Part shown: piece by piece, positions 1 to 57,690 of the stretch
How the letters are laid out: each line of letters begins with the position of its first letter
How positions within the stretch are numbered: position 1 is the stretch's first letter
Assembly (NCBI GenBank): GCA_036271555.1
Contig: DATBAK010000082.1
Span: 1 to 57,690 of the forward strand
Direction of reading: 5' to 3'
DNA length: 57,690 nt
DNA from: Acidimicrobiia bacterium
GTDB taxonomy: Bacteria > Actinomycetota > Acidimicrobiia > IMCC26256 > PALSA-610
Notes under the pieces: model-generated
What the model saw: only the letters and a program-made list of their open reading frames with translations
The model's database searches: none
Told to the model about the DNA's origin: nothing
Translations under genes and position numbers: made by a program

Positions 1-11
1 TGAGACGACGA

Positions 12-27
12 GGGGTCTTTCGACCCC
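12..27. terminator. Short hairpin upstream of the giant surface gene
   Basis: GGGGTC-TTTC-GACCCC forms a perfect 6-bp stem with a TTTC loop. It lies just before the giant gene and after a TGA at bases 1-3 that may end an upstream gene. It could terminate that gene or sit in the leader of the next; there is no T-tract to decide. Confidence 0.35.
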
Positions 28-48
28 CCTCCGGAAGGCGAAGAGGGC

Positions 49-3000
49 ATGGGCACCAGCACCGATCGTTCTGCGGCGAGCAATGCGCGCCCCACGACCG
101 AGCACCAGCGGCGACCACGGAGAGCGCGCCTTCGGGCGCGCTCGACCGCGTTCCTCGCCATGCTGGTGGCATTCGCAGGACCGCTCAGCCTGCTGCGCTG
201 GGCGGAGCCGGCGTTCGCGGCGACCTGCACGTGGCAGGGCTCGACGACTCTCTGGACCACGACCAGCAACTGGAGTTGTGGGCACGCGCCGACGTCGGCC
301 GACGCCGTCGTCATCCAGGGCGTCACGTCGAACACCGCCACCTGGCCGACTCTGAGCGCGAGCACGACGATCGGCAGCCTGTCGATCTCGGGCAGGACGA
401 CGGCGAACGGTTCCAGGGGCGGCCAGCTGACGGTGGCCACAGGTCAATTGCTCACCATCACGGGCGGCCTGACGGTCGCCGGGTCGCAAGACTCGGGCTC
501 CGACAACACGTTCGTCGGGCTCACGTTGTCCGGGACCGCGAACCTCTCGGCGGCCAGCGTCACGTTGAGCACAACCGTGAGCGGTGGCGCGACCGACGCA
601 GAGATCAAAGTCGGCTCGGGAACGATCACGGACTCGGGCGCATGGACGAACAACTCGAGTGACACCGCGGCGAACAGCTTTCAAGGCGGTACCGGCACGG
701 TGAACCTGAGCGGCGCCGCGCAGACGGTGAGCGGCTCGACGACGACGACCTTCAACGACCTCACGCTCTCCGGCAGCGGAACCAAGACGTTCAGCGGCAG
801 CTTCGGTATCAACGGCGACCTGACGAACAACGCGACGCTGAACCAGACGACCGGCACCGCAACCTTCGGCGGCACCAGTGCGCAGACGATCTCGGGCGCA
901 GGCCAGACGTTCTCCGCGTTGACCCTCAACAACGCCGCGGGCGCGAGCTTCTCCGGCGCGACCGGGAACACGACGGTGTCGGGCGCGCTCACCCTCACGA
1001 GCGGCGCCCTCGCGACCGGGAGCAACAAGGTCGTCGCCGGCTCGACCAGCCGCACGGGCGGCTTCGTCAACGGCAACCTCCAGAAGAACCTCGCGACGGG
1101 CTCGTCGACGACGACCTTCGAGGTCGGCAGCGGCACGACCTACGCGCCGGCGACCGTCGTTGCCTCGGGCGTGACGACCGCGGGCGGCCTCACCGTCTCG
1201 TCCACGGGTTCGGAGCACCCGAGCATCGCGAGCTCCGGTCTCGACCCGAACAAGGACGCCAACCGCTACTGGACTCTGACGTCGAACGGCGTCGCGGGCG
1301 GTACCTACAGCCCGACCTTCACCTTCGTCTCCGGTGACCTCGACTCCGGCGTGACGACGTCGAGCTTCCGCGTCGCCAAGTTCGCGGCGAGCGCCTGGGC
1401 GCTCCAGACCGCGGGCACCGCGACCTCGACCACGACGCAGGCGACCGGCGTGAGCGGCTTCGGCGACTTCGCCGTGGGCCAGATCGCGCTCACCCCGCCG
1501 ACCGTCACCGGCATCTCGCCGACCTCGGGTCCGACGGCCGGCGGCACCTCGATCACCATCACCGGCACGAACCTCACCGGCGCGACCGCCGTGAAGTTCG
1601 GCTCGGTCAACGCGACCACGTTCAACGTCACCAACGCGACGACCGCGACCGCGACCGCACCGGCGACGATCACCCCCGGCGCGGTCGACGTGACCGTCAC
1701 CTCCGCCTCGGGTACGAGCGCCACGGGCGCGCCCGACAAGTTCACCTACAACGCGGCGACGCCGACCGTCTCCGCGGTCGCGCCGACCTCGGGTCCGACC
1801 GGCGGCGCCACGTCGGTCACGATCACCGGCACCGGTTTTGTCACCGGCTCGACCGTCGCGTTCGGCGCCAACGCCGGGACCGGCGTCGTCGTCAACTCCG
1901 CGACCTCGATCACCGCGACCGCGCCTGCGGGTGCGGCCGGCGCCGTCGACGTCAAGGTCACGAACTCGGCCGGCACGTCGTCGGCCGTCGCCGGCGACAC
2001 CTACACCTACGTCGCCGCGCCGGCGGTGGCCGCGGTCAACCCGACCGCGGGCCCGACGACCTCGGGCGCTTCGGTCGTGATCACCGGTTCCAACTTCACG
2101 AACGCGAGCTCGGTGAAGTTCGGCTCGACCAGCGCGGTCGGCTTCACCGTGAACAACGACGGCCAGATCACCGCGAGCGCGCCGAATGGCACCGCCGGCA
2201 ACACGGTCGACGTCACGGTCACGACCATCGGCGGCACGTCGGCGACCTCGGCCGCCGACCACTACACCTTCACCGCGCTCCCCGCGGTCTCGAGCGTGAG
2301 CCCGAACCAGGGTCCCGCGACCGGCGGCACGAGCGTCACCATCACCGGCACCAACCTCGCGAACGCGAGCGCGGTCACGTTCAACGGTGTGAACGCGGCG
2401 TCGTTCACCGTGAACTCCGCGACCTCGATCACGGCGACTTCGCCCGTCGGTTCGGCGGGCACGATCGACGTCCGCGTCGCGACCCCGGGCGGCAACTCGA
2501 CCGCCGTGACCGGTGACCACTTCACCTACGTCGCCGCGCCCGCGGTCTCCGCCATCGCGCCGGCGACCGGTCCGACCGGCGGCGGCACGCAGGTCGTCGT
2601 CACGGGTTCCAACTTCTCGAACGCGAGCGCGGTGCAGTTCGGTGGCGTCGCCGCGGCGACGTTCGTCGTGAACTCCGCGACCTCGATCACCGCGTACTCG
2701 CCGGCCGGTCTGGGCACGGTCGACGTCACGGTCACGACCGTCGGCGGCACGTCGACGATCTCCGGCGCCGACCAGTTCGTCTACGACGCCAACGCGTTCC
2801 CGACAGTGAGCTCGGTGTCGCCTTCGGTCGGCACGACCGCAGGCTCGACGTCGGTGACGATCACCGGCACCAACTTCACGACCGGCGCGACCGTCTCCTT
2901 CGGCGGCGTGGACGCGACGATCTTCAACGTCGTGAACGCGACGACGATCACGGCGACCGCGCCCGCGCAGGCGGCCGGTCTCGTCGACGTCACGGTCTCC

Positions 3001-6000
3001 AACTCGATCGCGACGTCGCTGCCGAACGGCAACGACCACTTCACCTACGTCGCTCCGCCGTCGGTCAGCGCCATCTCGCCCGCGGCCGGCTCGTCGGTGG
3101 GCGGCACCGTCGTCACGATCTCGGGCGCCAACTTCACGAGCGCGACCGCGGTGAAGTTCGGCTCGGCGTCGGCGTCGTTCAGTGTCACGAACGACAGCAC
3201 GATCTCCGCGACCGCGCCTGCCGGCACCGTCGACACCGCCGTCGACGTGACCGTCGTGAGCGCGGGCGGCACGTCGTCGACCTCGTCGGCGGACAAGTTC
3301 ACGTACGCCACCACGCCGTCGATCACCAACGCGAGCCCGAGCAGCGGCCCGATGGCCGGCGGCACGGCCGTGACCCTGACCGGTTCGCACTTCTCCGCGG
3401 TGACGAGCGTTCAGTTCGGCTCGACGAGCGTTCCGTTCACCGTCGTGAACCCGACGACCATCACGACGACCACGCCGTCGGGCACGGGCGTCGTCGACAT
3501 CACGGTCACGAACGTGATCACGTCGGTCTCGGGTGTGACGTTCGCCTACGTCGCGCCGCCGATCGTCACGAGCGTCAGCCCGGTCGCGGGCTCAACGGTC
3601 GGTGGGACGAGCGTGACGATCCGCGGCACCGGCTTCGTCGGCGTCAACACCGTCAGCTTCGGCACGACCGGCATCTTCTCGTACAACGTCACCAACTCGA
3701 CGACGATCACGGCGACCGCGCCGACGCACGCCGCGGGTGTGGTCGACGTCACCGTCACGACCGACGACGGCGGTCAGTCGCCGGCGTCGTCCGCCGACCT
3801 GTTCACCTACGCCGCGGCGGTGTCCGGCGTGACCTCCTCGGCGGCCAACGCCACGTACGGTGCCGGCGCGTCGATCCCGGTGCAGGTGACCTTCACCGCG
3901 CCGGTCACGGTCACGGGTACGCCGGTGCTCGCACTGAACTCGGGCGGCTCGGCCAGCTACACGAGCGGCTCGGGCACGAGCACGCTCACGTTCACGTACG
4001 TCGTCGGCGGTGGCCAGAGCTCGAACGACCTCGACGAGTCGTCGGCGAGCGCGCTGACGCTGAGCGGCGGCTCGATCCAGGCCGGCGGTATCGACGCGAT
4101 CGTCACGGTGCCCGCCCCCGGCGCGAGCGGATCGCTCGGCGCGAGCAAGAACATCGTCGTCGACTCGACGCCGCCGACCATCACCAACGTGACGTCGTCC
4201 GCGGCCAACGGCACGTGGGGCACGACGGCCGTCGTCCCGGTCACCGTCACGTTCAGCGAGAACGTGATCGTGAGCGGCGCGACACCGACCTTCGCGCTCA
4301 ACTCGGGCGCCACGGTCAACTACTCGAGCGGCTCGGGCACGAGCACGCTCACGTTCAACTACACGGTGGCGGCCGGTCAGAGCAGCGCGGACCTCGACGC
4401 CACGTCGACGTCGGCACTCACCGGCACGATCAAGGACGGCGCCGGCAACGCGAGCGCGCTCGTGCTCCCGACGCCGGGCGGCGCAGGCTCGCTCGGTGCC
4501 AACAAGGCGATCGTGATCGATACCGCCGCGCACACCTGTGCGTGGAGCGGCGCGTCGAGCACGACGTGGGGCACCGCGGCCAACTGGAACAACTGCGCCA
4601 ACGTCGCACCGCAGCCGATCGACAGTGTGGCGATCCCGTCGACGACGCGTGACCCGATCGCGGTCACGACGACGGTCGCGGGTGTCGACATCCAGAACGG
4701 TGGTCTGCTCACGTCGTCGGGCTCGACGACGCTGAACGACACCGGCGACTTCACGATCGAGTCCGGCGGCGCGTTCACGTTCTCGGCGGGCGCGATCTCG
4801 GTCGGCGGCAACCTCACCGACAACGGAACGCTGACGCCGAGCTCCGGGACGACGGTCACGATGACCGGCGACGGTTCACAGATCGGGGGCTCGGTTTCGT
4901 CGGTGCCGTTCCGCGGCCTCACGATCAACCCGGGTGCGGGCGGCGTCGTCTCCCTCGCGAAGAACATCTCGTTCGCGTCGAGCACCGGCGGCTCGTCGTT
5001 GCTCACGGTCTCGAGTGGCACGCTCGACCTGTCGACGTTCACCGCCAGCGTGACCGGGTCGAGCGGCACCCGTACCTTCACGCTGTCGAGCGGTGCGACC
5101 CTGAAGGTCGGGGGCGCGAGCAACTTCCCGAGCGGCTTCGCCACGAACACGCTCAGCAGCGGCTCGACCGTCGACTACGACGCGGCCGGCAACCAGACGG
5201 TCAGCAACTCGGCGGCCTACGGCACGCTGAAGATCAGCGGCAGCGGCACGAAGACGCTCGCGGGCACGACGTCGGTCGCCGGCAACCTCGACATCGAGGG
5301 CGGCACGCTCGACCTGTCGACCTTCACGGCGAACCGTTCGTCGAACAACAACACGCTGACGGTCGCGAGCGGCGCGGGCCTGAGGATCGGGAGCACCAAC
5401 GGCTTCCCGACGAACTACGCGACGCACTCGCTCGACCCGAGCAGCACCGTCGAGTACGCGGGCACGAACCAGACGGTCGCCGCGGAGACCTACGGCAACC
5501 TGAAGCTCAGTGGCACGAACACGAAGACCGCGGCCGCGGGCACCACGAGCGTGCAGGGTGACTTCACGCTCGCGGGTCCGACGTTCGCCCCCGCGTCGAG
5601 CACGTACGTGTTCAACGGCGCAGCCGCGCAGACGATCAACGGCGCGCCGACGTTCGCGAACCTGACGGTGAACAACGCGGCGGGCCTCACGCTCGCCTCG
5701 GGCAACGTCACGGTCTCGGGCCAGCTCGGTCTGACGGCCGGTGTCGTCGCGACGGGTGCGAACGCGGTCATCGCGAACGGCTCCGTCAGCGGCGGCGGTT
5801 CGGGCAGCTACGTGAACGGCAAGCTGACGCGTGCGATCGCGACGGGCTCGCCGAGCGTCGACTTCGCCATCGGCGACGGCGGCAGCTACACCCCGCTGAC
5901 CGCGGCGTTCGCGTCGGTCTCCGGCGCGGGCTCGCTCACCGCGAGCACGAACGGCGCGGATCACGCGGCGATCGCGTCGAGCGACCTCGACCCGGCGAAC

Positions 6001-9000
6001 GACGCCAACCGCGTCTGGACCCTCACGCCGGGCGGTGCGCTCGGCTTCTCGTCCTACAACGTGACGACGAACTACGCGGCCGGCGACCTCGACTCGGCCG
6101 CGACGCCGAACCTCTTCGTCGCCCGCAACTACAGCGGCGGTGTGTGGAACGCGCCGGCCGGTGGGTCGAACGCGGGAGCGAGCTCGGTGACCGGCAACGG
6201 CTTCACCGGCACCGGTGACTTCGTCGTCGGCGCGCTCTACGACACGGTCGGTCCGGTGACGAGCTCGGTGAGCGCGGCGCCCGCGCTGACGCGATCGGCG
6301 CCGTCGGTGACCGCTCAGGCCGACGACCTCGGCACGCACACGAGCAACGTCGTGGCGGCCGAGTTCTTCATCGACACCGTCGGTGCGAACGGCACGGGCA
6401 CGGCGATGGCCGCGACCGACGGCGCGTTCGACAGCACGTCGGAGGCGCTGAACGCGACGCTCTCCGCTTCGGACTTCTCGGCCCTCGCCGACGGTCAGCA
6501 CACGATCTACGTCCACGCCAAGGACGCCTCGAACAACTGGGGCGACCCGGCATCGACGACCTTCACCAAGGACACCACGGCCCCGTCGATCACGACGCCG
6601 GGCAACCGGACGGCCGAGGCCACCGGTCCCGACGGCGCGCTCGTGAGCTTCACGGCGCCGAGCGCGACCGACGCGATCGACGGCGTCGTCTCGGTGCTCT
6701 GCGGATCGAACAGCGGCGACGCCTTCCCGATCGCCGTGACGACCGTCCACTGCGTGTCGACCGACGCGGCCGGCAACGTGGCGAACGCGAGCTTCGACGT
6801 GACCGTGCAGGACACGACCGCTCCGGTGGTCACGGTTCCGTCGGACCTGACGCGCGAGGCGACCGGTCCCGACGGCGCGACCGCGACGTTCTCGGCGTCG
6901 GCGAGCGATCTCGTCGACGGCAACGCCGACGTCGTGACGTGCACGCCGGACAGTGATTCGGTGTTCGCGCTGGGCACGACGCAGGTCGACTGCTCGGCGA
7001 CGGACGCGGCGAACAACACGGGGAGCGCGAGCTTCAACGTGATCGTGCACGACACGACGGCCCCGGTCGTCTCGGTTCCGTCCGACCTCACGGTCGAGGC
7101 GACCGGCTCCGACGGCGCGACCGCGACGTTCTCGGCGTCGGCGAGCGATCTCGTCGACGGCGGCGTCGACGCCGTGTCGTGCGTTCCGGACAGTGATTCG
7201 GTGTTCGCGCTGGGCACGACGCAGGTCGACTGCGCGGCGACGGACGCGGCGAACAACACCGGGAGCGCGAGCTTCAACGTGCTCGTGCAGGACACGACGG
7301 CGCCGCACATCACGACGCCGGGTGACCTCACTGCCGAGGCGACGAGTGCGGACGGCGCGGCCGTTGCGTACGCGGCTCCGTCGGCGTCGGACGCGGTCGA
7401 CGGCACTGACGTGGTCACGTGCTCGAACGACAGCGGCGATGTGTTCCCGCTCGGTACCACGACGGTCGATTGCTCGACGGTCGACCACGCGGGCAACGAC
7501 ATCTCGACGAGCTTCGACGTGCTGGTGCAGGACACGACGGCGCCGCACATCACGGCGTCGGGTGACGTCACCGCCGAGGCCACGAGCGCCGACGGCGCAG
7601 TCGTGAACTACGACGCCGCGACCGCGACGGACGCGGTCGACGGCACCGACACGGTGACGTGTGTTCCGAACAGTGGTGACGGCTTCCCGCTCGGCACCAC
7701 CGAGGTCGACTGCACCACGACCGACGCCGCCGGCAACGACGCCGCGGCGAGCTTCAACGTGCTGGTGCAGGACACGACGGCGCCGGCGATCACGGTTCCG
7801 TCCGACATCGCGGTCGAGGCGAGCGACGCCAACGGTGCGGTCGTCGACTACACGGCGCCGAGCGCGACGGACGCGGTCGACGGCACGGATCTCGTCAACT
7901 GCTCGAACGACAGTGGCGAGGTGTTCCCGTTGGGCACGACCGAGGTCGACTGCACGGCGACGGACGCGGCCGGCAACATCGGCACCGCGAGCTTCAACGT
8001 GAGCGTCGGCGACACCACACCGCCGGTGCTCACCGTGCCTTCGCACCTCACGCTCGAGGCCACGGGCCCCGACGGCGCGGTCGCGACCTTCACGCCCACC
8101 GCGAGCGACACGGTCGACGGTACGGACGTGGTCACGTGCTCGCCCGTCAGCGGTTCGGTGTTCGCGCTCGGCACGACTGCGGTCGACTGCTCGGCGACGG
8201 ACGCGGCCGGCAACATCGGCACCGCGAGCTTCAACGTGAAGGTGCAGGACACGACGGCGCCGGTCATCACGGTTCCGTCGGACCAGACGGCCGAGGCCAC
8301 GGCTCCCGGCGGCGCGGTCGTGAACTTCACGGCGCCGTCGGCGACCGATGCGGTCGACGGCACCGACACCGTCATCTGTGGTTCGCAGGGCGGCGACGAG
8401 TTCCCGCTCGGCACGACCACGGTCAACTGCCTCACGATCGACGCGGCCGGTAACGGCTCGGCGGCGAGCTTCACGGTGACCGTCCAGGACACGACGGCGC
8501 CGGTCATCACGACGCCGGGCCACGTGACCGCCGAGGCGACGAGCGCCGACGGTGCGACGGTCAACTACACCGCGCCGAGCGCGGCCGACGCGGTCGACGT
8601 GACCGACGTCGTCTCGTGCTCGAACGACAGTGGCGATGTGTTCCCGCTCGGTACGACGACGGTCGATTGCTCGACGGTCGACGCCGCGGGCAACGACAGC
8701 TCGACGAGCTTCACGGTCACGGTCGTCGACACGACGGCGCCGGCGATCACGGTTCCTGACGACATCGCGGTCGAGGCTGCCGATGCTTCCGGTGCGACGG
8801 TCAACTACACGGTGCCGAGCTCGACGGACGCGGTCGACGTGACCGACGTCGTGTCGTGCTCGAACGACAGTGGTGATGTGTTCCCGTTGGGCACGACCGC
8901 GGTCGACTGCTCGGCCACGGACGCGGCCGGCAACACCGGTACCGCAAGCTTCAACGTGAGTGTCGGCGACACCACGCCGCCGGTGGTCACGGTTCCTACC

Positions 9001-12000
9001 GACCGGACCGCCGAGGCGACGAGTGCCGACGGTGCGATCGTCACGTACACCGCGCCTTCCGCGAGCGATGCGGTCGACGGCACCGACGTGGTCGCGTGCT
9101 CGAACGACAGTGGTGATGTGTTCCCGCTCGGCACGACTGCGGTCGACTGCTCGGCGACGGACGCGGCCGGCAACACCGGCACCGCGAGCTTCAACGTCAC
9201 CGTCGAGGACACGACGGCGCCGGTCATCACGACGCCGGGCGACCTCACGGCCGAGGCGACGAGTGCCGATGGCGCGGTCGTCGACTACACGGCTCCGTCG
9301 GCGACCGACGCGGTCGACGGCACCGACACGGTGCTGTGCGGCTCGAACGGCGGCGACGTCTTCCCGATCGGCACGACCGAGGTCGACTGTGTCACCTCGG
9401 ACGCCGCCGGCAACCCGACGCTCGCGCAGTTCAACGTCACGGTGCAGGACACGACGGCGCCGGTCATCACGACGCCGGGCCACGTGACCGCCGAGGCGAC
9501 GAGCGCCGACGGTGCGACGGTCAACTACACCGCGCCTTCCGCGGCCGACGCGGTCGACGTGACCGACGTCGTCTCGTGCTCGAACGACAGTGGCGATGGG
9601 TTCCCGCTCGGTACGACGACGGTGAGCTGCTCGACCGTCGACAACGCGGGCAACGACAGCTCGACGAGCTTCACGGTCACGGTCGTCGACACGACGGCGC
9701 CGGCGATCACGGTTCCGTCGCACCCGACGGCCGAGGCCACGGGTGCTTCCGGTGCGGTCGTCAACTACACCGTGCCGAGCTCGACGGACGCGGTCGACGT
9801 GACCGACGTCGTGTCGTGCTCGAACGACAGTGGTGATGTGTTCCCGATCGGTACGACCGCGGTCGACTGCTCGGCGACGGACGCGGCCGGCAACATCGGC
9901 ACCGCGAGCTTCAACGTGAGTGTCGGCGACACCACGCCGCCGGTGGTCACGGTTCCTACGGACCGGACCGCGGAGGCGACGGGTGCGAGCGGTGCGGTCG
10001 TCAACTACACCGCCCCGAGCGCGACCGACGACGTCGACGGCACCGACATCGTCACGTGCAGCAACGACAGTGGTGACGGGTTCGCCATCGGTACGACCGA
10101 GGTCGACTGCTCGGCGACGGACGCGGCCGGCAACACCGGTACCGCGAGCTTCAACGTCACCGTCGACGACACGACGGCTCCGGTCGTCTCGGTTCCGTCG
10201 GACGTGACGGTCGAGGCGACGAGTGCGAACGGTGCGACCGTGAACTACGCGGCCGCGAGCGCGACCGACATCGTCGACGGCACCGACATCGTCACGTGCA
10301 GCAACGACAGTGGTGACGGGTTCGCCGTCGGCACGACCGAGGTCGACTGCTCGGCGACGGACGCGGCCGGCAACACCGGCACGGCGAGCTTCAACGTCAC
10401 GGTCGAGGACACGACCGCGCCTGTCATCACGACGCCGGGCAACCTCACCGCCGAGGCGACGAGCGCCGACGGTGCGGTCGTCGACTACACCGCTCCGAGT
10501 GCGGCCGACGCGGTCGACGGCACCGACACGGTGTTGTGCGGCTCGAACCCGGGTGACGGGTTCCCGCTCGGCGCGACCACGGTCAACTGCATCACGATCG
10601 ACGCCGCCGGCAACGACGCCGCGGCGAGCTTCACGGTCACGGTGCACGACACGACGGCGCCGCACATCACGACGCCGGGCAACCTCACTGCCGAGGCGAC
10701 GAGCGCCGACGGTGCGGTCGTCGACTACACCGCGCCGTCGGCGACCGACGCGGTCGACGGCACCGACGCCGTCACCTGCTCGAACGACAGCGGCGACGGC
10801 TTCCCGCTCGGCACCACCACGGTGAGCTGCGCGACGGTCGACAACGCGGGTAACGACGCTTCGACGAGCTTCACCGTCACGGTCGGCGACGCGACGGCGC
10901 CGGTCGTCACGGTTCCGTCGCACCAGGCGGCCGAGGCGACGGGCGCATCGGGTTCGGTGGTGACCTTCACCGCTCCGTCGGCGAGCGACGCGGTCGACGG
11001 CACCGACGTGGTCACGTGCTCGAACAACAGTGGTGATGTGTTCCCGATCGGTACGACCGAGGTCGACTGCTCGGCGACGGACGCGGCCGGCAACACCGGT
11101 ACCGCGAGCTTCACGGTCACGGTCGGCGACGCGACGGCTCCGGTCGTCACGGTTCCGTCCGACCAGGCCGCGGAGGCGACGGGTGCGAGCGGTGCGGTCG
11201 TCAACTACACCGCCCCGACCGCGACCGACACCGTCGACGGCAGCGACGTCGTCGCCTGCTCGAAGAACAGTGGCGACGCGTTCCCGCTCGGGACGACGAC
11301 CGTCAACTGCACGACGTCGGACGCGGCCGGCAACCACGCCAACGCGAGCTTCCACGTGACCGTGCAGGACACGACGGCACCGCACATCACGGTGCCGGCG
11401 AACCAGACGGTCGAGGCGAGCGGTGGCCTGGGCTCGAGCGTCGGCTTCCCGACCCCGACCGCGACCGACCTCGTCGACGGCACCGACCCGGTGCTGTGCG
11501 GCTCGACGAGCGGCGGCGGCTTCCCGATGGGAACCACCACGGTCAACTGCAGCTCGACCGACGCGGCCGGAAACACGAGCCACGCGAGCTTCACCGTCAC
11601 CGTGCAGGACACGACGGCACCGCACATCACGGTGCCGGCGAACCAGAACGTCGCGGCGACGAGTGCCTCGGGTGCGGTGGTCAACTACACCGCTCCGTCG
11701 GCGACCGACGCGGTCGACGGCACAGACGCAGTGACCTGCGGCCACAACAGCGGCGACACCTTCCCGATCGGCACGACGACCGTCAACTGCTCCTCGACGG
11801 ACGCGCACGGCAACACGGGCACGGCGAGCTTCACGGTGACCGTGAACAACGTGGTCGTGACCACGCCGTCGCTGACGTTCACGTCGGCTCCGCAGACGGT
11901 CGGTGCGACGCTTTCGACGAAGACCATCACGGTCCAGCGCCTGTCGGGCGCGGGTGTCGCGCAGACGTCGGGCGCCCTCGTGGTGCACCTGTCGTCGTCG

Positions 12001-13407
12001 GCGGCGAGCGGTACGTTCCGCAACAGCCTCGACACGACCACGATCACGACGGCGACGATCGCCAACGGTGCGAGCACGGTGACGGTCCGCTACCGCGACT
12101 CGCAGCCGGGCTCGCCGACCATCACGGCCTCGGTCGCCGGTTACACCTCGGCGACGCAGGGCGTGACGGTCATGACGCCGAAGCTCGTGTTCACGACGTC
12201 GGCGCAGTCGATGGCACCGGGTGCGACTTCCGGTGTGATGACCGTGCAGCGGCAGGCCTACGACGGCACGCCGATGACGTCGGGTGCGATCGCGATCCGC
12301 ATGGCGAGCTCCGCGGGCACCGGCTCGTTCCGGAACTCGGCGAACACGGGGACGATCACGATGGTGACGATCTCCGACGGTCAGAGCTCCGGCAGCTTCC
12401 GGTACCACGACACCGCGGCGGGCACGCCGACGATCACGGTGACCAACGGCATCTACACGCCGGCGACGCAGACCGTGACGATCGCAGTGCCTCCGGCGCT
12501 GGTGTTCACGACGGCGGCGATGACGACGGCACCGAGCGTGTCGACGGGCCCGATCACGATCCAGCGCCGTACTTCGGGCGGCACGCCGATCACGACCGGC
12601 TCGCTCACGGTGAGCCTGGCGAAGTCGGCATCGAGCGGTTCGTTCCGCAACGCCGGCGACAGCGCGGCGATCACGTCGGTCACGATCGCCAACGGCTCGA
12701 GCTCGGTGAGCTTCCGCTACCGCGACAGCGCAGTCGGGTCGCCGAAGATCACCGTGTCGGCGAGCGGTTACTCGTCGGCGTCGCAGACCGAGACGATCAA
12801 GCTCATGCCCAAGCTCGTGTTCACCACGACGCAGAAGGTGCCGGCGCCGAACGCGACGTCGGGTGCGATCACGATCCGTCGCCAGTCGTCGAGCGGTTCG
12901 GCGCAGACGTCGGGTTCGCTCACGGTGCAGCTCCACACCAGCTCGACCACGGGTCAGTTCGTGAGCGCCACGACCAACGCGATCATCACCACGGTGACGA
13001 TCCCGTCGGGCGCGAGCACGGCGAGCTTCCGCTACCGGGACAGCGCGTCCGGTGTGCCGACCATCACGGTCAGCGCAACGGGCTACGTGTCGGCGGGCCA
13101 GGTGGAGCGGATCGACGCGTCGCCGACGATCTCCGGACTGTCGGCGTCGTACACGACGGCTCGCAACGCCGCGAAGACGATCAGCTTCACGGTCGGCGAC
13201 ATCGACCAGGGCGCGAACGCGGTGACGCTGAGCGGCTCCTCGTCGAACTCGTCGATCGTGCAGTCGATCAGCTTCAGCGGCTCGGGCTCGGCCCGTTCGA
13301 TCAAGCTCACGCCCAAGGCGGGCAAGAGCGGCACGGTGACGATCACCGTGACGGCGAGCGACGGCTTCGTCACGACGACGAAGACGTTCACCCTCAAGGT
13401 CGGCTGA
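49..13407 (+). CDS. Giant secreted multidomain surface protein (IPT/TIG + HYR repeats)
   Basis: This 4452-residue protein starts at ATG with a purine-rich GAAGAGG stretch ahead. Residues 1-58 form an Arg-rich, long signal peptide ending AFA-AT. Next come a beta-rich region opening CTWQGSTTLW (60-480), nine IPT/TIG domains (about 483-1256), two domains sharing the pattern SSAANxTxG (about 1258-1495), a second copy of the opening region beginning CAWSGASSTTW (about 1500-2065), 22 HYR domains of 80 residues (about 2178-3938), four repeats of about 105 residues starting PxLxFTTxxxxxAP (about 3940-4355) and a final Ig/cadherin-like domain. HYR and TIG domains are extracellular beta-sandwiches used in adhesion. 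There is no LPxTG motif or C-terminal membrane segment, so it is either released or held by an unknown contact. Adhesin or S-layer-like matrix component is inference. It is followed by a strong terminator and appears monocistronic. Confidence 0.9.
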   Translation: MGTSTDRSAASNARPTTEHQRRPRRARLRARSTAFLAMLVAFAGPLSLLRWAEPAFAATCTWQGSTTLWTTTSNWSCGHAPTSADAVVIQGVTSNTATWPTLSASTTIGSLSISGRTTANGSRGGQLTVATGQLLTITGGLTVAGSQDSGSDNTFVGLTLSGTANLSAASVTLSTTVSGGATDAEIKVGSGTITDSGAWTNNSSDTAANSFQGGTGTVNLSGAAQTVSGSTTTTFNDLTLSGSGTKTFSGSFGINGDLTNNATLNQTTGTATFGGTSAQTISGAGQTFSALTLNNAAGASFSGATGNTTVSGALTLTSGALATGSNKVVAGSTSRTGGFVNGNLQKNLATGSSTTTFEVGSGTTYAPATVVASGVTTAGGLTVSSTGSEHPSIASSGLDPNKDANRYWTLTSNGVAGGTYSPTFTFVSGDLDSGVTTSSFRVAKFAASAWALQTAGTATSTTTQATGVSGFGDFAVGQIALTPPTVTGISPTSGPTAGGTSITITGTNLTGATAVKFGSVNATTFNVTNATTATATAPATITPGAVDVTVTSASGTSATGAPDKFTYNAATPTVSAVAPTSGPTGGATSVTITGTGFVTGSTVAFGANAGTGVVVNSATSITATAPAGAAGAVDVKVTNSAGTSSAVAGDTYTYVAAPAVAAVNPTAGPTTSGASVVITGSNFTNASSVKFGSTSAVGFTVNNDGQITASAPNGTAGNTVDVTVTTIGGTSATSAADHYTFTALPAVSSVSPNQGPATGGTSVTITGTNLANASAVTFNGVNAASFTVNSATSITATSPVGSAGTIDVRVATPGGNSTAVTGDHFTYVAAPAVSAIAPATGPTGGGTQVVVTGSNFSNASAVQFGGVAAATFVVNSATSITAYSPAGLGTVDVTVTTVGGTSTISGADQFVYDANAFPTVSSVSPSVGTTAGSTSVTITGTNFTTGATVSFGGVDATIFNVVNATTITATAPAQAAGLVDVTVSNSIATSLPNGNDHFTYVAPPSVSAISPAAGSSVGGTVVTISGANFTSATAVKFGSASASFSVTNDSTISATAPAGTVDTAVDVTVVSAGGTSSTSSADKFTYATTPSITNASPSSGPMAGGTAVTLTGSHFSAVTSVQFGSTSVPFTVVNPTTITTTTPSGTGVVDITVTNVITSVSGVTFAYVAPPIVTSVSPVAGSTVGGTSVTIRGTGFVGVNTVSFGTTGIFSYNVTNSTTITATAPTHAAGVVDVTVTTDDGGQSPASSADLFTYAAAVSGVTSSAANATYGAGASIPVQVTFTAPVTVTGTPVLALNSGGSASYTSGSGTSTLTFTYVVGGGQSSNDLDESSASALTLSGGSIQAGGIDAIVTVPAPGASGSLGASKNIVVDSTPPTITNVTSSAANGTWGTTAVVPVTVTFSENVIVSGATPTFALNSGATVNYSSGSGTSTLTFNYTVAAGQSSADLDATSTSALTGTIKDGAGNASALVLPTPGGAGSLGANKAIVIDTAAHTCAWSGASSTTWGTAANWNNCANVAPQPIDSVAIPSTTRDPIAVTTTVAGVDIQNGGLLTSSGSTTLNDTGDFTIESGGAFTFSAGAISVGGNLTDNGTLTPSSGTTVTMTGDGSQIGGSVSSVPFRGLTINPGAGGVVSLAKNISFASSTGGSSLLTVSSGTLDLSTFTASVTGSSGTRTFTLSSGATLKVGGASNFPSGFATNTLSSGSTVDYDAAGNQTVSNSAAYGTLKISGSGTKTLAGTTSVAGNLDIEGGTLDLSTFTANRSSNNNTLTVASGAGLRIGSTNGFPTNYATHSLDPSSTVEYAGTNQTVAAETYGNLKLSGTNTKTAAAGTTSVQGDFTLAGPTFAPASSTYVFNGAAAQTINGAPTFANLTVNNAAGLTLASGNVTVSGQLGLTAGVVATGANAVIANGSVSGGGSGSYVNGKLTRAIATGSPSVDFAIGDGGSYTPLTAAFASVSGAGSLTASTNGADHAAIASSDLDPANDANRVWTLTPGGALGFSSYNVTTNYAAGDLDSAATPNLFVARNYSGGVWNAPAGGSNAGASSVTGNGFTGTGDFVVGALYDTVGPVTSSVSAAPALTRSAPSVTAQADDLGTHTSNVVAAEFFIDTVGANGTGTAMAATDGAFDSTSEALNATLSASDFSALADGQHTIYVHAKDASNNWGDPASTTFTKDTTAPSITTPGNRTAEATGPDGALVSFTAPSATDAIDGVVSVLCGSNSGDAFPIAVTTVHCVSTDAAGNVANASFDVTVQDTTAPVVTVPSDLTREATGPDGATATFSASASDLVDGNADVVTCTPDSDSVFALGTTQVDCSATDAANNTGSASFNVIVHDTTAPVVSVPSDLTVEATGSDGATATFSASASDLVDGGVDAVSCVPDSDSVFALGTTQVDCAATDAANNTGSASFNVLVQDTTAPHITTPGDLTAEATSADGAAVAYAAPSASDAVDGTDVVTCSNDSGDVFPLGTTTVDCSTVDHAGNDISTSFDVLVQDTTAPHITASGDVTAEATSADGAVVNYDAATATDAVDGTDTVTCVPNSGDGFPLGTTEVDCTTTDAAGNDAAASFNVLVQDTTAPAITVPSDIAVEASDANGAVVDYTAPSATDAVDGTDLVNCSNDSGEVFPLGTTEVDCTATDAAGNIGTASFNVSVGDTTPPVLTVPSHLTLEATGPDGAVATFTPTASDTVDGTDVVTCSPVSGSVFALGTTAVDCSATDAAGNIGTASFNVKVQDTTAPVITVPSDQTAEATAPGGAVVNFTAPSATDAVDGTDTVICGSQGGDEFPLGTTTVNCLTIDAAGNGSAASFTVTVQDTTAPVITTPGHVTAEATSADGATVNYTAPSAADAVDVTDVVSCSNDSGDVFPLGTTTVDCSTVDAAGNDSSTSFTVTVVDTTAPAITVPDDIAVEAADASGATVNYTVPSSTDAVDVTDVVSCSNDSGDVFPLGTTAVDCSATDAAGNTGTASFNVSVGDTTPPVVTVPTDRTAEATSADGAIVTYTAPSASDAVDGTDVVACSNDSGDVFPLGTTAVDCSATDAAGNTGTASFNVTVEDTTAPVITTPGDLTAEATSADGAVVDYTAPSATDAVDGTDTVLCGSNGGDVFPIGTTEVDCVTSDAAGNPTLAQFNVTVQDTTAPVITTPGHVTAEATSADGATVNYTAPSAADAVDVTDVVSCSNDSGDGFPLGTTTVSCSTVDNAGNDSSTSFTVTVVDTTAPAITVPSHPTAEATGASGAVVNYTVPSSTDAVDVTDVVSCSNDSGDVFPIGTTAVDCSATDAAGNIGTASFNVSVGDTTPPVVTVPTDRTAEATGASGAVVNYTAPSATDDVDGTDIVTCSNDSGDGFAIGTTEVDCSATDAAGNTGTASFNVTVDDTTAPVVSVPSDVTVEATSANGATVNYAAASATDIVDGTDIVTCSNDSGDGFAVGTTEVDCSATDAAGNTGTASFNVTVEDTTAPVITTPGNLTAEATSADGAVVDYTAPSAADAVDGTDTVLCGSNPGDGFPLGATTVNCITIDAAGNDAAASFTVTVHDTTAPHITTPGNLTAEATSADGAVVDYTAPSATDAVDGTDAVTCSNDSGDGFPLGTTTVSCATVDNAGNDASTSFTVTVGDATAPVVTVPSHQAAEATGASGSVVTFTAPSASDAVDGTDVVTCSNNSGDVFPIGTTEVDCSATDAAGNTGTASFTVTVGDATAPVVTVPSDQAAEATGASGAVVNYTAPTATDTVDGSDVVACSKNSGDAFPLGTTTVNCTTSDAAGNHANASFHVTVQDTTAPHITVPANQTVEASGGLGSSVGFPTPTATDLVDGTDPVLCGSTSGGGFPMGTTTVNCSSTDAAGNTSHASFTVTVQDTTAPHITVPANQNVAATSASGAVVNYTAPSATDAVDGTDAVTCGHNSGDTFPIGTTTVNCSSTDAHGNTGTASFTVTVNNVVVTTPSLTFTSAPQTVGATLSTKTITVQRLSGAGVAQTSGALVVHLSSSAASGTFRNSLDTTTITTATIANGASTVTVRYRDSQPGSPTITASVAGYTSATQGVTVMTPKLVFTTSAQSMAPGATSGVMTVQRQAYDGTPMTSGAIAIRMASSAGTGSFRNSANTGTITMVTISDGQSSGSFRYHDTAAGTPTITVTNGIYTPATQTVTIAVPPALVFTTAAMTTAPSVSTGPITIQRRTSGGTPITTGSLTVSLAKSASSGSFRNAGDSAAITSVTIANGSSSVSFRYRDSAVGSPKITVSASGYSSASQTETIKLMPKLVFTTTQKVPAPNATSGAITIRRQSSSGSAQTSGSLTVQLHTSSTTGQFVSATTNAIITTVTIPSGASTASFRYRDSASGVPTITVSATGYVSAGQVERIDASPTISGLSASYTTARNAAKTISFTVGDIDQGANAVTLSGSSSNSSIVQSISFSGSGSARSIKLTPKAGKSGTVTITVTASDGFVTTTKTFTLKVG
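1498..3816 (+). repeat. Nine tandem IPT/TIG domain repeats
   Basis: Nine in-frame units of about 86 codons, each opening with a pattern such as PxVxxxSPxxGPxxGGTxVTITG and closing with TFxY. Units begin near bases 1498, 1762, 2020, 2278, 2536, 2797, 3055, 3313 and 3556. They diverge more than the HYR units, so this array looks older. Confidence 0.85.
6574..11860 (+). repeat. 22 tandem HYR-domain repeats (240-bp period)
   Basis: Twenty-two units of almost exactly 240 bp encode HYR domains with the shared frame APxITxPxxxTAEAT, ATDAVDGTDxVTC and DAAGNxxxASFxVxVxDTT. Each unit has two cysteines (in VxC and VxC), which can form one disulfide per domain. A higher-order period of 960 bp is visible: units 9-11 (from about 8500) and 13-15 (from about 9460) are almost identical, which indicates a recent segmental duplication. 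Confidence 0.9.
11866..13113 (+). repeat. Four tandem ~105-residue C-terminal repeats
   Basis: Four related units begin LTFTSAPQTV, LVFTTSAQSM, LVFTTAAMTT and LVFTTTQKVP and each ends with a SFRYRDSxxGxPxITV-type strand. They look like an Ig-like beta-sandwich of the surface-protein type, but I cannot name the family. Confidence 0.75.
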
Positions 13408-13446
13408 TCGCAAACGGATCTCGGCGGGCGGGGTACCCACCGGGGC

Positions 13447-13482
13447 AAACGGCGGCAGCAGGTTCTCCTGCTGCCGCCGTTT
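13447..13482 (+). terminator. Perfect 16-bp hairpin after the giant gene
   Basis: AAACGGCGGCAGCAGG pairs perfectly with CCTGCTGCCGCCGTTT across a TTCT loop, 40 bases after the stop codon. The stem ends in TTT on the plus strand. This is the clearest intrinsic-terminator-like structure in the window. Confidence 0.85.
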
Positions 13483-13519
13483 CGGTGATGTCGGGTCGCG
13501 CTCGCTGCGTGTCGGTGCC

Positions 13520-15394
13520 GTGACGCGGTCACGCAGTGCTCAACCGACCGCCGCACCGCGTCGATTGGAGAGCGTGCGAACCGCGCGGCGCTGCCTCGTC
13601 GGGTCGGCGCTCCTCGCGCTGATCTCCTTCGCGTCCGTCGCGCCCGCGAGTGCCGCGGGACCGTTGACGCTCGCCGCGCATCCGACGGTTCCCGCGTTCC
13701 AGCCGTCGTGGGCGACGAACACGCGTCAGTCCGACGCGCCCGATCCCGCCGTCGTGCGGGTCGGCTCGACGTACTACGCCTACACGACCGGCACGATGTG
13801 GGGAAACCACATCGGTGTTCTCGTGTCGTCGCAACCGAGCTCGGGCTGGCACACGCTGCAGAACCGGTCGTTCGGATCGTCGGCGTTCGGCTCGCTCCCC
13901 GCGGGCACGTCGGTGCGTCCGTGGCAAATCAACGGTTCGCAGCACGCGCCGGGAGTGTTCGCGTTCGCCGGCAAGTACGTGATGTTCTACACGGCGCAAA
14001 CCGTGTCCGGGCACGGCGGTCACTACTGCCTCTCGGTCGCGACCGCGAGCGCACCGGCGGGTCCGTTCAGCGATACGTCGAGCGGACCGCTGCTCTGTCG
14101 CGACAGCGAGGGCGGCGTCATCGACCCGCAGCCGTTCGTCGACGCGGCGGGCAACCCATGGCTCTACTTCAAGACCTACGACGACGTGAACCATGGATCG
14201 ACGCCCGCGCGCATCTACGCGGTCGCGCTGTCGGGGAACGGTCAGCAACCGATCGGTACCGCGCACATCGTGCTCGCGCAGGAGAGCCTGACGAGCCCGT
14301 TCGAGACCGTCGAGAACCCGCAGATGATCCGCGCCGGCGGGCGCTACGTGCTCGTCTTCTCGCGCGGGCTCTACACGTCGAACGCGTACCGCATGGGCGA
14401 CGCGCTCTGCGACGGTCCCGCGGGGCCGTGTCACGAGTCGACGTCCTCGCTCGTCACCACGTACCCGAACGCGGGTGGGCCCGGCGGCGGCACCGCGTTC
14501 GCCGACGCGTCCGGACGACTCTGGCTCACCTACGCGGCCTGGAACACGGGATGCACGCAGTACCGCGTCGACAACTCGTGCGCGCGCCGGCTCTTCGTCG
14601 CGCCGCTGAACGCGACCGGACCGATCGTGTGCCACGCAGTGAACCCGGTGCGCGGCTACCGCATGGTCGCATCCGACGGCGGCATCTTCGTGTTCGGCAC
14701 CGAGCAGTTCTGCGGCAGCACCGGCGACATCTCGCTCAACTCGCCGATTGTCGGCATGGCCCGCACGCCGAGCAGCGGCGGCTACTGGTTGGTCGCGTCC
14801 GACGGCGGGATCTTCTCGTTCGGTGATGCGCACTTCTACGGCTCGACGGGTGCGATCCATCTGAACCAGCCGATCGTCGGCATGACCGCGTCACCCTCGG
14901 GACACGGCTACTGGTTCGTGGCGCGCGACGGCGGGATCTTCTCGTTCGGTGATGCGCACTTCTACGGCTCGACCGGCGCGATCCATCTCAACTCGCCGAT
15001 CGTCGGCATGGCCGCGACGCGTTCCGGCCACGGCTACTGGTTGGTCGCGGCCGACGGCGGTGTGTTCTCGTTCGGCGACGCGCACTTCTTCGGTTCGACG
15101 GGTGCCATCAAGTTGAACCAGCCGATCGTGGGGATGGCGCCGTCGCCGACGGGTCACGGGTACTGGTTCGTGGCGCGCGACGGTGGGATCTTCTCGTTCG
15201 GCGACGCGCGCTTCTTCGGTTCGACCGGCGCGATCAAGTTGAACCAGCCGATCGTCGGCATGAGCGCGTCGGCGAGTGGTCACGGCTACTGGTTCGTCGC
15301 GGCCGACGGTGGGATCTTCTCGTTCGGCGACGCGCACTTCTACGGCTCGACCGGCAGCGTGCACCTCGTCCGCCCCATCGTCGGGATCGCGTAG
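13520..15394 (+). CDS. Secreted GH43-like beta-propeller protein with SFGDA repeats
   Basis: A 624-residue exported protein. The GTG start gives an Arg-rich signal peptide ending APASAA (about residue 46); a second GTG at 13574 would also keep it. Residues 65-370 resemble a family-43 five-bladed propeller: APDPAVV supplies the usual first Asp, GVIDPQPFVD the second acid and VENPQMI the Glu. The rest (about 375-624) is six copies of a 41-residue repeat with core DGGIFSFGDAHFYGSTG and NQPIVGM, widespread in exported actinobacterial proteins and probably forming a second propeller. It probably binds or trims extracellular glycans such as arabinans; the substrate cannot be told from sequence. It lies 112 bases after the giant gene but beyond a terminator, so it likely has its own promoter. 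Confidence 0.8.
   Translation: MTRSRSAQPTAAPRRLESVRTARRCLVGSALLALISFASVAPASAAGPLTLAAHPTVPAFQPSWATNTRQSDAPDPAVVRVGSTYYAYTTGTMWGNHIGVLVSSQPSSGWHTLQNRSFGSSAFGSLPAGTSVRPWQINGSQHAPGVFAFAGKYVMFYTAQTVSGHGGHYCLSVATASAPAGPFSDTSSGPLLCRDSEGGVIDPQPFVDAAGNPWLYFKTYDDVNHGSTPARIYAVALSGNGQQPIGTAHIVLAQESLTSPFETVENPQMIRAGGRYVLVFSRGLYTSNAYRMGDALCDGPAGPCHESTSSLVTTYPNAGGPGGGTAFADASGRLWLTYAAWNTGCTQYRVDNSCARRLFVAPLNATGPIVCHAVNPVRGYRMVASDGGIFVFGTEQFCGSTGDISLNSPIVGMARTPSSGGYWLVASDGGIFSFGDAHFYGSTGAIHLNQPIVGMTASPSGHGYWFVARDGGIFSFGDAHFYGSTGAIHLNSPIVGMAATRSGHGYWLVAADGGVFSFGDAHFFGSTGAIKLNQPIVGMAPSPTGHGYWFVARDGGIFSFGDARFFGSTGAIKLNQPIVGMSASASGHGYWFVAADGGIFSFGDAHFYGSTGSVHLVRPIVGIA
14644..15392 (+). repeat. Six 123-bp SFGDA repeats
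   Basis: Six in-frame units of 41 codons, core GYWxVAxDGGIFSFGDAxF followed by GSTGAIxLNxPIVGM. The first unit is degenerate (DGGIFVFGTEQFCGSTG); units 2-6 are near-identical, including at synonymous positions, which suggests recent amplification or gene conversion. Confidence 0.9.
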
Positions 15395-15408
15395 TACGGC
15401 GCAGGTCC

Positions 15409-15497
15409 GCCGGCAGCGAGCGCGACCAGAGTTATGGAGCGGCGAGCGTCCGCGGGTCGGGTATCCCGGCCGGCAGCGAGCGCGACCAGAGTTATGG
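15409..15497. repeat. 29-bp direct repeat, 60-bp period, between convergent genes
   Basis: A 29-bp sequence beginning GCCGGCAGCGAGCGCGACCA and ending GAGTTATGG occurs exactly twice, at 15409-15437 and 15469-15497, offset by 60 bases; flanking bases GCG-GCGAGC are also similar. The second copy contains the TAA stop (15492-15494) of the minus-strand redoxin gene. No terminator hairpin is obvious between these convergent genes. Confidence 0.75.
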
Positions 15498-16508
15498 CGC
15501 CGCGAGCCCGTGGTAGGGCTGGCCGGCCGCCTGCCATTCCTCGTAGAGCGCGAAGAACGTGGCGCCGAACGGATCGTCACCGATCAGCGGCAGCAGCGCG
15601 CGGCGAATGGTGAAGTCGTGCGGTGCGCGCTCCGCGGCGAGCGCGAAGTGTCGTTGCGCGGTGTCGGTGTCGCCCGCGCGGCGCGCGTGCACGGCGACTC
15701 GGAAGTGCAGGCGCGCGAGCACCTCGTCGGGGCTGAGGTCGTCGACCGGCGGCTCGGCATCGGCCGGGATCGAACCCGTGTGCACCCACGCGCGCACGAG
15801 GTCGAGGTGGGGCGCGGCCTCGACGCCGGTGAAGTCCTTGAACAGGTCGTTCGAGAAGGCGACCCCGTTCGGTCGCACGATGTGATCGTCCTCGTCGATC
15901 CAGATCACCGTCGGCACGTTGCTGATCGCGAACAGCTCGCTCACGACGTGCTCGGGATCGAGCAGCACGGGGTACGTGATGTTCTCGGTGAACGGCCGGA
16001 CGTCGTCAGCCGACTCGTCGAGCGCGACCGCGACGATGGTGAACCCGTCGGCGGCGAGCTCGTCGTGCAGGTCCTGCCAACCTGGCAGGTCGTAGCGGCA
16101 GCCTCACCAGGAGGCGAACGCGACGAGCAGGCGCTTCTTGCCGTGCCACTGCGCGAAATCGTGCTCGACGCCGTCGAGATCGCGCAGACGAAAGTCGGGT
16201 ACGCGGCGCGCTCGGAGCGCGTCGGAGCGCGTCTCCGCGTCGAGCGCGATCGCCGCGAGACCGGCGGACGCGTCGACGACCGCGGGCCGGCCGAGCGCGT
16301 CCGCGACCGCGGCGAGGTCGAGCCGATCACCGACGAGCAGACGTTCCCGGTCGCGCACGGGCACGCACACGTCGTCGCGGCAGAGGCCCTCGGGCTTCCA
16401 CTCCCACCCGATCGCGGCGTGCAGCGCGTCGGCGTCGAGCAGCAGGCGATCGCCGTCGGCGGTCGCGTCGACCGCGACGGCTTCGTCGGTCACGATCGTC
16501 GCGCGCAT
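15492..16508 (-). CDS. Probable selenocysteine-containing thioredoxin-fold redoxin (in-frame TGA)
   Basis: Read as one gene, this encodes 338 residues with an in-frame TGA at codon 135 (16104-16106). Residues before it end KKRLLVAFASW and those after begin GCRYDLPGWQ, so TGA falls exactly where redoxins of the AhpC/ResA type carry the N-terminal active-site Cys (ASWCGC). The same frame continues through a normal thioredoxin fold: FTIVAVALDES, TYPVLLDP and cis-Pro-type NVPTVIWID. An N-terminal domain holds a GLCRDDVCVPV cysteine pair and the C-terminus looks helical/TPR-like. A SECIS-like hairpin follows the TGA. The ATG at 16508 overlaps the stop of the upstream nucleosidase gene (TGATG), indicating translational coupling. 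It probably reduces disulfides or peroxides in the cytoplasm; no signal peptide is seen. The alternative is a pseudogene or a Cys-to-stop sequence error. Confidence 0.75.
16071..16091 (-). promoter_or_regulatory. bSECIS-like hairpin after the in-frame TGA
   Basis: On the minus strand the RNA forms a 6-bp stem CCUGCC/GGCAGG with loop AGGUU, extended by an A/A mismatch and a G-C pair. The loop starts 21 bases after the UGA and has G at its second position. This meets the described bacterial SECIS pattern (a UGA-to-loop distance of about 16-37 bases, a small loop with an early G) and resembles the GGU loop of E. coli fdhF. Confidence 0.6.
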
Positions 16509-17230
16509 CACGCGCTCGCCTTCGCGGCCGCGGCGATCGCGGCGTCGGCCGCGGCCTCCGTCGCGCGCAGCGCGCCCTTCGCGAGACGCGCCATACGCGG
16601 GATGCGTTGCGGGTGCAGCAGGAAGTAGCGGAGGACCGCGATCGGGTTCGGTGTGCCGTCCTGGTTGCTGAGACGGAAGATCTCTTCGTCGACACTGCCG
16701 TCGGTCGCGCGGTCGCTGATCGTGCGGAACACCGACCACGGGATGCCGTGCTGCTCGCACACCTGCGCGATCGCGGCCGTCTCCATGTCGAGTGACACGA
16801 CGCCTTGTGCGCGAAGTCCCGCGATGAGCTCGAGATCGGTGTGGAGCTCGTTCGTCGTCCACATCTTTCCGTGGGGTGTGCCGTCGGCGAGGGCCTCGGG
16901 TCGGTACTCGGAACCGGTCGCGCCGTCGACGACGACCTCGGGCAACACGAGCGTGCCGATCGGCGTCTCGTTCTCGACCGCGCCCGTGATGCCGAAGACG
17001 ACGACGCGCTCCGCGTCGACCGCGCCGAGCAACCGTTCCGTCGCGTGCGCCGCGAGGTCGGTGCCCATGCCGGTCGCGATCGCGACGACGTCACGTCCGG
17101 CGAAGGATCCCGCGCGCACCTCGACCGGGCCGATCGCCGTCTTGCGCAGTGCCAGCTTCTTCGCGAGCGGCTTGAGCTCCATCGGCATCGCGCACACGAA
17201 AGCGATCGGACGCGCGGCCGTGGGTTCCAC
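16508..17230 (-). CDS. Nucleoside phosphorylase/nucleosidase-family protein
   Basis: The 240-residue product from GTG 17230 fits the PNP/UDP phosphorylase and MTA/SAH nucleosidase superfamily in length and motifs: PIAFVCAMPMELKPL at the N-terminus (where nucleosidases bind substrate and water-activating Glu), ATGMGTDLAA, VFGITGAVE, and the hallmark VSLDMETAAIAQVCE followed by FRTISDRA with the catalytic Asp. Upstream in-frame starts to 17353 are possible but the added residues look non-coding. Substrate may be methylthioadenosine, S-adenosylhomocysteine or another purine nucleoside. It is the first gene of a two-gene unit with the TGA-containing redoxin, whose ATG overlaps its stop. I see no direct biochemical reason for this pairing. 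Confidence 0.75.
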   Translation of the reverse strand: MEPTAARPIAFVCAMPMELKPLAKKLALRKTAIGPVEVRAGSFAGRDVVAIATGMGTDLAAHATERLLGAVDAERVVVFGITGAVENETPIGTLVLPEVVVDGATGSEYRPEALADGTPHGKMWTTNELHTDLELIAGLRAQGVVSLDMETAAIAQVCEQHGIPWSVFRTISDRATDGSVDEEIFRLSNQDGTPNPIAVLRYFLLHPQRIPRMARLAKGALRATEAAADAAIAAAAKASA

Positions 17231-17254
17231 GCCGCGGATGATACGAGCAGACTC

Positions 17255-17413
17255 GTGACCGTGATCAAGATCGTCTTCTGCCTCCGCCGCCGCGCCGAGA
17301 TGACGCGGGAGGAGTTCCAGACCTACTGGCGCGAGCAACGCGCGCCGCTGCATCGACCTCGCCCGATCACCCCTCTTCCTCGCCGAGGAGCACGTGGTCG
17401 TGCCCTGACGTGA
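17255..17413 (+). pseudogene. EthD-domain gene remnant with internal deletion
   Basis: From GTG 17261 the frame reads IKIVFCLRRRAEMTREEFQ-TYWREQRAPL, the standard N-terminus of EthD-family dimeric alpha/beta-barrel proteins. The next bases, in another frame, read DLARSPLFLAEEHVVVP and stop at 17408, which is the standard EthD C-terminus. About 55-60 middle residues are missing and the two ends are joined out of frame, so the gene is broken. The intact frame itself runs on to 17413 with a nonsense tail. Confidence 0.7.
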
Positions 17414-17435
17414 CGTCCGTCACCGGATAACTGTT

Positions 17436-17464
17436 CGACAATTATTCTATTCAGAGTATTGTCG
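17436..17464. promoter_or_regulatory. Inverted repeat, probable PadR operator
   Basis: CGACAAT and ATTGTCG form a perfect 7-bp inverted repeat around a 15-bp AT-rich centre, ending 5 bases before the padR-like ATG. The AT-rich core, unusual here, contains TATTCT that could serve as a -10 element. Position and symmetry suggest autoregulation of the operon. Confidence 0.6.
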
Positions 17465-17469
17465 GCGGC

Positions 17470-18081
17470 ATGCCCAAGCCCCAGCGGTCGAATCCGCTCG
17501 CCCTCGCGGTGCTCGTCTGCCTGTTCGAGCGCCCGATGCACCCGTACGAAGTCGCGCACACCCTGCGCACGCGGGGCAAGCACGAGAGCATGCGGCTCAA
17601 CTACGGCTCGCTCTACAGCGTCGTCGAGGCGCTCGAGAAGCGGGGCCTGATCGAGGCACGCGAACCGGTACAGGAGGGCAAGCGCCCGCCCCGCACGGTG
17701 TACGAGATCACCGACGCCGGCTCCCGCGAGCTCGCCGACTGGCTGGCCGAGCTGCTCGCGACACCGGTGAAGGACTACCTCGCGTTCGAGGCCGGACTCT
17801 CGCTGATGGCCGCGCTGCCGCCCGAAGAGGTCGCGACCCTGCTGCACCAGCGCGTCGACGCGTTGACGACGCGGCTCGCGGTGCTGCGCGCGCAGCAGTC
17901 GACCGGCGTCGTGCCGCGGCTGTTCACGATCGAGACGGAGTACCTCGAGCGGCTCTGCGAAGCCGAGCTCGAGTTCGTGAAGGCGCTGGCGCGCGACATC
18001 GAGTCGGGTGATCTCGAGGGCATCGACGACTGGCGCGGCTTCCAACCGAGTGGTGGCGCATCGACGGGAGGTTCGAAGTGA
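17470..18081 (+). CDS. PadR-family transcriptional regulator
   Basis: The 203-residue protein has the PadR winged helix at residues 9-85 (LAVLVCLFERPMHPYEVAHTL, then LNYGSLYSVVEALEKRGLI and a YEITDAG wing) and a helical C-terminal dimerisation domain (about 95-185), as in the larger PadR members. These proteins repress neighbouring transporters and release DNA when they bind drug-like ligands. Its stop overlaps the GTG of the ABC ATPase gene, and an inverted repeat lies directly upstream of its ATG, so it probably controls its own efflux operon. No good Shine-Dalgarno is visible; the message may be leaderless or have a very short leader. Confidence 0.9.
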   Translation: MPKPQRSNPLALAVLVCLFERPMHPYEVAHTLRTRGKHESMRLNYGSLYSVVEALEKRGLIEAREPVQEGKRPPRTVYEITDAGSRELADWLAELLATPVKDYLAFEAGLSLMAALPPEEVATLLHQRVDALTTRLAVLRAQQSTGVVPRLFTIETEYLERLCEAELEFVKALARDIESGDLEGIDDWRGFQPSGGASTGGSK

Positions 18082-19028
18082 GTGCGATCATCGAAGCGGT
18101 CGGCGTTCGCAAGCGGTTCGGCAAGGTCGAGGCGCTCGCCGGCGTCGACCTGTCGGCGCAGTCGGGACAAGTGCTCGCGCTGCTCGGTCCGAACGGCGCG
18201 GGCAAGACGACGTTCGTGCGCGCGATCGCGACGTTGCTGAAGCCCGACTCGGGCACGCTGCGCGTCGCGGGCTACGACGTCGTGCGGGACGCGGCGGCGG
18301 TACGCGGCGTGATGAGCCTCGCGGGACAGTCGGCCGCGGTCGAGCCCGCGATGACGGGGCGCGAGAACGTCGAGATGATCGCCCGTCTCGTCGGTTACTC
18401 CGCGCGCGACGCCCGCACGATCGGCGCAGACGTGCTCGCATTGCTCGGGCTCACCGACGCGGTCGATCGGCTCGCGCGCACGTACTCGGGGGGTATGCGC
18501 CGGCGGCTCGATCTCGCGGCGAGCCTCGTCGGTGAGCCTCGGCTCCTGTTGCTCGACGAGCCGACCGCCGGCCTCGACCCCCGCAGCCGCATCGAGCTGT
18601 GGGATGCGATCCGCGCGCTCGTCGGCCGCGGCACCGACGTGCTGCTCACGACGCAGTATCTCGACGAAGCCGACCATCTCGCGGACCAGATCGTGATCAT
18701 CGACCACGGCCGTGCGATCGCGTCGGGCACACCGCGCGATCTCAAGGCGCGCGCGGGGCACGACGTGATCGAGGTCCACGCGCCCGCAGTCGACGGGTTG
18801 CCCGCGATCGCAAGCGCGTTCGCGGCGCTCGGCGTCGAAGCCCCGGTCGTGGAGCCCGAGTTGCACCGCGTCTCGGTCGCGGTCGACGCCGGCATCGACC
18901 GCCTGCGCGACGCGCTGCGCGTCCTCGAGGAGCAGCAGCTCGTCGTCGACGACGTGAGCCTCCGCCGTCCCACCCTCGACGAGGTGTTCCTGCACCTCAC
19001 CGGCGCGCCCGCGGGCGCATCGTCCTGA
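18078..19028 (+). CDS. DrrA-type ABC transporter ATP-binding protein
   Basis: A 316-residue ABC ATPase with Walker A GPNGAGKTT (37-45), signature YSGGMRRRLDLA (136-147), Walker B LLLLDEPTAGLDP and a switch-His replaced by Gln in LLTTQYLDEADHLAD, which is typical of DrrA/daunorubicin-resistance and multidrug ABC-2 exporters. The C-terminal 90 residues form the DUF4162-like regulatory extension (VSLRRPTLDEVFLHLTG). GTG start overlaps the padR stop by 4 bases. It energises the next-gene permease to export a hydrophobic compound. Confidence 0.93.
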   Translation: MSAIIEAVGVRKRFGKVEALAGVDLSAQSGQVLALLGPNGAGKTTFVRAIATLLKPDSGTLRVAGYDVVRDAAAVRGVMSLAGQSAAVEPAMTGRENVEMIARLVGYSARDARTIGADVLALLGLTDAVDRLARTYSGGMRRRLDLAASLVGEPRLLLLDEPTAGLDPRSRIELWDAIRALVGRGTDVLLTTQYLDEADHLADQIVIIDHGRAIASGTPRDLKARAGHDVIEVHAPAVDGLPAIASAFAALGVEAPVVEPELHRVSVAVDAGIDRLRDALRVLEEQQLVVDDVSLRRPTLDEVFLHLTGAPAGASS

Positions 19029-19039
19029 TCGGAGACGCC

Positions 19040-19870
19040 ATGACCACGATCGACCTCGCTCCCGCGGTCGCGACGCCGGCCCGCCGGCCGCGCCGCGCCG
19101 GTTTCACCGCGAGCACGCTCGCGGTCGCGCGCCGCACGGTGCTGAAGTTCGCGCGCACGCCGCAGCTCATCGTCGTGAGCACCATTCAGGGTGCGATCTT
19201 CCTGCTGATCTTCCGCTATGTGTTCGGCGGCGCGATCGGTACAGGCGGCCTGAGCTACGTCGACTTCGTTGTTCCCGGCTTCATCACGACCGGCGTCCTC
19301 TTCTCGGGCACCGGCGCGGCCGCCGGTGTCGCCGAGGACATCGAGGGCGGCGTGTTCGACCGGCTCCGCTCGCTGCCGATCCCGCGCACCGCGGCACCGT
19401 TCGGTCGCGCGCTCGCCGACGCCGCGCTCGTCACGTGGGGCCTCATCGTGACCGGCGCGATCGGGTTCGCGATCGGCTTCCGCGTGCACGACGGGTTCCT
19501 CCACGCGGTCGCCGCGTTCGCGCTGATCGTCGGGTTCGGCTTCGCGTTCGAGTGGATGTTCATGTGCATCGGCCTCTTGTCCGGTAACGCGCAAGCGGCG
19601 CAGGGCATGTCGCTGCTCGTGTTCCCGCTGACATTCGTGTCGAGCGCGTACGTGCCCGTGCACTCGATGCCGGGTTGGATGCAGCCGGTCGCGCAGCACC
19701 AACCGATCACCGTGATGGTCGACGCGGTGCGCGCGCTCACGCAGGGCCACGCCGCGATCGCGAGCCTCGGCCACACGACGACCTACTACGTCGTCCTCTC
19801 GCTGCTGTGGGCCGCGGCCATTACCGTCGCGTTCGCGCCGCTGGCGATCGCGCGGTTCCATCGCGGATAG
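19040..19870 (+). CDS. ABC-2 type permease (DrrB-like)
   Basis: A 276-residue membrane protein with six predicted segments of the ABC-2 family. It includes IQGAIFLLIFRYVFGGAI, the conserved EDIEGGVFDRLRSLPIPR coupling loop and the FPLTFVSSAYVPVHSMPGWMQ signature. GGAG lies 6 bases before ATG 19040, 11 bases after the ATPase gene. It forms the membrane part of the padR-controlled exporter. An upstream in-frame extension exists but lacks membrane-protein character. Confidence 0.92.
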   Translation: MTTIDLAPAVATPARRPRRAGFTASTLAVARRTVLKFARTPQLIVVSTIQGAIFLLIFRYVFGGAIGTGGLSYVDFVVPGFITTGVLFSGTGAAAGVAEDIEGGVFDRLRSLPIPRTAAPFGRALADAALVTWGLIVTGAIGFAIGFRVHDGFLHAVAAFALIVGFGFAFEWMFMCIGLLSGNAQAAQGMSLLVFPLTFVSSAYVPVHSMPGWMQPVAQHQPITVMVDAVRALTQGHAAIASLGHTTTYYVVLSLLWAAAITVAFAPLAIARFHRG

Positions 19871-19879
19871 AGGGGGAGC

Positions 19880-20067
19880 GTGGCCGAAGTCGAGGTGTCG
19901 GCCGTCATCGACGGCGGACAGTGGTCGAGTCCGACGATCTGCTCGCGCGCACGACGTCGGTGACCGACGCGATCGTGCGCGCGCCGCGCGCCGCGCTGAT
20001 GAGCACGAAGCAGAAGGCGTTACGCCGCGCCGGCATCGACCCGGCGTCGCCGACGCTGGAGCTGTAG
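19880..20067 (+). pseudogene. Composite gene remnant (SRPBCC-like start, enoyl-CoA hydratase-like end)
   Basis: Just after the permease stop, AGGGGGAG precedes a GTG (19880) that starts VAEVEVSAVIDGG, like the first strand of SRPBCC/START-type proteins, but the frame stops at 19963. In another frame, 19921-20067 reads DDLLARTTSVTDAIVRAPR-AALMSTKQKALRRAGI, resembling the C-terminal helices of enoyl-CoA hydratases. Neither is complete. I read this as two decayed genes joined by deletion; the second could instead be a 48-residue protein. Confidence 0.4.
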
Positions 20068-20076
20068 CGCGAAGAA

Positions 20077-20096
20077 GCCGGGCCCGAAGGCCCGGC
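20077..20096. terminator. 8-bp hairpin with CGAA tetraloop between convergent units
   Basis: GCCGGGCC-CGAA-GGCCCGGC is a perfect stem-loop placed between the plus-strand remnants and the 3' end of the minus-strand secreted protein gene. On the minus strand it is followed by TTCTTC, so it probably ends that transcript. Confidence 0.7.
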
Positions 20097-20124
20097 TCCA
20101 TCGGAAAACGAATTGAGTGGTCGG

Positions 20125-20577
20125 TTACGCCGGAACCTTGAACGTGATCGGAATCGTCGCGTTCTGGCCGTCGACCGCCATGAGCCCGGCATCGAGGCCG
20201 GAGAGCGCGATCAGGCAGTTGCCCGCGTCCTTCGCGGTCGTCCCGCACTTCCCGCCCTTGGTGCCGATCTTGCCGGTGTGCACGGTGATCGTCTTCGTGC
20301 CGGACGCGGTGCCCGGGCTGACGAGGACGGGGTTGTTCACGTCACACGCGTCCTGCCCGAGTGTCGTGACCTTCTTCGTGCACTCGACGATCGCGATGAC
20401 CTTGTCCTTCTTGGCGTTGAAGCCCTTCCACTTCACGGTGACGACCTTGCCGTTCGTCAGCTTCGTGGTCGGCTTGCCCGTCGCCGACGGCGTCGCCGCA
20501 CCCGCGGGCACCGCGGACAGCACCATCGCGCCGGCAAAGACCGCGGCCGGCAACGCACGACGTAGATTCACTCGCAT
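20125..20577 (-). CDS. Small secreted neocarzinostatin-like protein
   Basis: A 150-residue protein with a signal peptide (about 1-27, ending AGAA) and a single beta-sandwich domain. The pattern LTNGKVVTVKWKGF, IAIVECTKK, four Cys and a terminal PITFKVP matches the neocarzinostatin/macromomycin fold, which in Streptomyces carries enediynes but is also common in exported proteins of unknown ligand. AGGGGG lies about 10 bases before the ATG. It stands alone between convergent remnants and the aldo/keto reductase. The same fold appears at the N-terminus of the tethered PstS-like protein at 50811-52871. Ligand unknown. Confidence 0.65.
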   Translation of the reverse strand: MRVNLRRALPAAVFAGAMVLSAVPAGAATPSATGKPTTKLTNGKVVTVKWKGFNAKKDKVIAIVECTKKVTTLGQDACDVNNPVLVSPGTASGTKTITVHTGKIGTKGGKCGTTAKDAGNCLIALSGLDAGLMAVDGQNATIPITFKVPA

Positions 20578-20684
20578 CCTGTTGTTCCCCCTGTGTCAGC
20601 TGGTTCCCGGTGATCCCAGCCCCCGGGGGAGGATGTCGGCGCCGGCGCCGCCCGTCAAACGGCCTGGTCGCGCGGTGCGCGCGA

Positions 20685-21653
20685 TCAGTGCAGAACGCGG
20701 CGCTTCACGAGCTTCGGCGCCGCCGCGATACCGCGCACGGGGTGGAACGCGTCCGAAGCCTCGGTGAGCCGCCCGATCTCGTCGGGCGCCAACGTCAAGT
20801 CCGCGGCCGCGGCGTTCGCCTCCAGTTGCTCGACGCTGCTCGCACCCGGAATCGCGACGACGTGGTCGTGCCACACGACCCACGCGAGCGCGACCTGCGC
20901 GGGTGTCGCACCGTGACGCGCGGCGATCTCGCGCAACGCGTCGATCAGCGGACGCGCGCGCTCGAGGTTCTCCGGGAGGAACAGCGCGTTGTTGAGGCGC
21001 GCGGATCCGTTCGGAAGATGGTCCGCGTCGTAGCGCCCCGACAGGAGTCCCATGCCGAGCGGGCTGTAGGCGAGGACGAGACGATCGTGCGCCTGCGCGT
21101 ACGGCACGAGGTCGATGTCGGGCTTGCGCGCGACCAGGCTGTACTGCACCTGGTTGGAGAACACGGGTCCGCCGAGCGCGCGCTCGGCTGCCTTCCAGCG
21201 CGTGAGCGAGAAGTTGCTGACGCCGACGCGCGTGACGATCTTCGCTTCCTGGAGTCGGCGCATGCCCTCCATCTGCTGCGAGATCGGGATGATCGGGTTG
21301 GGCCAGTGGACCTGGTACAGGTCGATCGTCGAGACGCCGAGTCGCTCCGCGCTCTTGCGGCCGTGTTGCTCGACGTACTTCGCGGTCGCCACGACCGGCA
21401 GCACCTTCGTCGCGACGAACGCCTCCGCGCGGCGCCCGTCGAGGTTGCGACCGACGATGCGCTCCGACTCACCGCGCCCGTAGATCTCCGCGGTGTCGAC
21501 GACGTTGATGCCGAGGTCGAGCGCGCGGTCGAGGATGCGCCCGGCCTCGTTCGCCGCGTAGTCGGATCCGTAGCCCCATTCCTTCGAGCCGAACTGCCAT
21601 GTCCCGAGCCCGATCACCGACAGCCGGACGCCGTCGACCTCGACGTATCTCAT
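20685..21653 (-). CDS. Aldo/keto reductase
   Basis: A 322-residue NADPH-dependent oxidoreductase of the (alpha/beta)8 fold. The catalytic tetrad is complete: Asp53 and Tyr58 in VVDTAEIYGRGESE, Lys83 in ATKV and His116 in DLYQVHWPN. The NADPH-binding part includes GVSNFSL and AIPGASSVEQLEANAAA. It reduces carbonyls in the cytoplasm; the natural substrate is not evident. ATG at 21653 gives the normal family N-terminus. The LuxR-type response regulator gene ends 33 bases upstream on the same strand, so the three genes 23652-20685 could be one transcript. Confidence 0.92.
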   Translation of the reverse strand: MRYVEVDGVRLSVIGLGTWQFGSKEWGYGSDYAANEAGRILDRALDLGINVVDTAEIYGRGESERIVGRNLDGRRAEAFVATKVLPVVATAKYVEQHGRKSAERLGVSTIDLYQVHWPNPIIPISQQMEGMRRLQEAKIVTRVGVSNFSLTRWKAAERALGGPVFSNQVQYSLVARKPDIDLVPYAQAHDRLVLAYSPLGMGLLSGRYDADHLPNGSARLNNALFLPENLERARPLIDALREIAARHGATPAQVALAWVVWHDHVVAIPGASSVEQLEANAAAADLTLAPDEIGRLTEASDAFHPVRGIAAAPKLVKRRVLH

Positions 21654-21686
21654 GTGCGCTCCTCGGTTGCGTGGCCTTCGAACGAA

Positions 21687-22319
21687 TCACACGATGCGGC
21701 GCTCACTCGCCCAGCGGGCGAGCTCGTGGCGGTTCGAGAGCTGCAGCTTGCGCAATACCGCCGACACGTGGGCCTCGACCGTCTTCACCGAGATCGTGAG
21801 GTCGCGGCCGATCTCCTTGTAGGTGTACCCCCGTGCGATCAGCCGCAGCACCTGTTGCTCGCGCGCCGTCAGCTGGTCGAGCTCGGGGTCCACGGCGCCG
21901 ACGGGCACGCTCGCGAAGGCGTCGAGCACGAAGCCTGCGAGCCGGGGCGAGAACACCGCGTCACCGTCGACGACCCGGCGGATCGCATCGGCGAGCTCCC
22001 CCGGCGCGATCGACTTGGTCACGTAACCGCGCGCGCCGGCGCGGATCGTCGCGATCACGTCGTCGGGCGAATCGGAGACGCTCAACGCGAGGAACTTCGT
22101 GTCCGGGTGGTCGGCGAGCACCTCGCGGATGACACGCGGTCCGCCGCCCGCGGGCATGTGCACGTCGACGAGCACGACGTCGGGCGCACGTTCTCCGATG
22201 AGCTCGATGGCCGCGTCGACCTCGGACGCGCTGCCGACGACGTCGAACTCGTCGCCGAGCTCGGCGCGCACGCCCGAGAGGAACAGCTGGTGGTCGTCGA
22301 CGAGAAAGACGGTCGTCAT
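21687..22319 (-). CDS. NarL/LuxR-family response regulator
   Basis: A 210-residue two-component response regulator. The receiver domain (1-120) has the acidic pair in VFLVDDHQLF, the phospho-acceptor Asp in DVVLVDVHMPAGGG, and Lys in GYVTKSIAPGEL. The C-terminal GerE/LuxR helix-turn-helix (about 145-205) reads LTAREQQVLRLIARGYTYKEI and VEAHVSAVLRKL. I chose ATG 22319, which begins right at the receiver domain. The histidine kinase gene ends 82 bases upstream on the same strand and is the evident partner. Confidence 0.93.
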   Translation of the reverse strand: MTTVFLVDDHQLFLSGVRAELGDEFDVVGSASEVDAAIELIGERAPDVVLVDVHMPAGGGPRVIREVLADHPDTKFLALSVSDSPDDVIATIRAGARGYVTKSIAPGELADAIRRVVDGDAVFSPRLAGFVLDAFASVPVGAVDPELDQLTAREQQVLRLIARGYTYKEIGRDLTISVKTVEAHVSAVLRKLQLSNRHELARWASERRIV

Positions 22320-22401
22320 GCGGCTTCGACCTCCGCGGCTCGATCCCGACGGTTCGGCCGATTCCCGAAACTGACCGCGCCTGCGGTCTGCGCCGGGCCC
22401 G

Positions 22402-23652
22402 TCACGACGCGGCTCCGGTCCTCGGCATCGTGAGCTCGACCTCGGTGCCGTCGCCGGGCGCGCTGCGGACGGTCGCGCGGCCGCCGTGGCGCGCCATGCG
22501 CCCCTCGATCGACTCGGCGATGCCGCGCCGGTCGGCCGCGATCGCCGCGCGCTCGAAGCCCTTCCCGCGGTCGCGCACGAACACCGAGACCTCCTTCGGA
22601 TCGACCTCGCAGTAGACCGACACGCTCGCCGCGCCCGAGTGCCGCTGCGCGTTCGAGATCGCTTCGCGCGCCGCGAACAGCAGCGCACCGATGCGATCGT
22701 CGAGCTCGCAGTCGCGTACCTGCACGACCTCGACGGGAACGCCGTGCGTCTCCTCCAGCTCGGCCGAGACCGCACCGAGCGCGGCGCCGACGGTGCCCGC
22801 GGGCGCGCCACCGTCGACGCGCTCGCCGGTGAGGAGCCACGTGCGCAGCTCGCGCTCTTGCTTGCGTGCGAGCCGCACGACCTCGCGCGGCTGGTCGGCG
22901 CGGCGCTGCACCATCGCGAGCGTCTGGAGGACGGAGTCGTGCAGGTGCGCGGCGACCTCGGCGCGCTCGTCGCTGCGGATGCGCTCGCGCCGCTCGTCGA
23001 CGAGCTCCGTGCCGAGCCGCCACAACCACGGACCGAGCGCGAGCGCGAGCCCGCACGCGATGACGATCACGGCGATGATCCCGCCCCGCACCGCGGTCCA
23101 CGACTCGCTCGTGCCGAACAGCACACCGAGACCCCCGAGCACGAGGAGCGAGCCGGCGATGGCGCGCACGAGGACGCCGCGCCGGGTGCCGAGCACGTCG
23201 ACCGCGGCGGCCGCGCCGGGCGGGAGCCACGCGGGCAGGTCGAACGCGCTCGCGCGCGGCGAAGATTGGTCGTCGGTGCCACCGGCCGCGCTCACCGCGA
23301 CGACGATGCCCACCACCGCGAGCACCAGGGGCGCAAGGATCCGGACCGGCACGCCGAAGCCGGCGCCCACGATCAGGGCCGTGATGCCGCTGGCGATCGC
23401 GCCGATCGCGAGGAGGTCGAGCCAGTCGCGCGGCCCGATGCGGCGGGCGAGGTCGGTCGGCTGCTGCGCGTCGGGGATCAGCGCCCAGCAGAGCAGGTAA
23501 TAGAGGACCCCGAATCCGGTCACCGCCGATACCGCGAAGCCGATCCGGACGAAGAGGCGGGGCAGGTGCAGCGAACGCGCGAGCGGCAGGGACACGCCCG
23601 CGACCAGCCGATCGCCGGTCCGGACCATGCGCCGTTTGGTGAGCACCTGCAC
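22402..23652 (-). CDS. Sensor histidine kinase with N-terminal PspC domain
   Basis: About 416 residues from GTG 23652 (ATG 23628 is the alternative). Residues 3-65 form a PspC-like domain (VRTGDRLVAGV and FGVLYYLLCWALIPD). Three or four more membrane segments follow, then a HisKA_3 dimerisation domain with phospho-acceptor His in VAAHLHDSVLQTLAMVQRRA, and a HATPase domain with N-box EAISNAQRHSG and G-box RDRGKGFE. PspC-linked kinases of this type watch the cell envelope. It is divergent from a PspC/LiaF-like protein, giving a LiaFSR-like arrangement; envelope stress as the signal is inferred from that. Confidence 0.88.
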   Translation of the reverse strand: MQVLTKRRMVRTGDRLVAGVSLPLARSLHLPRLFVRIGFAVSAVTGFGVLYYLLCWALIPDAQQPTDLARRIGPRDWLDLLAIGAIASGITALIVGAGFGVPVRILAPLVLAVVGIVVAVSAAGGTDDQSSPRASAFDLPAWLPPGAAAAVDVLGTRRGVLVRAIAGSLLVLGGLGVLFGTSESWTAVRGGIIAVIVIACGLALALGPWLWRLGTELVDERRERIRSDERAEVAAHLHDSVLQTLAMVQRRADQPREVVRLARKQERELRTWLLTGERVDGGAPAGTVGAALGAVSAELEETHGVPVEVVQVRDCELDDRIGALLFAAREAISNAQRHSGAASVSVYCEVDPKEVSVFVRDRGKGFERAAIAADRRGIAESIEGRMARHGGRATVRSAPGDGTEVELTMPRTGAAS

Positions 23653-23779
23653 GCGGCGATGATCGCACGCAGCCCTTCCGGCGCCTACGGCCGCGACCCT
23701 GGCCACCCTCGGTCGCGCGGCCCGTGAATCAGGGACTCCCCCGATGGTCGCCGCGGCGCGAGGAGCACACGATGCGAGC

Positions 23780-25159
23780 ATGGATACGACGATGACACCG
23801 CCCAACCCGTCGAGCCCGCCCCCCGGCGCGTCCTCGGCGTCGCAGCACCCGCTGACCCGCAGCCGCACCGACCGGATGATCGCGGGCGTCGCCGGTGGGA
23901 TCGCGCGCAAGTACGACTTCGACCCCGCGATCGTGCGCGTCGCGTTCGTCATGCTCACGCCCTTCACGTTCGGCGTCGTGCCCCTCGCGTACATCGTCGC
24001 CTGGCTCGTGGTGCCCGAGGCCGACGCCGACGAGCCCGTGCTCAGCTCCGCGGTCCATCGGGCCCGCCGCCGCCCGGTCGACCGGCGCCTGTGGCTCGGG
24101 TTGCTGCTGCTCTTCCTCGGCGCGGAGGCGCTCGCGGGACAGTACGGCTGGCATCTCGGCGTCTTCTCCCACGTGTTCTGGCCGCTCGTGCTCATCGGGA
24201 TCGGCGCGTCGGTGCTCCTGCTGCGCGAGCGCCCCGAGGAAGCGCACGCGCCGCCCACTCCCGAAGGCCCGCGCGGCGGCACCGTTCCGGTCGCGCCGCC
24301 GCCCGCGCCGCCGTCGGGCGCACCTGCGTCATCCGAATCGCCCGGCTCGCCCAGCTCGCCGGTGGTGCCGGTCGCCGAACCCCCCGCGGCGACCGGCACC
24401 GGCGTCGATGACGACGAGCCGACGACGATCGGCTTCACCGCGCCGGCCGCGCCCCCGACCGCGTATCCGCCGAGCCTTCCCTGGCCCGATCCACCGCGCG
24501 CGCGCGAACGCGCGCGCGAGCGGCGCCGGCGGGCGCGCCGCGAGCGGTCGCTGCTCGGCCGGCTCACGTGGAGCGTGATGCTCATGGTCGTCGGCGGCGC
24601 GTGGCTGCTCGACGTCGTGGGGGCCGTCGACGTCGACGCGCGCTTCGTCGTCGCGCTCGAGCTCGCGATCGTCGGCGCCGCGCTGCTCGCGGGCGCGTGG
24701 TTCGGTCGCGCGCGCGGTTTGATCGCGATCGGCATCGTGCTCGCGGTGTTCGCCGGTGTCTTCTCGATCCTCGACGTGCCGCTCCGCGGCCCCATCGGCG
24801 AGACGATCGTGCGGCCGCAGTCGCTGCACAGCCTGCGCTCGTCCTACGAGCTCGGCATCGGACATCTGCTGGTCGACCTCGGTGACACCGCCTCCGACGG
24901 CCGCGCGCACCACGTCGACCTGCGCGACACGATCGGTTTCCTCGAGGTACGCGTTCCCGAGAACGCGCGCGTGAAGGTGATCGCCAAGGCCGACTCGGGC
25001 GAGCTCGACATCCTCGGGCGCTCCCGGCACGGCGGCACGCACTTCCACAAGACCGTGATCGACGAGCCCGCGGGTACGTCGGGACCGTTGCTCGTCATCG
25101 ACGCACACGTCGGCTTCGGATCGATCCGGGTGACGCGCGCAGAAGGGTTCACGTCATGA
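23780..25159 (+). CDS. PspC-domain membrane protein with LiaF-like C-terminus
   Basis: A 459-residue protein from ATG 23780. PspC domain at about residues 25-85 (RSRTDRMIAGVAGGIARKYDFD, then YIVAWLVVPE), two membrane segments (RLWLGLLLLFLGAEAL, VFWPLVLIGIGASVLLL), a Pro/Ala-rich linker (about 150-245), three to four more membrane segments, and a beta-helical C-terminal domain (ELGIGHLLVDLGD, VRVPENARVKVIAKADSGEL) like LiaF/DUF2154 'cell wall-active antibiotics response' proteins. In Firmicutes LiaF restrains the LiaS kinase; here the divergent PspC kinase would be the counterpart. It is co-transcribed with the next small gene (ATGA overlap). Confidence 0.82.
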   Translation: MDTTMTPPNPSSPPPGASSASQHPLTRSRTDRMIAGVAGGIARKYDFDPAIVRVAFVMLTPFTFGVVPLAYIVAWLVVPEADADEPVLSSAVHRARRRPVDRRLWLGLLLLFLGAEALAGQYGWHLGVFSHVFWPLVLIGIGASVLLLRERPEEAHAPPTPEGPRGGTVPVAPPPAPPSGAPASSESPGSPSSPVVPVAEPPAATGTGVDDDEPTTIGFTAPAAPPTAYPPSLPWPDPPRARERARERRRRARRERSLLGRLTWSVMLMVVGGAWLLDVVGAVDVDARFVVALELAIVGAALLAGAWFGRARGLIAIGIVLAVFAGVFSILDVPLRGPIGETIVRPQSLHSLRSSYELGIGHLLVDLGDTASDGRAHHVDLRDTIGFLEVRVPENARVKVIAKADSGELDILGRSRHGGTHFHKTVIDEPAGTSGPLLVIDAHVGFGSIRVTRAEGFTS

Positions 25160-25413
25160 AGCGCCACGACCTCGATCTGCTCTCGCTCGTGAGCGGCGTG
25201 CTCTTCGCCGGCCTCGGCGTCGTGTTCGCGCTGAAGGCGACGGGAACGATCAGCCTCGACCTCGGCATCGTGCCCGCGCTCGTGTTCATCGTGATCGGGC
25301 TCGCGGTGTGCGCGTCGGTTGTGACCGCGATGCTCGGGCCGGGCCCGGAGCCTGCGACCGTCGCACGCGACGACGCCGCCGGCGGGCACGACCCCGAGCG
25401 CACCGACTCGTAG
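25156..25413 (+). CDS. Small two-TM membrane protein
   Basis: An 85-residue protein whose ATG overlaps the previous stop (ATGA). Two hydrophobic segments (about 8-30, SLVSGVLFAGLGVVFALKA, and 37-58, IVPALVFIVIGLAVCASVV) flank a short loop; the C-terminus is polar and acidic. I do not recognise a named family. Coupling to the PspC/LiaF-like gene suggests a part in the same envelope-stress module. Confidence 0.75.
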   Translation: MKRHDLDLLSLVSGVLFAGLGVVFALKATGTISLDLGIVPALVFIVIGLAVCASVVTAMLGPGPEPATVARDDAAGGHDPERTDS

Positions 25414-25446
25414 GAGATGCGTCCCGCTCATTGCGCCTTCGGCGCC

Positions 25447-25461
25447 GGGCCGCTCGGGCCC
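25447..25461. terminator. 5-bp GC hairpin between convergent genes
   Basis: GGGCC-GCTCG-GGCCC lies midway in the 87-bp gap between the small membrane protein gene and the convergent peptidase gene. It may act on both transcripts, but the stem is short and no T-tract follows. Confidence 0.35.
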
Positions 25462-25500
25462 CGCTTGCCGCGGCTTGGCTTCGCCAATCCGGCCACGCTC

Positions 25501-28500
25501 TCAGCCGATTGTGTAGTGATACGGCAGCGCGGCGATCACCGCTCCGGTGCCGAACTGCGGGAGCGCGGTGACGCCGGCGGGGAAGGCCGCGGGCATCACG
25601 AGGTTGAGGACTCCCGATACGACGGTTCCCGGCGCGCCGCTCGGTGTGATCGTGACCCGGATCGTCTTCGTCTGACCGGGCTTCAAGAAGATCGGACGGT
25701 CGAACCCGTTGTTGTTCGGGTCGATCGAGTTCCCGTAGGGATCTCCGGTGCTCGTGGTCACGTCCGAGTCGAACGCGTAGGTGCGCATCGACGCGGTCAG
25801 CGTCGTCGATCCTGCGACTTGACCCGCGTCGGTGAACGGTCCGATCTCCTGGACGCCCGTGAACCACAGGCCCTTGGTGATGAAGTTCCGGGTACCGGTC
25901 TCGCTCACGGTCGCGCTCGAGATCGTGCCCCCGGCCTGCGCCGCGGCGAGGTCACCGAGGACGTCGAAGCCGTTGGCCGATCCCAGCAACTCGAGCTGGG
26001 CGGGCACGGTCGAGCTCGCGGCGACCGTCAGGCTCGACGTGTCGGGTGGGACGTTGTACGTCGGGTTCTGCGCGCCGTTCTCCGGGAGGGCGAACGTGCT
26101 CGAACCCTGGATCGGCACCGGCTGCAACGTGACCGTGTTCATCAGTCGCGGATCGGCGCCGACGAGGATCGGCTGCACGCCCGGATTCGTGACCGACACC
26201 GTGGTCGTCACCGGTACGCCTGCGGCGAGAACGGTCGCCACATCGTCGGGTAGGCCGGCGCGGTCGACCGGCAGTGCGTCGAAGCTCACGTCGCCGCGGA
26301 AGCTCTGGGTGAAATACGTGCCGCTGACCGGGTTCTGCGCGACGGCGACGAGCGTCCAGCGCCCGGGAAGCGGATCGGCGGTGAACGATTGCATCCCGCG
26401 CTTCAGCGACAGGACCGTGCCCTGGCGGTTGGGGGTCAGGTTCGACACCACGTTGGAGAGCTCGCCCTTCGGATCGATGAGGACGAGGTCGAAGACGCTC
26501 TCCGGGTTGTGATGGAACGAGATGTCGACGTCGAGTTGCGACGTCTGCTTGGGCACGTCGAACTGGTAGCTGAGCGTCTCTCCGGGCGCACCGGGGCGCG
26601 CGTTGCCACCGGTGATGATCCCGTTGAACGTTCCGTGCCCGCTGCCCGTGTCGATCAGCGTGCGCACGACCGCGCCCACCGCGGTCTGGTGCCCGTCGGA
26701 GCTCGCGAGCGTCACCGCGTCGGTCTGGTCGCCGGTCGCGGCGGTCGGCACCGTGAAGCGGGTGGTCACGACCTGGCTGGCACCGGGGTTCAGCGTGAAG
26801 ACCGGCGGCTGCACCGAGCCGACGGCGATGGCGCGCTCGGTCGTGGCGGCCAGACCGATGACGCCCGTGTAGCCGGCGCTGCCGCCGAGCGAGTAGAGGA
26901 CGGCGGTCCACGTGCCGGGGGCGGGATTTCGCACGTCGACGGTCGCCTCGTTCGCGCTCGCGGCGCCGCCCTGAGGAAGGCTGTTCGCGACGAGCGTGCC
27001 GTCGGGCGCGAGCAGCGTGAGCCGCACGGTCGCGTCGGTGGAGCTCGGACGCGATCCCGCCCACGCCACCTGCGCCACGAGTCGCGATCCGCCCGGAGGC
27101 ACGTGGAAGGTGAGCTTCCTGTCGGCCCAATTCTGGCCGTTGTAGTAGGTGAAGGTCGGCAGGGTCGTCGAGTCGAACTCGGTCGCCTGGGTCGACTCCG
27201 CGAGCGTCTGCTCGGCGCGCGTGCCCGCGGCGACCGTCTGCGGATCGGTGCCGACGTTGGTCACGGTGAACTTGCCCTGCTTGGTGCTCCCGGGCGTGCC
27301 GGTGAGCGTCATCTGGTCGGTCGAGGTGACGATGTTCGACGCGACCGACGGGTCCGCGGCCGCCGTCGCGCCCGGCCACGTGAGCGCGGCCTCGGTTGCG
27401 GCGCGCGCGTTCAGCAGACCCGATCCCTGCTCGGACGGCGGCACGCTGAGATCGGTCGCGGTACCGGTGATGATCTGCTTCACCACGGCGGGCGACGGCG
27501 ACGCGCCGTCGTGCGTCGATCGGTACGCGGAGATGACGAGCGCGGCGACGCCGGCGGTGAGCGGCGCGGACTCGCTCGTACCGCCGAACGCTTGGATGTC
27601 GGACGGGCCGGCCGGGCTGCGGAAGTTGAGGCAGCTCGAGAACCCCGGCTCGCACACCGCCCAATTGCCCTCACCGGGCGCGACCAGGTCGACCGTGCGC
27701 CCGAGCTGCGTGACGCCCCCGGACGACAACGCCGAGATGTTGTCGCTCGTCCAACGACCGTTCGAGAACGGCTCGGCCGCGTACGTGGTCTGCGCGTACA
27801 GCCGGTTGTCGGTCGTCGCGCCGACGGAGATGACGTTCGGGTCCGCGGCGCTGCCGGCGATGGTGCCGTTCACGCCACCGTCACCGCTCGCGACGGTGAG
27901 CGTGACACCGGCCGCGACCGCCTGATCGTTGAAGAGCTGAATGGCGTTGCGGCTGCTCGCGTCGGGGAACTGCGTGACCCCGAACGACTCGTTCAACACG
28001 TCGACGTGGTCGACGCGCACGGCGTAGTCGATCGACTGGAGGACCGAGCTGGTGGTGAAGAACGTGCCCGCGGCCTTCAACGCGACGATCTGCGCGCCCG
28101 GCGCGACGCCGAGGATGCGGATGTTGCAGCCGGGCGGGAGTGGGTGCGCCTGGTTCACGAAGTCGGACAGGTCGTAGGACACGGTGCCCTGCGCGGCGAT
28201 CGACGACGCGTCGCCGAAGGCCTCGCCGCCCTCGCTCGGCGCGTTCGGGCCTTCACCCGAGAAGTCCTGGTAGTCGACGATGACGTGGTCGCCGCCGGGC
28301 GTGACGAAGTCCGGGTTGTCGGGATCGATGCCGTCGGCGATGTACGCGACCTTGACACCGGCGCCGGTCGAGAGCTGCTGCGCGTTCGGGCTGCCGTCGG
28401 TCGTCAACGCGTCGATCGACTGCAACGCCTCGGGCTCGACGAGCGGAGCGGCCGGATCGGTCGGGCAGATCGTGAACGGATTGCCGACGTCGTTCGGGCG

Positions 28501-28962
28501 CGTCGACGCGCCGGAGGACGCGGAGGCCGCGGGCGATGACGACGCGCTCGTCGCGCCCGGAGTGGGCCCGGGTGTCGAATCGAAGCGCACGCTCGCGTCC
28601 TTGGCGACCGACGCGACGGCCGGGTCGCTCGCGAGCGCGGCGGCTTGGTCGCTCGTCACGGTCGCGCCGAACGCGTTGCCGACCGCGAAGTGCGTGACGC
28701 GCGTCGGCGCGGGCCCGGCGAGGCGCGCGAGCACCGCGTCCTGTGCGCTCGTTGCTCTCGACGCACGCGCGGAGATGTGCGCCTTCGACGCGGGCGTCGA
28801 CGCGAGCTGATCGGCGAGCACGACGATCACGCGTTCGCGTCTCGTGCTCGTCGGTGACGCCGCGCCGGCGCGGGCGACTCCGCCCGGCACGACGAGTGCG
28901 GTGACGAGTCCGATCGATCCGACCAACGCGCCGAGACGCGCCCCCACATTGCGAGACCTCAT
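25501..28962 (-). CDS. Large secreted subtilisin-fold peptidase with sedolisin-like active-site residues
   Basis: From ATG 28962 (AAGGA 6 bases ahead) the product is 1153 residues with a signal peptide ending ARAGAA (about 35). Residues 40-130 look like an I9 propeptide; the S8/S53-type domain spans about 195-510. The usual subtilisin Asp position reads AYIADGID (Ala209, Asp210 next to it) and the HGTH box is absent: that stretch reads EAFGDASSIAAQG. Ser463 in FGGTSESAP is kept and the oxyanion Asn is Asp361 in VASGDGG. Glu247-x3-Asp251, Asp361 and Ser463 instead match the ExxxD/D/S pattern of sedolisins. Three or more beta-sandwich domains follow (510-1153). No anchor is visible, so it is probably released. 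Function: likely an exported protease; an inactive scaffold is possible. Confidence 0.8.
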   Translation of the reverse strand: MRSRNVGARLGALVGSIGLVTALVVPGGVARAGAASPTSTRRERVIVVLADQLASTPASKAHISARASRATSAQDAVLARLAGPAPTRVTHFAVGNAFGATVTSDQAAALASDPAVASVAKDASVRFDSTPGPTPGATSASSSPAASASSGASTRPNDVGNPFTICPTDPAAPLVEPEALQSIDALTTDGSPNAQQLSTGAGVKVAYIADGIDPDNPDFVTPGGDHVIVDYQDFSGEGPNAPSEGGEAFGDASSIAAQGTVSYDLSDFVNQAHPLPPGCNIRILGVAPGAQIVALKAAGTFFTTSSVLQSIDYAVRVDHVDVLNESFGVTQFPDASSRNAIQLFNDQAVAAGVTLTVASGDGGVNGTIAGSAADPNVISVGATTDNRLYAQTTYAAEPFSNGRWTSDNISALSSGGVTQLGRTVDLVAPGEGNWAVCEPGFSSCLNFRSPAGPSDIQAFGGTSESAPLTAGVAALVISAYRSTHDGASPSPAVVKQIITGTATDLSVPPSEQGSGLLNARAATEAALTWPGATAAADPSVASNIVTSTDQMTLTGTPGSTKQGKFTVTNVGTDPQTVAAGTRAEQTLAESTQATEFDSTTLPTFTYYNGQNWADRKLTFHVPPGGSRLVAQVAWAGSRPSSTDATVRLTLLAPDGTLVANSLPQGGAASANEATVDVRNPAPGTWTAVLYSLGGSAGYTGVIGLAATTERAIAVGSVQPPVFTLNPGASQVVTTRFTVPTAATGDQTDAVTLASSDGHQTAVGAVVRTLIDTGSGHGTFNGIITGGNARPGAPGETLSYQFDVPKQTSQLDVDISFHHNPESVFDLVLIDPKGELSNVVSNLTPNRQGTVLSLKRGMQSFTADPLPGRWTLVAVAQNPVSGTYFTQSFRGDVSFDALPVDRAGLPDDVATVLAAGVPVTTTVSVTNPGVQPILVGADPRLMNTVTLQPVPIQGSSTFALPENGAQNPTYNVPPDTSSLTVAASSTVPAQLELLGSANGFDVLGDLAAAQAGGTISSATVSETGTRNFITKGLWFTGVQEIGPFTDAGQVAGSTTLTASMRTYAFDSDVTTSTGDPYGNSIDPNNNGFDRPIFLKPGQTKTIRVTITPSGAPGTVVSGVLNLVMPAAFPAGVTALPQFGTGAVIAALPYHYTIG

Positions 28963-29077
28963 TGCTGGTCCTTCCCCCGCGAAACCGACCACGCTCGGCG
29001 CGATCATCGACGCTGGGTCGCCGCCGCGCAAACGACGCGACTCGCGACGGGCCGAGCTCTTGGGGGGGAGCCGGCGG

Positions 29078-29224
29078 TCAGGCCGCGCGGTCGGGATCGG
29101 TGCGGCCGGTGCGCGCGGTGCGCCGCGATCCTTCCGCGGGTCGGGCGAGCCGGCTCCGGCCGGCCTCGGCGCGGTAGCGGGCCTGGCGATCACGCGCGAG
29201 CTCGGTCGCGAAGATGGGGTGCAT
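29078..29224 (-). CDS. Basic micropeptide (48 aa), family member A
   Basis: An ATG at 29224 is preceded by a perfect AGGAGG with 6-base spacing, the best ribosome binding site in the window. The product starts MHPIFATELARDRQARYRAE and is Arg/Ala-rich, probably one amphipathic helix followed by a basic tail. It aligns with the 39-residue product at 37318-37437 around a shared P-x6-[LI]-x-R-[DE]-RQ-x-R core, so these are paralogues. It is divergent from the WYL regulator gene. No known function; similar tiny genes occur widely in Actinobacteria to my knowledge. Confidence 0.7.
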   Translation of the reverse strand: MHPIFATELARDRQARYRAEAGRSRLARPAEGSRRTARTGRTDPDRAA

Positions 29225-29288
29225 GCTGGCCTCCTGTGGGTTCGGGTCACGCTCGCTTCGCTCACCGCTCCTGACGCCTCGGTCGGCG

Positions 29289-29318
29289 AACGAGCGGCCG
29301 CAAAGCGACCCGCTCGTT
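29289..29318. repeat. 9-bp inverted repeat in a divergent promoter region
   Basis: AACGAGCGG and CCGCTCGTT are perfect complements separated by 12 bases. They lie between the micropeptide gene and the WYL regulator gene. It could be an operator for the WYL protein or one of the GCTCGC-rich intergenic motifs common in this DNA. Confidence 0.4.
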
Positions 29319-29405
29319 GCGGCGGGAGCGCTCTGATCTGCTGCGTTTCACGGTACGACGGGACCCGGACAGGATCGGTCCGCAACCCCTGAAATACTTG
29401 CGGAG

Positions 29406-30371
29406 ATGGATACGCCGACCCGGCTCCTGCGCCTCCTCGTCCTGCTCTCCGCGCGGCAGTCCTGGACCGCGGCCGACCTCGCCGACCGGCTCGAGGTGAC
29501 GGAGCGCACCGTGCGCCGCGACATGACCCGGCTGCGCAGCATGGGCTACCCGGTGACCGGGAGCTCGGGCCCCTACGGCGGCTACGCGCTCGGTGCCGGC
29601 GGCCACCTGCCGCCGCTCGTGCTCGACGACGACGAAGCGGTCGCGGTCGCGATCGGACTGCGCGGCGCGACGGCGGGGGGCACGCCCGGCGTCGAGTCTG
29701 CGGCGCTGTCGGCGCTCACGAAGCTCGACCGCGTGCTGCCCGCGCAACTGCGCGAACAGGTCGCCGCGCTCCGCACCGTCACGGTCGGGTTGAGCCGGCT
29801 CGACGTGCCCGCGTTCGACGTCGACGCGCTCGTCAACGTCGCCCTCGCCTGCTCGCGGCTCGAACGCCTTCGCTTCTCGTACACGGACGCGAGCGAGCAG
29901 CGCACCGATCGGCTCGTCGAGCCGTTCCGCCTCGTGTTCACGAGCCGTTCCTGGTACCTCGTCGCGTACGACACGAACCGCGCCGACTGGCGCACCTTCC
30001 GCGTCGATCGCATGGACGAGATCAAGCTCACCGGTGCGCGCTTCACGCCGCGCGACGAGCCCGATGCGGCGCGCATGGTGGCGGAGGGCATGGCGTTGCA
30101 CGCGCACTCGCTCCAGGCGCGCGTGCGGCTGTACCTACCGCTGGAAGACGCGCGCCGCTGCGTGTCGCGCACGGTCGCGATCCTCGAGCCCGACACGAAC
30201 CCCGAGTGCACGATCGCGCGCATCGGCGGCGACGCCGACTGGATCGCGCGGTACCTCGCGAGCATCGCGTGCCGAGTCGAGGTGCTCGAGCCCGACGAGG
30301 TCCGTGCCGAGGTGCGCGCGCTCGCCGAACGGCTCCTCGCCGACCACCGCGGAGTCGCGCCGACCGCCTGA
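29406..30371 (+). CDS. WYL-domain transcriptional regulator
   Basis: A 321-residue regulator. An N-terminal HTH_11 winged helix (1-65) reads RLLRLLVLLSARQSWTAADL and RLEVTERTVRRDMTRLRSMG. The WYL domain (about 140-225) keeps the core RSWYLVAYDTNRADWRTFRVDRM, and a C-terminal WCX-like extension follows (about 235-315). Such proteins sense small ligands or nucleic acid and control DNA-damage, defence or metabolic genes. It reads away from micropeptide A and is followed by a perfect palindrome at its stop codon. Confidence 0.9.
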   Translation: MDTPTRLLRLLVLLSARQSWTAADLADRLEVTERTVRRDMTRLRSMGYPVTGSSGPYGGYALGAGGHLPPLVLDDDEAVAVAIGLRGATAGGTPGVESAALSALTKLDRVLPAQLREQVAALRTVTVGLSRLDVPAFDVDALVNVALACSRLERLRFSYTDASEQRTDRLVEPFRLVFTSRSWYLVAYDTNRADWRTFRVDRMDEIKLTGARFTPRDEPDAARMVAEGMALHAHSLQARVRLYLPLEDARRCVSRTVAILEPDTNPECTIARIGGDADWIARYLASIACRVEVLEPDEVRAEVRALAERLLADHRGVAPTA

Positions 30372-30382
30372 CACGCGTGTCA
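30369..30382. promoter_or_regulatory. Perfect 14-bp palindrome, probable operator
   Basis: TGACACGCGTGTCA is fully self-complementary and overlaps the TGA of the WYL gene. Such a site fits a TetR/GntR-type dimer. It lies about 170-290 bases ahead of the branched-chain transporter genes, so it may control them; the regulator is not evident in the window. Confidence 0.5.
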
Positions 30383-30541
30383 GATGACGCGTATCCTCCG
30401 CTCGCCTGAGCGCGATCCCGCACGAAACGGGCGGGTCGCTCTGCGGCCCGCCCGAACCGGGGGCGGAGGCGTCGGGGAGGGCGAAGCTTGCGAGCCCGAC
30501 CAAAAAGACCGGTCGCCGGTGGGTCTACGACGGGGAGAGCG

Positions 30542-30661
30542 GTGGACGAGGCGAGCCCGGGGCGGGGCGGCGAGACGCCGGCTGTCGGCGCCTCCCCGGC
30601 CGAGCTGCTCGAGCGCGACGACCTGGCGCGCGTGGTGTTCTTCGGCACCGAGCGCGGTTGA
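30542..30661 (+). CDS. Small leader ORF or LivF C-terminal remnant (39 aa)
   Basis: GTG 30542, preceded by GGGGAGAG, opens a 39-residue frame ending ASPAELLERDDLARVVFFGT-ERG; its TGA overlaps the ATG of the transporter gene (TGATG). The C-terminal half resembles the end of LivF-type ATPases, and no livF is otherwise present in the window. It is either a coupled leader peptide or what is left of livF after deletion. Confidence 0.4.
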   Translation: MDEASPGRGGETPAVGASPAELLERDDLARVVFFGTERG

Positions 30662-33498
30662 TGCTCGCGTCCCTCTTCACGGCGAACCTGCTCTTCGGCG
30701 GCGCGGTCGATGGGCTCATCGTCGCCCTGCTCGGCATGGGCATCGTGCTCGTGTACCGGTCGAGCCGCGTCATCAACTTCGCGGTCGGCGACATCGGCGT
30801 GCCCGCGGCCGCGCTGCTCGCGATCATGGTCGCCAAGAGTCACTGGCCCTACTGGCCCTCGCTGATCGCGGTCGTGCTCGTCGGCACGGTGTCGGGCGCG
30901 GTGATCGAGCTCGCGGTCATCCGCCGGTTGTTCCGCGCGCCGCGGGTGATCGTGCTCGTCGCGACGATCGGTGTCGCCGAGCTCGCGCAGGCCGTCACGC
31001 ACGCGCTGCCTGATTACCGCACCGGCGACATCCAGGCCTCGTTCCCGAGCCCGATCGCGAGCCATTGGAACGTCGGCAGCATCACGATCGACGGCGCGCA
31101 GCTGCTCACGCTCATCGTGGTGCCGCTCATCACGCTCGGTCTGTGGTGGCTGCTCGGACACTCCCGCTTCGGCGAGCAGGTGCGCGCGTGCGCGACGAAC
31201 CCGGACCTCGCGCGACTCACGGGCGTGAATCCGAAGCTGATGTCGACCGCGATCTGGAGCATCGCCGGCTTCCTCTCCGCGATCGCGGTGATCCTCTGGG
31301 CGACGACGCAGCACTCGTCGGAGCTCGTGTCGATCGGACCGGACACGTTGCTGCTCGGGCTGACGGCCGCGTTGATCGGACGCATGACGTCGTTCCCGAA
31401 AACGGTCGTCGGCGCGATCGTCGTCGGGATCCTCTACCAGCTGATCCCGTTCAACTTCTCCGAAGACGCGGGTCTCGTGCAGTTCCTGCTCTTCATGCTC
31501 GTGCTCGTCCTCGTCGCGCGCATGCGCCGCAGCGACGACACCGGCGGCGAGTCGTTCGCATTCGCGCCACGCGTACCTCCGGTGCCCGAACGACTACGTG
31601 AGATCTGGTGGGTGCGGCGCATGCCGCAGCTGCTCGCGGGCGCGGCGCTGCTGTTCGCAATCGCACTCCCGCTCGTCGTCACGCAGTCGAGCCGGCAGCT
31701 GACGTGGGCGACGATCCTCGGCTTCGCGATCTGCGTGATCTCGGTGACCGTGCTCACTGGTTGGGGCGGCCAGCTGTCGCTCGGGCAGATGGCGTTCGCG
31801 GGCGTCGGTGCGCTCAGCGCAGCCGCGTTCGAGCGCGGCGTGCGCGTGAACATCGGGTGGCACGCGCACCGGTTCGTGAACGCGCACCTCTACCCGTTGC
31901 CGTTCGCGCTCGCGGTCGTGTTGGGCTCGGCCGTCGCGTGCGTGTTCGCAATCGGCGTCGGCGTCGGCGCGCTGCGCGTGAAGGGGCTCCTGCTCGCGGT
32001 GAGCACGCTCGCCTTCGCGATCGCCGCCGAGGAGTACATCTTCCACCGGCCGATCTTCTCGGGGAACGAGTTCTCGACCGCGGTCACGTTCAACCGTGGT
32101 CACCTCGGGCCGTTCGATCTCGGCGACCGCAACCGCGCGTACTACTACCTCGTGCTCGGCTGCCTCGCGGTGGTGGTCGTCGCGATGTCGCACCTCCGGC
32201 GCACGGGCATCGGTCGCATCATCATCGGCGTGCGGGAGAACGAGCCCGCAGCCGCCGCGCTCACGGTCTCGCCGACGCGCGCCAAGCTCATCGCGTTCGC
32301 GTCGGGTGGTTTCATCGCGGGCTTCGGCGGCGCGCTGCTCGGCGGCACGGTCGTGAGCATCGCGTTCTCACAACGCTTCTTCCGCGTCGAGGATTCGCTG
32401 TCGATCGTCGCGATTGCGGTGATCGGCGGGCTCGGCAGCCTCACCGGCGCGATCACCGGCGCGCTATGGGTCGTCGGCCTGCCCGCGTTCTGGCCGACGA
32501 ACGCGGAGGTCCCGCTGTTCACGTCGAGCATCGGGCTGTTGATCATCCTGCTTTACATCCCCGGCGGCTTCACGCAGATCGGATACTGGGCGCGGGGCTG
32601 GGTGCTGCGCTGGGTCGAGAAGCGGTTACCCGAGGCGCCCACGAAGACGGTCGTCGCCCCGCCCGCGTCGCTGACGCGCGTCGCGACCGGGCCGCCCGCG
32701 ACGAACGCCGACGGCGGCGTGCTCGCGACCCACGGCTTGACGGTTCGCTTCGGTGGGCTGGTCGCGGTGAACGGCGTCGACTTCTCGGCGCGCGCGGGCG
32801 AGGTCGTCGGGCTGATCGGCACGAACGGCGCGGGGAAGTCGACGCTGCTGAACGCGATCGGCGGTTTCCTCCCGAGCACCGGGCGCGTCGAGCTGCTCGG
32901 CCGCGAGATCTCGGGTCTCGCCGCGCACCAACGCGCGCGGGTCGGCCTCGGTCGCACGTTCCAGGCCGCCACGCTCTTCCCGGAGCTCACCGTGCGCGAG
33001 ACCGTCGAGCTCGCGCTCGAGGCGCGCGGCGCGACGCCGTTCTGGGGAACGCTGCTGTGGTTGCCGAAGGCGACACGCGGTGAGCGTGCGAAACGAGCGG
33101 AGGCGCGCGAGCTCATCGACTTCCTCGGCCTCGGGCGCTACGCCGACCGCTTCATCGCCGAGCTCTCGACCGGTACGCGTCGGATCGTCGAGCTCGCGGC
33201 GGTGCTCGCAGTCGCGCCGCGCGTCATCTGCCTCGACGAGCCGACCGCGGGCGTTGCCCAGCGCGAGGCCGAGGCGTTCGGACCGTTGATCAAGCGCGTG
33301 CAGCGCGAGCTCGACGCGACGCTCGTCGTCGTCGAGCACGACCTCCCCTTGATCCTGTCGATCAGCGACACGATCTACTGCCTCGAGGCCGGCGCGGTGA
33401 TCGCGTCGGGCGCGCCGCACGACGTGCGCAACGACCCGCGCGTCGTCGCGTCCTACCTCGGCACCGACGAACGAGCGATACAACGTTCCAACGCATGA
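30661..33498 (+). CDS. Single-chain LivH-LivM-LivG branched-chain amino-acid ABC transporter
   Basis: A 945-residue fusion of three subunits normally made separately. Residues 1-290 are a LivH-type permease (VYRSSRVINFAVGDIGVPAA), about 310-640 a LivM-type permease with the signature GGQLSLGQMAFAGVGAL from 369, and about 685-945 a LivG-type ATPase with Walker A GTNGAGKST (720-728), Q-loop GLGRTFQ and Walker B VICLDEPTAG. The signature is the unusual LSTGTRR rather than LSGGQ, as in other LivG-like proteins of this sort. The complete importer would also need a LivF ATPase or work as a LivG homodimer. The convergent gene at 33541 encodes the matching binding lipoprotein. Substrate: leucine-type amino acids, amides or urea; not decidable here. 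Confidence 0.9.
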   Translation: MLASLFTANLLFGGAVDGLIVALLGMGIVLVYRSSRVINFAVGDIGVPAAALLAIMVAKSHWPYWPSLIAVVLVGTVSGAVIELAVIRRLFRAPRVIVLVATIGVAELAQAVTHALPDYRTGDIQASFPSPIASHWNVGSITIDGAQLLTLIVVPLITLGLWWLLGHSRFGEQVRACATNPDLARLTGVNPKLMSTAIWSIAGFLSAIAVILWATTQHSSELVSIGPDTLLLGLTAALIGRMTSFPKTVVGAIVVGILYQLIPFNFSEDAGLVQFLLFMLVLVLVARMRRSDDTGGESFAFAPRVPPVPERLREIWWVRRMPQLLAGAALLFAIALPLVVTQSSRQLTWATILGFAICVISVTVLTGWGGQLSLGQMAFAGVGALSAAAFERGVRVNIGWHAHRFVNAHLYPLPFALAVVLGSAVACVFAIGVGVGALRVKGLLLAVSTLAFAIAAEEYIFHRPIFSGNEFSTAVTFNRGHLGPFDLGDRNRAYYYLVLGCLAVVVVAMSHLRRTGIGRIIIGVRENEPAAAALTVSPTRAKLIAFASGGFIAGFGGALLGGTVVSIAFSQRFFRVEDSLSIVAIAVIGGLGSLTGAITGALWVVGLPAFWPTNAEVPLFTSSIGLLIILLYIPGGFTQIGYWARGWVLRWVEKRLPEAPTKTVVAPPASLTRVATGPPATNADGGVLATHGLTVRFGGLVAVNGVDFSARAGEVVGLIGTNGAGKSTLLNAIGGFLPSTGRVELLGREISGLAAHQRARVGLGRTFQAATLFPELTVRETVELALEARGATPFWGTLLWLPKATRGERAKRAEARELIDFLGLGRYADRFIAELSTGTRRIVELAAVLAVAPRVICLDEPTAGVAQREAEAFGPLIKRVQRELDATLVVVEHDLPLILSISDTIYCLEAGAVIASGAPHDVRNDPRVVASYLGTDERAIQRSNA

Positions 33499-33540
33499 CG
33501 ACGCGACCGTTCCCGCATCAGAGTGTGAGCTCGACCGGGA

Positions 33541-34935
33541 CTAGGAAGGCACGTCCTTCACGGGCGTGAGCGGCTTCCAATCGCCGACGTCGCCGAGCGT
33601 GGGGTCGTAGGCGACGAGCCCGTAGGTGTCGTCGGCGTCGTACTTGCCGGTGTGCAGCGAGGCCCACGTCGTGTCCAACAAGTTGAACGACCCCATGTTG
33701 TTCACCGCGTTCACCCAGTTCGCGATGTTCAGGTTCGTGCCGACGCGCTTCGCGATCGTGTCGAACATCATCACGAGCGTGCAGGCGTCGCCGGCCGCGC
33801 CCTGAATGTTGTTCTCGCGGCCGTTCTTGAGCTTCAGGTGCGTGAGCGTCGGCGGAACCGTCACGCCGGTATGCGTCTCGAACACGCTCCTGCAGAACTT
33901 GCCGTTCTTCGTCTTCTCGTGCTGCGTGCCGGTGAGACCCTCGGCGGTGATCATTCCGGTGTAGGGGTTCGGGCTCGCGTGAGCCTTCTGCTCGTCCTGC
34001 GCACCTTCGAGGATGCCGGTGCTGTCGGCGATGATCGGGATCGTCGGGAACGACGCGCGCACCTTCTCGACGAACTGCTTCGCCTCCATCGCCGCGCCCG
34101 CGAGGAAGACCGCGTTCACGTGCTCGGTCTTCCACTTCTCGATGAAGCCGCCGAGTTGCGTCTGCGCGGCCGTCGTGTCGGTCCCCGAGATCGACACGAC
34201 GCTCGGCGGAACCTGCTGCACGCCCATGCCCGCGAGCGCGGGCTTCAAGACCTGCGACACCTCTTGTGTCGTGTTCGAGTCGGCGAGGATCGCGACCGTC
34301 TTGCCGTCGAGCGTGTGTTGCGACTTCAGGAGCGCGGCGATGATCTTCACGCGCCGGTCGTCGAGGATGTCGGGCGTCAGCAGGAGACCGGGGGGCGCCT
34401 GATCCATCATGTCCTGCGTGATCCCGAACGTGATCAGCGGCAGGTGGTGCTGCTTGGTGACGCACAGCGGGATGTCGGGCGTGATCTGACCGAACTCGCC
34501 GACGACGGCGAACACCTTCGAGTCGTCGGCGAACGCGGTGCACGCGGCCATGCCGTCGGTCTCCGCGAGCGGGCACACCGTCTTGTAGACGGGCACGATC
34601 TTGCGACCGCTGATGCCGCCGTGCTCGTTGATCTCGTCGACGAACGCCTGATACCCCTTCTGCTGCAGGGGCTCCTCGAAGTCGTTGAACGCCGCGGGGA
34701 TGCACGCGAAATCGATCATCGCGATGCCGAGCTTGATCGTCGTCGGCGTGACACCGACCGCGGTTCCGGTCGTCGTGGTGGTCGTCGCGCCCGGTGCCGT
34801 CGTCGCGGTCGTGCTGTTCGCGCCCGACTTACCGGCCGAGTTGGCCGCGCACCCCGTTGCCGCCAACACCATCACGAGCACCGCGGCGACGCCGGACCGA
34901 CGTCGCCGCTCCACTCGAAGCCCTCGCACGCGCAT
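33541..34935 (-). CDS. Branched-chain amino-acid-type ABC substrate-binding lipoprotein
   Basis: A 464-residue periplasmic-binding-fold type I protein (Peripla_BP_6, LivJ/LivK class). The signal peptide ends in a lipobox (LAATGC, Cys about 29), followed by a Thr/Ala-rich spacer. Domain features include GVTPTTIKLGIAMID, FVDEINEHGGISGRKIVPVY, AVVGEFG and GMITAEGLTG. Two or more Cys pairs (ACIP, KTVCPL, MAACTAF) suggest disulfides. It is convergent with the single-chain LivHMG gene with a 42-base gap, and it presumably feeds that transporter. ATG at 34935 gives the twin-Arg-like basic N-region (VERRRRSG). Confidence 0.88.
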   Translation of the reverse strand: MRVRGLRVERRRRSGVAAVLVMVLAATGCAANSAGKSGANSTTATTAPGATTTTTTGTAVGVTPTTIKLGIAMIDFACIPAAFNDFEEPLQQKGYQAFVDEINEHGGISGRKIVPVYKTVCPLAETDGMAACTAFADDSKVFAVVGEFGQITPDIPLCVTKQHHLPLITFGITQDMMDQAPPGLLLTPDILDDRRVKIIAALLKSQHTLDGKTVAILADSNTTQEVSQVLKPALAGMGVQQVPPSVVSISGTDTTAAQTQLGGFIEKWKTEHVNAVFLAGAAMEAKQFVEKVRASFPTIPIIADSTGILEGAQDEQKAHASPNPYTGMITAEGLTGTQHEKTKNGKFCRSVFETHTGVTVPPTLTHLKLKNGRENNIQGAAGDACTLVMMFDTIAKRVGTNLNIANWVNAVNNMGSFNLLDTTWASLHTGKYDADDTYGLVAYDPTLGDVGDWKPLTPVKDVPS

Positions 34936-34984
34936 CCCCCTCGGCCCGGAACGCGCGAACTGTACGACAGCGAAGCTGTCGGGC

Positions 34985-35536
34985 TCAGGCGCCCGTCCAG
35001 CAGCTCATCACCGTGGCGGCGATGCTCAACGCGACGTTGTCGCGGGTCTGCGGCGGCGTCCCGAACTTCTGGGGGATGCCCGACACGTCGATTTCGAGCA
35101 CCTTGTTGTCCTTACGGACGATCACGGAGCCGTTCGTCGTGATGAACGCGCCCTGGCCGAAGGCGATCGCGTCGGGCCGGCGGCCGAGCGTCTGCGCGTC
35201 CTGGTTGTAGAGCGCGGCGACCGCCGACTGGCTCGCGAGCTCTTTCACCGAGAGCTTGATGGTGCCCTGCGCATAGACGTAGTTGCACGAGTAGACGTGG
35301 TCGGCCCACGTCGGCGTCGAGACCTTCGCGGTCACGCCGAGGCTCGCGGCGATGTCGGTGACCGCCTCCTTCGAGCAGATCATCCGCGATGACTCGGACG
35401 GATTGGCACCCGGCTTCGCGACGGTCGTCTGCGACGATCCACTCGCGTTCGGCGAGCTCGACGACGAGCCGCAACCGGCGGCGGCGAGCCCGAAGGCGAC
35501 GATGGCTACGAGGGCGAGGCGGCGCACGACGGACAC
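34985..35536 (-). CDS. Small secreted lipoprotein, unknown function
   Basis: A 183-residue lipoprotein with lipobox LAAAGC (Cys about 22) and a Ser-rich spacer. The mature domain of about 130 residues (MICSKEAVTDIAASLG, YSCNYVYAQGTIKLSVKEL, FGQGAFITTNGSVIVRKDN, VALSIAATVMSCW) has a DUF3558-like layout with three Cys. DUF3558 lipoproteins are common in actinobacterial envelopes and have no settled function. It lies 49 bases before the LivJ-type gene on the same strand, so they may be co-transcribed; its promoter faces the divergent MarR gene. Confidence 0.7.
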   Translation of the reverse strand: MSVVRRLALVAIVAFGLAAAGCGSSSSSPNASGSSQTTVAKPGANPSESSRMICSKEAVTDIAASLGVTAKVSTPTWADHVYSCNYVYAQGTIKLSVKELASQSAVAALYNQDAQTLGRRPDAIAFGQGAFITTNGSVIVRKDNKVLEIDVSGIPQKFGTPPQTRDNVALSIAATVMSCWTGA

Positions 35537-35592
35537 GATAGCGACGGCCGCACCGGTCCCGTCCGCGGGCGCTCGGGGCTTGGCTTTCGAAG

Positions 35593-35611
35593 GTTAGTTC
35601 GCTACGCTAAC
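35593..35611. promoter_or_regulatory. Inverted repeat, probable MarR operator
   Basis: GTTAG-N9-CTAAC ends 5 bases before the GTG of the MarR-family gene, in the gap to the divergent lipoprotein gene. TTAG/CTAA half-sites with this spacing are typical for MarR dimers, so autoregulation and control of the lipoprotein gene are likely. Confidence 0.65.
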
Positions 35612-35616
35612 AATCT

Positions 35617-36072
35617 GTGACGGCATCGACGGTCCCCCCGGCACGCGACGCCGAGCAGGGCGAGATGACGACCCGCCTGCGCATGGTCGTCGCCCGCCTC
35701 AGCCGGCGGCTGCGCCAAGAGGCGAACGAGGGTGCCACGCCCTCGCAGCTGGCCGCGCTGGCGACGATCGAGCGCCACGGCCCGATCGCGCTCGGCGACC
35801 TCGCCGCCCACGAGCGGGTCCGCCCGCCGTCGATGACGCGCATCGTGGCCGGGCTGGAGGAGACCAAGCTCGTGCGGCGCACGGTCGACCCGTCGGACCG
35901 CCGCGTCGCGCGCGTCTCGATCACGAGCGAGGGCTCGCGGCTGCTCGTGCGATCGCGCACCCGCCGCGACGCGTTCCTCGCGTCGTTGCTCGATCACCTC
36001 GACGCCGACGAGCTCACGCTCGTCGAGCGCGCGGTACCGATCCTCGAACGTCTCGCCGACACGCCGAACTGA
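35617..36072 (+). CDS. MarR-family transcriptional regulator
   Basis: A 151-residue winged-helix regulator. The recognition region reads ATPSQLAALATIERHGPIALGDLAAHERV, then PPSMTRIVAGLEETKLVRR, and the wing is VDPSDRRVARVSITSEG; helices at both ends make the dimer. The GTG start lies just past an inverted repeat, so the transcript may be leaderless. Divergent from the lipoprotein/LivJ genes, which are its most likely targets besides itself. Confidence 0.92.
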   Translation: MTASTVPPARDAEQGEMTTRLRMVVARLSRRLRQEANEGATPSQLAALATIERHGPIALGDLAAHERVRPPSMTRIVAGLEETKLVRRTVDPSDRRVARVSITSEGSRLLVRSRTRRDAFLASLLDHLDADELTLVERAVPILERLADTPN

Positions 36073-36107
36073 TTCGCACGCGCCTTCGGCCGCGTTCGGA
36101 GCGCGGT

Positions 36108-36995
36108 CTAGGCGAAGCGGATGATGGAGAGGGCGCCGGCGACGAGGCAGTAGATGCCGAACGGCAGCAGGTTGCGGGTCTGGAAGAACCGCACGAGGAA
36201 CCGCACCGAGACGAACGCCGCGAGCGCGGCGCAGATCCCGCCGACCACCGCCTGACCGCGGATGCCGTCGCCGAGATGACCGGTGAGGTCGGGGATCTTC
36301 AGCACCCCCGCGGCGAGGATGATCGGTGTCGCGAGCAGGAACGTGAAACGCACCGCATCTTCGTGGTCGAGGCCGCGCACGAGTCCCGCGACCATCGTGA
36401 TGCCCGAGCGGCTGATGCCGGCGAACAGCGCGCCGACCTGCGCGACGCCGACCGCGAGCGCTTCCTTGAAGTTCAGCGTGTCGGAACGGCGGCCGACTTC
36501 AGTCTTGCTGTGCGTCGTCTCGTGGGTCGCGACGAGATCCTTGACCATCGACTTGCGGCGCAGCCACTCACCGAACAGCAGGATGCAGCCGTTGATCGTC
36601 AGGAAGATCGAGGCCGCGAGCGGCTTCGCGAACACGACCCGCAACTCGTGTTCGAACGCGAGACCGATGACGCCGGCAGGGATCGTCGCGACGATCAGCA
36701 GCCACGCCATCTTCTCGTCGACGGTCTCGATGCGGCGCGTGCGCAGCGTGCGGAAGAAGCCGCCGATGATCTTGATCCAGTCCTCGCGGTAGTACACGAG
36801 CAACGCGAGCGCGGTCGCGACGTGCAGCGCGACGAGGAACGCGAGGTACGGCGACTCCTTCGACTGCTCGTTCGCGATCGTGTGCCATCCGAGCCACGCG
36901 GGCAGCAGCACCGAGTGACCGAGACTCGAGATCGGAAAGAGCTCGGTGACGCCCTGGAGCAGTCCGATCACGATCGCTTGGAAATAGCTGATCAT
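36108..36995 (-). CDS. uppP: Undecaprenyl-diphosphate phosphatase (UppP/BacA family)
   Basis: A 295-residue integral membrane protein that recycles the lipid carrier for peptidoglycan and glycan synthesis. The first motif is present as QGVTELFPISSLGH, with the catalytic Glu and Ser-Ser-x-x-His. The second motif, normally PGxSRSG, reads FAGISRSGITM: the Arg and both Ser are kept but Pro is replaced by Ala. Seven to eight membrane segments fit the family. Starts at ATG 36995 with GGAG about 10 bases ahead. The changed motif suggests a divergent paralogue rather than a dead one. Confidence 0.88.
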   Translation of the reverse strand: MISYFQAIVIGLLQGVTELFPISSLGHSVLLPAWLGWHTIANEQSKESPYLAFLVALHVATALALLVYYREDWIKIIGGFFRTLRTRRIETVDEKMAWLLIVATIPAGVIGLAFEHELRVVFAKPLAASIFLTINGCILLFGEWLRRKSMVKDLVATHETTHSKTEVGRRSDTLNFKEALAVGVAQVGALFAGISRSGITMVAGLVRGLDHEDAVRFTFLLATPIILAAGVLKIPDLTGHLGDGIRGQAVVGGICAALAAFVSVRFLVRFFQTRNLLPFGIYCLVAGALSIIRFA

Positions 36996-37317
36996 CGGGC
37001 ACGCTCCGGGAGGGTCGAGAAAGTCGGGTCACAGTACAAGAACACCTGCGCACGACCATGAAGACGGCGTGAAGGTCCTTTGCATAAATCGTTGGCATGA
37101 AAGGCCTCTCATCGCCCAGACTCTCCGGCGGTTCCGACGTCGATGTCGAAGGGGGTGACCAATGCCGTTGAGCTCTTCCGTTCCGGTCTTGGTGTCCCTT
37201 CGCGCCCGCGACGGCCGCCGCAATTCCGCGGCCTGAGCGCGCGTCGAGCGTCGCCTCGCCGGTCGGCGCCATTGCCGCACGTGTGTCGCGCGCGGCCACT
37301 TCTCTCGGAGGCAACTC
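36996..37317. other. Gene-poor stretch with two tiny ORFs
   Basis: Between uppP and micropeptide B there are two 24-codon frames: 37097-37171 (MKGLSSPRLSGG...) and 37162-37236 (MPLSSSVPVLVSLRARDGRR...), overlapping by 10 bases. The second has GGGGG about 8 bases ahead of ATG. An AT-richer patch at 37078-37098 (CATAAATC) could be a promoter for these and for micropeptide B. Nothing else is recognisable. Confidence 0.3.
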
Positions 37318-37437
37318 ATGTACAACAACCCCTACGTCCTCGCGGCCATCAGTCGTGAGCGTCAGACCCGTGCGATCGAGGATGCACGCCGGGCGCGTCT
37401 GCGCCGGCACGTCCGCAGCGGTCGCCGTGGTCCCTAG
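37318..37437 (+). CDS. Basic micropeptide (39 aa), family member B
   Basis: ATG 37318 is preceded by GGAGG at good spacing. The product begins MYNNPYVLAAISRERQTRAI and continues Arg-rich to its stop. Over 26 aligned positions about 11 are identical to the micropeptide at 29078-29224 (Pro, R-[DE]-RQ, spaced Arg and RLxR at the end). The strong ribosome binding sites and conserved pattern argue for a translated family. Likely a single basic amphipathic helix; function unknown. It reads towards the methyltransferase gene 98 bases downstream. Confidence 0.65.
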   Translation: MYNNPYVLAAISRERQTRAIEDARRARLRRHVRSGRRGP

Positions 37438-37535
37438 AGAACGATCGGAAGCGTGGAAGCGGCGAGCGCGAGCGCACGCGAGCGCGACCGGATATGTGAG
37501 CGCGCCTCGCTCATCGCTCGCGTAGCTTGCGAGTG

Positions 37536-38270
37536 ATGGACGAGGCGTTGCTCGCGGAACAGCAGGCCTACTACTGCGCACGCGCCGAGGAGTACGACGA
37601 CTGGTGGTACCGCCGCGGCGAGTACGAACTCGGACCCGAGACCAACGCCGCGTGGGACCGCGACAAGGCCGAGCTCGTTGCCGCGTTCGATTCGTTCGCG
37701 CCGCGCGGTGACGTGCTCGAGCTCGCGGGTGGCACGGGCATCTGGACGGGCGAGCTGTTGCGCTTCGCCGATCGCGTGACGGTCGTCGACGCGTCGGCGG
37801 AGACGCTCGCGATCAACCGCGCGAAGCATGGCGACGAGCGCGTCGACCGCATCGTCGCCGACCTCTTCTCCTTCACACCGCCTCGACGCTTCGACGTCGT
37901 CTTCTTCTCGTTCTGGATCTCGCACGTTCCCGCGCAGCGGTGGTCCGACTTCTGGTCGGTCGTCGCCAACGCGGTCGCGCCGGGTGGACGCGTCTTCTTC
38001 CTCGACGGTGCGCGTCCCGAGCGCGGGCTCGCGAGCGGTCCGGCGGAGTGGCGCGAGAAGAAGGGCGCGGAGCTGGCCGCGTTGCAGGGCGGGAGCGTCG
38101 GTTCCGACATCACCGAGCGCGAGCTGCGCGACGGCCGCCGCTTCCGGGTGGTCAAGCGGTTCTGGGAGCCGGCGGTGTTGGAAGCCGAGCTCGCGGCGTT
38201 GGGCTGGAACGCGCGAGCGCGCGAGACGAGCTGGCAGTTCATCTACGGCGAGGCCACGCGCTCCCGCTGA
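37536..38270 (+). CDS. Class I SAM-dependent methyltransferase
   Basis: A 244-residue cytoplasmic enzyme from ATG 37536 (an upstream TTG at 37527 is possible). Motif I is VLELAGGTGIWTGELL with the acidic residue of the second strand in VTVVDASAETL, and motif IV/V reads FDVVFFSFWISHVP and VAPGGRVFFLDGA. It belongs to the Methyltransf_11/25 group. The acceptor is unknown. The N-terminal QQAYYCARAEEYDDWWYRRG pattern is typical for a conserved actinobacterial subgroup. It converges on the LysR gene with a 6-base gap. Confidence 0.88.
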   Translation: MDEALLAEQQAYYCARAEEYDDWWYRRGEYELGPETNAAWDRDKAELVAAFDSFAPRGDVLELAGGTGIWTGELLRFADRVTVVDASAETLAINRAKHGDERVDRIVADLFSFTPPRRFDVVFFSFWISHVPAQRWSDFWSVVANAVAPGGRVFFLDGARPERGLASGPAEWREKKGAELAALQGGSVGSDITERELRDGRRFRVVKRFWEPAVLEAELAALGWNARARETSWQFIYGEATRSR

Positions 38271-38276
38271 GCTGGC

Positions 38277-39149
38277 TCAGGCCGCGAGCGCGAGGTCGAC
38301 GAAGGCACGCGCCGCGGGCGAGAGCACGCCGGCGCGGTGCGCGAGCCCGATCGGGCGCGTGAGCGCCGGCCGCAGCCGCCGCACATGCGCGCCGCGCGCT
38401 TCGGCTTCGGCCGTGAGGCTGCGGGGGAGGATCGCCGCGCCCGCACCGTTCAGCACGAGCGGCAGGATCGCCTCGCGCTGATCGATCTCGACGCGAATCT
38501 CCGGTGTGATCGCGGCCTCTGCGCACGCGTGCTCGATGATCGTGCGCGTCGACGTGCCCACCGGGGTCGCGACGAGCGCGACGCCCGCGAGCCGCTCGAT
38601 CGGGAGTGATCCGTGCGCGCGGCCGAGCGGATCCGACGGCGGCAGCACGAGCACGAGCTCCTGCACCTCGAGCTCGTGACCGACGAGCGGCGCGGGTGCG
38701 GGGAGCTCCGCGAGCGCGACCTCCGCGTCGCCGCGGCGCACGAGATCCGTCGCGGTGCCGACGTCTTCGGGCTGTGCGACTCGAACCGTGACGCCGGGAA
38801 ACGCGACGCGGTAGCGGCCGATGAGCGCGGCGAGCGGATCGACGGCGAGCGTCGGGAGCGCGACGAGGTCGAGGGTGCCGGTCACGACGCCGCGGACCGC
38901 GTCGACCGCGGCCTCGAGCGTCGCCATGTCGCGCACGACGGCGCGCGCCGCGTCGACGAAGACCGTGCCCGCCGCGGTGAGGTGGACGCGCCGACCCGCG
39001 CGGTGGAAGAGCTCGACCCCGAGCTCGCGCTCGAGCGCTCGCACTGACTGCGAGAGCGACGGCTGGGCGACGTGCGCGGCAGCCGCGCCCCGCGTGAATC
39101 CACCTTCGTCGACGACGGCGAGCACGTAGCCGAGCTGACGAAGATCCAT
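38277..39149 (-). CDS. LysR-family transcriptional regulator
   Basis: A 290-residue regulator: N-terminal LysR HTH (1-60: LRQLGYVLAVVDEGGFTRGAA, PSLSQSVRALERELGVELF) and a two-lobed effector domain (about 88-290) beginning LDLVALPTLAVDPLAALIGR. It is divergent from the TauE/SafE-like exporter gene, with a T-N11-A palindrome between them, so it most likely controls that gene in response to a small anion. Confidence 0.93.
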   Translation of the reverse strand: MDLRQLGYVLAVVDEGGFTRGAAAAHVAQPSLSQSVRALERELGVELFHRAGRRVHLTAAGTVFVDAARAVVRDMATLEAAVDAVRGVVTGTLDLVALPTLAVDPLAALIGRYRVAFPGVTVRVAQPEDVGTATDLVRRGDAEVALAELPAPAPLVGHELEVQELVLVLPPSDPLGRAHGSLPIERLAGVALVATPVGTSTRTIIEHACAEAAITPEIRVEIDQREAILPLVLNGAGAAILPRSLTAEAEARGAHVRRLRPALTRPIGLAHRAGVLSPAARAFVDLALAA

Positions 39150-39251
39150 CCCTATCGTCCCGCTCGCATCGCTCGTCGGGACCGACGCGTCGGCCCCTGG
39201 GTCGGGCGGCCCGCACCGCGACCCGTCCGCTCCGGCCCGCCCCGCTGATGC

Positions 39252-39266
39252 ATAGGCTCAGACTAT
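39252..39266. promoter_or_regulatory. LysR-type T-N11-A box
   Basis: ATAG-N7-CTAT, a dyad holding the T-N11-A core of LysR-family sites, lies about 100 bases from the LysR start and 58 bases from the ATG of the divergent permease gene. Confidence 0.6.
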
Positions 39267-39323
39267 CGAAGTGATCAGGACTGCGTCTTGGATCTCTGGA
39301 TCGGACCGGTCGACAATCGACTC

Positions 39324-40079
39324 ATGCCGTCATCGCCGGTGCTGCTGCTCGGAGGGGCCGTCGTCGGGCTCCTCTACGGCCTGTTCGGCGTCGGATCGGC
39401 GTTCGCGACGCCGGTGCTCGCCCTGCTCGGGGTCCCCGGCGTGATCGCCGTGACGGCGCCGCTGCCCGGGATCATGCCCGGCAGCTTCGCCGGCGCCTGG
39501 GGCTACGCGCGCCGGGAGCGGGTCGACTGGGCGATGGCCCGGCGAGCCGCGGCCGGTGGCGTGCCCGGCGCGCTCATCGGTGCCGCGTTCACCCACGTCG
39601 TCGGCGGGCCCGCAGTGCTCCTGCTCTCGGGTGTGGCGTTGCTGGTCGTCGGGGTACGCGTGCTCGTTCCGGGCGGCGCACCCGCCGAGCGCGCCGCGTT
39701 GCGACGGAGCCGGCCGGGCCTCGTCGAGGGCGCGGCGTTCGCGGTGGGCGCGCTCGCCGGTCTGCTCGCGAACGGCGGCGGCTTCCTGCTCGTGCCGCTG
39801 TTCCTCGTGTGGTTCGGGCTCGACATGAACTGCGCGGCGGGCACGAGCCTCGTCGTGGCGACGATCCTCTCGGTGCCCGCGCTGATCGTGCACACGATCG
39901 CGGGCGACGTGAACTGGGCGATCGCCCTCGTGTTCGGTCTCGGCCTGGTGCCCGGCGCGTTCCTCGGGGCCCGCGCCGCGAACCATCTCCCGGTCGCCCG
40001 CCTGCGCACCGCCTTCGGCGTCGCGCTGGTGCTCGTCGCGGCCTGGTTCTGCGCCACCCGGCTGCTACCCCTCGTCTGA
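39324..40079 (+). CDS. TauE/SafE-family sulfite/anion permease
   Basis: A 251-residue membrane protein from ATG 39324 with seven to eight segments. The duplicated TauE/SafE pattern is visible: GAVVGLLYGLFGVGSAFATP in the first half and FAVGALAGLLANGGGFLLVPLF in the second, then MNCAAGTSLVVATILS. These proteins export or import sulfite, sulfonates or sulfoacetate; the substrate here is not shown. A TTG at 39288 would add 12 residues. Divergent LysR and a LysR box suggest inducible expression. Confidence 0.87.
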   Translation: MPSSPVLLLGGAVVGLLYGLFGVGSAFATPVLALLGVPGVIAVTAPLPGIMPGSFAGAWGYARRERVDWAMARRAAAGGVPGALIGAAFTHVVGGPAVLLLSGVALLVVGVRVLVPGGAPAERAALRRSRPGLVEGAAFAVGALAGLLANGGGFLLVPLFLVWFGLDMNCAAGTSLVVATILSVPALIVHTIAGDVNWAIALVFGLGLVPGAFLGARAANHLPVARLRTAFGVALVLVAAWFCATRLLPLV

Positions 40080-40191
40080 CGGTCGCGTCTCGCCCCCGCC
40101 GTCGACCGCGGCGCGCGCGGCCCGCGCCCGGTGACCTGCGCTTTCGCGGATCTGATCGAGTTGGGTGACGCGGACGCGTCACTTTTCTCGA

Positions 40192-40821
40192 TCAGTTCGG
40201 CGGACCGTTGCGGCCGTTCAGAGCATCGAGCTCGGCGGCACGACGGAGGTCTTTGGGGCGGCCGGCGGCCCGCCGCATCGCAATCAGGTCGGGGAGCGCG
40301 GCGTAGTGCACGGTGACGCGGCCGTCGTGCGTGCGCACCGCACGAGCGAGCGTGCCCTCGATGTCGAGCGCGCCCCACGGAAGGCGCGGGGTGCAGCAGT
40401 CGCCCGACGCGCTCGGCGACGCGAACAGGACCTTCGCCAACGCGAGCGCGTCGACGGTGAGGTCGAGCGCGTGATGGTCGTCGTCGAAGAGCGACGCGTC
40501 GACGTCGGCGAACGCGGCGACGAGCTTCGGTGCCTCGTCCGCGGTGCCCGACCACAGCAGATCGAGGTCGCCGGTCAGCTCCTCCGACCCGTGCAGGATG
40601 CCGGCGACCTGACCGATGACGACGACCCGCGCGCCGTGACGGTCGAACGCCGCGAGCAGCGGACGCGGGTCGAAGTCGACCGCCTCGTCGCTGTCGATCG
40701 TGCCGACCGTGTCGTCGGCGTCGTCGTGCGCGATCCCGCGCCGGGGGCGGGTCGCGACGTGTGCGCGGATGCGTTCGACCGCGGCATCGAGCGCGCGCAG
40801 AGGAGTGGTGAGTTCGGTCAC
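40192..40821 (-). CDS. Nucleotidyltransferase-fold protein
   Basis: A 209-residue protein from GTG 40821. VVVIGQVAGILHGSEELTGD followed by LDLLW matches the minimal-nucleotidyltransferase pattern (Gly-Ser, then D-x-D metal ligands). Further residues include DLTVDALALAKVLF and a C-terminal LPDLIAMRRAAGRPKDLRRA that is usual for MNT/AbiEii-type proteins. Such proteins may be toxins, antitoxins or nucleotide-transfer enzymes. No obvious HEPN or other partner gene is adjacent, so a toxin-antitoxin role is not supported here. Confidence 0.65.
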   Translation of the reverse strand: MTELTTPLRALDAAVERIRAHVATRPRRGIAHDDADDTVGTIDSDEAVDFDPRPLLAAFDRHGARVVVIGQVAGILHGSEELTGDLDLLWSGTADEAPKLVAAFADVDASLFDDDHHALDLTVDALALAKVLFASPSASGDCCTPRLPWGALDIEGTLARAVRTHDGRVTVHYAALPDLIAMRRAAGRPKDLRRAAELDALNGRNGPPN

Positions 40822-40888
40822 GGGCGACAGTCTTGACGCGCGAGGGTGGACCGACCATCACTCGCGGCGGAGCGGAGCGGAGCGCACC

Positions 40889-41455
40889 ATGAGCACCCCC
40901 TTGATCGTCTCGGAGTTCGTGACCGTCGACGGCGTCGTCGAAGCACCGGGGGGCGAGCCGACGCACCCGCACGCGGGCTGGGCACTCGACTTCGCGGGCG
41001 AGGAGCAGATGCAGTACAAGCTCCGCGAGGTGCAGGAGGCGGGTTCGCTGCTGCTCGGGCGCGTCACCTACGACGGATTCGCGGCCGCGTGGCCGGACCG
41101 CGAGGGCGAGTTCGCCGACAAGATGAACGCGATGCCCAAGCACGTCGTGACGTCGTCGCGCACGACGCCGCTCGAGTGGAACAACTCGACGGTGATCACC
41201 GGCGACATCGCGACCGGCATTCGCGCGCTGAAGGAGCAGGACGGCGCTCCGATCCTCGTGGCCGGCAGCGCGACGCTCGTTCCGTTCCTGCTCGAGCAGG
41301 GACTCGTCGACGAGCTGCGGTTGATGGTGTTCCCCGTCGCGGTCGGCGGTGGGAAGCGTTGCTTCCCGGACAACCAGTCGAAGCAGACGTTCTCACTCGC
41401 CGACAGCGTCGCGTTCCCATCGGGCGTCGCCGTGCACACTTATCGCCCCGCGTAG
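40889..41455 (+). CDS. DHFR/RibD C-terminal-fold reductase
   Basis: A 188-residue protein starting at ATG 40889. The RibD_C fold is shown by MSTPLIVSEFVTVDGVVEAP, GSLLLGRVTYDGFAAAWP, KHVVTSSRTTPLEWNNSTVI, and the NADPH-binding stretch ILVAGSATLVPFLLEQGLVDEL-RL. These YwjB/YyaP-like reductases act in the cytoplasm on unknown substrates. Its last 16 bases overlap the end of the convergent minus-strand gene. Confidence 0.88.
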   Translation: MSTPLIVSEFVTVDGVVEAPGGEPTHPHAGWALDFAGEEQMQYKLREVQEAGSLLLGRVTYDGFAAAWPDREGEFADKMNAMPKHVVTSSRTTPLEWNNSTVITGDIATGIRALKEQDGAPILVAGSATLVPFLLEQGLVDELRLMVFPVAVGGGKRCFPDNQSKQTFSLADSVAFPSGVAVHTYRPA

Positions 41456-42048
41456 ACGAGCTCCTCGGCTTCGGGCACGGTGCCGGGAGCGCGGCGACGT
41501 CGTCGCATCGCGACCATCAGGGCGGCCACCGCGAGCGCGACGACGATCGCAACCGTGACCACGATCGATGGCCACGCCGACCCGGTCGCCGCGCGTACGA
41601 CGTGCAGCCGCACGGGCGACGCGTACGTGCCGGGGATGTTGACGACGCCCTGCGCGCGCTCGACGCGCGCCGACAGCCCGGAGCCGTCGATTACTACGTA
41701 ATCGCCGGGTGTGCGCACGACGGCCGTGCCGCGGAAGCGGCCGAACGCGACGCGATGGATCGGGATCGCCTTCCCGCGGTCCTCGTTCGACAGGGGCCAG
41801 CCCTGCGCGTCGGCGCGCGCCGCGGGCAGCACGAAGACCTCGTTGTTCTCCCATGGGTAGTCGCCGAAGTCCTTGCCGGGCTGGAACCGCACGCCGACCG
41901 TGAACGGCTTCCCGACCGTCGGCGTCGGTGTCGACACCGAGACCGACGCGATCGGGAGCACCTTCGCGCCGGCCGGCGGCGCCACACCGACGATCGCCAG
42001 CGCGAGCGCGCCGAGCGCCACCACGGCCTTCCCACCGCGTTCCCACAT
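41440..42048 (-). CDS. Exported membrane-anchored beta-sandwich protein, unknown function
   Basis: A 202-residue protein: signal peptide (about 1-28, ending AGA), a domain of about 110 residues (VSVSTPTPTVGKPFTVGVRF, DFGDYPWENNEVFVLPAAR, TAVVRTPGDYVVIDGSG) and one C-terminal membrane segment (SIVVTVAIVVALAVAALMVA) before an RRRRR stop-transfer. The fold looks Ig/CopC-like, facing outside. I do not recognise a named family. It may follow the VOC/sigma genes as a third member of that transcript, 33 bases downstream. Confidence 0.65.
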   Translation of the reverse strand: MWERGGKAVVALGALALAIVGVAPPAGAKVLPIASVSVSTPTPTVGKPFTVGVRFQPGKDFGDYPWENNEVFVLPAARADAQGWPLSNEDRGKAIPIHRVAFGRFRGTAVVRTPGDYVVIDGSGLSARVERAQGVVNIPGTYASPVRLHVVRAATGSAWPSIVVTVAIVVALAVAALMVAMRRRRRAPGTVPEAEELVYAGR

Positions 42049-42081
42049 GCGGTCCCAGTGTGCGGCTCGAGTGCCGCCGGA

Positions 42082-43005
42082 TCAATACCCGGGACGCGGG
42101 CGGAAGAGGACGAAGCGGAGGCCTTGGTCGTCGACGCACTCGGCGTTGCCGCCGGCTTCGGAGCCGCCCGTCGACAGCACCTGGCCGCCCGCGGCGCGAA
42201 CCCGGGCCGCGGCGGCTTCCACGTCGTCGACACGGAAGTAGATCTTGAACTCGGCGCGGTCCTGGCCGCCGTGGATCCCCGACGGGGGCGTGATCGACGA
42301 GATGTGGAACGAGTCGGGCACGTGACCCACCTCACACGTCCAACCGAACACCTGCTCGTAGAACGAGCGGGCTTGCACACCACTCGGCACCTCGAGGGTC
42401 AGGTACGCGAGGTCGCCGAAGCGCCGGCCGGGCGCGTCCTCGACGGGAACGTCGTCGGACTCGACCGCGGTCGCGACGAACCAGCGGTGTCCGAACGGGT
42501 CGCGGATCGTGCCCTGGCGCGCGCCGTAGTTCACCGCGATCGGCCGCAGTGCGGTCGCGCCGCGCGCGACCGCGCGCGCGTAGGTCGCGTCGGAGTCGGG
42601 CACGTGCACCATCAGGCTCACCGTGCTGCCGCCGAGCGTCTCGGGGCTGAGGTGCTGCTCCTCGGGAAACTCGCCCGCGAGCATGAACACGCTGTCGCCG
42701 ACGCGCAGCTCGCAGTGACCGACGCGACCGTCGTCCATGATGATCGGCTCGCCGACCATCTGCGCGTCGAACACGTCCTGGTACCAGGCGATCGCGGCCG
42801 CGGCGTCGCGACACGAGAGATATGGAGTCAACGCGTGCAGGCGCGCGGGTGTGTACTCGCGGACTTCGGGCATGGGTGCTCCTTCGGGCGGCTTGGGTGT
42901 GAGTCCGAGCTCGGCGACGATGCGTGCGCGCAACCGGGCCGCGAAATCGGGCCGGGGGGCGAGCGGGATGGGGGGTTCTGCGAGGGACTCGAAGGGGTCA
43001 GTCAT
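42082..43005 (-). CDS. Two-domain VOC (glyoxalase-fold) protein with N-terminal extension
   Basis: From ATG 43005 the product is 307 residues. Residues 1-45 (DPFESLAEPPIPLAPRPDFA, RLRARIVAEL) form a short helical extension seen on proteins translated with ECF sigma factors. Residues 55-165 are a PhnB-like VOC domain (LTPYLSCRDAAAAIAWYQDVF, GARQGTIRDPFGHRWFVAT) and 180-300 a second VOC domain (LAYLTLEVPSGVQARSFYEQ). VOC proteins are metal-dependent enzymes or ligand/antibiotic-binding proteins. Its ATG overlaps the sigma factor stop (ATGA), so the two are made together. An internal ATG at 42873 would give VOC domains alone. Confidence 0.83.
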   Translation of the reverse strand: MTDPFESLAEPPIPLAPRPDFAARLRARIVAELGLTPKPPEGAPMPEVREYTPARLHALTPYLSCRDAAAAIAWYQDVFDAQMVGEPIIMDDGRVGHCELRVGDSVFMLAGEFPEEQHLSPETLGGSTVSLMVHVPDSDATYARAVARGATALRPIAVNYGARQGTIRDPFGHRWFVATAVESDDVPVEDAPGRRFGDLAYLTLEVPSGVQARSFYEQVFGWTCEVGHVPDSFHISSITPPSGIHGGQDRAEFKIYFRVDDVEAAAARVRAAGGQVLSTGGSEAGGNAECVDDQGLRFVLFRPRPGY

Positions 43006-43526
43006 CGTTCGATGCCTTCGTGGTAACGGGCTCGAAACGCGCGCCGGGCGCGCACGAGCAGCGCCTCGGTCGCGTGCACCGTGCGGCCGAGGTGGTCGGC
43101 GACGTCGGGGACCGACAGGCCGTCGAGGTAGCGGAGCGTGAGCGCGGCGCGGTGATGCGCGCCCAGGTCGCCGAGACACACGTGCACGCGGGCGCGCTCG
43201 AAACGCTCGTCGGTCTCGTCGCCGGCTTCGTCGTCGTCGGACGACTCGAGCAGGCGGAACCGCTTGCGTTCCTCGCGCTCCTCGCGGCGCCACTGGTCGA
43301 CGAGCTTGTTGCGCGCGACGCGGATGAGCCACGCGACCGAGAGCTCGGGTACCGCGCCGCGTTGCAACGCGTCGATGGCGGCGAGGAACGTCTCCGACGC
43401 GAGGTCTTCGGCCGCGGCGTCGGTGGAGGTGCGGGCGCGCAGGTACCCGTAAACCTGGGGGAGCGCGCGGTCGTAGATCGCGAGGAGCTCGGCGCCGGGG
43501 GCCGGAGCGGTCTCGGAGCTGCTCAC
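43002..43526 (-). CDS. ECF-type RNA polymerase sigma factor
   Basis: A 174-residue sigma-70 family ECF factor. Region 2 is LPQVYGYLRARTSTDAAAEDLASETFLAAIDAL with WLIRVARNKLVDQWRR, and region 4 is LTLRYLDGLSVPDVADHLGR followed by ATEALLVRARRAFRARY. No anti-sigma gene is adjacent; instead the VOC protein gene overlaps its stop codon, so the VOC protein may serve as the partner or ligand sensor. Confidence 0.9.
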   Translation of the reverse strand: MSSSETAPAPGAELLAIYDRALPQVYGYLRARTSTDAAAEDLASETFLAAIDALQRGAVPELSVAWLIRVARNKLVDQWRREEREERKRFRLLESSDDDEAGDETDERFERARVHVCLGDLGAHHRAALTLRYLDGLSVPDVADHLGRTVHATEALLVRARRAFRARYHEGIER

Positions 43527-43609
43527 GATCTGATCATCGTTCGGCCGGCCCGGCTCCGACGCCCTCGCGTCGAAATAGCATCCGCTCGACGCGAGAGACG
43601 GAGGCGGGA

Positions 43610-44371
43610 ATGGCGGATGCGCAGGCGATGTGGGGCTCGCTGCCCGACGGCGCGCTCGATCGGGTGATGGTCGTGTCGCCGCACTTCGACGACGCCGCGC
43701 TCGGCGCCGCGCACCTGCTCGGCACCTATCCGGGCTCGACGGTCGTCACCGTCTGCGGCGGCCCTCCGCCCGCGTACCCCGACCCGCCGAGCGAGTGGGA
43801 CGCCCTGGGCGGGTTCAAGGCGGGCGACGACGTCGTCGCGCTGCGGCGCGAGGAGGACCGCGCCGCGATGGAGGTGCTCGCGGCGGATCCGGTCTGGCTC
43901 GAGTTCGTCGATCATCAGTACCTCGAGAAGCGCGACCGCGCGCGACCCGAGCAGATCGCCGACGCGCTCGCCGACGTGATCGACGCGCGCCGACCGACGG
44001 CGGTGTTCGTGCCCATGGGCATCGCGAACCCCGACCACGAGCTCACGCAGGAGGCGGGCGCGCTGCTCGCGACCGCGCGCCCGGACGTGTGCTGGCTCGC
44101 GTACGAAGACCATGGTTACAAGCACATCCCCGGCATGCTCGCGTGGCGCGTCGCGAAGCTCTTCCATTCGGGACTGTGGCCCACACCCGCGATCGTGCCC
44201 GTCGAAGAGGACCACGCGCGCAAGCGCGAAGCCGTGTACCGATACGCGTCGCAGATCCCGCCGCTCGAGCGTGATCACGGGCTCGCGTCGCGTCTCGACG
44301 GCCGCGTCCCCGAGCAGCACTGGCGGCTCGCACCGCCGCCGCAGGGTTGGGAACGGCTCAGCGAACGTTGA
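43610..44371 (+). CDS. PIG-L/LmbE-family deacetylase
   Basis: A 253-residue zinc-dependent hydrolase fold. The metal-binding motif appears as SPHFDDAALG (usual PHPDD) and the second as ANPDHELTQEA with the metal His. Members remove acetyl groups from GlcNAc-containing lipids, mycothiol precursors or natural products. The PHFDD variant keeps His and both Asp, so activity is likely. Substrate not evident. It starts at ATG 43610 with GGAGGCGGGA ahead, divergent from the sigma factor gene. Confidence 0.87.
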   Translation: MADAQAMWGSLPDGALDRVMVVSPHFDDAALGAAHLLGTYPGSTVVTVCGGPPPAYPDPPSEWDALGGFKAGDDVVALRREEDRAAMEVLAADPVWLEFVDHQYLEKRDRARPEQIADALADVIDARRPTAVFVPMGIANPDHELTQEAGALLATARPDVCWLAYEDHGYKHIPGMLAWRVAKLFHSGLWPTPAIVPVEEDHARKREAVYRYASQIPPLERDHGLASRLDGRVPEQHWRLAPPPQGWERLSER

Positions 44372-44419
44372 GCTCCGGAGCTGACGTGCTCCCGCGCGGC
44401 CGCGGGTGCGAGCGAATGA

Positions 44420-45547
44420 TCACGGCACCGACCAGTGCACGAGGTCGATGCTGCGCGCCACGCCGATCGCGGCGTGGCCCCACCCGCCGAACTCCGTGAG
44501 CTCCGCGCTCCCCGCGTAGAAGACGTAGTAGTGCCCGTCGATCGCGCGCGCGTCGCACAGATAGATCGCGTTCGCGACCTCGTGTGTGAGGCTCGACACT
44601 CCGGGCGCCGAGTTCCATTTCTCCGCGGGGATGTCGAGCACGCGCCCGCCGGTCCAGTCGAGCCACGAGCGCGGGTTCGACGGCGGGCCCGCGAGCGTCG
44701 CGAGGTACGGACGGTCGAGCGTGTTCGTCGTCGCGATGAGATGCCACACACCGTCGAGCCGGAAGAACTCGTAGTTCTCGAACGTGTCGCCGAACTCGGA
44801 GATCGTGGGCCGGCCGACGAGTTGCCACGGCCCGTCGAGCGATCCCGACGGCGACCACGCGATCTCGAACGCCTGCTTCTCCGAGCCGTCGGCGAGCCCG
44901 TACTTGAAGCCGAGGATCAGACCGTGGCCGGTGTACGCGAGCGCGCCGTCGATCATGCGCGCATCCGGACTTGGATACAGCGCGCGTGCGAGCGGCTTCG
45001 CGCGCGACCACTGCTCGAGATCGCGCGACGTCCGGTAGTAGAGCTTGGCCGCGCCGCCACCGGCGTCACCCGGGTTCGACTGGTAGGTGACGACGTACGT
45101 GCCGTCCGGCGCCTCGACGATGTCGGGTGAAGCCAGCCCGCGCGTGCCGCTCTGGTCCGGCCAGACCGTCAACGGCGTCCAGTGCCGGAGGTCGGTGCTG
45201 CTCGTCGCGCCGATGCTCCAGTGCTCCGGCGTGCCGACCGAGCTGAAGAGGAAGTGCCAGCGGCCGTTCGCGATGCGGACGCCGACGTCCTTCGCCGCGG
45301 TGGCGGGATACGAGAGGATCGGGTTGCGCAACTGTGCCCACGGGATCGTGACGCCGGCAGGTCCGGCGCGTCCGGCGGTCGCGCCGCAGCCGGTGGCGAT
45401 CACGTGCGGGACGGTCGGCGCGGTCGTGCGCGGCGACGCGCGGTTCGACGCACCGTTCGACTCACCATTCGATGCGGAGGAGTGACACGCGCCGGCGCCG
45501 AGCGCGACCGCGGTCACGAGGAGCACGAGACCGCGCCGTCGCGTCAC
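44420..45547 (-). CDS. GH43/GH32-like five-bladed propeller lipoprotein
   Basis: A 375-residue lipoprotein (lipobox LGAGAC, Cys about 21; Asn/Ser/Thr spacer). The mature part is a glycoside-hydrolase clan-J/F-type propeller: AQLRNPILSYPATAAKDVGV, GTRGLASPDIVEAPDGTYVV-TY, DARMIDGALAYTGHGLILGF and FENYEFFRLDGVWHLIAT. An acid occurs at each expected blade (KDVG, SPDIVE, IDG, FENYE). It probably acts on an extracellular glycan. It starts 71 bases after a terminator that ends the PstS-like gene, so it has its own promoter. Distantly related in fold to the protein at 13520. Confidence 0.75.
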   Translation of the reverse strand: MTRRRGLVLLVTAVALGAGACHSSASNGESNGASNRASPRTTAPTVPHVIATGCGATAGRAGPAGVTIPWAQLRNPILSYPATAAKDVGVRIANGRWHFLFSSVGTPEHWSIGATSSTDLRHWTPLTVWPDQSGTRGLASPDIVEAPDGTYVVTYQSNPGDAGGGAAKLYYRTSRDLEQWSRAKPLARALYPSPDARMIDGALAYTGHGLILGFKYGLADGSEKQAFEIAWSPSGSLDGPWQLVGRPTISEFGDTFENYEFFRLDGVWHLIATTNTLDRPYLATLAGPPSNPRSWLDWTGGRVLDIPAEKWNSAPGVSSLTHEVANAIYLCDARAIDGHYYVFYAGSAELTEFGGWGHAAIGVARSIDLVHWSVP

Positions 45548-45575
45548 GCGCGGAACTTAACCGCCCGCGGCACAC

Positions 45576-45603
45576 GGGACCCGGCCGTCCGTGGCCGGGT
45601 CCC
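45576..45603 (-). terminator. Perfect 11-bp hairpin after PstS-like gene
   Basis: GGGACCCGGCC and GGCCGGGTCCC pair perfectly around a 6-base loop, 16 bases past the stop of the minus-strand PstS-like gene and 29 bases before the next minus-strand start. It likely separates the two transcripts. Confidence 0.75.
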
Positions 45604-45618
45604 GCAACCGGATGAGAG

Positions 45619-46908
45619 TTAGAGCGGCGTCGGGTTGAACCGGCAGAACCCGCGCGGGTCGCCGGGTCCCTCGACCTGATCCGTGAGCGGCGTGAAGCCG
45701 AACGCCTTGAGCACCGCGACGATCTGACGGCGGCTCTTGACGTGCGCGGCGTCGCCCTGGTCTTGGCACAGGAAGCCGTTCTTCAACGTCTTCTGGTTGA
45801 TCCCGACGTACGACGCAGCCGCGGCGTAGGTGGGCTCATCCTGCGTGAGGACCGTGAACACGTAGCGCGTCCCGACGAAGTGGTTCGCGCCGCCCTCGTT
45901 GATCGACTGCGGCGTGGGCTTCACGCCCGCGACCTTCTCGAGCACGGCACCGTTGCGCAGGTCCGGCTCCGAGCCGGCCTTCTGCGAGTTCCACTTCGCG
46001 TAGCTGAACGGCGAGATGAGCTTGCCCAGATCCGCGGTCGGGATCGGCTGGGTGCCCGACGCGCACGTCTGGTCGTTGTTCTTGCAACGCGTCGAGAGCT
46101 GGTTCTCCTCGGCGCGGTGCGACAGGTTCGCCGCGTTGCAACCCGAGTCGACGGTCGCGCCGCCGAGCAACGATGTCTGGAAGAACGAGAGCGTTCCGGA
46201 ACCCGCCTGCGGCGCGTACTTCACGATCGCCGCGTTCTTGCCGCCCACCTGCTTCCAGTTGCTCGCCTTCGGCTTGCCGTCGGCGCCGCAGGTGTAGATG
46301 TCGGCGAGCTGGTTCACGCTGAGGTTCGCCGGCGCCGCCGAGTTCGCGTGGGCGCCGGTTCCGATCACGGACCAACTCACGGCGTCGAGCGCGATCGCGT
46401 ACGACTCGAGGTCGGGCGTGTCCGACGCGGCGCCGAGCCCACGCGACGAGCGCGCGAAGTCGACGAGGCAACCGGGGTGCGCGCCGGCGTCGTCGTTCTG
46501 CAGCGCGGTGATGCCGGCGGACGAGCCGTTCGGCGGTGTGTGCGCGGCGTCGGACGAATCCCACGTGTACGAGCCGTTCGAATGCCACGGTGACGTCTTC
46601 GGACAACCGGCATCGGCCGGCACCGTGACGCTCGCCGGGAACCCGGTCGCCACCGAGTTCGACGGCGGGATCTCGGTGACGTTCGCGACCTTCTTCTTGA
46701 ACTTGTTGTAGAGGTCGTCGAGCCCGCCGTGCGTGTGCGCGGCACCGTTCGGCGACCCCGCCATCAAGAAGTAGATCGTGTCCGACCCCGCGCCCGAGAG
46801 CACGGTCTTCGTTGCGGCACCCGCGCTCGCGGTGCCCGCGAGTGCCAATGCCAGACCGAGCACGCCCGCCAGTGCGGTCGCGCCGAGCCGCTTGCCCAAC
46901 GTCCTCAT
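45619..46908 (-). CDS. Secreted PstS-like phosphate-binding protein (paralogue 1)
   Basis: A 429-residue exported protein from ATG 46908 (GAGGAGG 9 bases ahead); signal peptide ends SAGAA. The mature part opens TKTVLSGAGSDTIYFLMAGS, the phosphate-binding-protein start, with NGSSAGITALQND, DFARSSRGLG and SGTLSFFQTSLLGGAT matching ligand loops of PstS-fold proteins. About eight Cys, several in CQDQGD and GFCRFNPTPL at the C-terminus, suggest disulfides. It has no lipobox and no membrane anchor, so it is probably free or held by the cell wall. It is about two-thirds identical to the product of 47103-48371 in the aligned text and has a PHO-box-like site upstream. Confidence 0.85.
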   Translation of the reverse strand: MRTLGKRLGATALAGVLGLALALAGTASAGAATKTVLSGAGSDTIYFLMAGSPNGAAHTHGGLDDLYNKFKKKVANVTEIPPSNSVATGFPASVTVPADAGCPKTSPWHSNGSYTWDSSDAAHTPPNGSSAGITALQNDDAGAHPGCLVDFARSSRGLGAASDTPDLESYAIALDAVSWSVIGTGAHANSAAPANLSVNQLADIYTCGADGKPKASNWKQVGGKNAAIVKYAPQAGSGTLSFFQTSLLGGATVDSGCNAANLSHRAEENQLSTRCKNNDQTCASGTQPIPTADLGKLISPFSYAKWNSQKAGSEPDLRNGAVLEKVAGVKPTPQSINEGGANHFVGTRYVFTVLTQDEPTYAAAASYVGINQKTLKNGFLCQDQGDAAHVKSRRQIVAVLKAFGFTPLTDQVEGPGDPRGFCRFNPTPL

Positions 46909-47013
46909 ACGGGAAGCCTCCTCGTCGTTCGTGATGACGCCGTTCGACGCCACATCCCGCGGTCAGGTGTAACGAACGCAGGCAACGACTCCCCGGCCCG
47001 CAGTCGACGCGTA

Positions 47014-47031
47014 CATGAACTCGCGGTGAAC
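47014..47031 (-). promoter_or_regulatory. PHO-box-like direct repeat upstream of PstS-like gene 1
   Basis: On the minus strand GTTCACC-GCGA-GTTCATG: two 7-bp units with exactly 4-bp spacing, the layout of the actinobacterial PhoP box (GTTCACC repeats). It lies about 105 bases before ATG 46908; GTTACACCTG about 40 bases downstream could hold the -10 element. Confidence 0.7.
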
Positions 47032-47039
47032 GCGACGAA

Positions 47040-47061
47040 GCCCGGCCATCCCTGGCCGGGC
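47040..47061 (-). terminator. 9-bp hairpin after PstS-like gene 2
   Basis: GCCCGGCCA-TCCC-TGGCCGGGC is a perfect stem-loop 42 bases past the stop of the minus-strand gene at 47103, directly before the PHO-box of the next gene. It likely ends that transcript. Confidence 0.7.
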
Positions 47062-47102
47062 CTCGCGTGGAACGGGTGACGCTGTGTGTTGAGGGTTGGG
47101 CG

Positions 47103-48371
47103 TTAGACCGGTGTTGCGTCGAACCGGCAGTAGCCGGACGGCTGCCCCGCGCCCTGCACCGCGTCGGGCAACGGCAGGAAGCCGAATGCCTTCAGCATCG
47201 CCGCGACCTTCTTGTGGCTCGCGACGCTCGCCTTGTCCGAGGCGTCCTGGCAGAGGAAGCCGTTGTGCAGGTTGTTCTGGTTGATACCGACGTACGAAGC
47301 CGAAGCCGCGTAGGTGGGCTCGTTCTGCGTCAGGATGTTGTAGACGTAGCGCGTGCCCACGAAGTGCGGCGCGTCGGGGTCGGTGCCCTCGTTGATCGTC
47401 GAAGCACTCGGCTTGAGGTTTTCGACGGCCTCGAGGACCGCACCGTTGCGGAGGTCGGGCTCGGCCTTGGCACCCTGCGACTTCCACTTCGCGTAGCTGA
47501 ACGGCGAGATGAGGTTGTCGAGGTCAGCGGCCGGGATCGCCTCGGTGCCCGAGTTGCAGGTCGGGTCGTTGCCCGTGCAACGTGTCGAGAGTTGGTTCTC
47601 CTCGGCGCGGTGCGACAGGTGGGCGGCGTTGCAACCCGAGTCGACCGTGGCACCACCGAGCAGCGCGGTCTGGAAGAACGACAGCGTGCCCGAACCCGTC
47701 TGCGGCGCGTACTTCACGATCGCCGCCGACTTTCCACCGACGTTGATCCAGTTGCCGAACTTCGGCGTGCCGTCGGCCTTGCAGGTGTAGATCTTCGTGA
47801 GCTGACCGACGCTCAGGTTGTGCGGTGCGTGCGTGTTCTTGTTCGCACCGCTCCCGATGATCGCCCAGCTGACGGCGTCGAGCGCGAACGCGTACGACTC
47901 GAGGTCGGGCGTGTCCGAAGCGTTGCCGAGACCACGCGACGAACGCGCGAAGTCGACGAGACAACCCGGGTTCGCACCCGCGTCGTCGTTCTGCAGCGCG
48001 GTGATGCCGGCGGACGAGCCGTTCGGCGGGGTCTTCGGGCCCGTGCTCGAGTCCCACGTGTAGGCCGGGCAGTTGTTGTCGGCCGGGATCGTCACGCTCG
48101 CCGGGAATCCGGTCGCCGTCGCGTTCGACGGAGGAATTTCCTTCACGGCCACGGTCGAGCTCGACGCGTTGAACAGGGAGTCGAGTCCGGCCTTGGGCTT
48201 GGTCGCCGAGTTCGGCGAACCGGCCATCAGGAAGTAGATGGTGTCGGAACCGGCTCCCGAGAGCTCGGTCTGCGTTGCCGCGTGAGCCGGGATTGCGGCT
48301 CCCACTGACATCGCCAGACCGAGCGCCCCCACGAGCGCGGTAGTGAGGGCGGTCTTGCCCAGGATCTTCAA
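47103..48371 (-). CDS. Secreted PstS-like phosphate-binding protein (paralogue 2)
   Basis: A 422-residue exported protein. I choose the TTG at 48371 because GAGAGGAA lies at proper spacing and it gives a compact signal peptide (LKILGKTALTTALVGALGLA ... AHAA). The mature part matches paralogue 1 nearly throughout: TQTELSGAGSDTIYFLMAGS, NGSSAGITALQND, SGTLSFFQTALLGGAT, FVGTRYVYN and GYCRFDATPV. The tandem pair is a gene duplication, each copy with its own PHO-like site and terminator. An upstream start at 48449 would add a non-signal-like segment. Confidence 0.85.
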   Translation of the reverse strand: MKILGKTALTTALVGALGLAMSVGAAIPAHAATQTELSGAGSDTIYFLMAGSPNSATKPKAGLDSLFNASSSTVAVKEIPPSNATATGFPASVTIPADNNCPAYTWDSSTGPKTPPNGSSAGITALQNDDAGANPGCLVDFARSSRGLGNASDTPDLESYAFALDAVSWAIIGSGANKNTHAPHNLSVGQLTKIYTCKADGTPKFGNWINVGGKSAAIVKYAPQTGSGTLSFFQTALLGGATVDSGCNAAHLSHRAEENQLSTRCTGNDPTCNSGTEAIPAADLDNLISPFSYAKWKSQGAKAEPDLRNGAVLEAVENLKPSASTINEGTDPDAPHFVGTRYVYNILTQNEPTYAASASYVGINQNNLHNGFLCQDASDKASVASHKKVAAMLKAFGFLPLPDAVQGAGQPSGYCRFDATPV

Positions 48372-48487
48372 ATGAGCTTCCTCTCCTTCAGACGGTCCGG
48401 AGACTCCGCCGAGAATCCCCCGGGCGAAGCCGGACGTCGGTTTAATCACGCAAAGTGAACGGCCTCACCGTGCGCAGGCATCGGGAA

Positions 48488-48505
48488 CATGAACTCCCGG
48501 TGGCA
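48488..48505 (-). promoter_or_regulatory. PHO-box-like direct repeat upstream of PstS-like gene 2
   Basis: On the minus strand TGCCACC-GGGA-GTTCATG, two 7-bp units with 4-bp spacing; the first unit matches GTTCACC at 4 of 7 positions, the second at 5. It shares CATGAACTC-CGGTG (plus strand) with the site at 47014 and lies at a similar distance from its gene; TGATTAAAC about 40 bases downstream could be the -10 element. Confidence 0.5.
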
Positions 48506-48612
48506 TCGCGCCGCTCGGTACCGCGTGGTCGCGCGCGCGCGCGTAGACAAGACGCATCAGCACCACACCGGCCGCGCGCAGGGCGCGCGTGCCTTGTCCG
48601 ATCGGGGGATCC

Positions 48613-49815
48613 GTGCGCCGCGTGCCGTGCCTCGCGCTCGTGCTCTGTGTTGCCGTCGCGGCCTGCAGCAGTGGCGGCGCCGCTACTTCATCGACATCGA
48701 CGACATCGGCGACTTCCGCGCCGACCTCGACGATGAAGAGCACGGTCGACGAGTCCGTGTACAACGGCGGGGGCATCTACAACGTCGGCGAGGTGACGCT
48801 GACGCTCGCGGGCGGCACGCCGGTCGACGTCTGGTATCCCGCGAACGGCACGGTCGGCGTGGGCTCCGCGACGTACGACGTGCGCGACTTCCTTCCCGCC
48901 GCGATCAAGCAGGACCTCGGGAAGCAACATCTGTACGTCGGAACCGATGCCAATCGCAACGTGCTCGTCGGCGCGCCCGGTGAAGTGTTCCCGGTCGTCG
49001 TCTTGAGTCACGGCACCGCCGGCTATCGCGACGAGGCGACGTACCTCACGACGCGACTCGCGTCGTGGGGGATGATCGTCGCGGTTCCGGAGGACCCGTC
49101 GCGCGATCTCGCGCACGCCCTCACGTCGGGTGCGTCGACCCTGTCGCCGTCGGCGACGCAAGTGCTCGCGACCATCGCGCTCCTGCAGCACGAGAACGCG
49201 AGTGCCAGCGGTCCGTTCAAGGCTCGCGTCGATCTCTCGCGGATCGCGGTGATGGGCATCGACAGTGGTGTGCCGATCGCGCGTGCGGCTGCGCTCGACG
49301 CGCGTGTCGACGCGTACGTTGCGATCGCGCCGCCGGCGTCGAGCGCGTCGAGCGCGGGGAGCGCGTCGAGCGCGTCGCGTATGTCGAGCGCGTCGACGCC
49401 GAACAAGCCGTCGTTGTTCGTCGCCGGCACGGCCGACAAGGTGACGCCCGGCAGCGCCGCGACCGCGCAGTACGGGCGCGCGCCGGCGCCGTCGTACGAG
49501 TGGCTGATCGATGGCGCGGGCCACAACGCGTTCACCGACGTCTGCGTCGTCGCGCAGCCCGCCGGCGGTCTCGTGAAGGTGCTCGACTCGGCCGGTTCGG
49601 GCGCGATGCTGTCGAACCCGCTCGTTGCACAACTCACCGACGGTTGCGCGGCGCCTGCCATCGCCCCGTCGAACGCGTGGCCGCTGATCGACCAGGTCGT
49701 CACGGGGTTCCTGAAGCACTTCATCGGACCCGACCCCGCGCCGGTCGGCGTCGGTCCGTCGGGCGTTCGGACGATGGGCGGCGTGAGCGTGACGATCTCG
49801 CAGAAGGCGCGCTGA
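48613..49815 (+). CDS. Alpha/beta-hydrolase-fold lipoprotein with Asp at the nucleophile position
   Basis: A 400-residue lipoprotein from GTG 48613 (GGGGGAT ahead; lipobox VAAC, Ser/Thr spacer). The fold matches PAF-acetylhydrolase/dienelactone-hydrolase-like esterases: VDVWYPANG, FPVVVLSHGTAGYRDEATYL, acid in VAGTADKVTP and His in WLIDGAGHNAFTD. At the nucleophile elbow, where GxSxG is expected, it reads VMGIDSGV with Asp217 in the Ser position. This may be a haloalkane-dehalogenase-like Asp nucleophile or an inactive binding protein. A Ser/Ala tract (SSASSAGSASSASRMSSAS) interrupts the fold before the acid residue. It sits between phosphate-related genes on the opposite strand; a link to phosphate release is only a guess. 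Confidence 0.75.
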   Translation: MRRVPCLALVLCVAVAACSSGGAATSSTSTTSATSAPTSTMKSTVDESVYNGGGIYNVGEVTLTLAGGTPVDVWYPANGTVGVGSATYDVRDFLPAAIKQDLGKQHLYVGTDANRNVLVGAPGEVFPVVVLSHGTAGYRDEATYLTTRLASWGMIVAVPEDPSRDLAHALTSGASTLSPSATQVLATIALLQHENASASGPFKARVDLSRIAVMGIDSGVPIARAAALDARVDAYVAIAPPASSASSAGSASSASRMSSASTPNKPSLFVAGTADKVTPGSAATAQYGRAPAPSYEWLIDGAGHNAFTDVCVVAQPAGGLVKVLDSAGSGAMLSNPLVAQLTDGCAAPAIAPSNAWPLIDQVVTGFLKHFIGPDPAPVGVGPSGVRTMGGVSVTISQKAR

Positions 49816-49839
49816 GTCCGCGGAGCTCGCGCGAGCCGG

Positions 49840-50814
49840 TTACAGCGTCGCGGGGAGCAGCTTCGTGATGTTCTCGAACACGATCCACGCGGACGCGAGC
49901 ACGATCGGCACGCACACGAGGTAGGCCGACCAGCGCGTCCACCGGCGCCACAGCCACACGGATCCGACCGCCGCGATGAGCAGCACCTCGAGCCAGAGCA
50001 CGAGCGAGAGGATGCCGTCGTTCTCGCCGCTCAGCCCGAGCTCGTCGCGGTCGAGCGGGTTGGGGTCGCTCGATCCTGCCCACGGCTTGTCGAGCAGATG
50101 CGCCTGCGCGTACAGACGGCTCGTGCCGACGTACGGCGGATCCGACGTGACGAGGGTCAGCTGGTTCTTGCCCGCGGTCGTGCCGATCGGATCGCCGCGC
50201 GTCGCCCTCGTCGTGAACACGGAGTCGACGCGGTAGCGAGCGCGACCCTGCATCGTCCACACGAGGATCTCGTCGCCCTTGTGCAACGAGCCGATGTGAC
50301 GGAACGGGCCGCCGTAGGCCTCGCGGCGGGCGAACAACACCGAGTTACCGACCTGACCCGGCAACGGTGTCGCGCGCAGATGGCCCGGACCCGCACGCAG
50401 CGTTCCACTCGTCGTGCCCTGCACGACGATCTGGTGCAAGCCGATCGCGGGGATGCGCAGGTCCGCGACCGGCGTGCCGTTGTCGATCACGCCGCCCGTC
50501 GGCGCTGCGAGGTTCTCGACACTCTTCGCAAAGCGGCGTTGCAGTCCGACCTGCGTACGCGCTTCGGCGAACCCGGAGAGCACGAAGAGGAACACGAGCA
50601 TCGCGAGCACGAGCAGGCTGAACGTCGTGAGCCCGCGGCTGATGACGCTCGAGACGTCGGTCGACGACGACGCGGCCTTGGCTCGGCGTTCCCGGCGTTC
50701 GCCCGCGACCAGGTCGACCGCCTGCGTGTCGGGTTCGCGCTCGGCGACGGCGACGGCGCTGCGAGTCGACTCGTCGCGGATGTCGATGACGTTCGGTTCC
50801 TGCGTCGCGGTCAC
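49840..50814 (-). CDS. Class E sortase homologue lacking catalytic Cys and His (pseudo-sortase)
   Basis: A 324-residue membrane protein: N-terminal cytoplasmic tail (1-60), membrane segment (about 63-85), sortase beta-barrel (about 110-240) and two C-terminal membrane segments. The barrel aligns with class E sortases through TPVADLRIPAIGLHQIVVQG, GPGHLRATPLPGQVGNSVLF and YGGPFRHIGSLHKGDEI. Where active sortases have AGHR the sequence reads FARREAYG (Arg163 for His), and where they have TLTTC it reads TLVTSDPP (Ser224 for Cys); the late Arg (SRLYA) is kept. Transpeptidation is therefore not expected. Its ATG overlaps the stop of the tethered PstS-like gene (ATGA). It may bind or place that protein. 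Confidence 0.8.
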   Translation of the reverse strand: MTATQEPNVIDIRDESTRSAVAVAEREPDTQAVDLVAGERRERRAKAASSSTDVSSVISRGLTTFSLLVLAMLVFLFVLSGFAEARTQVGLQRRFAKSVENLAAPTGGVIDNGTPVADLRIPAIGLHQIVVQGTTSGTLRAGPGHLRATPLPGQVGNSVLFARREAYGGPFRHIGSLHKGDEILVWTMQGRARYRVDSVFTTRATRGDPIGTTAGKNQLTLVTSDPPYVGTSRLYAQAHLLDKPWAGSSDPNPLDRDELGLSGENDGILSLVLWLEVLLIAAVGSVWLWRRWTRWSAYLVCVPIVLASAWIVFENITKLLPATL

Positions 50815-52871
50815 GAGCCCACCGTTGTCGCGGCCGCGGGCTCCTTGGGTGCGCGGCGCAAGCGGGCGCGCGCCGCGGCCCAGCCGCGCTTCGCGAAGGG
50901 CCGGCCGCGGCGGCCGAGCGGATAGAGACCCGCGAGCAGCGCGAGCGCGACGAAGATCGGCAAGCCGTAGCGCTCGCCGGTGTCGGCGATCGCGACGACG
51001 GGACTCTCGACCCGCTCGTGGTGCGTCTTCGTCGGCGTCGACGTGTGCTTCGTCGTGGTCGGCGTCGTCGCGTTCGGGCTCGTCGACCCCGAGTCACTGA
51101 TCGGGCCGTCGTCGTAGCTCGTGCCGCCGTCGTTGCCCAACGGCACAACGGAGTTGTCGGTCGGTGACGACGGAGGATTCGCCGTCGGCGTGGTGGTGGG
51201 TGTCGACGGCGTGGTGCCCGCGACCTTGATGCGACCGGCGGCGGCCGCGTCCTGCGTGATCAGGCTGGCGGGCATCGGCAGGTAACCGGTCGGGAGCGTC
51301 GTCTGCCCGCGACCGGCGACGAACGCGAGGAAGTTCTCGAGGTTGGTCGCGAAGGTCGCGCTCGTGACCGAGGTCGGGAGCATCGCGTAGTCGACCTTCG
51401 TGAGCGGGTAGATCGCGGGGTCCTTCGCGGTGAAGTCCGGATACTTCGTGATGCCGTCGGGATTCGTCTTCATCGCCGCGAAGCCGGCGGCGAGTGAGTC
51501 CGGCGTCGGCCCGACCGGCTTGCCTGCCGCGTTGATGATCTTCGCCATCGGCAGCTGGTAGCGCTGCGCGGTCTGGTAGTCGACGAGTCCGATGAAGCCG
51601 AAGGCCTTCGGGCTCGTCGGCGCGCTCTCGGCCGGCTTCACGCCGTAGAAGAGCTTGCGCACGACCGGGAGCTCACCCGTGAGCGGCACGTACGCGTTGT
51701 CGCCGGGGTCGCGGCTCTCGAAGATCTCCGTCGGGTACTGGACGTTCTTCCAGCCCGGGTTCACCGCGTTGCTCTCGAGGAAGCTCTCGGCCGCGGCGTC
51801 GTGCGCGATCCAGTCGGTCGCGAAGTACGTGTCGGCGCTGCGCTCGCCGCGCAGCAGCGGCGGCGCGATCCCGCCCGTCGGCCAATGGTGGTTCTGGTTG
51901 AGCTGGTTCAGCTCCTTGTCACCGAAGAAGCTCGTCTTGTCGGACTGCGGTCCGACGAGGTTCGAGTCGCTGATGATCCGAGCGACCAGTCGGGGCGAGA
52001 GCGTGAGATCGGTGATGCGCTTGCCGGTGGTCGGATCGATCATGTTGTACGCGAGCACGTCGGCACCGACGTCGATTGGCGCGTACGTGTACGAGGGGTG
52101 CTTGGGCGCGGCGGCGAGCTCCGCGGCGGTCGGCGGCATCGAGGTCGCGGCCATGTCGACCAACCCGTTCAGGAAGTCCTCACGTCCCGAGACCGACGAC
52201 GTCTCGGTGTAGTCGAGGATCAGCTTCGGGTTCGCGGTGCAGAGATTGGCGGCCCAGTAGTACATGAGCTGCGCAGCCGACGCCTCGCCCTCGGACCGCA
52301 CGTCGTAGTTCGTGACCTGGGGGCAGTCGTCGACGCTCTTCGAGAACGTGATCGGCGCGACCGCGGCGGTCGGTGGGAGCGCGTTCCGCGGCGGGATGAT
52401 GCCGGTGTTCTCGTACGCCACGATCGAGCACGGGCTCGACTCGCTGCAGTTCAACAACGGCTGCTGGGCCGCGGGCAGGATCTCGACGTAGACGCTGCCG
52501 GTGCCGTCCGATTGCGTGACGCCCGTCGTGACCTCGTTGCCCTGGTTCGGGAACGGCGTCGCGGTCAAGCAGTCGTCGACGGTGGTCGGGTCGCGGTCGA
52601 CGTCGATCTTCTGCGGGTTGGCTCTGCACTGCAGCAGGTTCACCGTGTTGTTGAAGCCGGACGTCGGATCGAACCCGCTCCACTGCACGAGCGCGACCTG
52701 ATCGCCGAGACCGGTCGCCGGCGTCACGGTGAGCGTGCGCCCCGCCGCACGCGCGGGATTTACGCCGACGAGCGCGCTCGCGCACACGGCGGCGATCAAC
52801 ACGACGAGCAAGAGCACACGCGCCGAGAGCGCGCGCGTACCGAATGTTCGGGGCCGGGATCGAGAGGGCAT
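50811..52871 (-). CDS. Tethered PstS-like binding protein with neocarzinostatin-like N-domain
   Basis: A 686-residue protein from ATG 52871 (AAGGTGA ahead); signal peptide ends NPARAA. Residues 45-170 resemble a neocarzinostatin-like beta-sandwich (RTLTVTPATGLGDQVALVQW, NLLQCRAN, four or more Cys). Residues 185-560 form a PstS-type binding domain (SEGEASAAQLMYYWAANLC, VSGREDFLNGLVDMAATSMP, PIDVGADVLAYNMID). A Thr/Pro/Ser-rich stalk (565-625) leads to IADTG (628-632), close to the LAxTG signal of class E sortases, then a hydrophobic segment (LPIFVALALLAGLY) and a basic tail. It thus has a sortase-substrate layout but is coupled to a sortase lacking catalytic residues, so it probably stays membrane-anchored. 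The divergent promoter region holds a PHO box. Confidence 0.85.
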   Translation of the reverse strand: MPSRSRPRTFGTRALSARVLLLVVLIAAVCASALVGVNPARAAGRTLTVTPATGLGDQVALVQWSGFDPTSGFNNTVNLLQCRANPQKIDVDRDPTTVDDCLTATPFPNQGNEVTTGVTQSDGTGSVYVEILPAAQQPLLNCSESSPCSIVAYENTGIIPPRNALPPTAAVAPITFSKSVDDCPQVTNYDVRSEGEASAAQLMYYWAANLCTANPKLILDYTETSSVSGREDFLNGLVDMAATSMPPTAAELAAAPKHPSYTYAPIDVGADVLAYNMIDPTTGKRITDLTLSPRLVARIISDSNLVGPQSDKTSFFGDKELNQLNQNHHWPTGGIAPPLLRGERSADTYFATDWIAHDAAAESFLESNAVNPGWKNVQYPTEIFESRDPGDNAYVPLTGELPVVRKLFYGVKPAESAPTSPKAFGFIGLVDYQTAQRYQLPMAKIINAAGKPVGPTPDSLAAGFAAMKTNPDGITKYPDFTAKDPAIYPLTKVDYAMLPTSVTSATFATNLENFLAFVAGRGQTTLPTGYLPMPASLITQDAAAAGRIKVAGTTPSTPTTTPTANPPSSPTDNSVVPLGNDGGTSYDDGPISDSGSTSPNATTPTTTKHTSTPTKTHHERVESPVVAIADTGERYGLPIFVALALLAGLYPLGRRGRPFAKRGWAAARARLRRAPKEPAAATTVGS

Positions 52872-52940
52872 CGTCACCTTTCGAGACGTCGCTTCGCATC
52901 GTCGCATCACCGATGTGCACACGCCTCCTGTGTCGGGCGA

Positions 52941-52958
52941 ATTCACTCCTCGTTCACC
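52941..52958 (+). promoter_or_regulatory. PHO box in the divergent pst promoter region
   Basis: ATTCACT-CCTC-GTTCACC gives two 7-bp direct units with 4-bp spacing, matching the actinobacterial PhoP box; the second unit is a perfect consensus. It lies 104 bases before pstC and 70 bases before the divergent PstS-like/sortase-like pair, so it can control both. Confidence 0.75.
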
Positions 52959-53061
52959 TCGGGGCCAGGGCGACGCCATTCGCATCGTGTGAAGTAGCGG
53001 TGGACGCGACCAGCACGGCCCTGCGCGCACGATCGCGCGCGCCGCGGGAGGGACTCTGCCG

Positions 53062-54051
53062 GTGACGGCAACCGAATCGTGGGCAGCCTCCGAGGGCGCG
53101 CCGATCAGCATCCGCGTTCACCGCTCGAACAGCGACCGCGTGTACCGCGGTGTCGCCTACGGCGCGGGCGTCATCACGCTCACGATCATGGGATTGATCG
53201 GCCTCTTCCTGTTCCTCAAGGCGTGGCCCGCGCTGCACCGCTTCGGACTGCACTTCTTCACGGCGCAGCAGTGGCTCCCGCAAGCGAGCACGTTCGGAGT
53301 CGCGGCCGCGCTCTTCGGAACCGCCGTCATCGGGCTCATCGCGCTGGCGCTCGCGGTTCCGGTCGCGACGCTCTGTGCGTTGTTCATCACCGAGTACGCG
53401 CCGCGACGGCTCAAGGGCCCGATCACCGCCCTCATCGACGTACTCGCCGCGGTGCCGAGCCTGATCTACGGCCTGTGGGGCGTCGCGGTGCTCGGCAACA
53501 AGGTGCTTCCGCTCAGTGTCTGGCTCTCGAAGCACCTCGCGTTCATCCCGATCTTCAACGCGTCGAAAGCACGCACGTTCTCGGCTTCTGAGCTCATCGC
53601 GGGGATGGTCGTCGCGCTCATGATCGTGCCGTTGTGCACCGCGGTGATGCGTGAGGTGTTCGCGTCGGCGCCACCGGGCGAGAAGGAAGGCGCGCTCGCG
53701 CTCGGCGGCACGCAGTGGGGCGTCATCCGCGACGTCGTGTTGCCGTTCGGCAAAGGCGGCATGATCGGTGGCGCGATGCTCGGGCTCGGCCGAGCGCTCG
53801 GCGAGACGATCGCGGTGACGCTCATCATCTCGCCCGACTTCAAGATCTCACACCTCGTGCACGTCCTTCCCGCGGGTGGGAACTCGATCGCGTCGCTGAT
53901 CGCACTGAAGTTCGGCGAGTCCGCATCGGGCATCGGCTTCAACGCGCTCATGGCCGCGGGCCTCACGCTGTTCGTCGTGACCCTCGCCGTGAACGCGCTC
54001 GCGTCCACGATCGTGGCCCGTTCCCGCTCCGGATCGGCGACCGAGATATGA
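53062..54051 (+). CDS. pstC: Phosphate ABC transporter permease PstC
   Basis: A 329-residue inner-membrane permease from GTG 53062 with GGGAGGGA 8 bases ahead. Six membrane segments; the family markers are FGVAAALFGTAVIGLIALAL, FITEYAPRRLKGPITALIDV-LAAVPSLIYGLWG and the EAA-type loop EGALALGGTQWGVIRDVVLP with GRALGETIAVTLI. With PstA it forms the channel of the high-affinity phosphate importer. First gene of pstCAB-S; its stop overlaps the pstA start (ATGA). The divergent PHO box likely drives it. Confidence 0.95.
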   Translation: MTATESWAASEGAPISIRVHRSNSDRVYRGVAYGAGVITLTIMGLIGLFLFLKAWPALHRFGLHFFTAQQWLPQASTFGVAAALFGTAVIGLIALALAVPVATLCALFITEYAPRRLKGPITALIDVLAAVPSLIYGLWGVAVLGNKVLPLSVWLSKHLAFIPIFNASKARTFSASELIAGMVVALMIVPLCTAVMREVFASAPPGEKEGALALGGTQWGVIRDVVLPFGKGGMIGGAMLGLGRALGETIAVTLIISPDFKISHLVHVLPAGGNSIASLIALKFGESASGIGFNALMAAGLTLFVVTLAVNALASTIVARSRSGSATEI

Positions 54052-55199
54052 CGGTTCTGGAGACGCCGCCGCGCCCGGCGGAGACGACGCGCGAAGCGCG
54101 AGTCTTTCCGGCCGCGTCGGAGCGGATTCGAGTGCGCGCCTTCGGTCCGAGCGACGCCGGCGAGCTCACCGTCTGCTTCCTCGCCGCGCTCGCGCTGGTA
54201 TGGCTCGTCTACGAGCGGCTCACGCCGTTGAGTGGCGCGCTCGGATTCTGGGTCTGCACCTACGTCGCGTTCCTCGCCATCGCCGGGTTCGTCGCGCGTG
54301 AGCAGCACGGAGCGGTCGTCGCGCGCGACCAGGTCGTGCGCATCGTCGTGTGGAGCGGAGCCGTCGGTGTCATCGTCCCGCTGATCTCGATCGTCGTGAC
54401 CGTCGTGAGCCACGGTGTCCACGCGTTGGGCCTGCACTTCTTCACCCAAGACGGCAGTCTCGTAGGCCCGCTCGATCCCGCGAGCAAGGGCGGCGCGTCC
54501 GACGCGATCGTCGGGACGCTCGAGCAGGTCGGGATCGCACTGCTGATCTCGGTGCCGCTCGGCGTGAGCACCGCGGTGTTCCTCAACGAGATCGGCGGCC
54601 GGCTCGCGCGGCCCGTACGAACGATTGTCGACGCGATGAGCGCGATCCCGTCGATCGTCGCCGGTCTCTTCATCTTCATCGCGGTGATCGAAGAGATGGG
54701 CTACCACACCGGTGGATTCGCCGGCGCGCTGGCGCTGTCGGTGCTGATGCTGCCGACGGTGACGAGAACGTCGGAGCTCGTGTTGCGGTTGGTGCCGAAC
54801 GGTCTCCGCGAGGCGTCGCTCGCGCTCGGATCGACCGAGTGGCGCACAACGCGCCATGTCGTGCTCCCGACGTCGCGCAGCGGGCTCGTCACCGCGGTGC
54901 TCCTGGGTGTCGCGCGTGTCGTCGGCGAGGCCGCACCGCTGCTCTTCACCCTCGGGAGCGCGCACGTCTTCAACGGCAACCCGTTCTCGCGTCCGCAGAA
55001 CGGGCTTCCACTCCTGATTTGGAACCAGTACTTCCTGCTCTCGCAGAAGTACTCCGTGCAGCGCGCGTGGAACGCCGCGCTGGTGCTGCTCGGCATCGTG
55101 TTCGTCCTGTTCGTACTCGCGCGGGTCGCCGGCGGCCGGAAAGTCGGCCACATCGGGCGCGTGCGCCGCTTCCGTCTCGCACGAAAGGGTCTCGCATGA
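54048..55199 (+). CDS. pstA: Phosphate ABC transporter permease PstA
   Basis: A 383-residue permease, longer than usual because of an extra N-terminal region with two to three membrane segments ([36 protein letters not shown]). The core carries [53 protein letters not shown] and the EAA loop [20 protein letters not shown] followed by [13 protein letters not shown]. It overlaps pstC and pstB by 4 bases on each side, consistent with strict co-translation. Confidence 0.95.
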
Positions 55200-56026
55200 C
55201 GATCGCGCTCGACGCGTCTCCGACCTCGCCTCCATCGCCGGCGCCGGACGCGCCGACGGGGGCCACGCTCACCGCGCGCAATGTCGGCGCGTGGTTCGGA
55301 ACGCACCACGTGCTCGCCGACGTGTCGCTCGACATGCCCGCGCGTCAGGTCACGGCGCTCATCGGGCCGTCGGGCTGCGGGAAATCGACGTTCCTCCGCG
55401 TCCTCAACCGCATGCACGAGCTCGTGCCGGGAGCGAGCCTCTCGGGTCACATCCGGCTCGACGGCAATGACATCTATCGCGGCAACGTCGCGGTCACCGA
55501 GACGCGGCGACGGATCGGCATGGTGTTCCAGAAGCCGAATCCGTTCCCTGCGATGACGATCTCGGAGAACGTGCTCGCGGGCCTCAAGCTCTCGGGCCTG
55601 AAGCGCTCGAAGCACGCCGACATCGTCGAGAACTGCCTGCAGCGCGCCGGGCTCTGGAACGAGGTGAAGAACCGGCTCGGCGACGCGGGCGGCGGACTCT
55701 CGGGCGGTCAGCAGCAGCGGCTCTGCATCGCGCGCGCGCTCGCCGTCCTGCCGTCGGTGCTGCTCATGGACGAGCCGTGTTCCGCACTCGACCCGACGTC
55801 GACGCGCCGCATCGAGGAGACGATCGCGGAGCTGTCGGAGACGGTGACGATCGTGATCGTCACGCACAACATGCAGCAGGCCCAACGGGTCTCGCACGGC
55901 TGCGCGTTCTTCCTCGCCGCCGAGAACGAGCCCGGTTACATCGTCGAGTCGGGCCCGACCGAGAAACTGTTCTCGGAGCCCGACGACCCCCGCACGCTCG
56001 ACTACGTCCGCGGTCGGTTCGGATGA
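55196..56026 (+). CDS. pstB: Phosphate ABC transporter ATP-binding protein PstB
   Basis: A 276-residue ATPase with Walker [11 protein letters not shown]-loop [18 protein letters not shown], the signature [17 protein letters not shown] and Walker [21 protein letters not shown], then [12 protein letters not shown]. PFPxSIxENV-type sequence and [10 protein letters not shown] are specific to PstB. An Ala/Pro-rich N-terminal tail of about 25 residues is extra. It powers PstC/PstA. Start overlaps pstA stop (ATGA). Confidence 0.96.
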
Positions 56027-56054
56027 CCGTCGACCGCGCCCCCCGGAGGTAGCC

Positions 56055-57668
56055 ATGTCTCGCTTCAAGCGCGTCTTCGCGCGCGCCGGCGCGATCCTTG
56101 CGGTCGTCGGTGCGATCGCGACCTTCCTGCCCGCTGCGCCCGCGTCCGCTGGCCCGCAACCCGCGGGGCTCGCGACGATCAACGGCGCGGGCTCGACGTG
56201 GGTGTACATCGCGATCAACCAGTGGCAGGCCGACGTCAGGCGTCAGGGCGTGCCGGTGAACTTCACGGCGAACGGCTCGACCGCAGGCCGCGTCTTCTAC
56301 TACCAGAACCAGGCCGACTTCGCCGCGTCGGAGATCCCGTTCCAGGCCGCGTACCGCGACTCGACGGGCACCGTGACGACGAACGAGGTCGCGTTCGCCG
56401 CGCACCGCCCGTACGCGTACCTGCCCGACGTCGCGGGCGGCACGTCGTTCATGTACCACCTCGACGTCAACGGGCAGCGGCTGACGAACCTGCGCCTGTC
56501 GCCGACGACGCTCGCCAAGATCTTCACGGGTGTCATCGACAATTGGAACGATCCCGCGATCGCGGCGGACAACGGCGGGCGTCAGCTGCCTTCGTTGCTG
56601 ATCAAGCCCGTGATCCGTTCCGACGGCTCGGGCACGACCGCGCAGTTCACCGCGTACATGGCGAATCAGACCGCGTCGATCTGGCAGGCGTTCTGCGACA
56701 AGGTCGGGATCCACCTCAACCCGTGCCCGGCGACGTCGCTCTATCCACCGTTCGACGGGTCGATCGCCCAGCAGCTCTCCGACGGCGTCGCGACCTTCGT
56801 CGCGAACCCGGCGAACAACGGTGCGATCACCTACGTCGAGTACGGCTACGCGAAGGCGAAGGGCTTCCCGGTCGCGTCGGTGCTGAACAAGGCCGGCTAC
56901 TACTCGCAGCCGACACCGAGCAACGTTGCGATCGCGCTCACCAAGGCGACGATCAACGCCGACCGCACGCAGAACCTCGTCGGCGTCTACAACAACCCGG
57001 ACCCGCGCTCGTACCCCGTGTCGAGCTACAGCTACCTCATCGTGCCCACCACGACCGCGTCACCCTTCAGCACCGCGAAGGGCGAGACGCTCGGCCGGTT
57101 CATCCTCTACGCGGTGTGCGTCGGTCAGACGAAGGCCGGAGAGCTCGGGTACTCGCCCCTGCCGCCGAACCTCGTGCAGTACGCGTTCGCCGCCGAGAAG
57201 CTCATTCCCGGCGCACCCGCGCCACCGCCGCTCGACGCCGCGCACTGCGCCAACCCGTGGCTCACGGGCGACAGTCCACTCGCGCACGCGCCGCCGCCTC
57301 CGGCCGGCTCGAAGGCGAGCGATCCGCCGGTCGGTGCGCCGCCTCCGCAGCCGGGGTCGGGTCCGTCGGGTTCCGGTGGCAGCGGCGGTGGAAGTGGCGG
57401 CAACGGCCTGAACGGCGCGACGAACACGACCGCGCCCGCGCGGTCGTCGGGTGGCGGTAACGGACTCACCGGCGGGACGACACCGGCACAGCAAATCGGC
57501 GTGACGCGCGACGTCGCGTCGGGGCCGATCGACCTTCCGGGCAAGCACGATCCGCTGCCGCTCGCGCTCTACGTCCTCGCGGGCGCGATCGTGCTCCTCA
57601 TCGTGTTCGCACCGCCCGGCGTCGCACTCGCGATGCGGTCGCGAGAGCGCAGGCGGGGCGCGGGCTGA
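56055..57668 (+). CDS. pstS: Membrane-tethered phosphate-binding protein PstS
   Basis: A 537-residue exported binding protein; GGAGG lies 4-5 bases ahead of ATG and the signal peptide ends PASA. The PstS domain (about 40-390) has LATINGAGSTWVYIAINQWQ, the LSPTTLAKIFTGVIDNWNDP hallmark and VIRSDGSGTTAQFTAYM, which supply the phosphate-binding loops. A Gly/Pro/Ser-rich stalk (about 400-500) leads to one C-terminal membrane segment (PLALYVLAGAIVLLIVFAPP) and a basic end. Most actinobacterial PstS proteins are lipoproteins; this one has no lipobox and is instead held by its C-terminus. Last gene of the pstCABS operon, 28 bases after pstB. Confidence 0.93.
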   Translation: MSRFKRVFARAGAILAVVGAIATFLPAAPASAGPQPAGLATINGAGSTWVYIAINQWQADVRRQGVPVNFTANGSTAGRVFYYQNQADFAASEIPFQAAYRDSTGTVTTNEVAFAAHRPYAYLPDVAGGTSFMYHLDVNGQRLTNLRLSPTTLAKIFTGVIDNWNDPAIAADNGGRQLPSLLIKPVIRSDGSGTTAQFTAYMANQTASIWQAFCDKVGIHLNPCPATSLYPPFDGSIAQQLSDGVATFVANPANNGAITYVEYGYAKAKGFPVASVLNKAGYYSQPTPSNVAIALTKATINADRTQNLVGVYNNPDPRSYPVSSYSYLIVPTTTASPFSTAKGETLGRFILYAVCVGQTKAGELGYSPLPPNLVQYAFAAEKLIPGAPAPPPLDAAHCANPWLTGDSPLAHAPPPPAGSKASDPPVGAPPPQPGSGPSGSGGSGGGSGGNGLNGATNTTAPARSSGGGNGLTGGTTPAQQIGVTRDVASGPIDLPGKHDPLPLALYVLAGAIVLLIVFAPPGVALAMRSRERRRGAG

Positions 57669-57690
57669 CGGTGGGGTGAGTCGCGCGCGC

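Follow-up and report, generated by a model that had tools for sequence, protein, structure and literature searches.

Does the stop codon that interrupts a redoxin gene at its active site stand for selenocysteine (Sec), or does it mark a broken gene? The question is raised by a locus in the window, that is, the whole 57,690-nucleotide stretch of an Acidimicrobiia genome analyzed here, for which the original prediction had proposed a new selenoprotein with Sec in place of the first active-site Cys and had given no strand. When re-read from the sequence, the gene occupies positions 15492..16508 on the minus strand, to which all coordinates within the gene given below refer, and consists of 338 codons, from an ATG at 16508-16506 to a TAA stop at 15494-15492. 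As had been proposed, its sole interruption is an in-frame TGA at codon 135 (16104..16106), within ASW-U-GCR; translated with TGA as U, the context reads FASW-U-GCRYDLPGW. In alignments with PDB sequences, this codon coincides with the first active-site Cys of the ResA/TlpA CxxC motif. The GC content by codon position does not change across the TGA (third-position GC is 0.90 before and 0.92 after it, and the other codon positions are also alike), which indicates that coding runs on through the TGA and agrees with the proposal that coding sequence lies on either side. Furthermore, comparison with homologues showed that orthologues span residues 1-338 with a single TGA at the matching codon.

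We surveyed orthologues in 395 genomes of the host's class, about 65 of which carry a long orthologue, and read 66 orthologous sequences. Position 135 is encoded by TGA in 51/66 and by TGC or TGT in 15/66, with no other residue at this position, as the original prediction had anticipated for homologues, a pattern far outside what chance would produce; the orthologues are interrelated, so these counts do not correspond to independent events. Across the 62 full-length sequences, residues C43, C48, W134, G136, C137, W144, N197 and P199 are invariant, including the putative resolving residue of the U-G-C motif, Cys137 (TGC, 16098..16100; 62/62). Candidates for a second Sec residue did not hold up: in L067, L072 and L087, which had been scored as containing two TGA codons, the trimmed match holds only one, and the extra TGA of L088 lies near the C-terminal end and is probably the normal stop.

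TGC and TGT differ from TGA by one base, and some orthologues do encode Cys here, as would befit a Cys-type redoxin turned into a pseudogene by a recent nonsense mutation, or merely misread through a sequencing error. However, the equivalent codon is TGA in 51 orthologues, which come from many families and whose genomes nearly always contain selA, the coding statistics are unaltered 3' of it, and the hairpin described below is conserved. Because the TGA is conserved, this explanation is refuted in practice, and we assign it a negligible probability. An open frame with a TGA does not by itself name the residue inserted, and UGA might instead be read as Trp or another amino acid, through a recoded stop or a suppressor. 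Yet the only alternative residue at position 135 is Cys, never Trp, and the genome combines Sec machinery with a bSECIS-type hairpin 3' of the TGA; decoding as a residue other than Sec is thus exceedingly improbable. Both explanations are rejected in view of the conserved TGA/Cys exchange. We infer with very high confidence, from sequence comparisons, that the gene encodes a genuine selenoprotein with Sec inserted at codon 135.

The hairpin, CCTGCC-AGGTT-GGCAGG, was located by folding at 16073..16089, with the loop at 16079-16083 and the core stem formed by 16084-16088 and 16074-16078. It starts 15 bases 3' of the TGA, as originally described, and the distance from the TGA to the loop is 20 nt; the stem can reach 7 bp if the loop is closed down to a GGT triloop. 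Folding energies are -11.5 kcal/mol for the 25-mer and -13.3 kcal/mol for the TGA with the following 42 nt. The limits given for bSECIS elements are a loop of 3-9 nt, a stem of 4-16 bp, a G in loop positions 1-2, a spacing of 16-37 nt from the UGA and a minimum free energy of -7.5 kcal/mol or lower (PMC13188914), and the hairpin falls within all of them (5-nt loop AGGTT, 6-7 bp, 20 nt, -13.3 kcal/mol).

Conservation of the hairpin follows the identity of codon 135, being retained mainly in the TGA forms. All five core pairs are formed in 50/51 TGA forms versus 8/15 Cys forms (Fisher 6e-5), and GU is present in the loop of 51/51 versus 6/15 (1.4e-7), P values that ignore shared ancestry and serve as a guide only. 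Among the TGA forms, the loops are limited to AGGTT, CGGGT, GGTCT and CGTGT, and the same four loops are found in the sister clade of NF041054-type proteins. The Pro and Gly/Val codons within the hairpin are linked in fixed pairs (CCC-GGG, CCA-GGT, CCG-GTC and CCC-GTG), and the Gly codon GGC is used at the hairpin site in 0/34 TGA forms, yet accounts for 49% of the Gly codons in those genes. We also observed one compensatory stem change, CTTCC/GGAAG, as well as the wobble stems TTGCC/GGCAG and CTGCC/GGCGG. Linkage of this kind would hardly be expected unless the RNA itself were under selection, and it points to nucleotide-level constraint on the hairpin. By the proposed mechanism, SelB, GTP and Sec-tRNA(Sec) would bind the hairpin 3' of the UGA, and selenocysteine would be placed at residue 135.

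The machinery for this step is encoded in the genome from which the window derives (4.68 Mb in 104 contigs, completeness 95.8%), in agreement with the prediction that the organism decodes Sec. We detected selA (465 bits), selB (281), selD (408) and tRNA-Sec (63), each above the curated cut-off; selA adjoins selB on contig C19, which also carries tRNA-Sec, and selD is located on contig C85. Since the tRNA-Sec model also passed its cut-off in 5/14 control genomes, SelA and SelB carry more weight than tRNA-Sec. The same genome harbors a second selenoprotein gene (contig C4:70271-71341; L095, L020), a member of NF041054, with an in-frame TGA and a matching hairpin with the loop CGGGT.

Across the orthologue set, selA was found in 46 of the 49 TGA-form genomes tested, the window genome being additional to these, and in 1/15 Cys-form genomes. 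The three TGA-form genomes in which selA was not detected (G185, G170 and G362) are 70-79% complete. Neither selA nor selB was found in G428, a genome of another class that is 94% complete and carries the TGA form (C121:9620-10588; L105), perhaps as a result of misbinning. Conversely, the single Cys-form genome with selA, G158, has a complete selA-selB pair on contig C418. Its selA scores 603 bits, compared with about 440-480 in relatives of its order, which suggests contamination or transfer, the alternative being a lineage that retained the machinery.

The direction of the exchange was assessed on a quick tree of 90 sequences from which the Sec/Cys column was masked; the sister-clade sequences were hand-picked from the hit list and the outgroup consisted of paralogues of both TGA and Cys type. 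Window-type and NF041054-type proteins separate with 100% SH-aLRT support. At least 7 Sec/Cys switches are needed on this tree, all of which can be explained as Sec-to-Cys. With the root placed at the split between the two clades, a Sec root with losses only requires 7 changes, compared with 21 for a Cys root with gains only, and this difference in cost favors repeated Sec-to-Cys conversion by parsimony. Lineages that lost the Sec machinery would have retained the enzyme with Cys at position 135. The Sec-to-Cys direction has been termed rare in prokaryotes in a 2026 review (PMC13188914).

What the selenoprotein does is suggested by its domain organization. A structure predicted by AlphaFold2 from 46 orthologues (mean pLDDT 95.9) contains an N-terminal domain, a TlpA/ResA-type thioredoxin-fold domain and a C-terminal helical domain. 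The thioredoxin-fold domain (about residues 101-238; 15795..16208), supported by Pfam, the predicted structure and the match to ResA, includes a candidate cis-Pro, P199 (15912-15914), within an invariant N-V-P. The C-terminal domain (about residues 239-338; 15495..15794), delimited by the secondary structure of the model, is weakly TPR-like, its match to TPR_14 being below the cut-off. The N-terminal 98 residues (16215..16508) form a confidently predicted separate domain (pLDDT 93.4) that carries the invariant pair C43-X4-C48 (C43, 16380-16382; C48, 16365-16367). In a search of 60 genomes of the class, this domain was found solely in front of UGC redoxins. A sequence search of the PDB found no relative of it, and the best structural matches were too weak to be informative (Foldseek E 0.74; VIA-align Z 5.4). 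No signal peptide or membrane anchor was visible upon inspection of the sequence by eye, so that the protein is most likely soluble and cytosolic.

The best domain hits are Pfam AhpC-TSA (PF00578; 49.8 bits versus a cut-off of 26) and Redoxin, and the original name of the family was 'Prx-like' (PMC2398784). Both observations would suit a peroxidase of the peroxiredoxin or GPx-like kind, in which Sec135 reduces peroxides and Cys137 resolves, and this is the main rival with respect to activity. The structural and sequence comparisons speak against it: the closest folds to the core of the model are ResA, DsbE and TlpA (for ResA and DsbE, Z of about 14-15 and rmsd of 2.1-2.3 over 134-138 aligned residues), with BCP/PrxQ types ranking lower, and in sequence alignments U135 pairs with the first Cys of the ResA/DsbE CxxC and C137 with the second, the spacer being one residue shorter. 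Accordingly, we consider a peroxidase unlikely and thiol-disulfide reductase the somewhat better-founded activity.

As such a reductase, the product would be a soluble TlpA/ResA-like oxidoreductase of the thioredoxin fold with its CxxC shortened by one residue to Sec-Gly-Cys, the unusual pair that the original prediction had pointed out. Sec135 would act as the nucleophile attacking a substrate disulfide or, less likely, a peroxide, and Cys137 would resolve the intermediate as a selenenyl-sulfide, which the C43-X4-C48 pair may re-reduce, or from which it may hand electrons on. We tentatively propose a two-center selenoenzyme, in which the N-terminal CX4C hairpin is a built-in electron donor to Sec-Gly-Cys, in a family where Sec gave way to Cys several times independently as the Sec machinery was lost; this composite view is somewhat less likely to be right than wrong.

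In the genomic neighborhood, no conserved operon partner was found in the 30 loci read. Immediately upstream, at 16508..17353 on the minus strand, lies a gene for a nucleosidase of the phosphorylase superfamily (PF01048), whose TGA stop overlaps the ATG of the selenoprotein gene (TGATG). This nucleosidase gene was not found next to the orthologue in any of 29 further loci inspected, and is probably functionally unrelated to the selenoprotein. On the other side, between the selenoprotein gene and a convergent gene, there is a 26-bp exact direct repeat (15412-15437 and 15472-15497, 60 bp apart), the second copy of which spans the stop codon of the selenoprotein gene; no further copy was found in the genome at up to 2 mismatches. 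Positions 13520-15394 of the plus strand encode a glycosyl hydrolase family 43 protein carrying an array of GYWxVAxDGGIFSFGDAxFxGS-type repeats at its C-terminus, and a plus-strand open frame of 4452 codons extends over 49-13407.

The locus has a practical consequence, since automatic annotation that ends the gene at the TGA would drop the active site together with the C-terminal part of the protein. The tidy Sec/Cys split that tracks loss of the machinery provides a natural test case for the retention or loss of Sec in bacteria, and Sec-X-Cys, one residue shorter than CxxC, represents a redox design open to testing. Two features set the case apart from a routine one: the recurrent switching from Sec to Cys and the Cys-bearing domain at the N-terminus.

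How, then, does the protein relate to known families? Sec at codon 135 and the Sec-Gly-Cys pair passed the computational tests (machinery, Cys/TGA homologues and fit to the bSECIS model), and the hairpin and the Sec-decoding host stood with them; the claim that did not stand is novelty of kind. Selenoproteins termed 'Prx-like (UGC-containing)', 46 sequences in total, were reported in 2008 from the Global Ocean Sampling survey (PMC2398784), and two reviews include UGC-type selenoproteins in their lists (PMC9312934, PMC13188914), the latter under the name 'UGC-containing TlpA disulfide reductase family protein'. The window protein shows the features of this UGC Prx/TlpA-like type, namely PF00578 / cd02966 with Sec-Gly-Cys, and UGC recurs in 51 orthologues; the PF00578 domain, the UGC motif and the existence of Cys homologues are shared with the Global Ocean Sampling proteins, a likeness drawn by description. 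ResA, DsbE (CcmG) and TlpA have the core fold and the position of the active site in common with the window protein, but they possess CxxC, whereas the active site is UxC or CxC in every orthologue; the window protein further differs from them in its extra N- and C-terminal domains and in showing no visible signal peptide or membrane anchor.

The sister family is already curated in NCBIfam as NF041054, 'ResA-like WAxxUGC motif-containing protein' (WAxxUGC_long), with a cut-off of 300 bits. All 46 window-type proteins match this model (best E 4.6e-77), but the window protein, with 206 bits over residues 24-221, remains below the cut-off, whereas the copy on contig C4 of the same genome, with 539 bits, is a clear member. 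The two kinds share Sec-Gly-Cys, an N-terminal domain with a Cys pair, a TlpA-type core, a helical C-terminus and the hairpin loops. They differ in the spacing of the Cys pair, which is CX4C in the window protein and CX8C in the NF041054 member of its genome, with 36% identity between the two proteins, and they belong to separate clades (100% SH-aLRT). Judged from these comparisons, in which the Global Ocean Sampling sequences entered by description, the window-type clade is a new subfamily of the known UGC kind for which there is no dedicated curated model, and it extends the UGC-type selenoproteins by a well-supported group in which Sec and Cys forms both occur.
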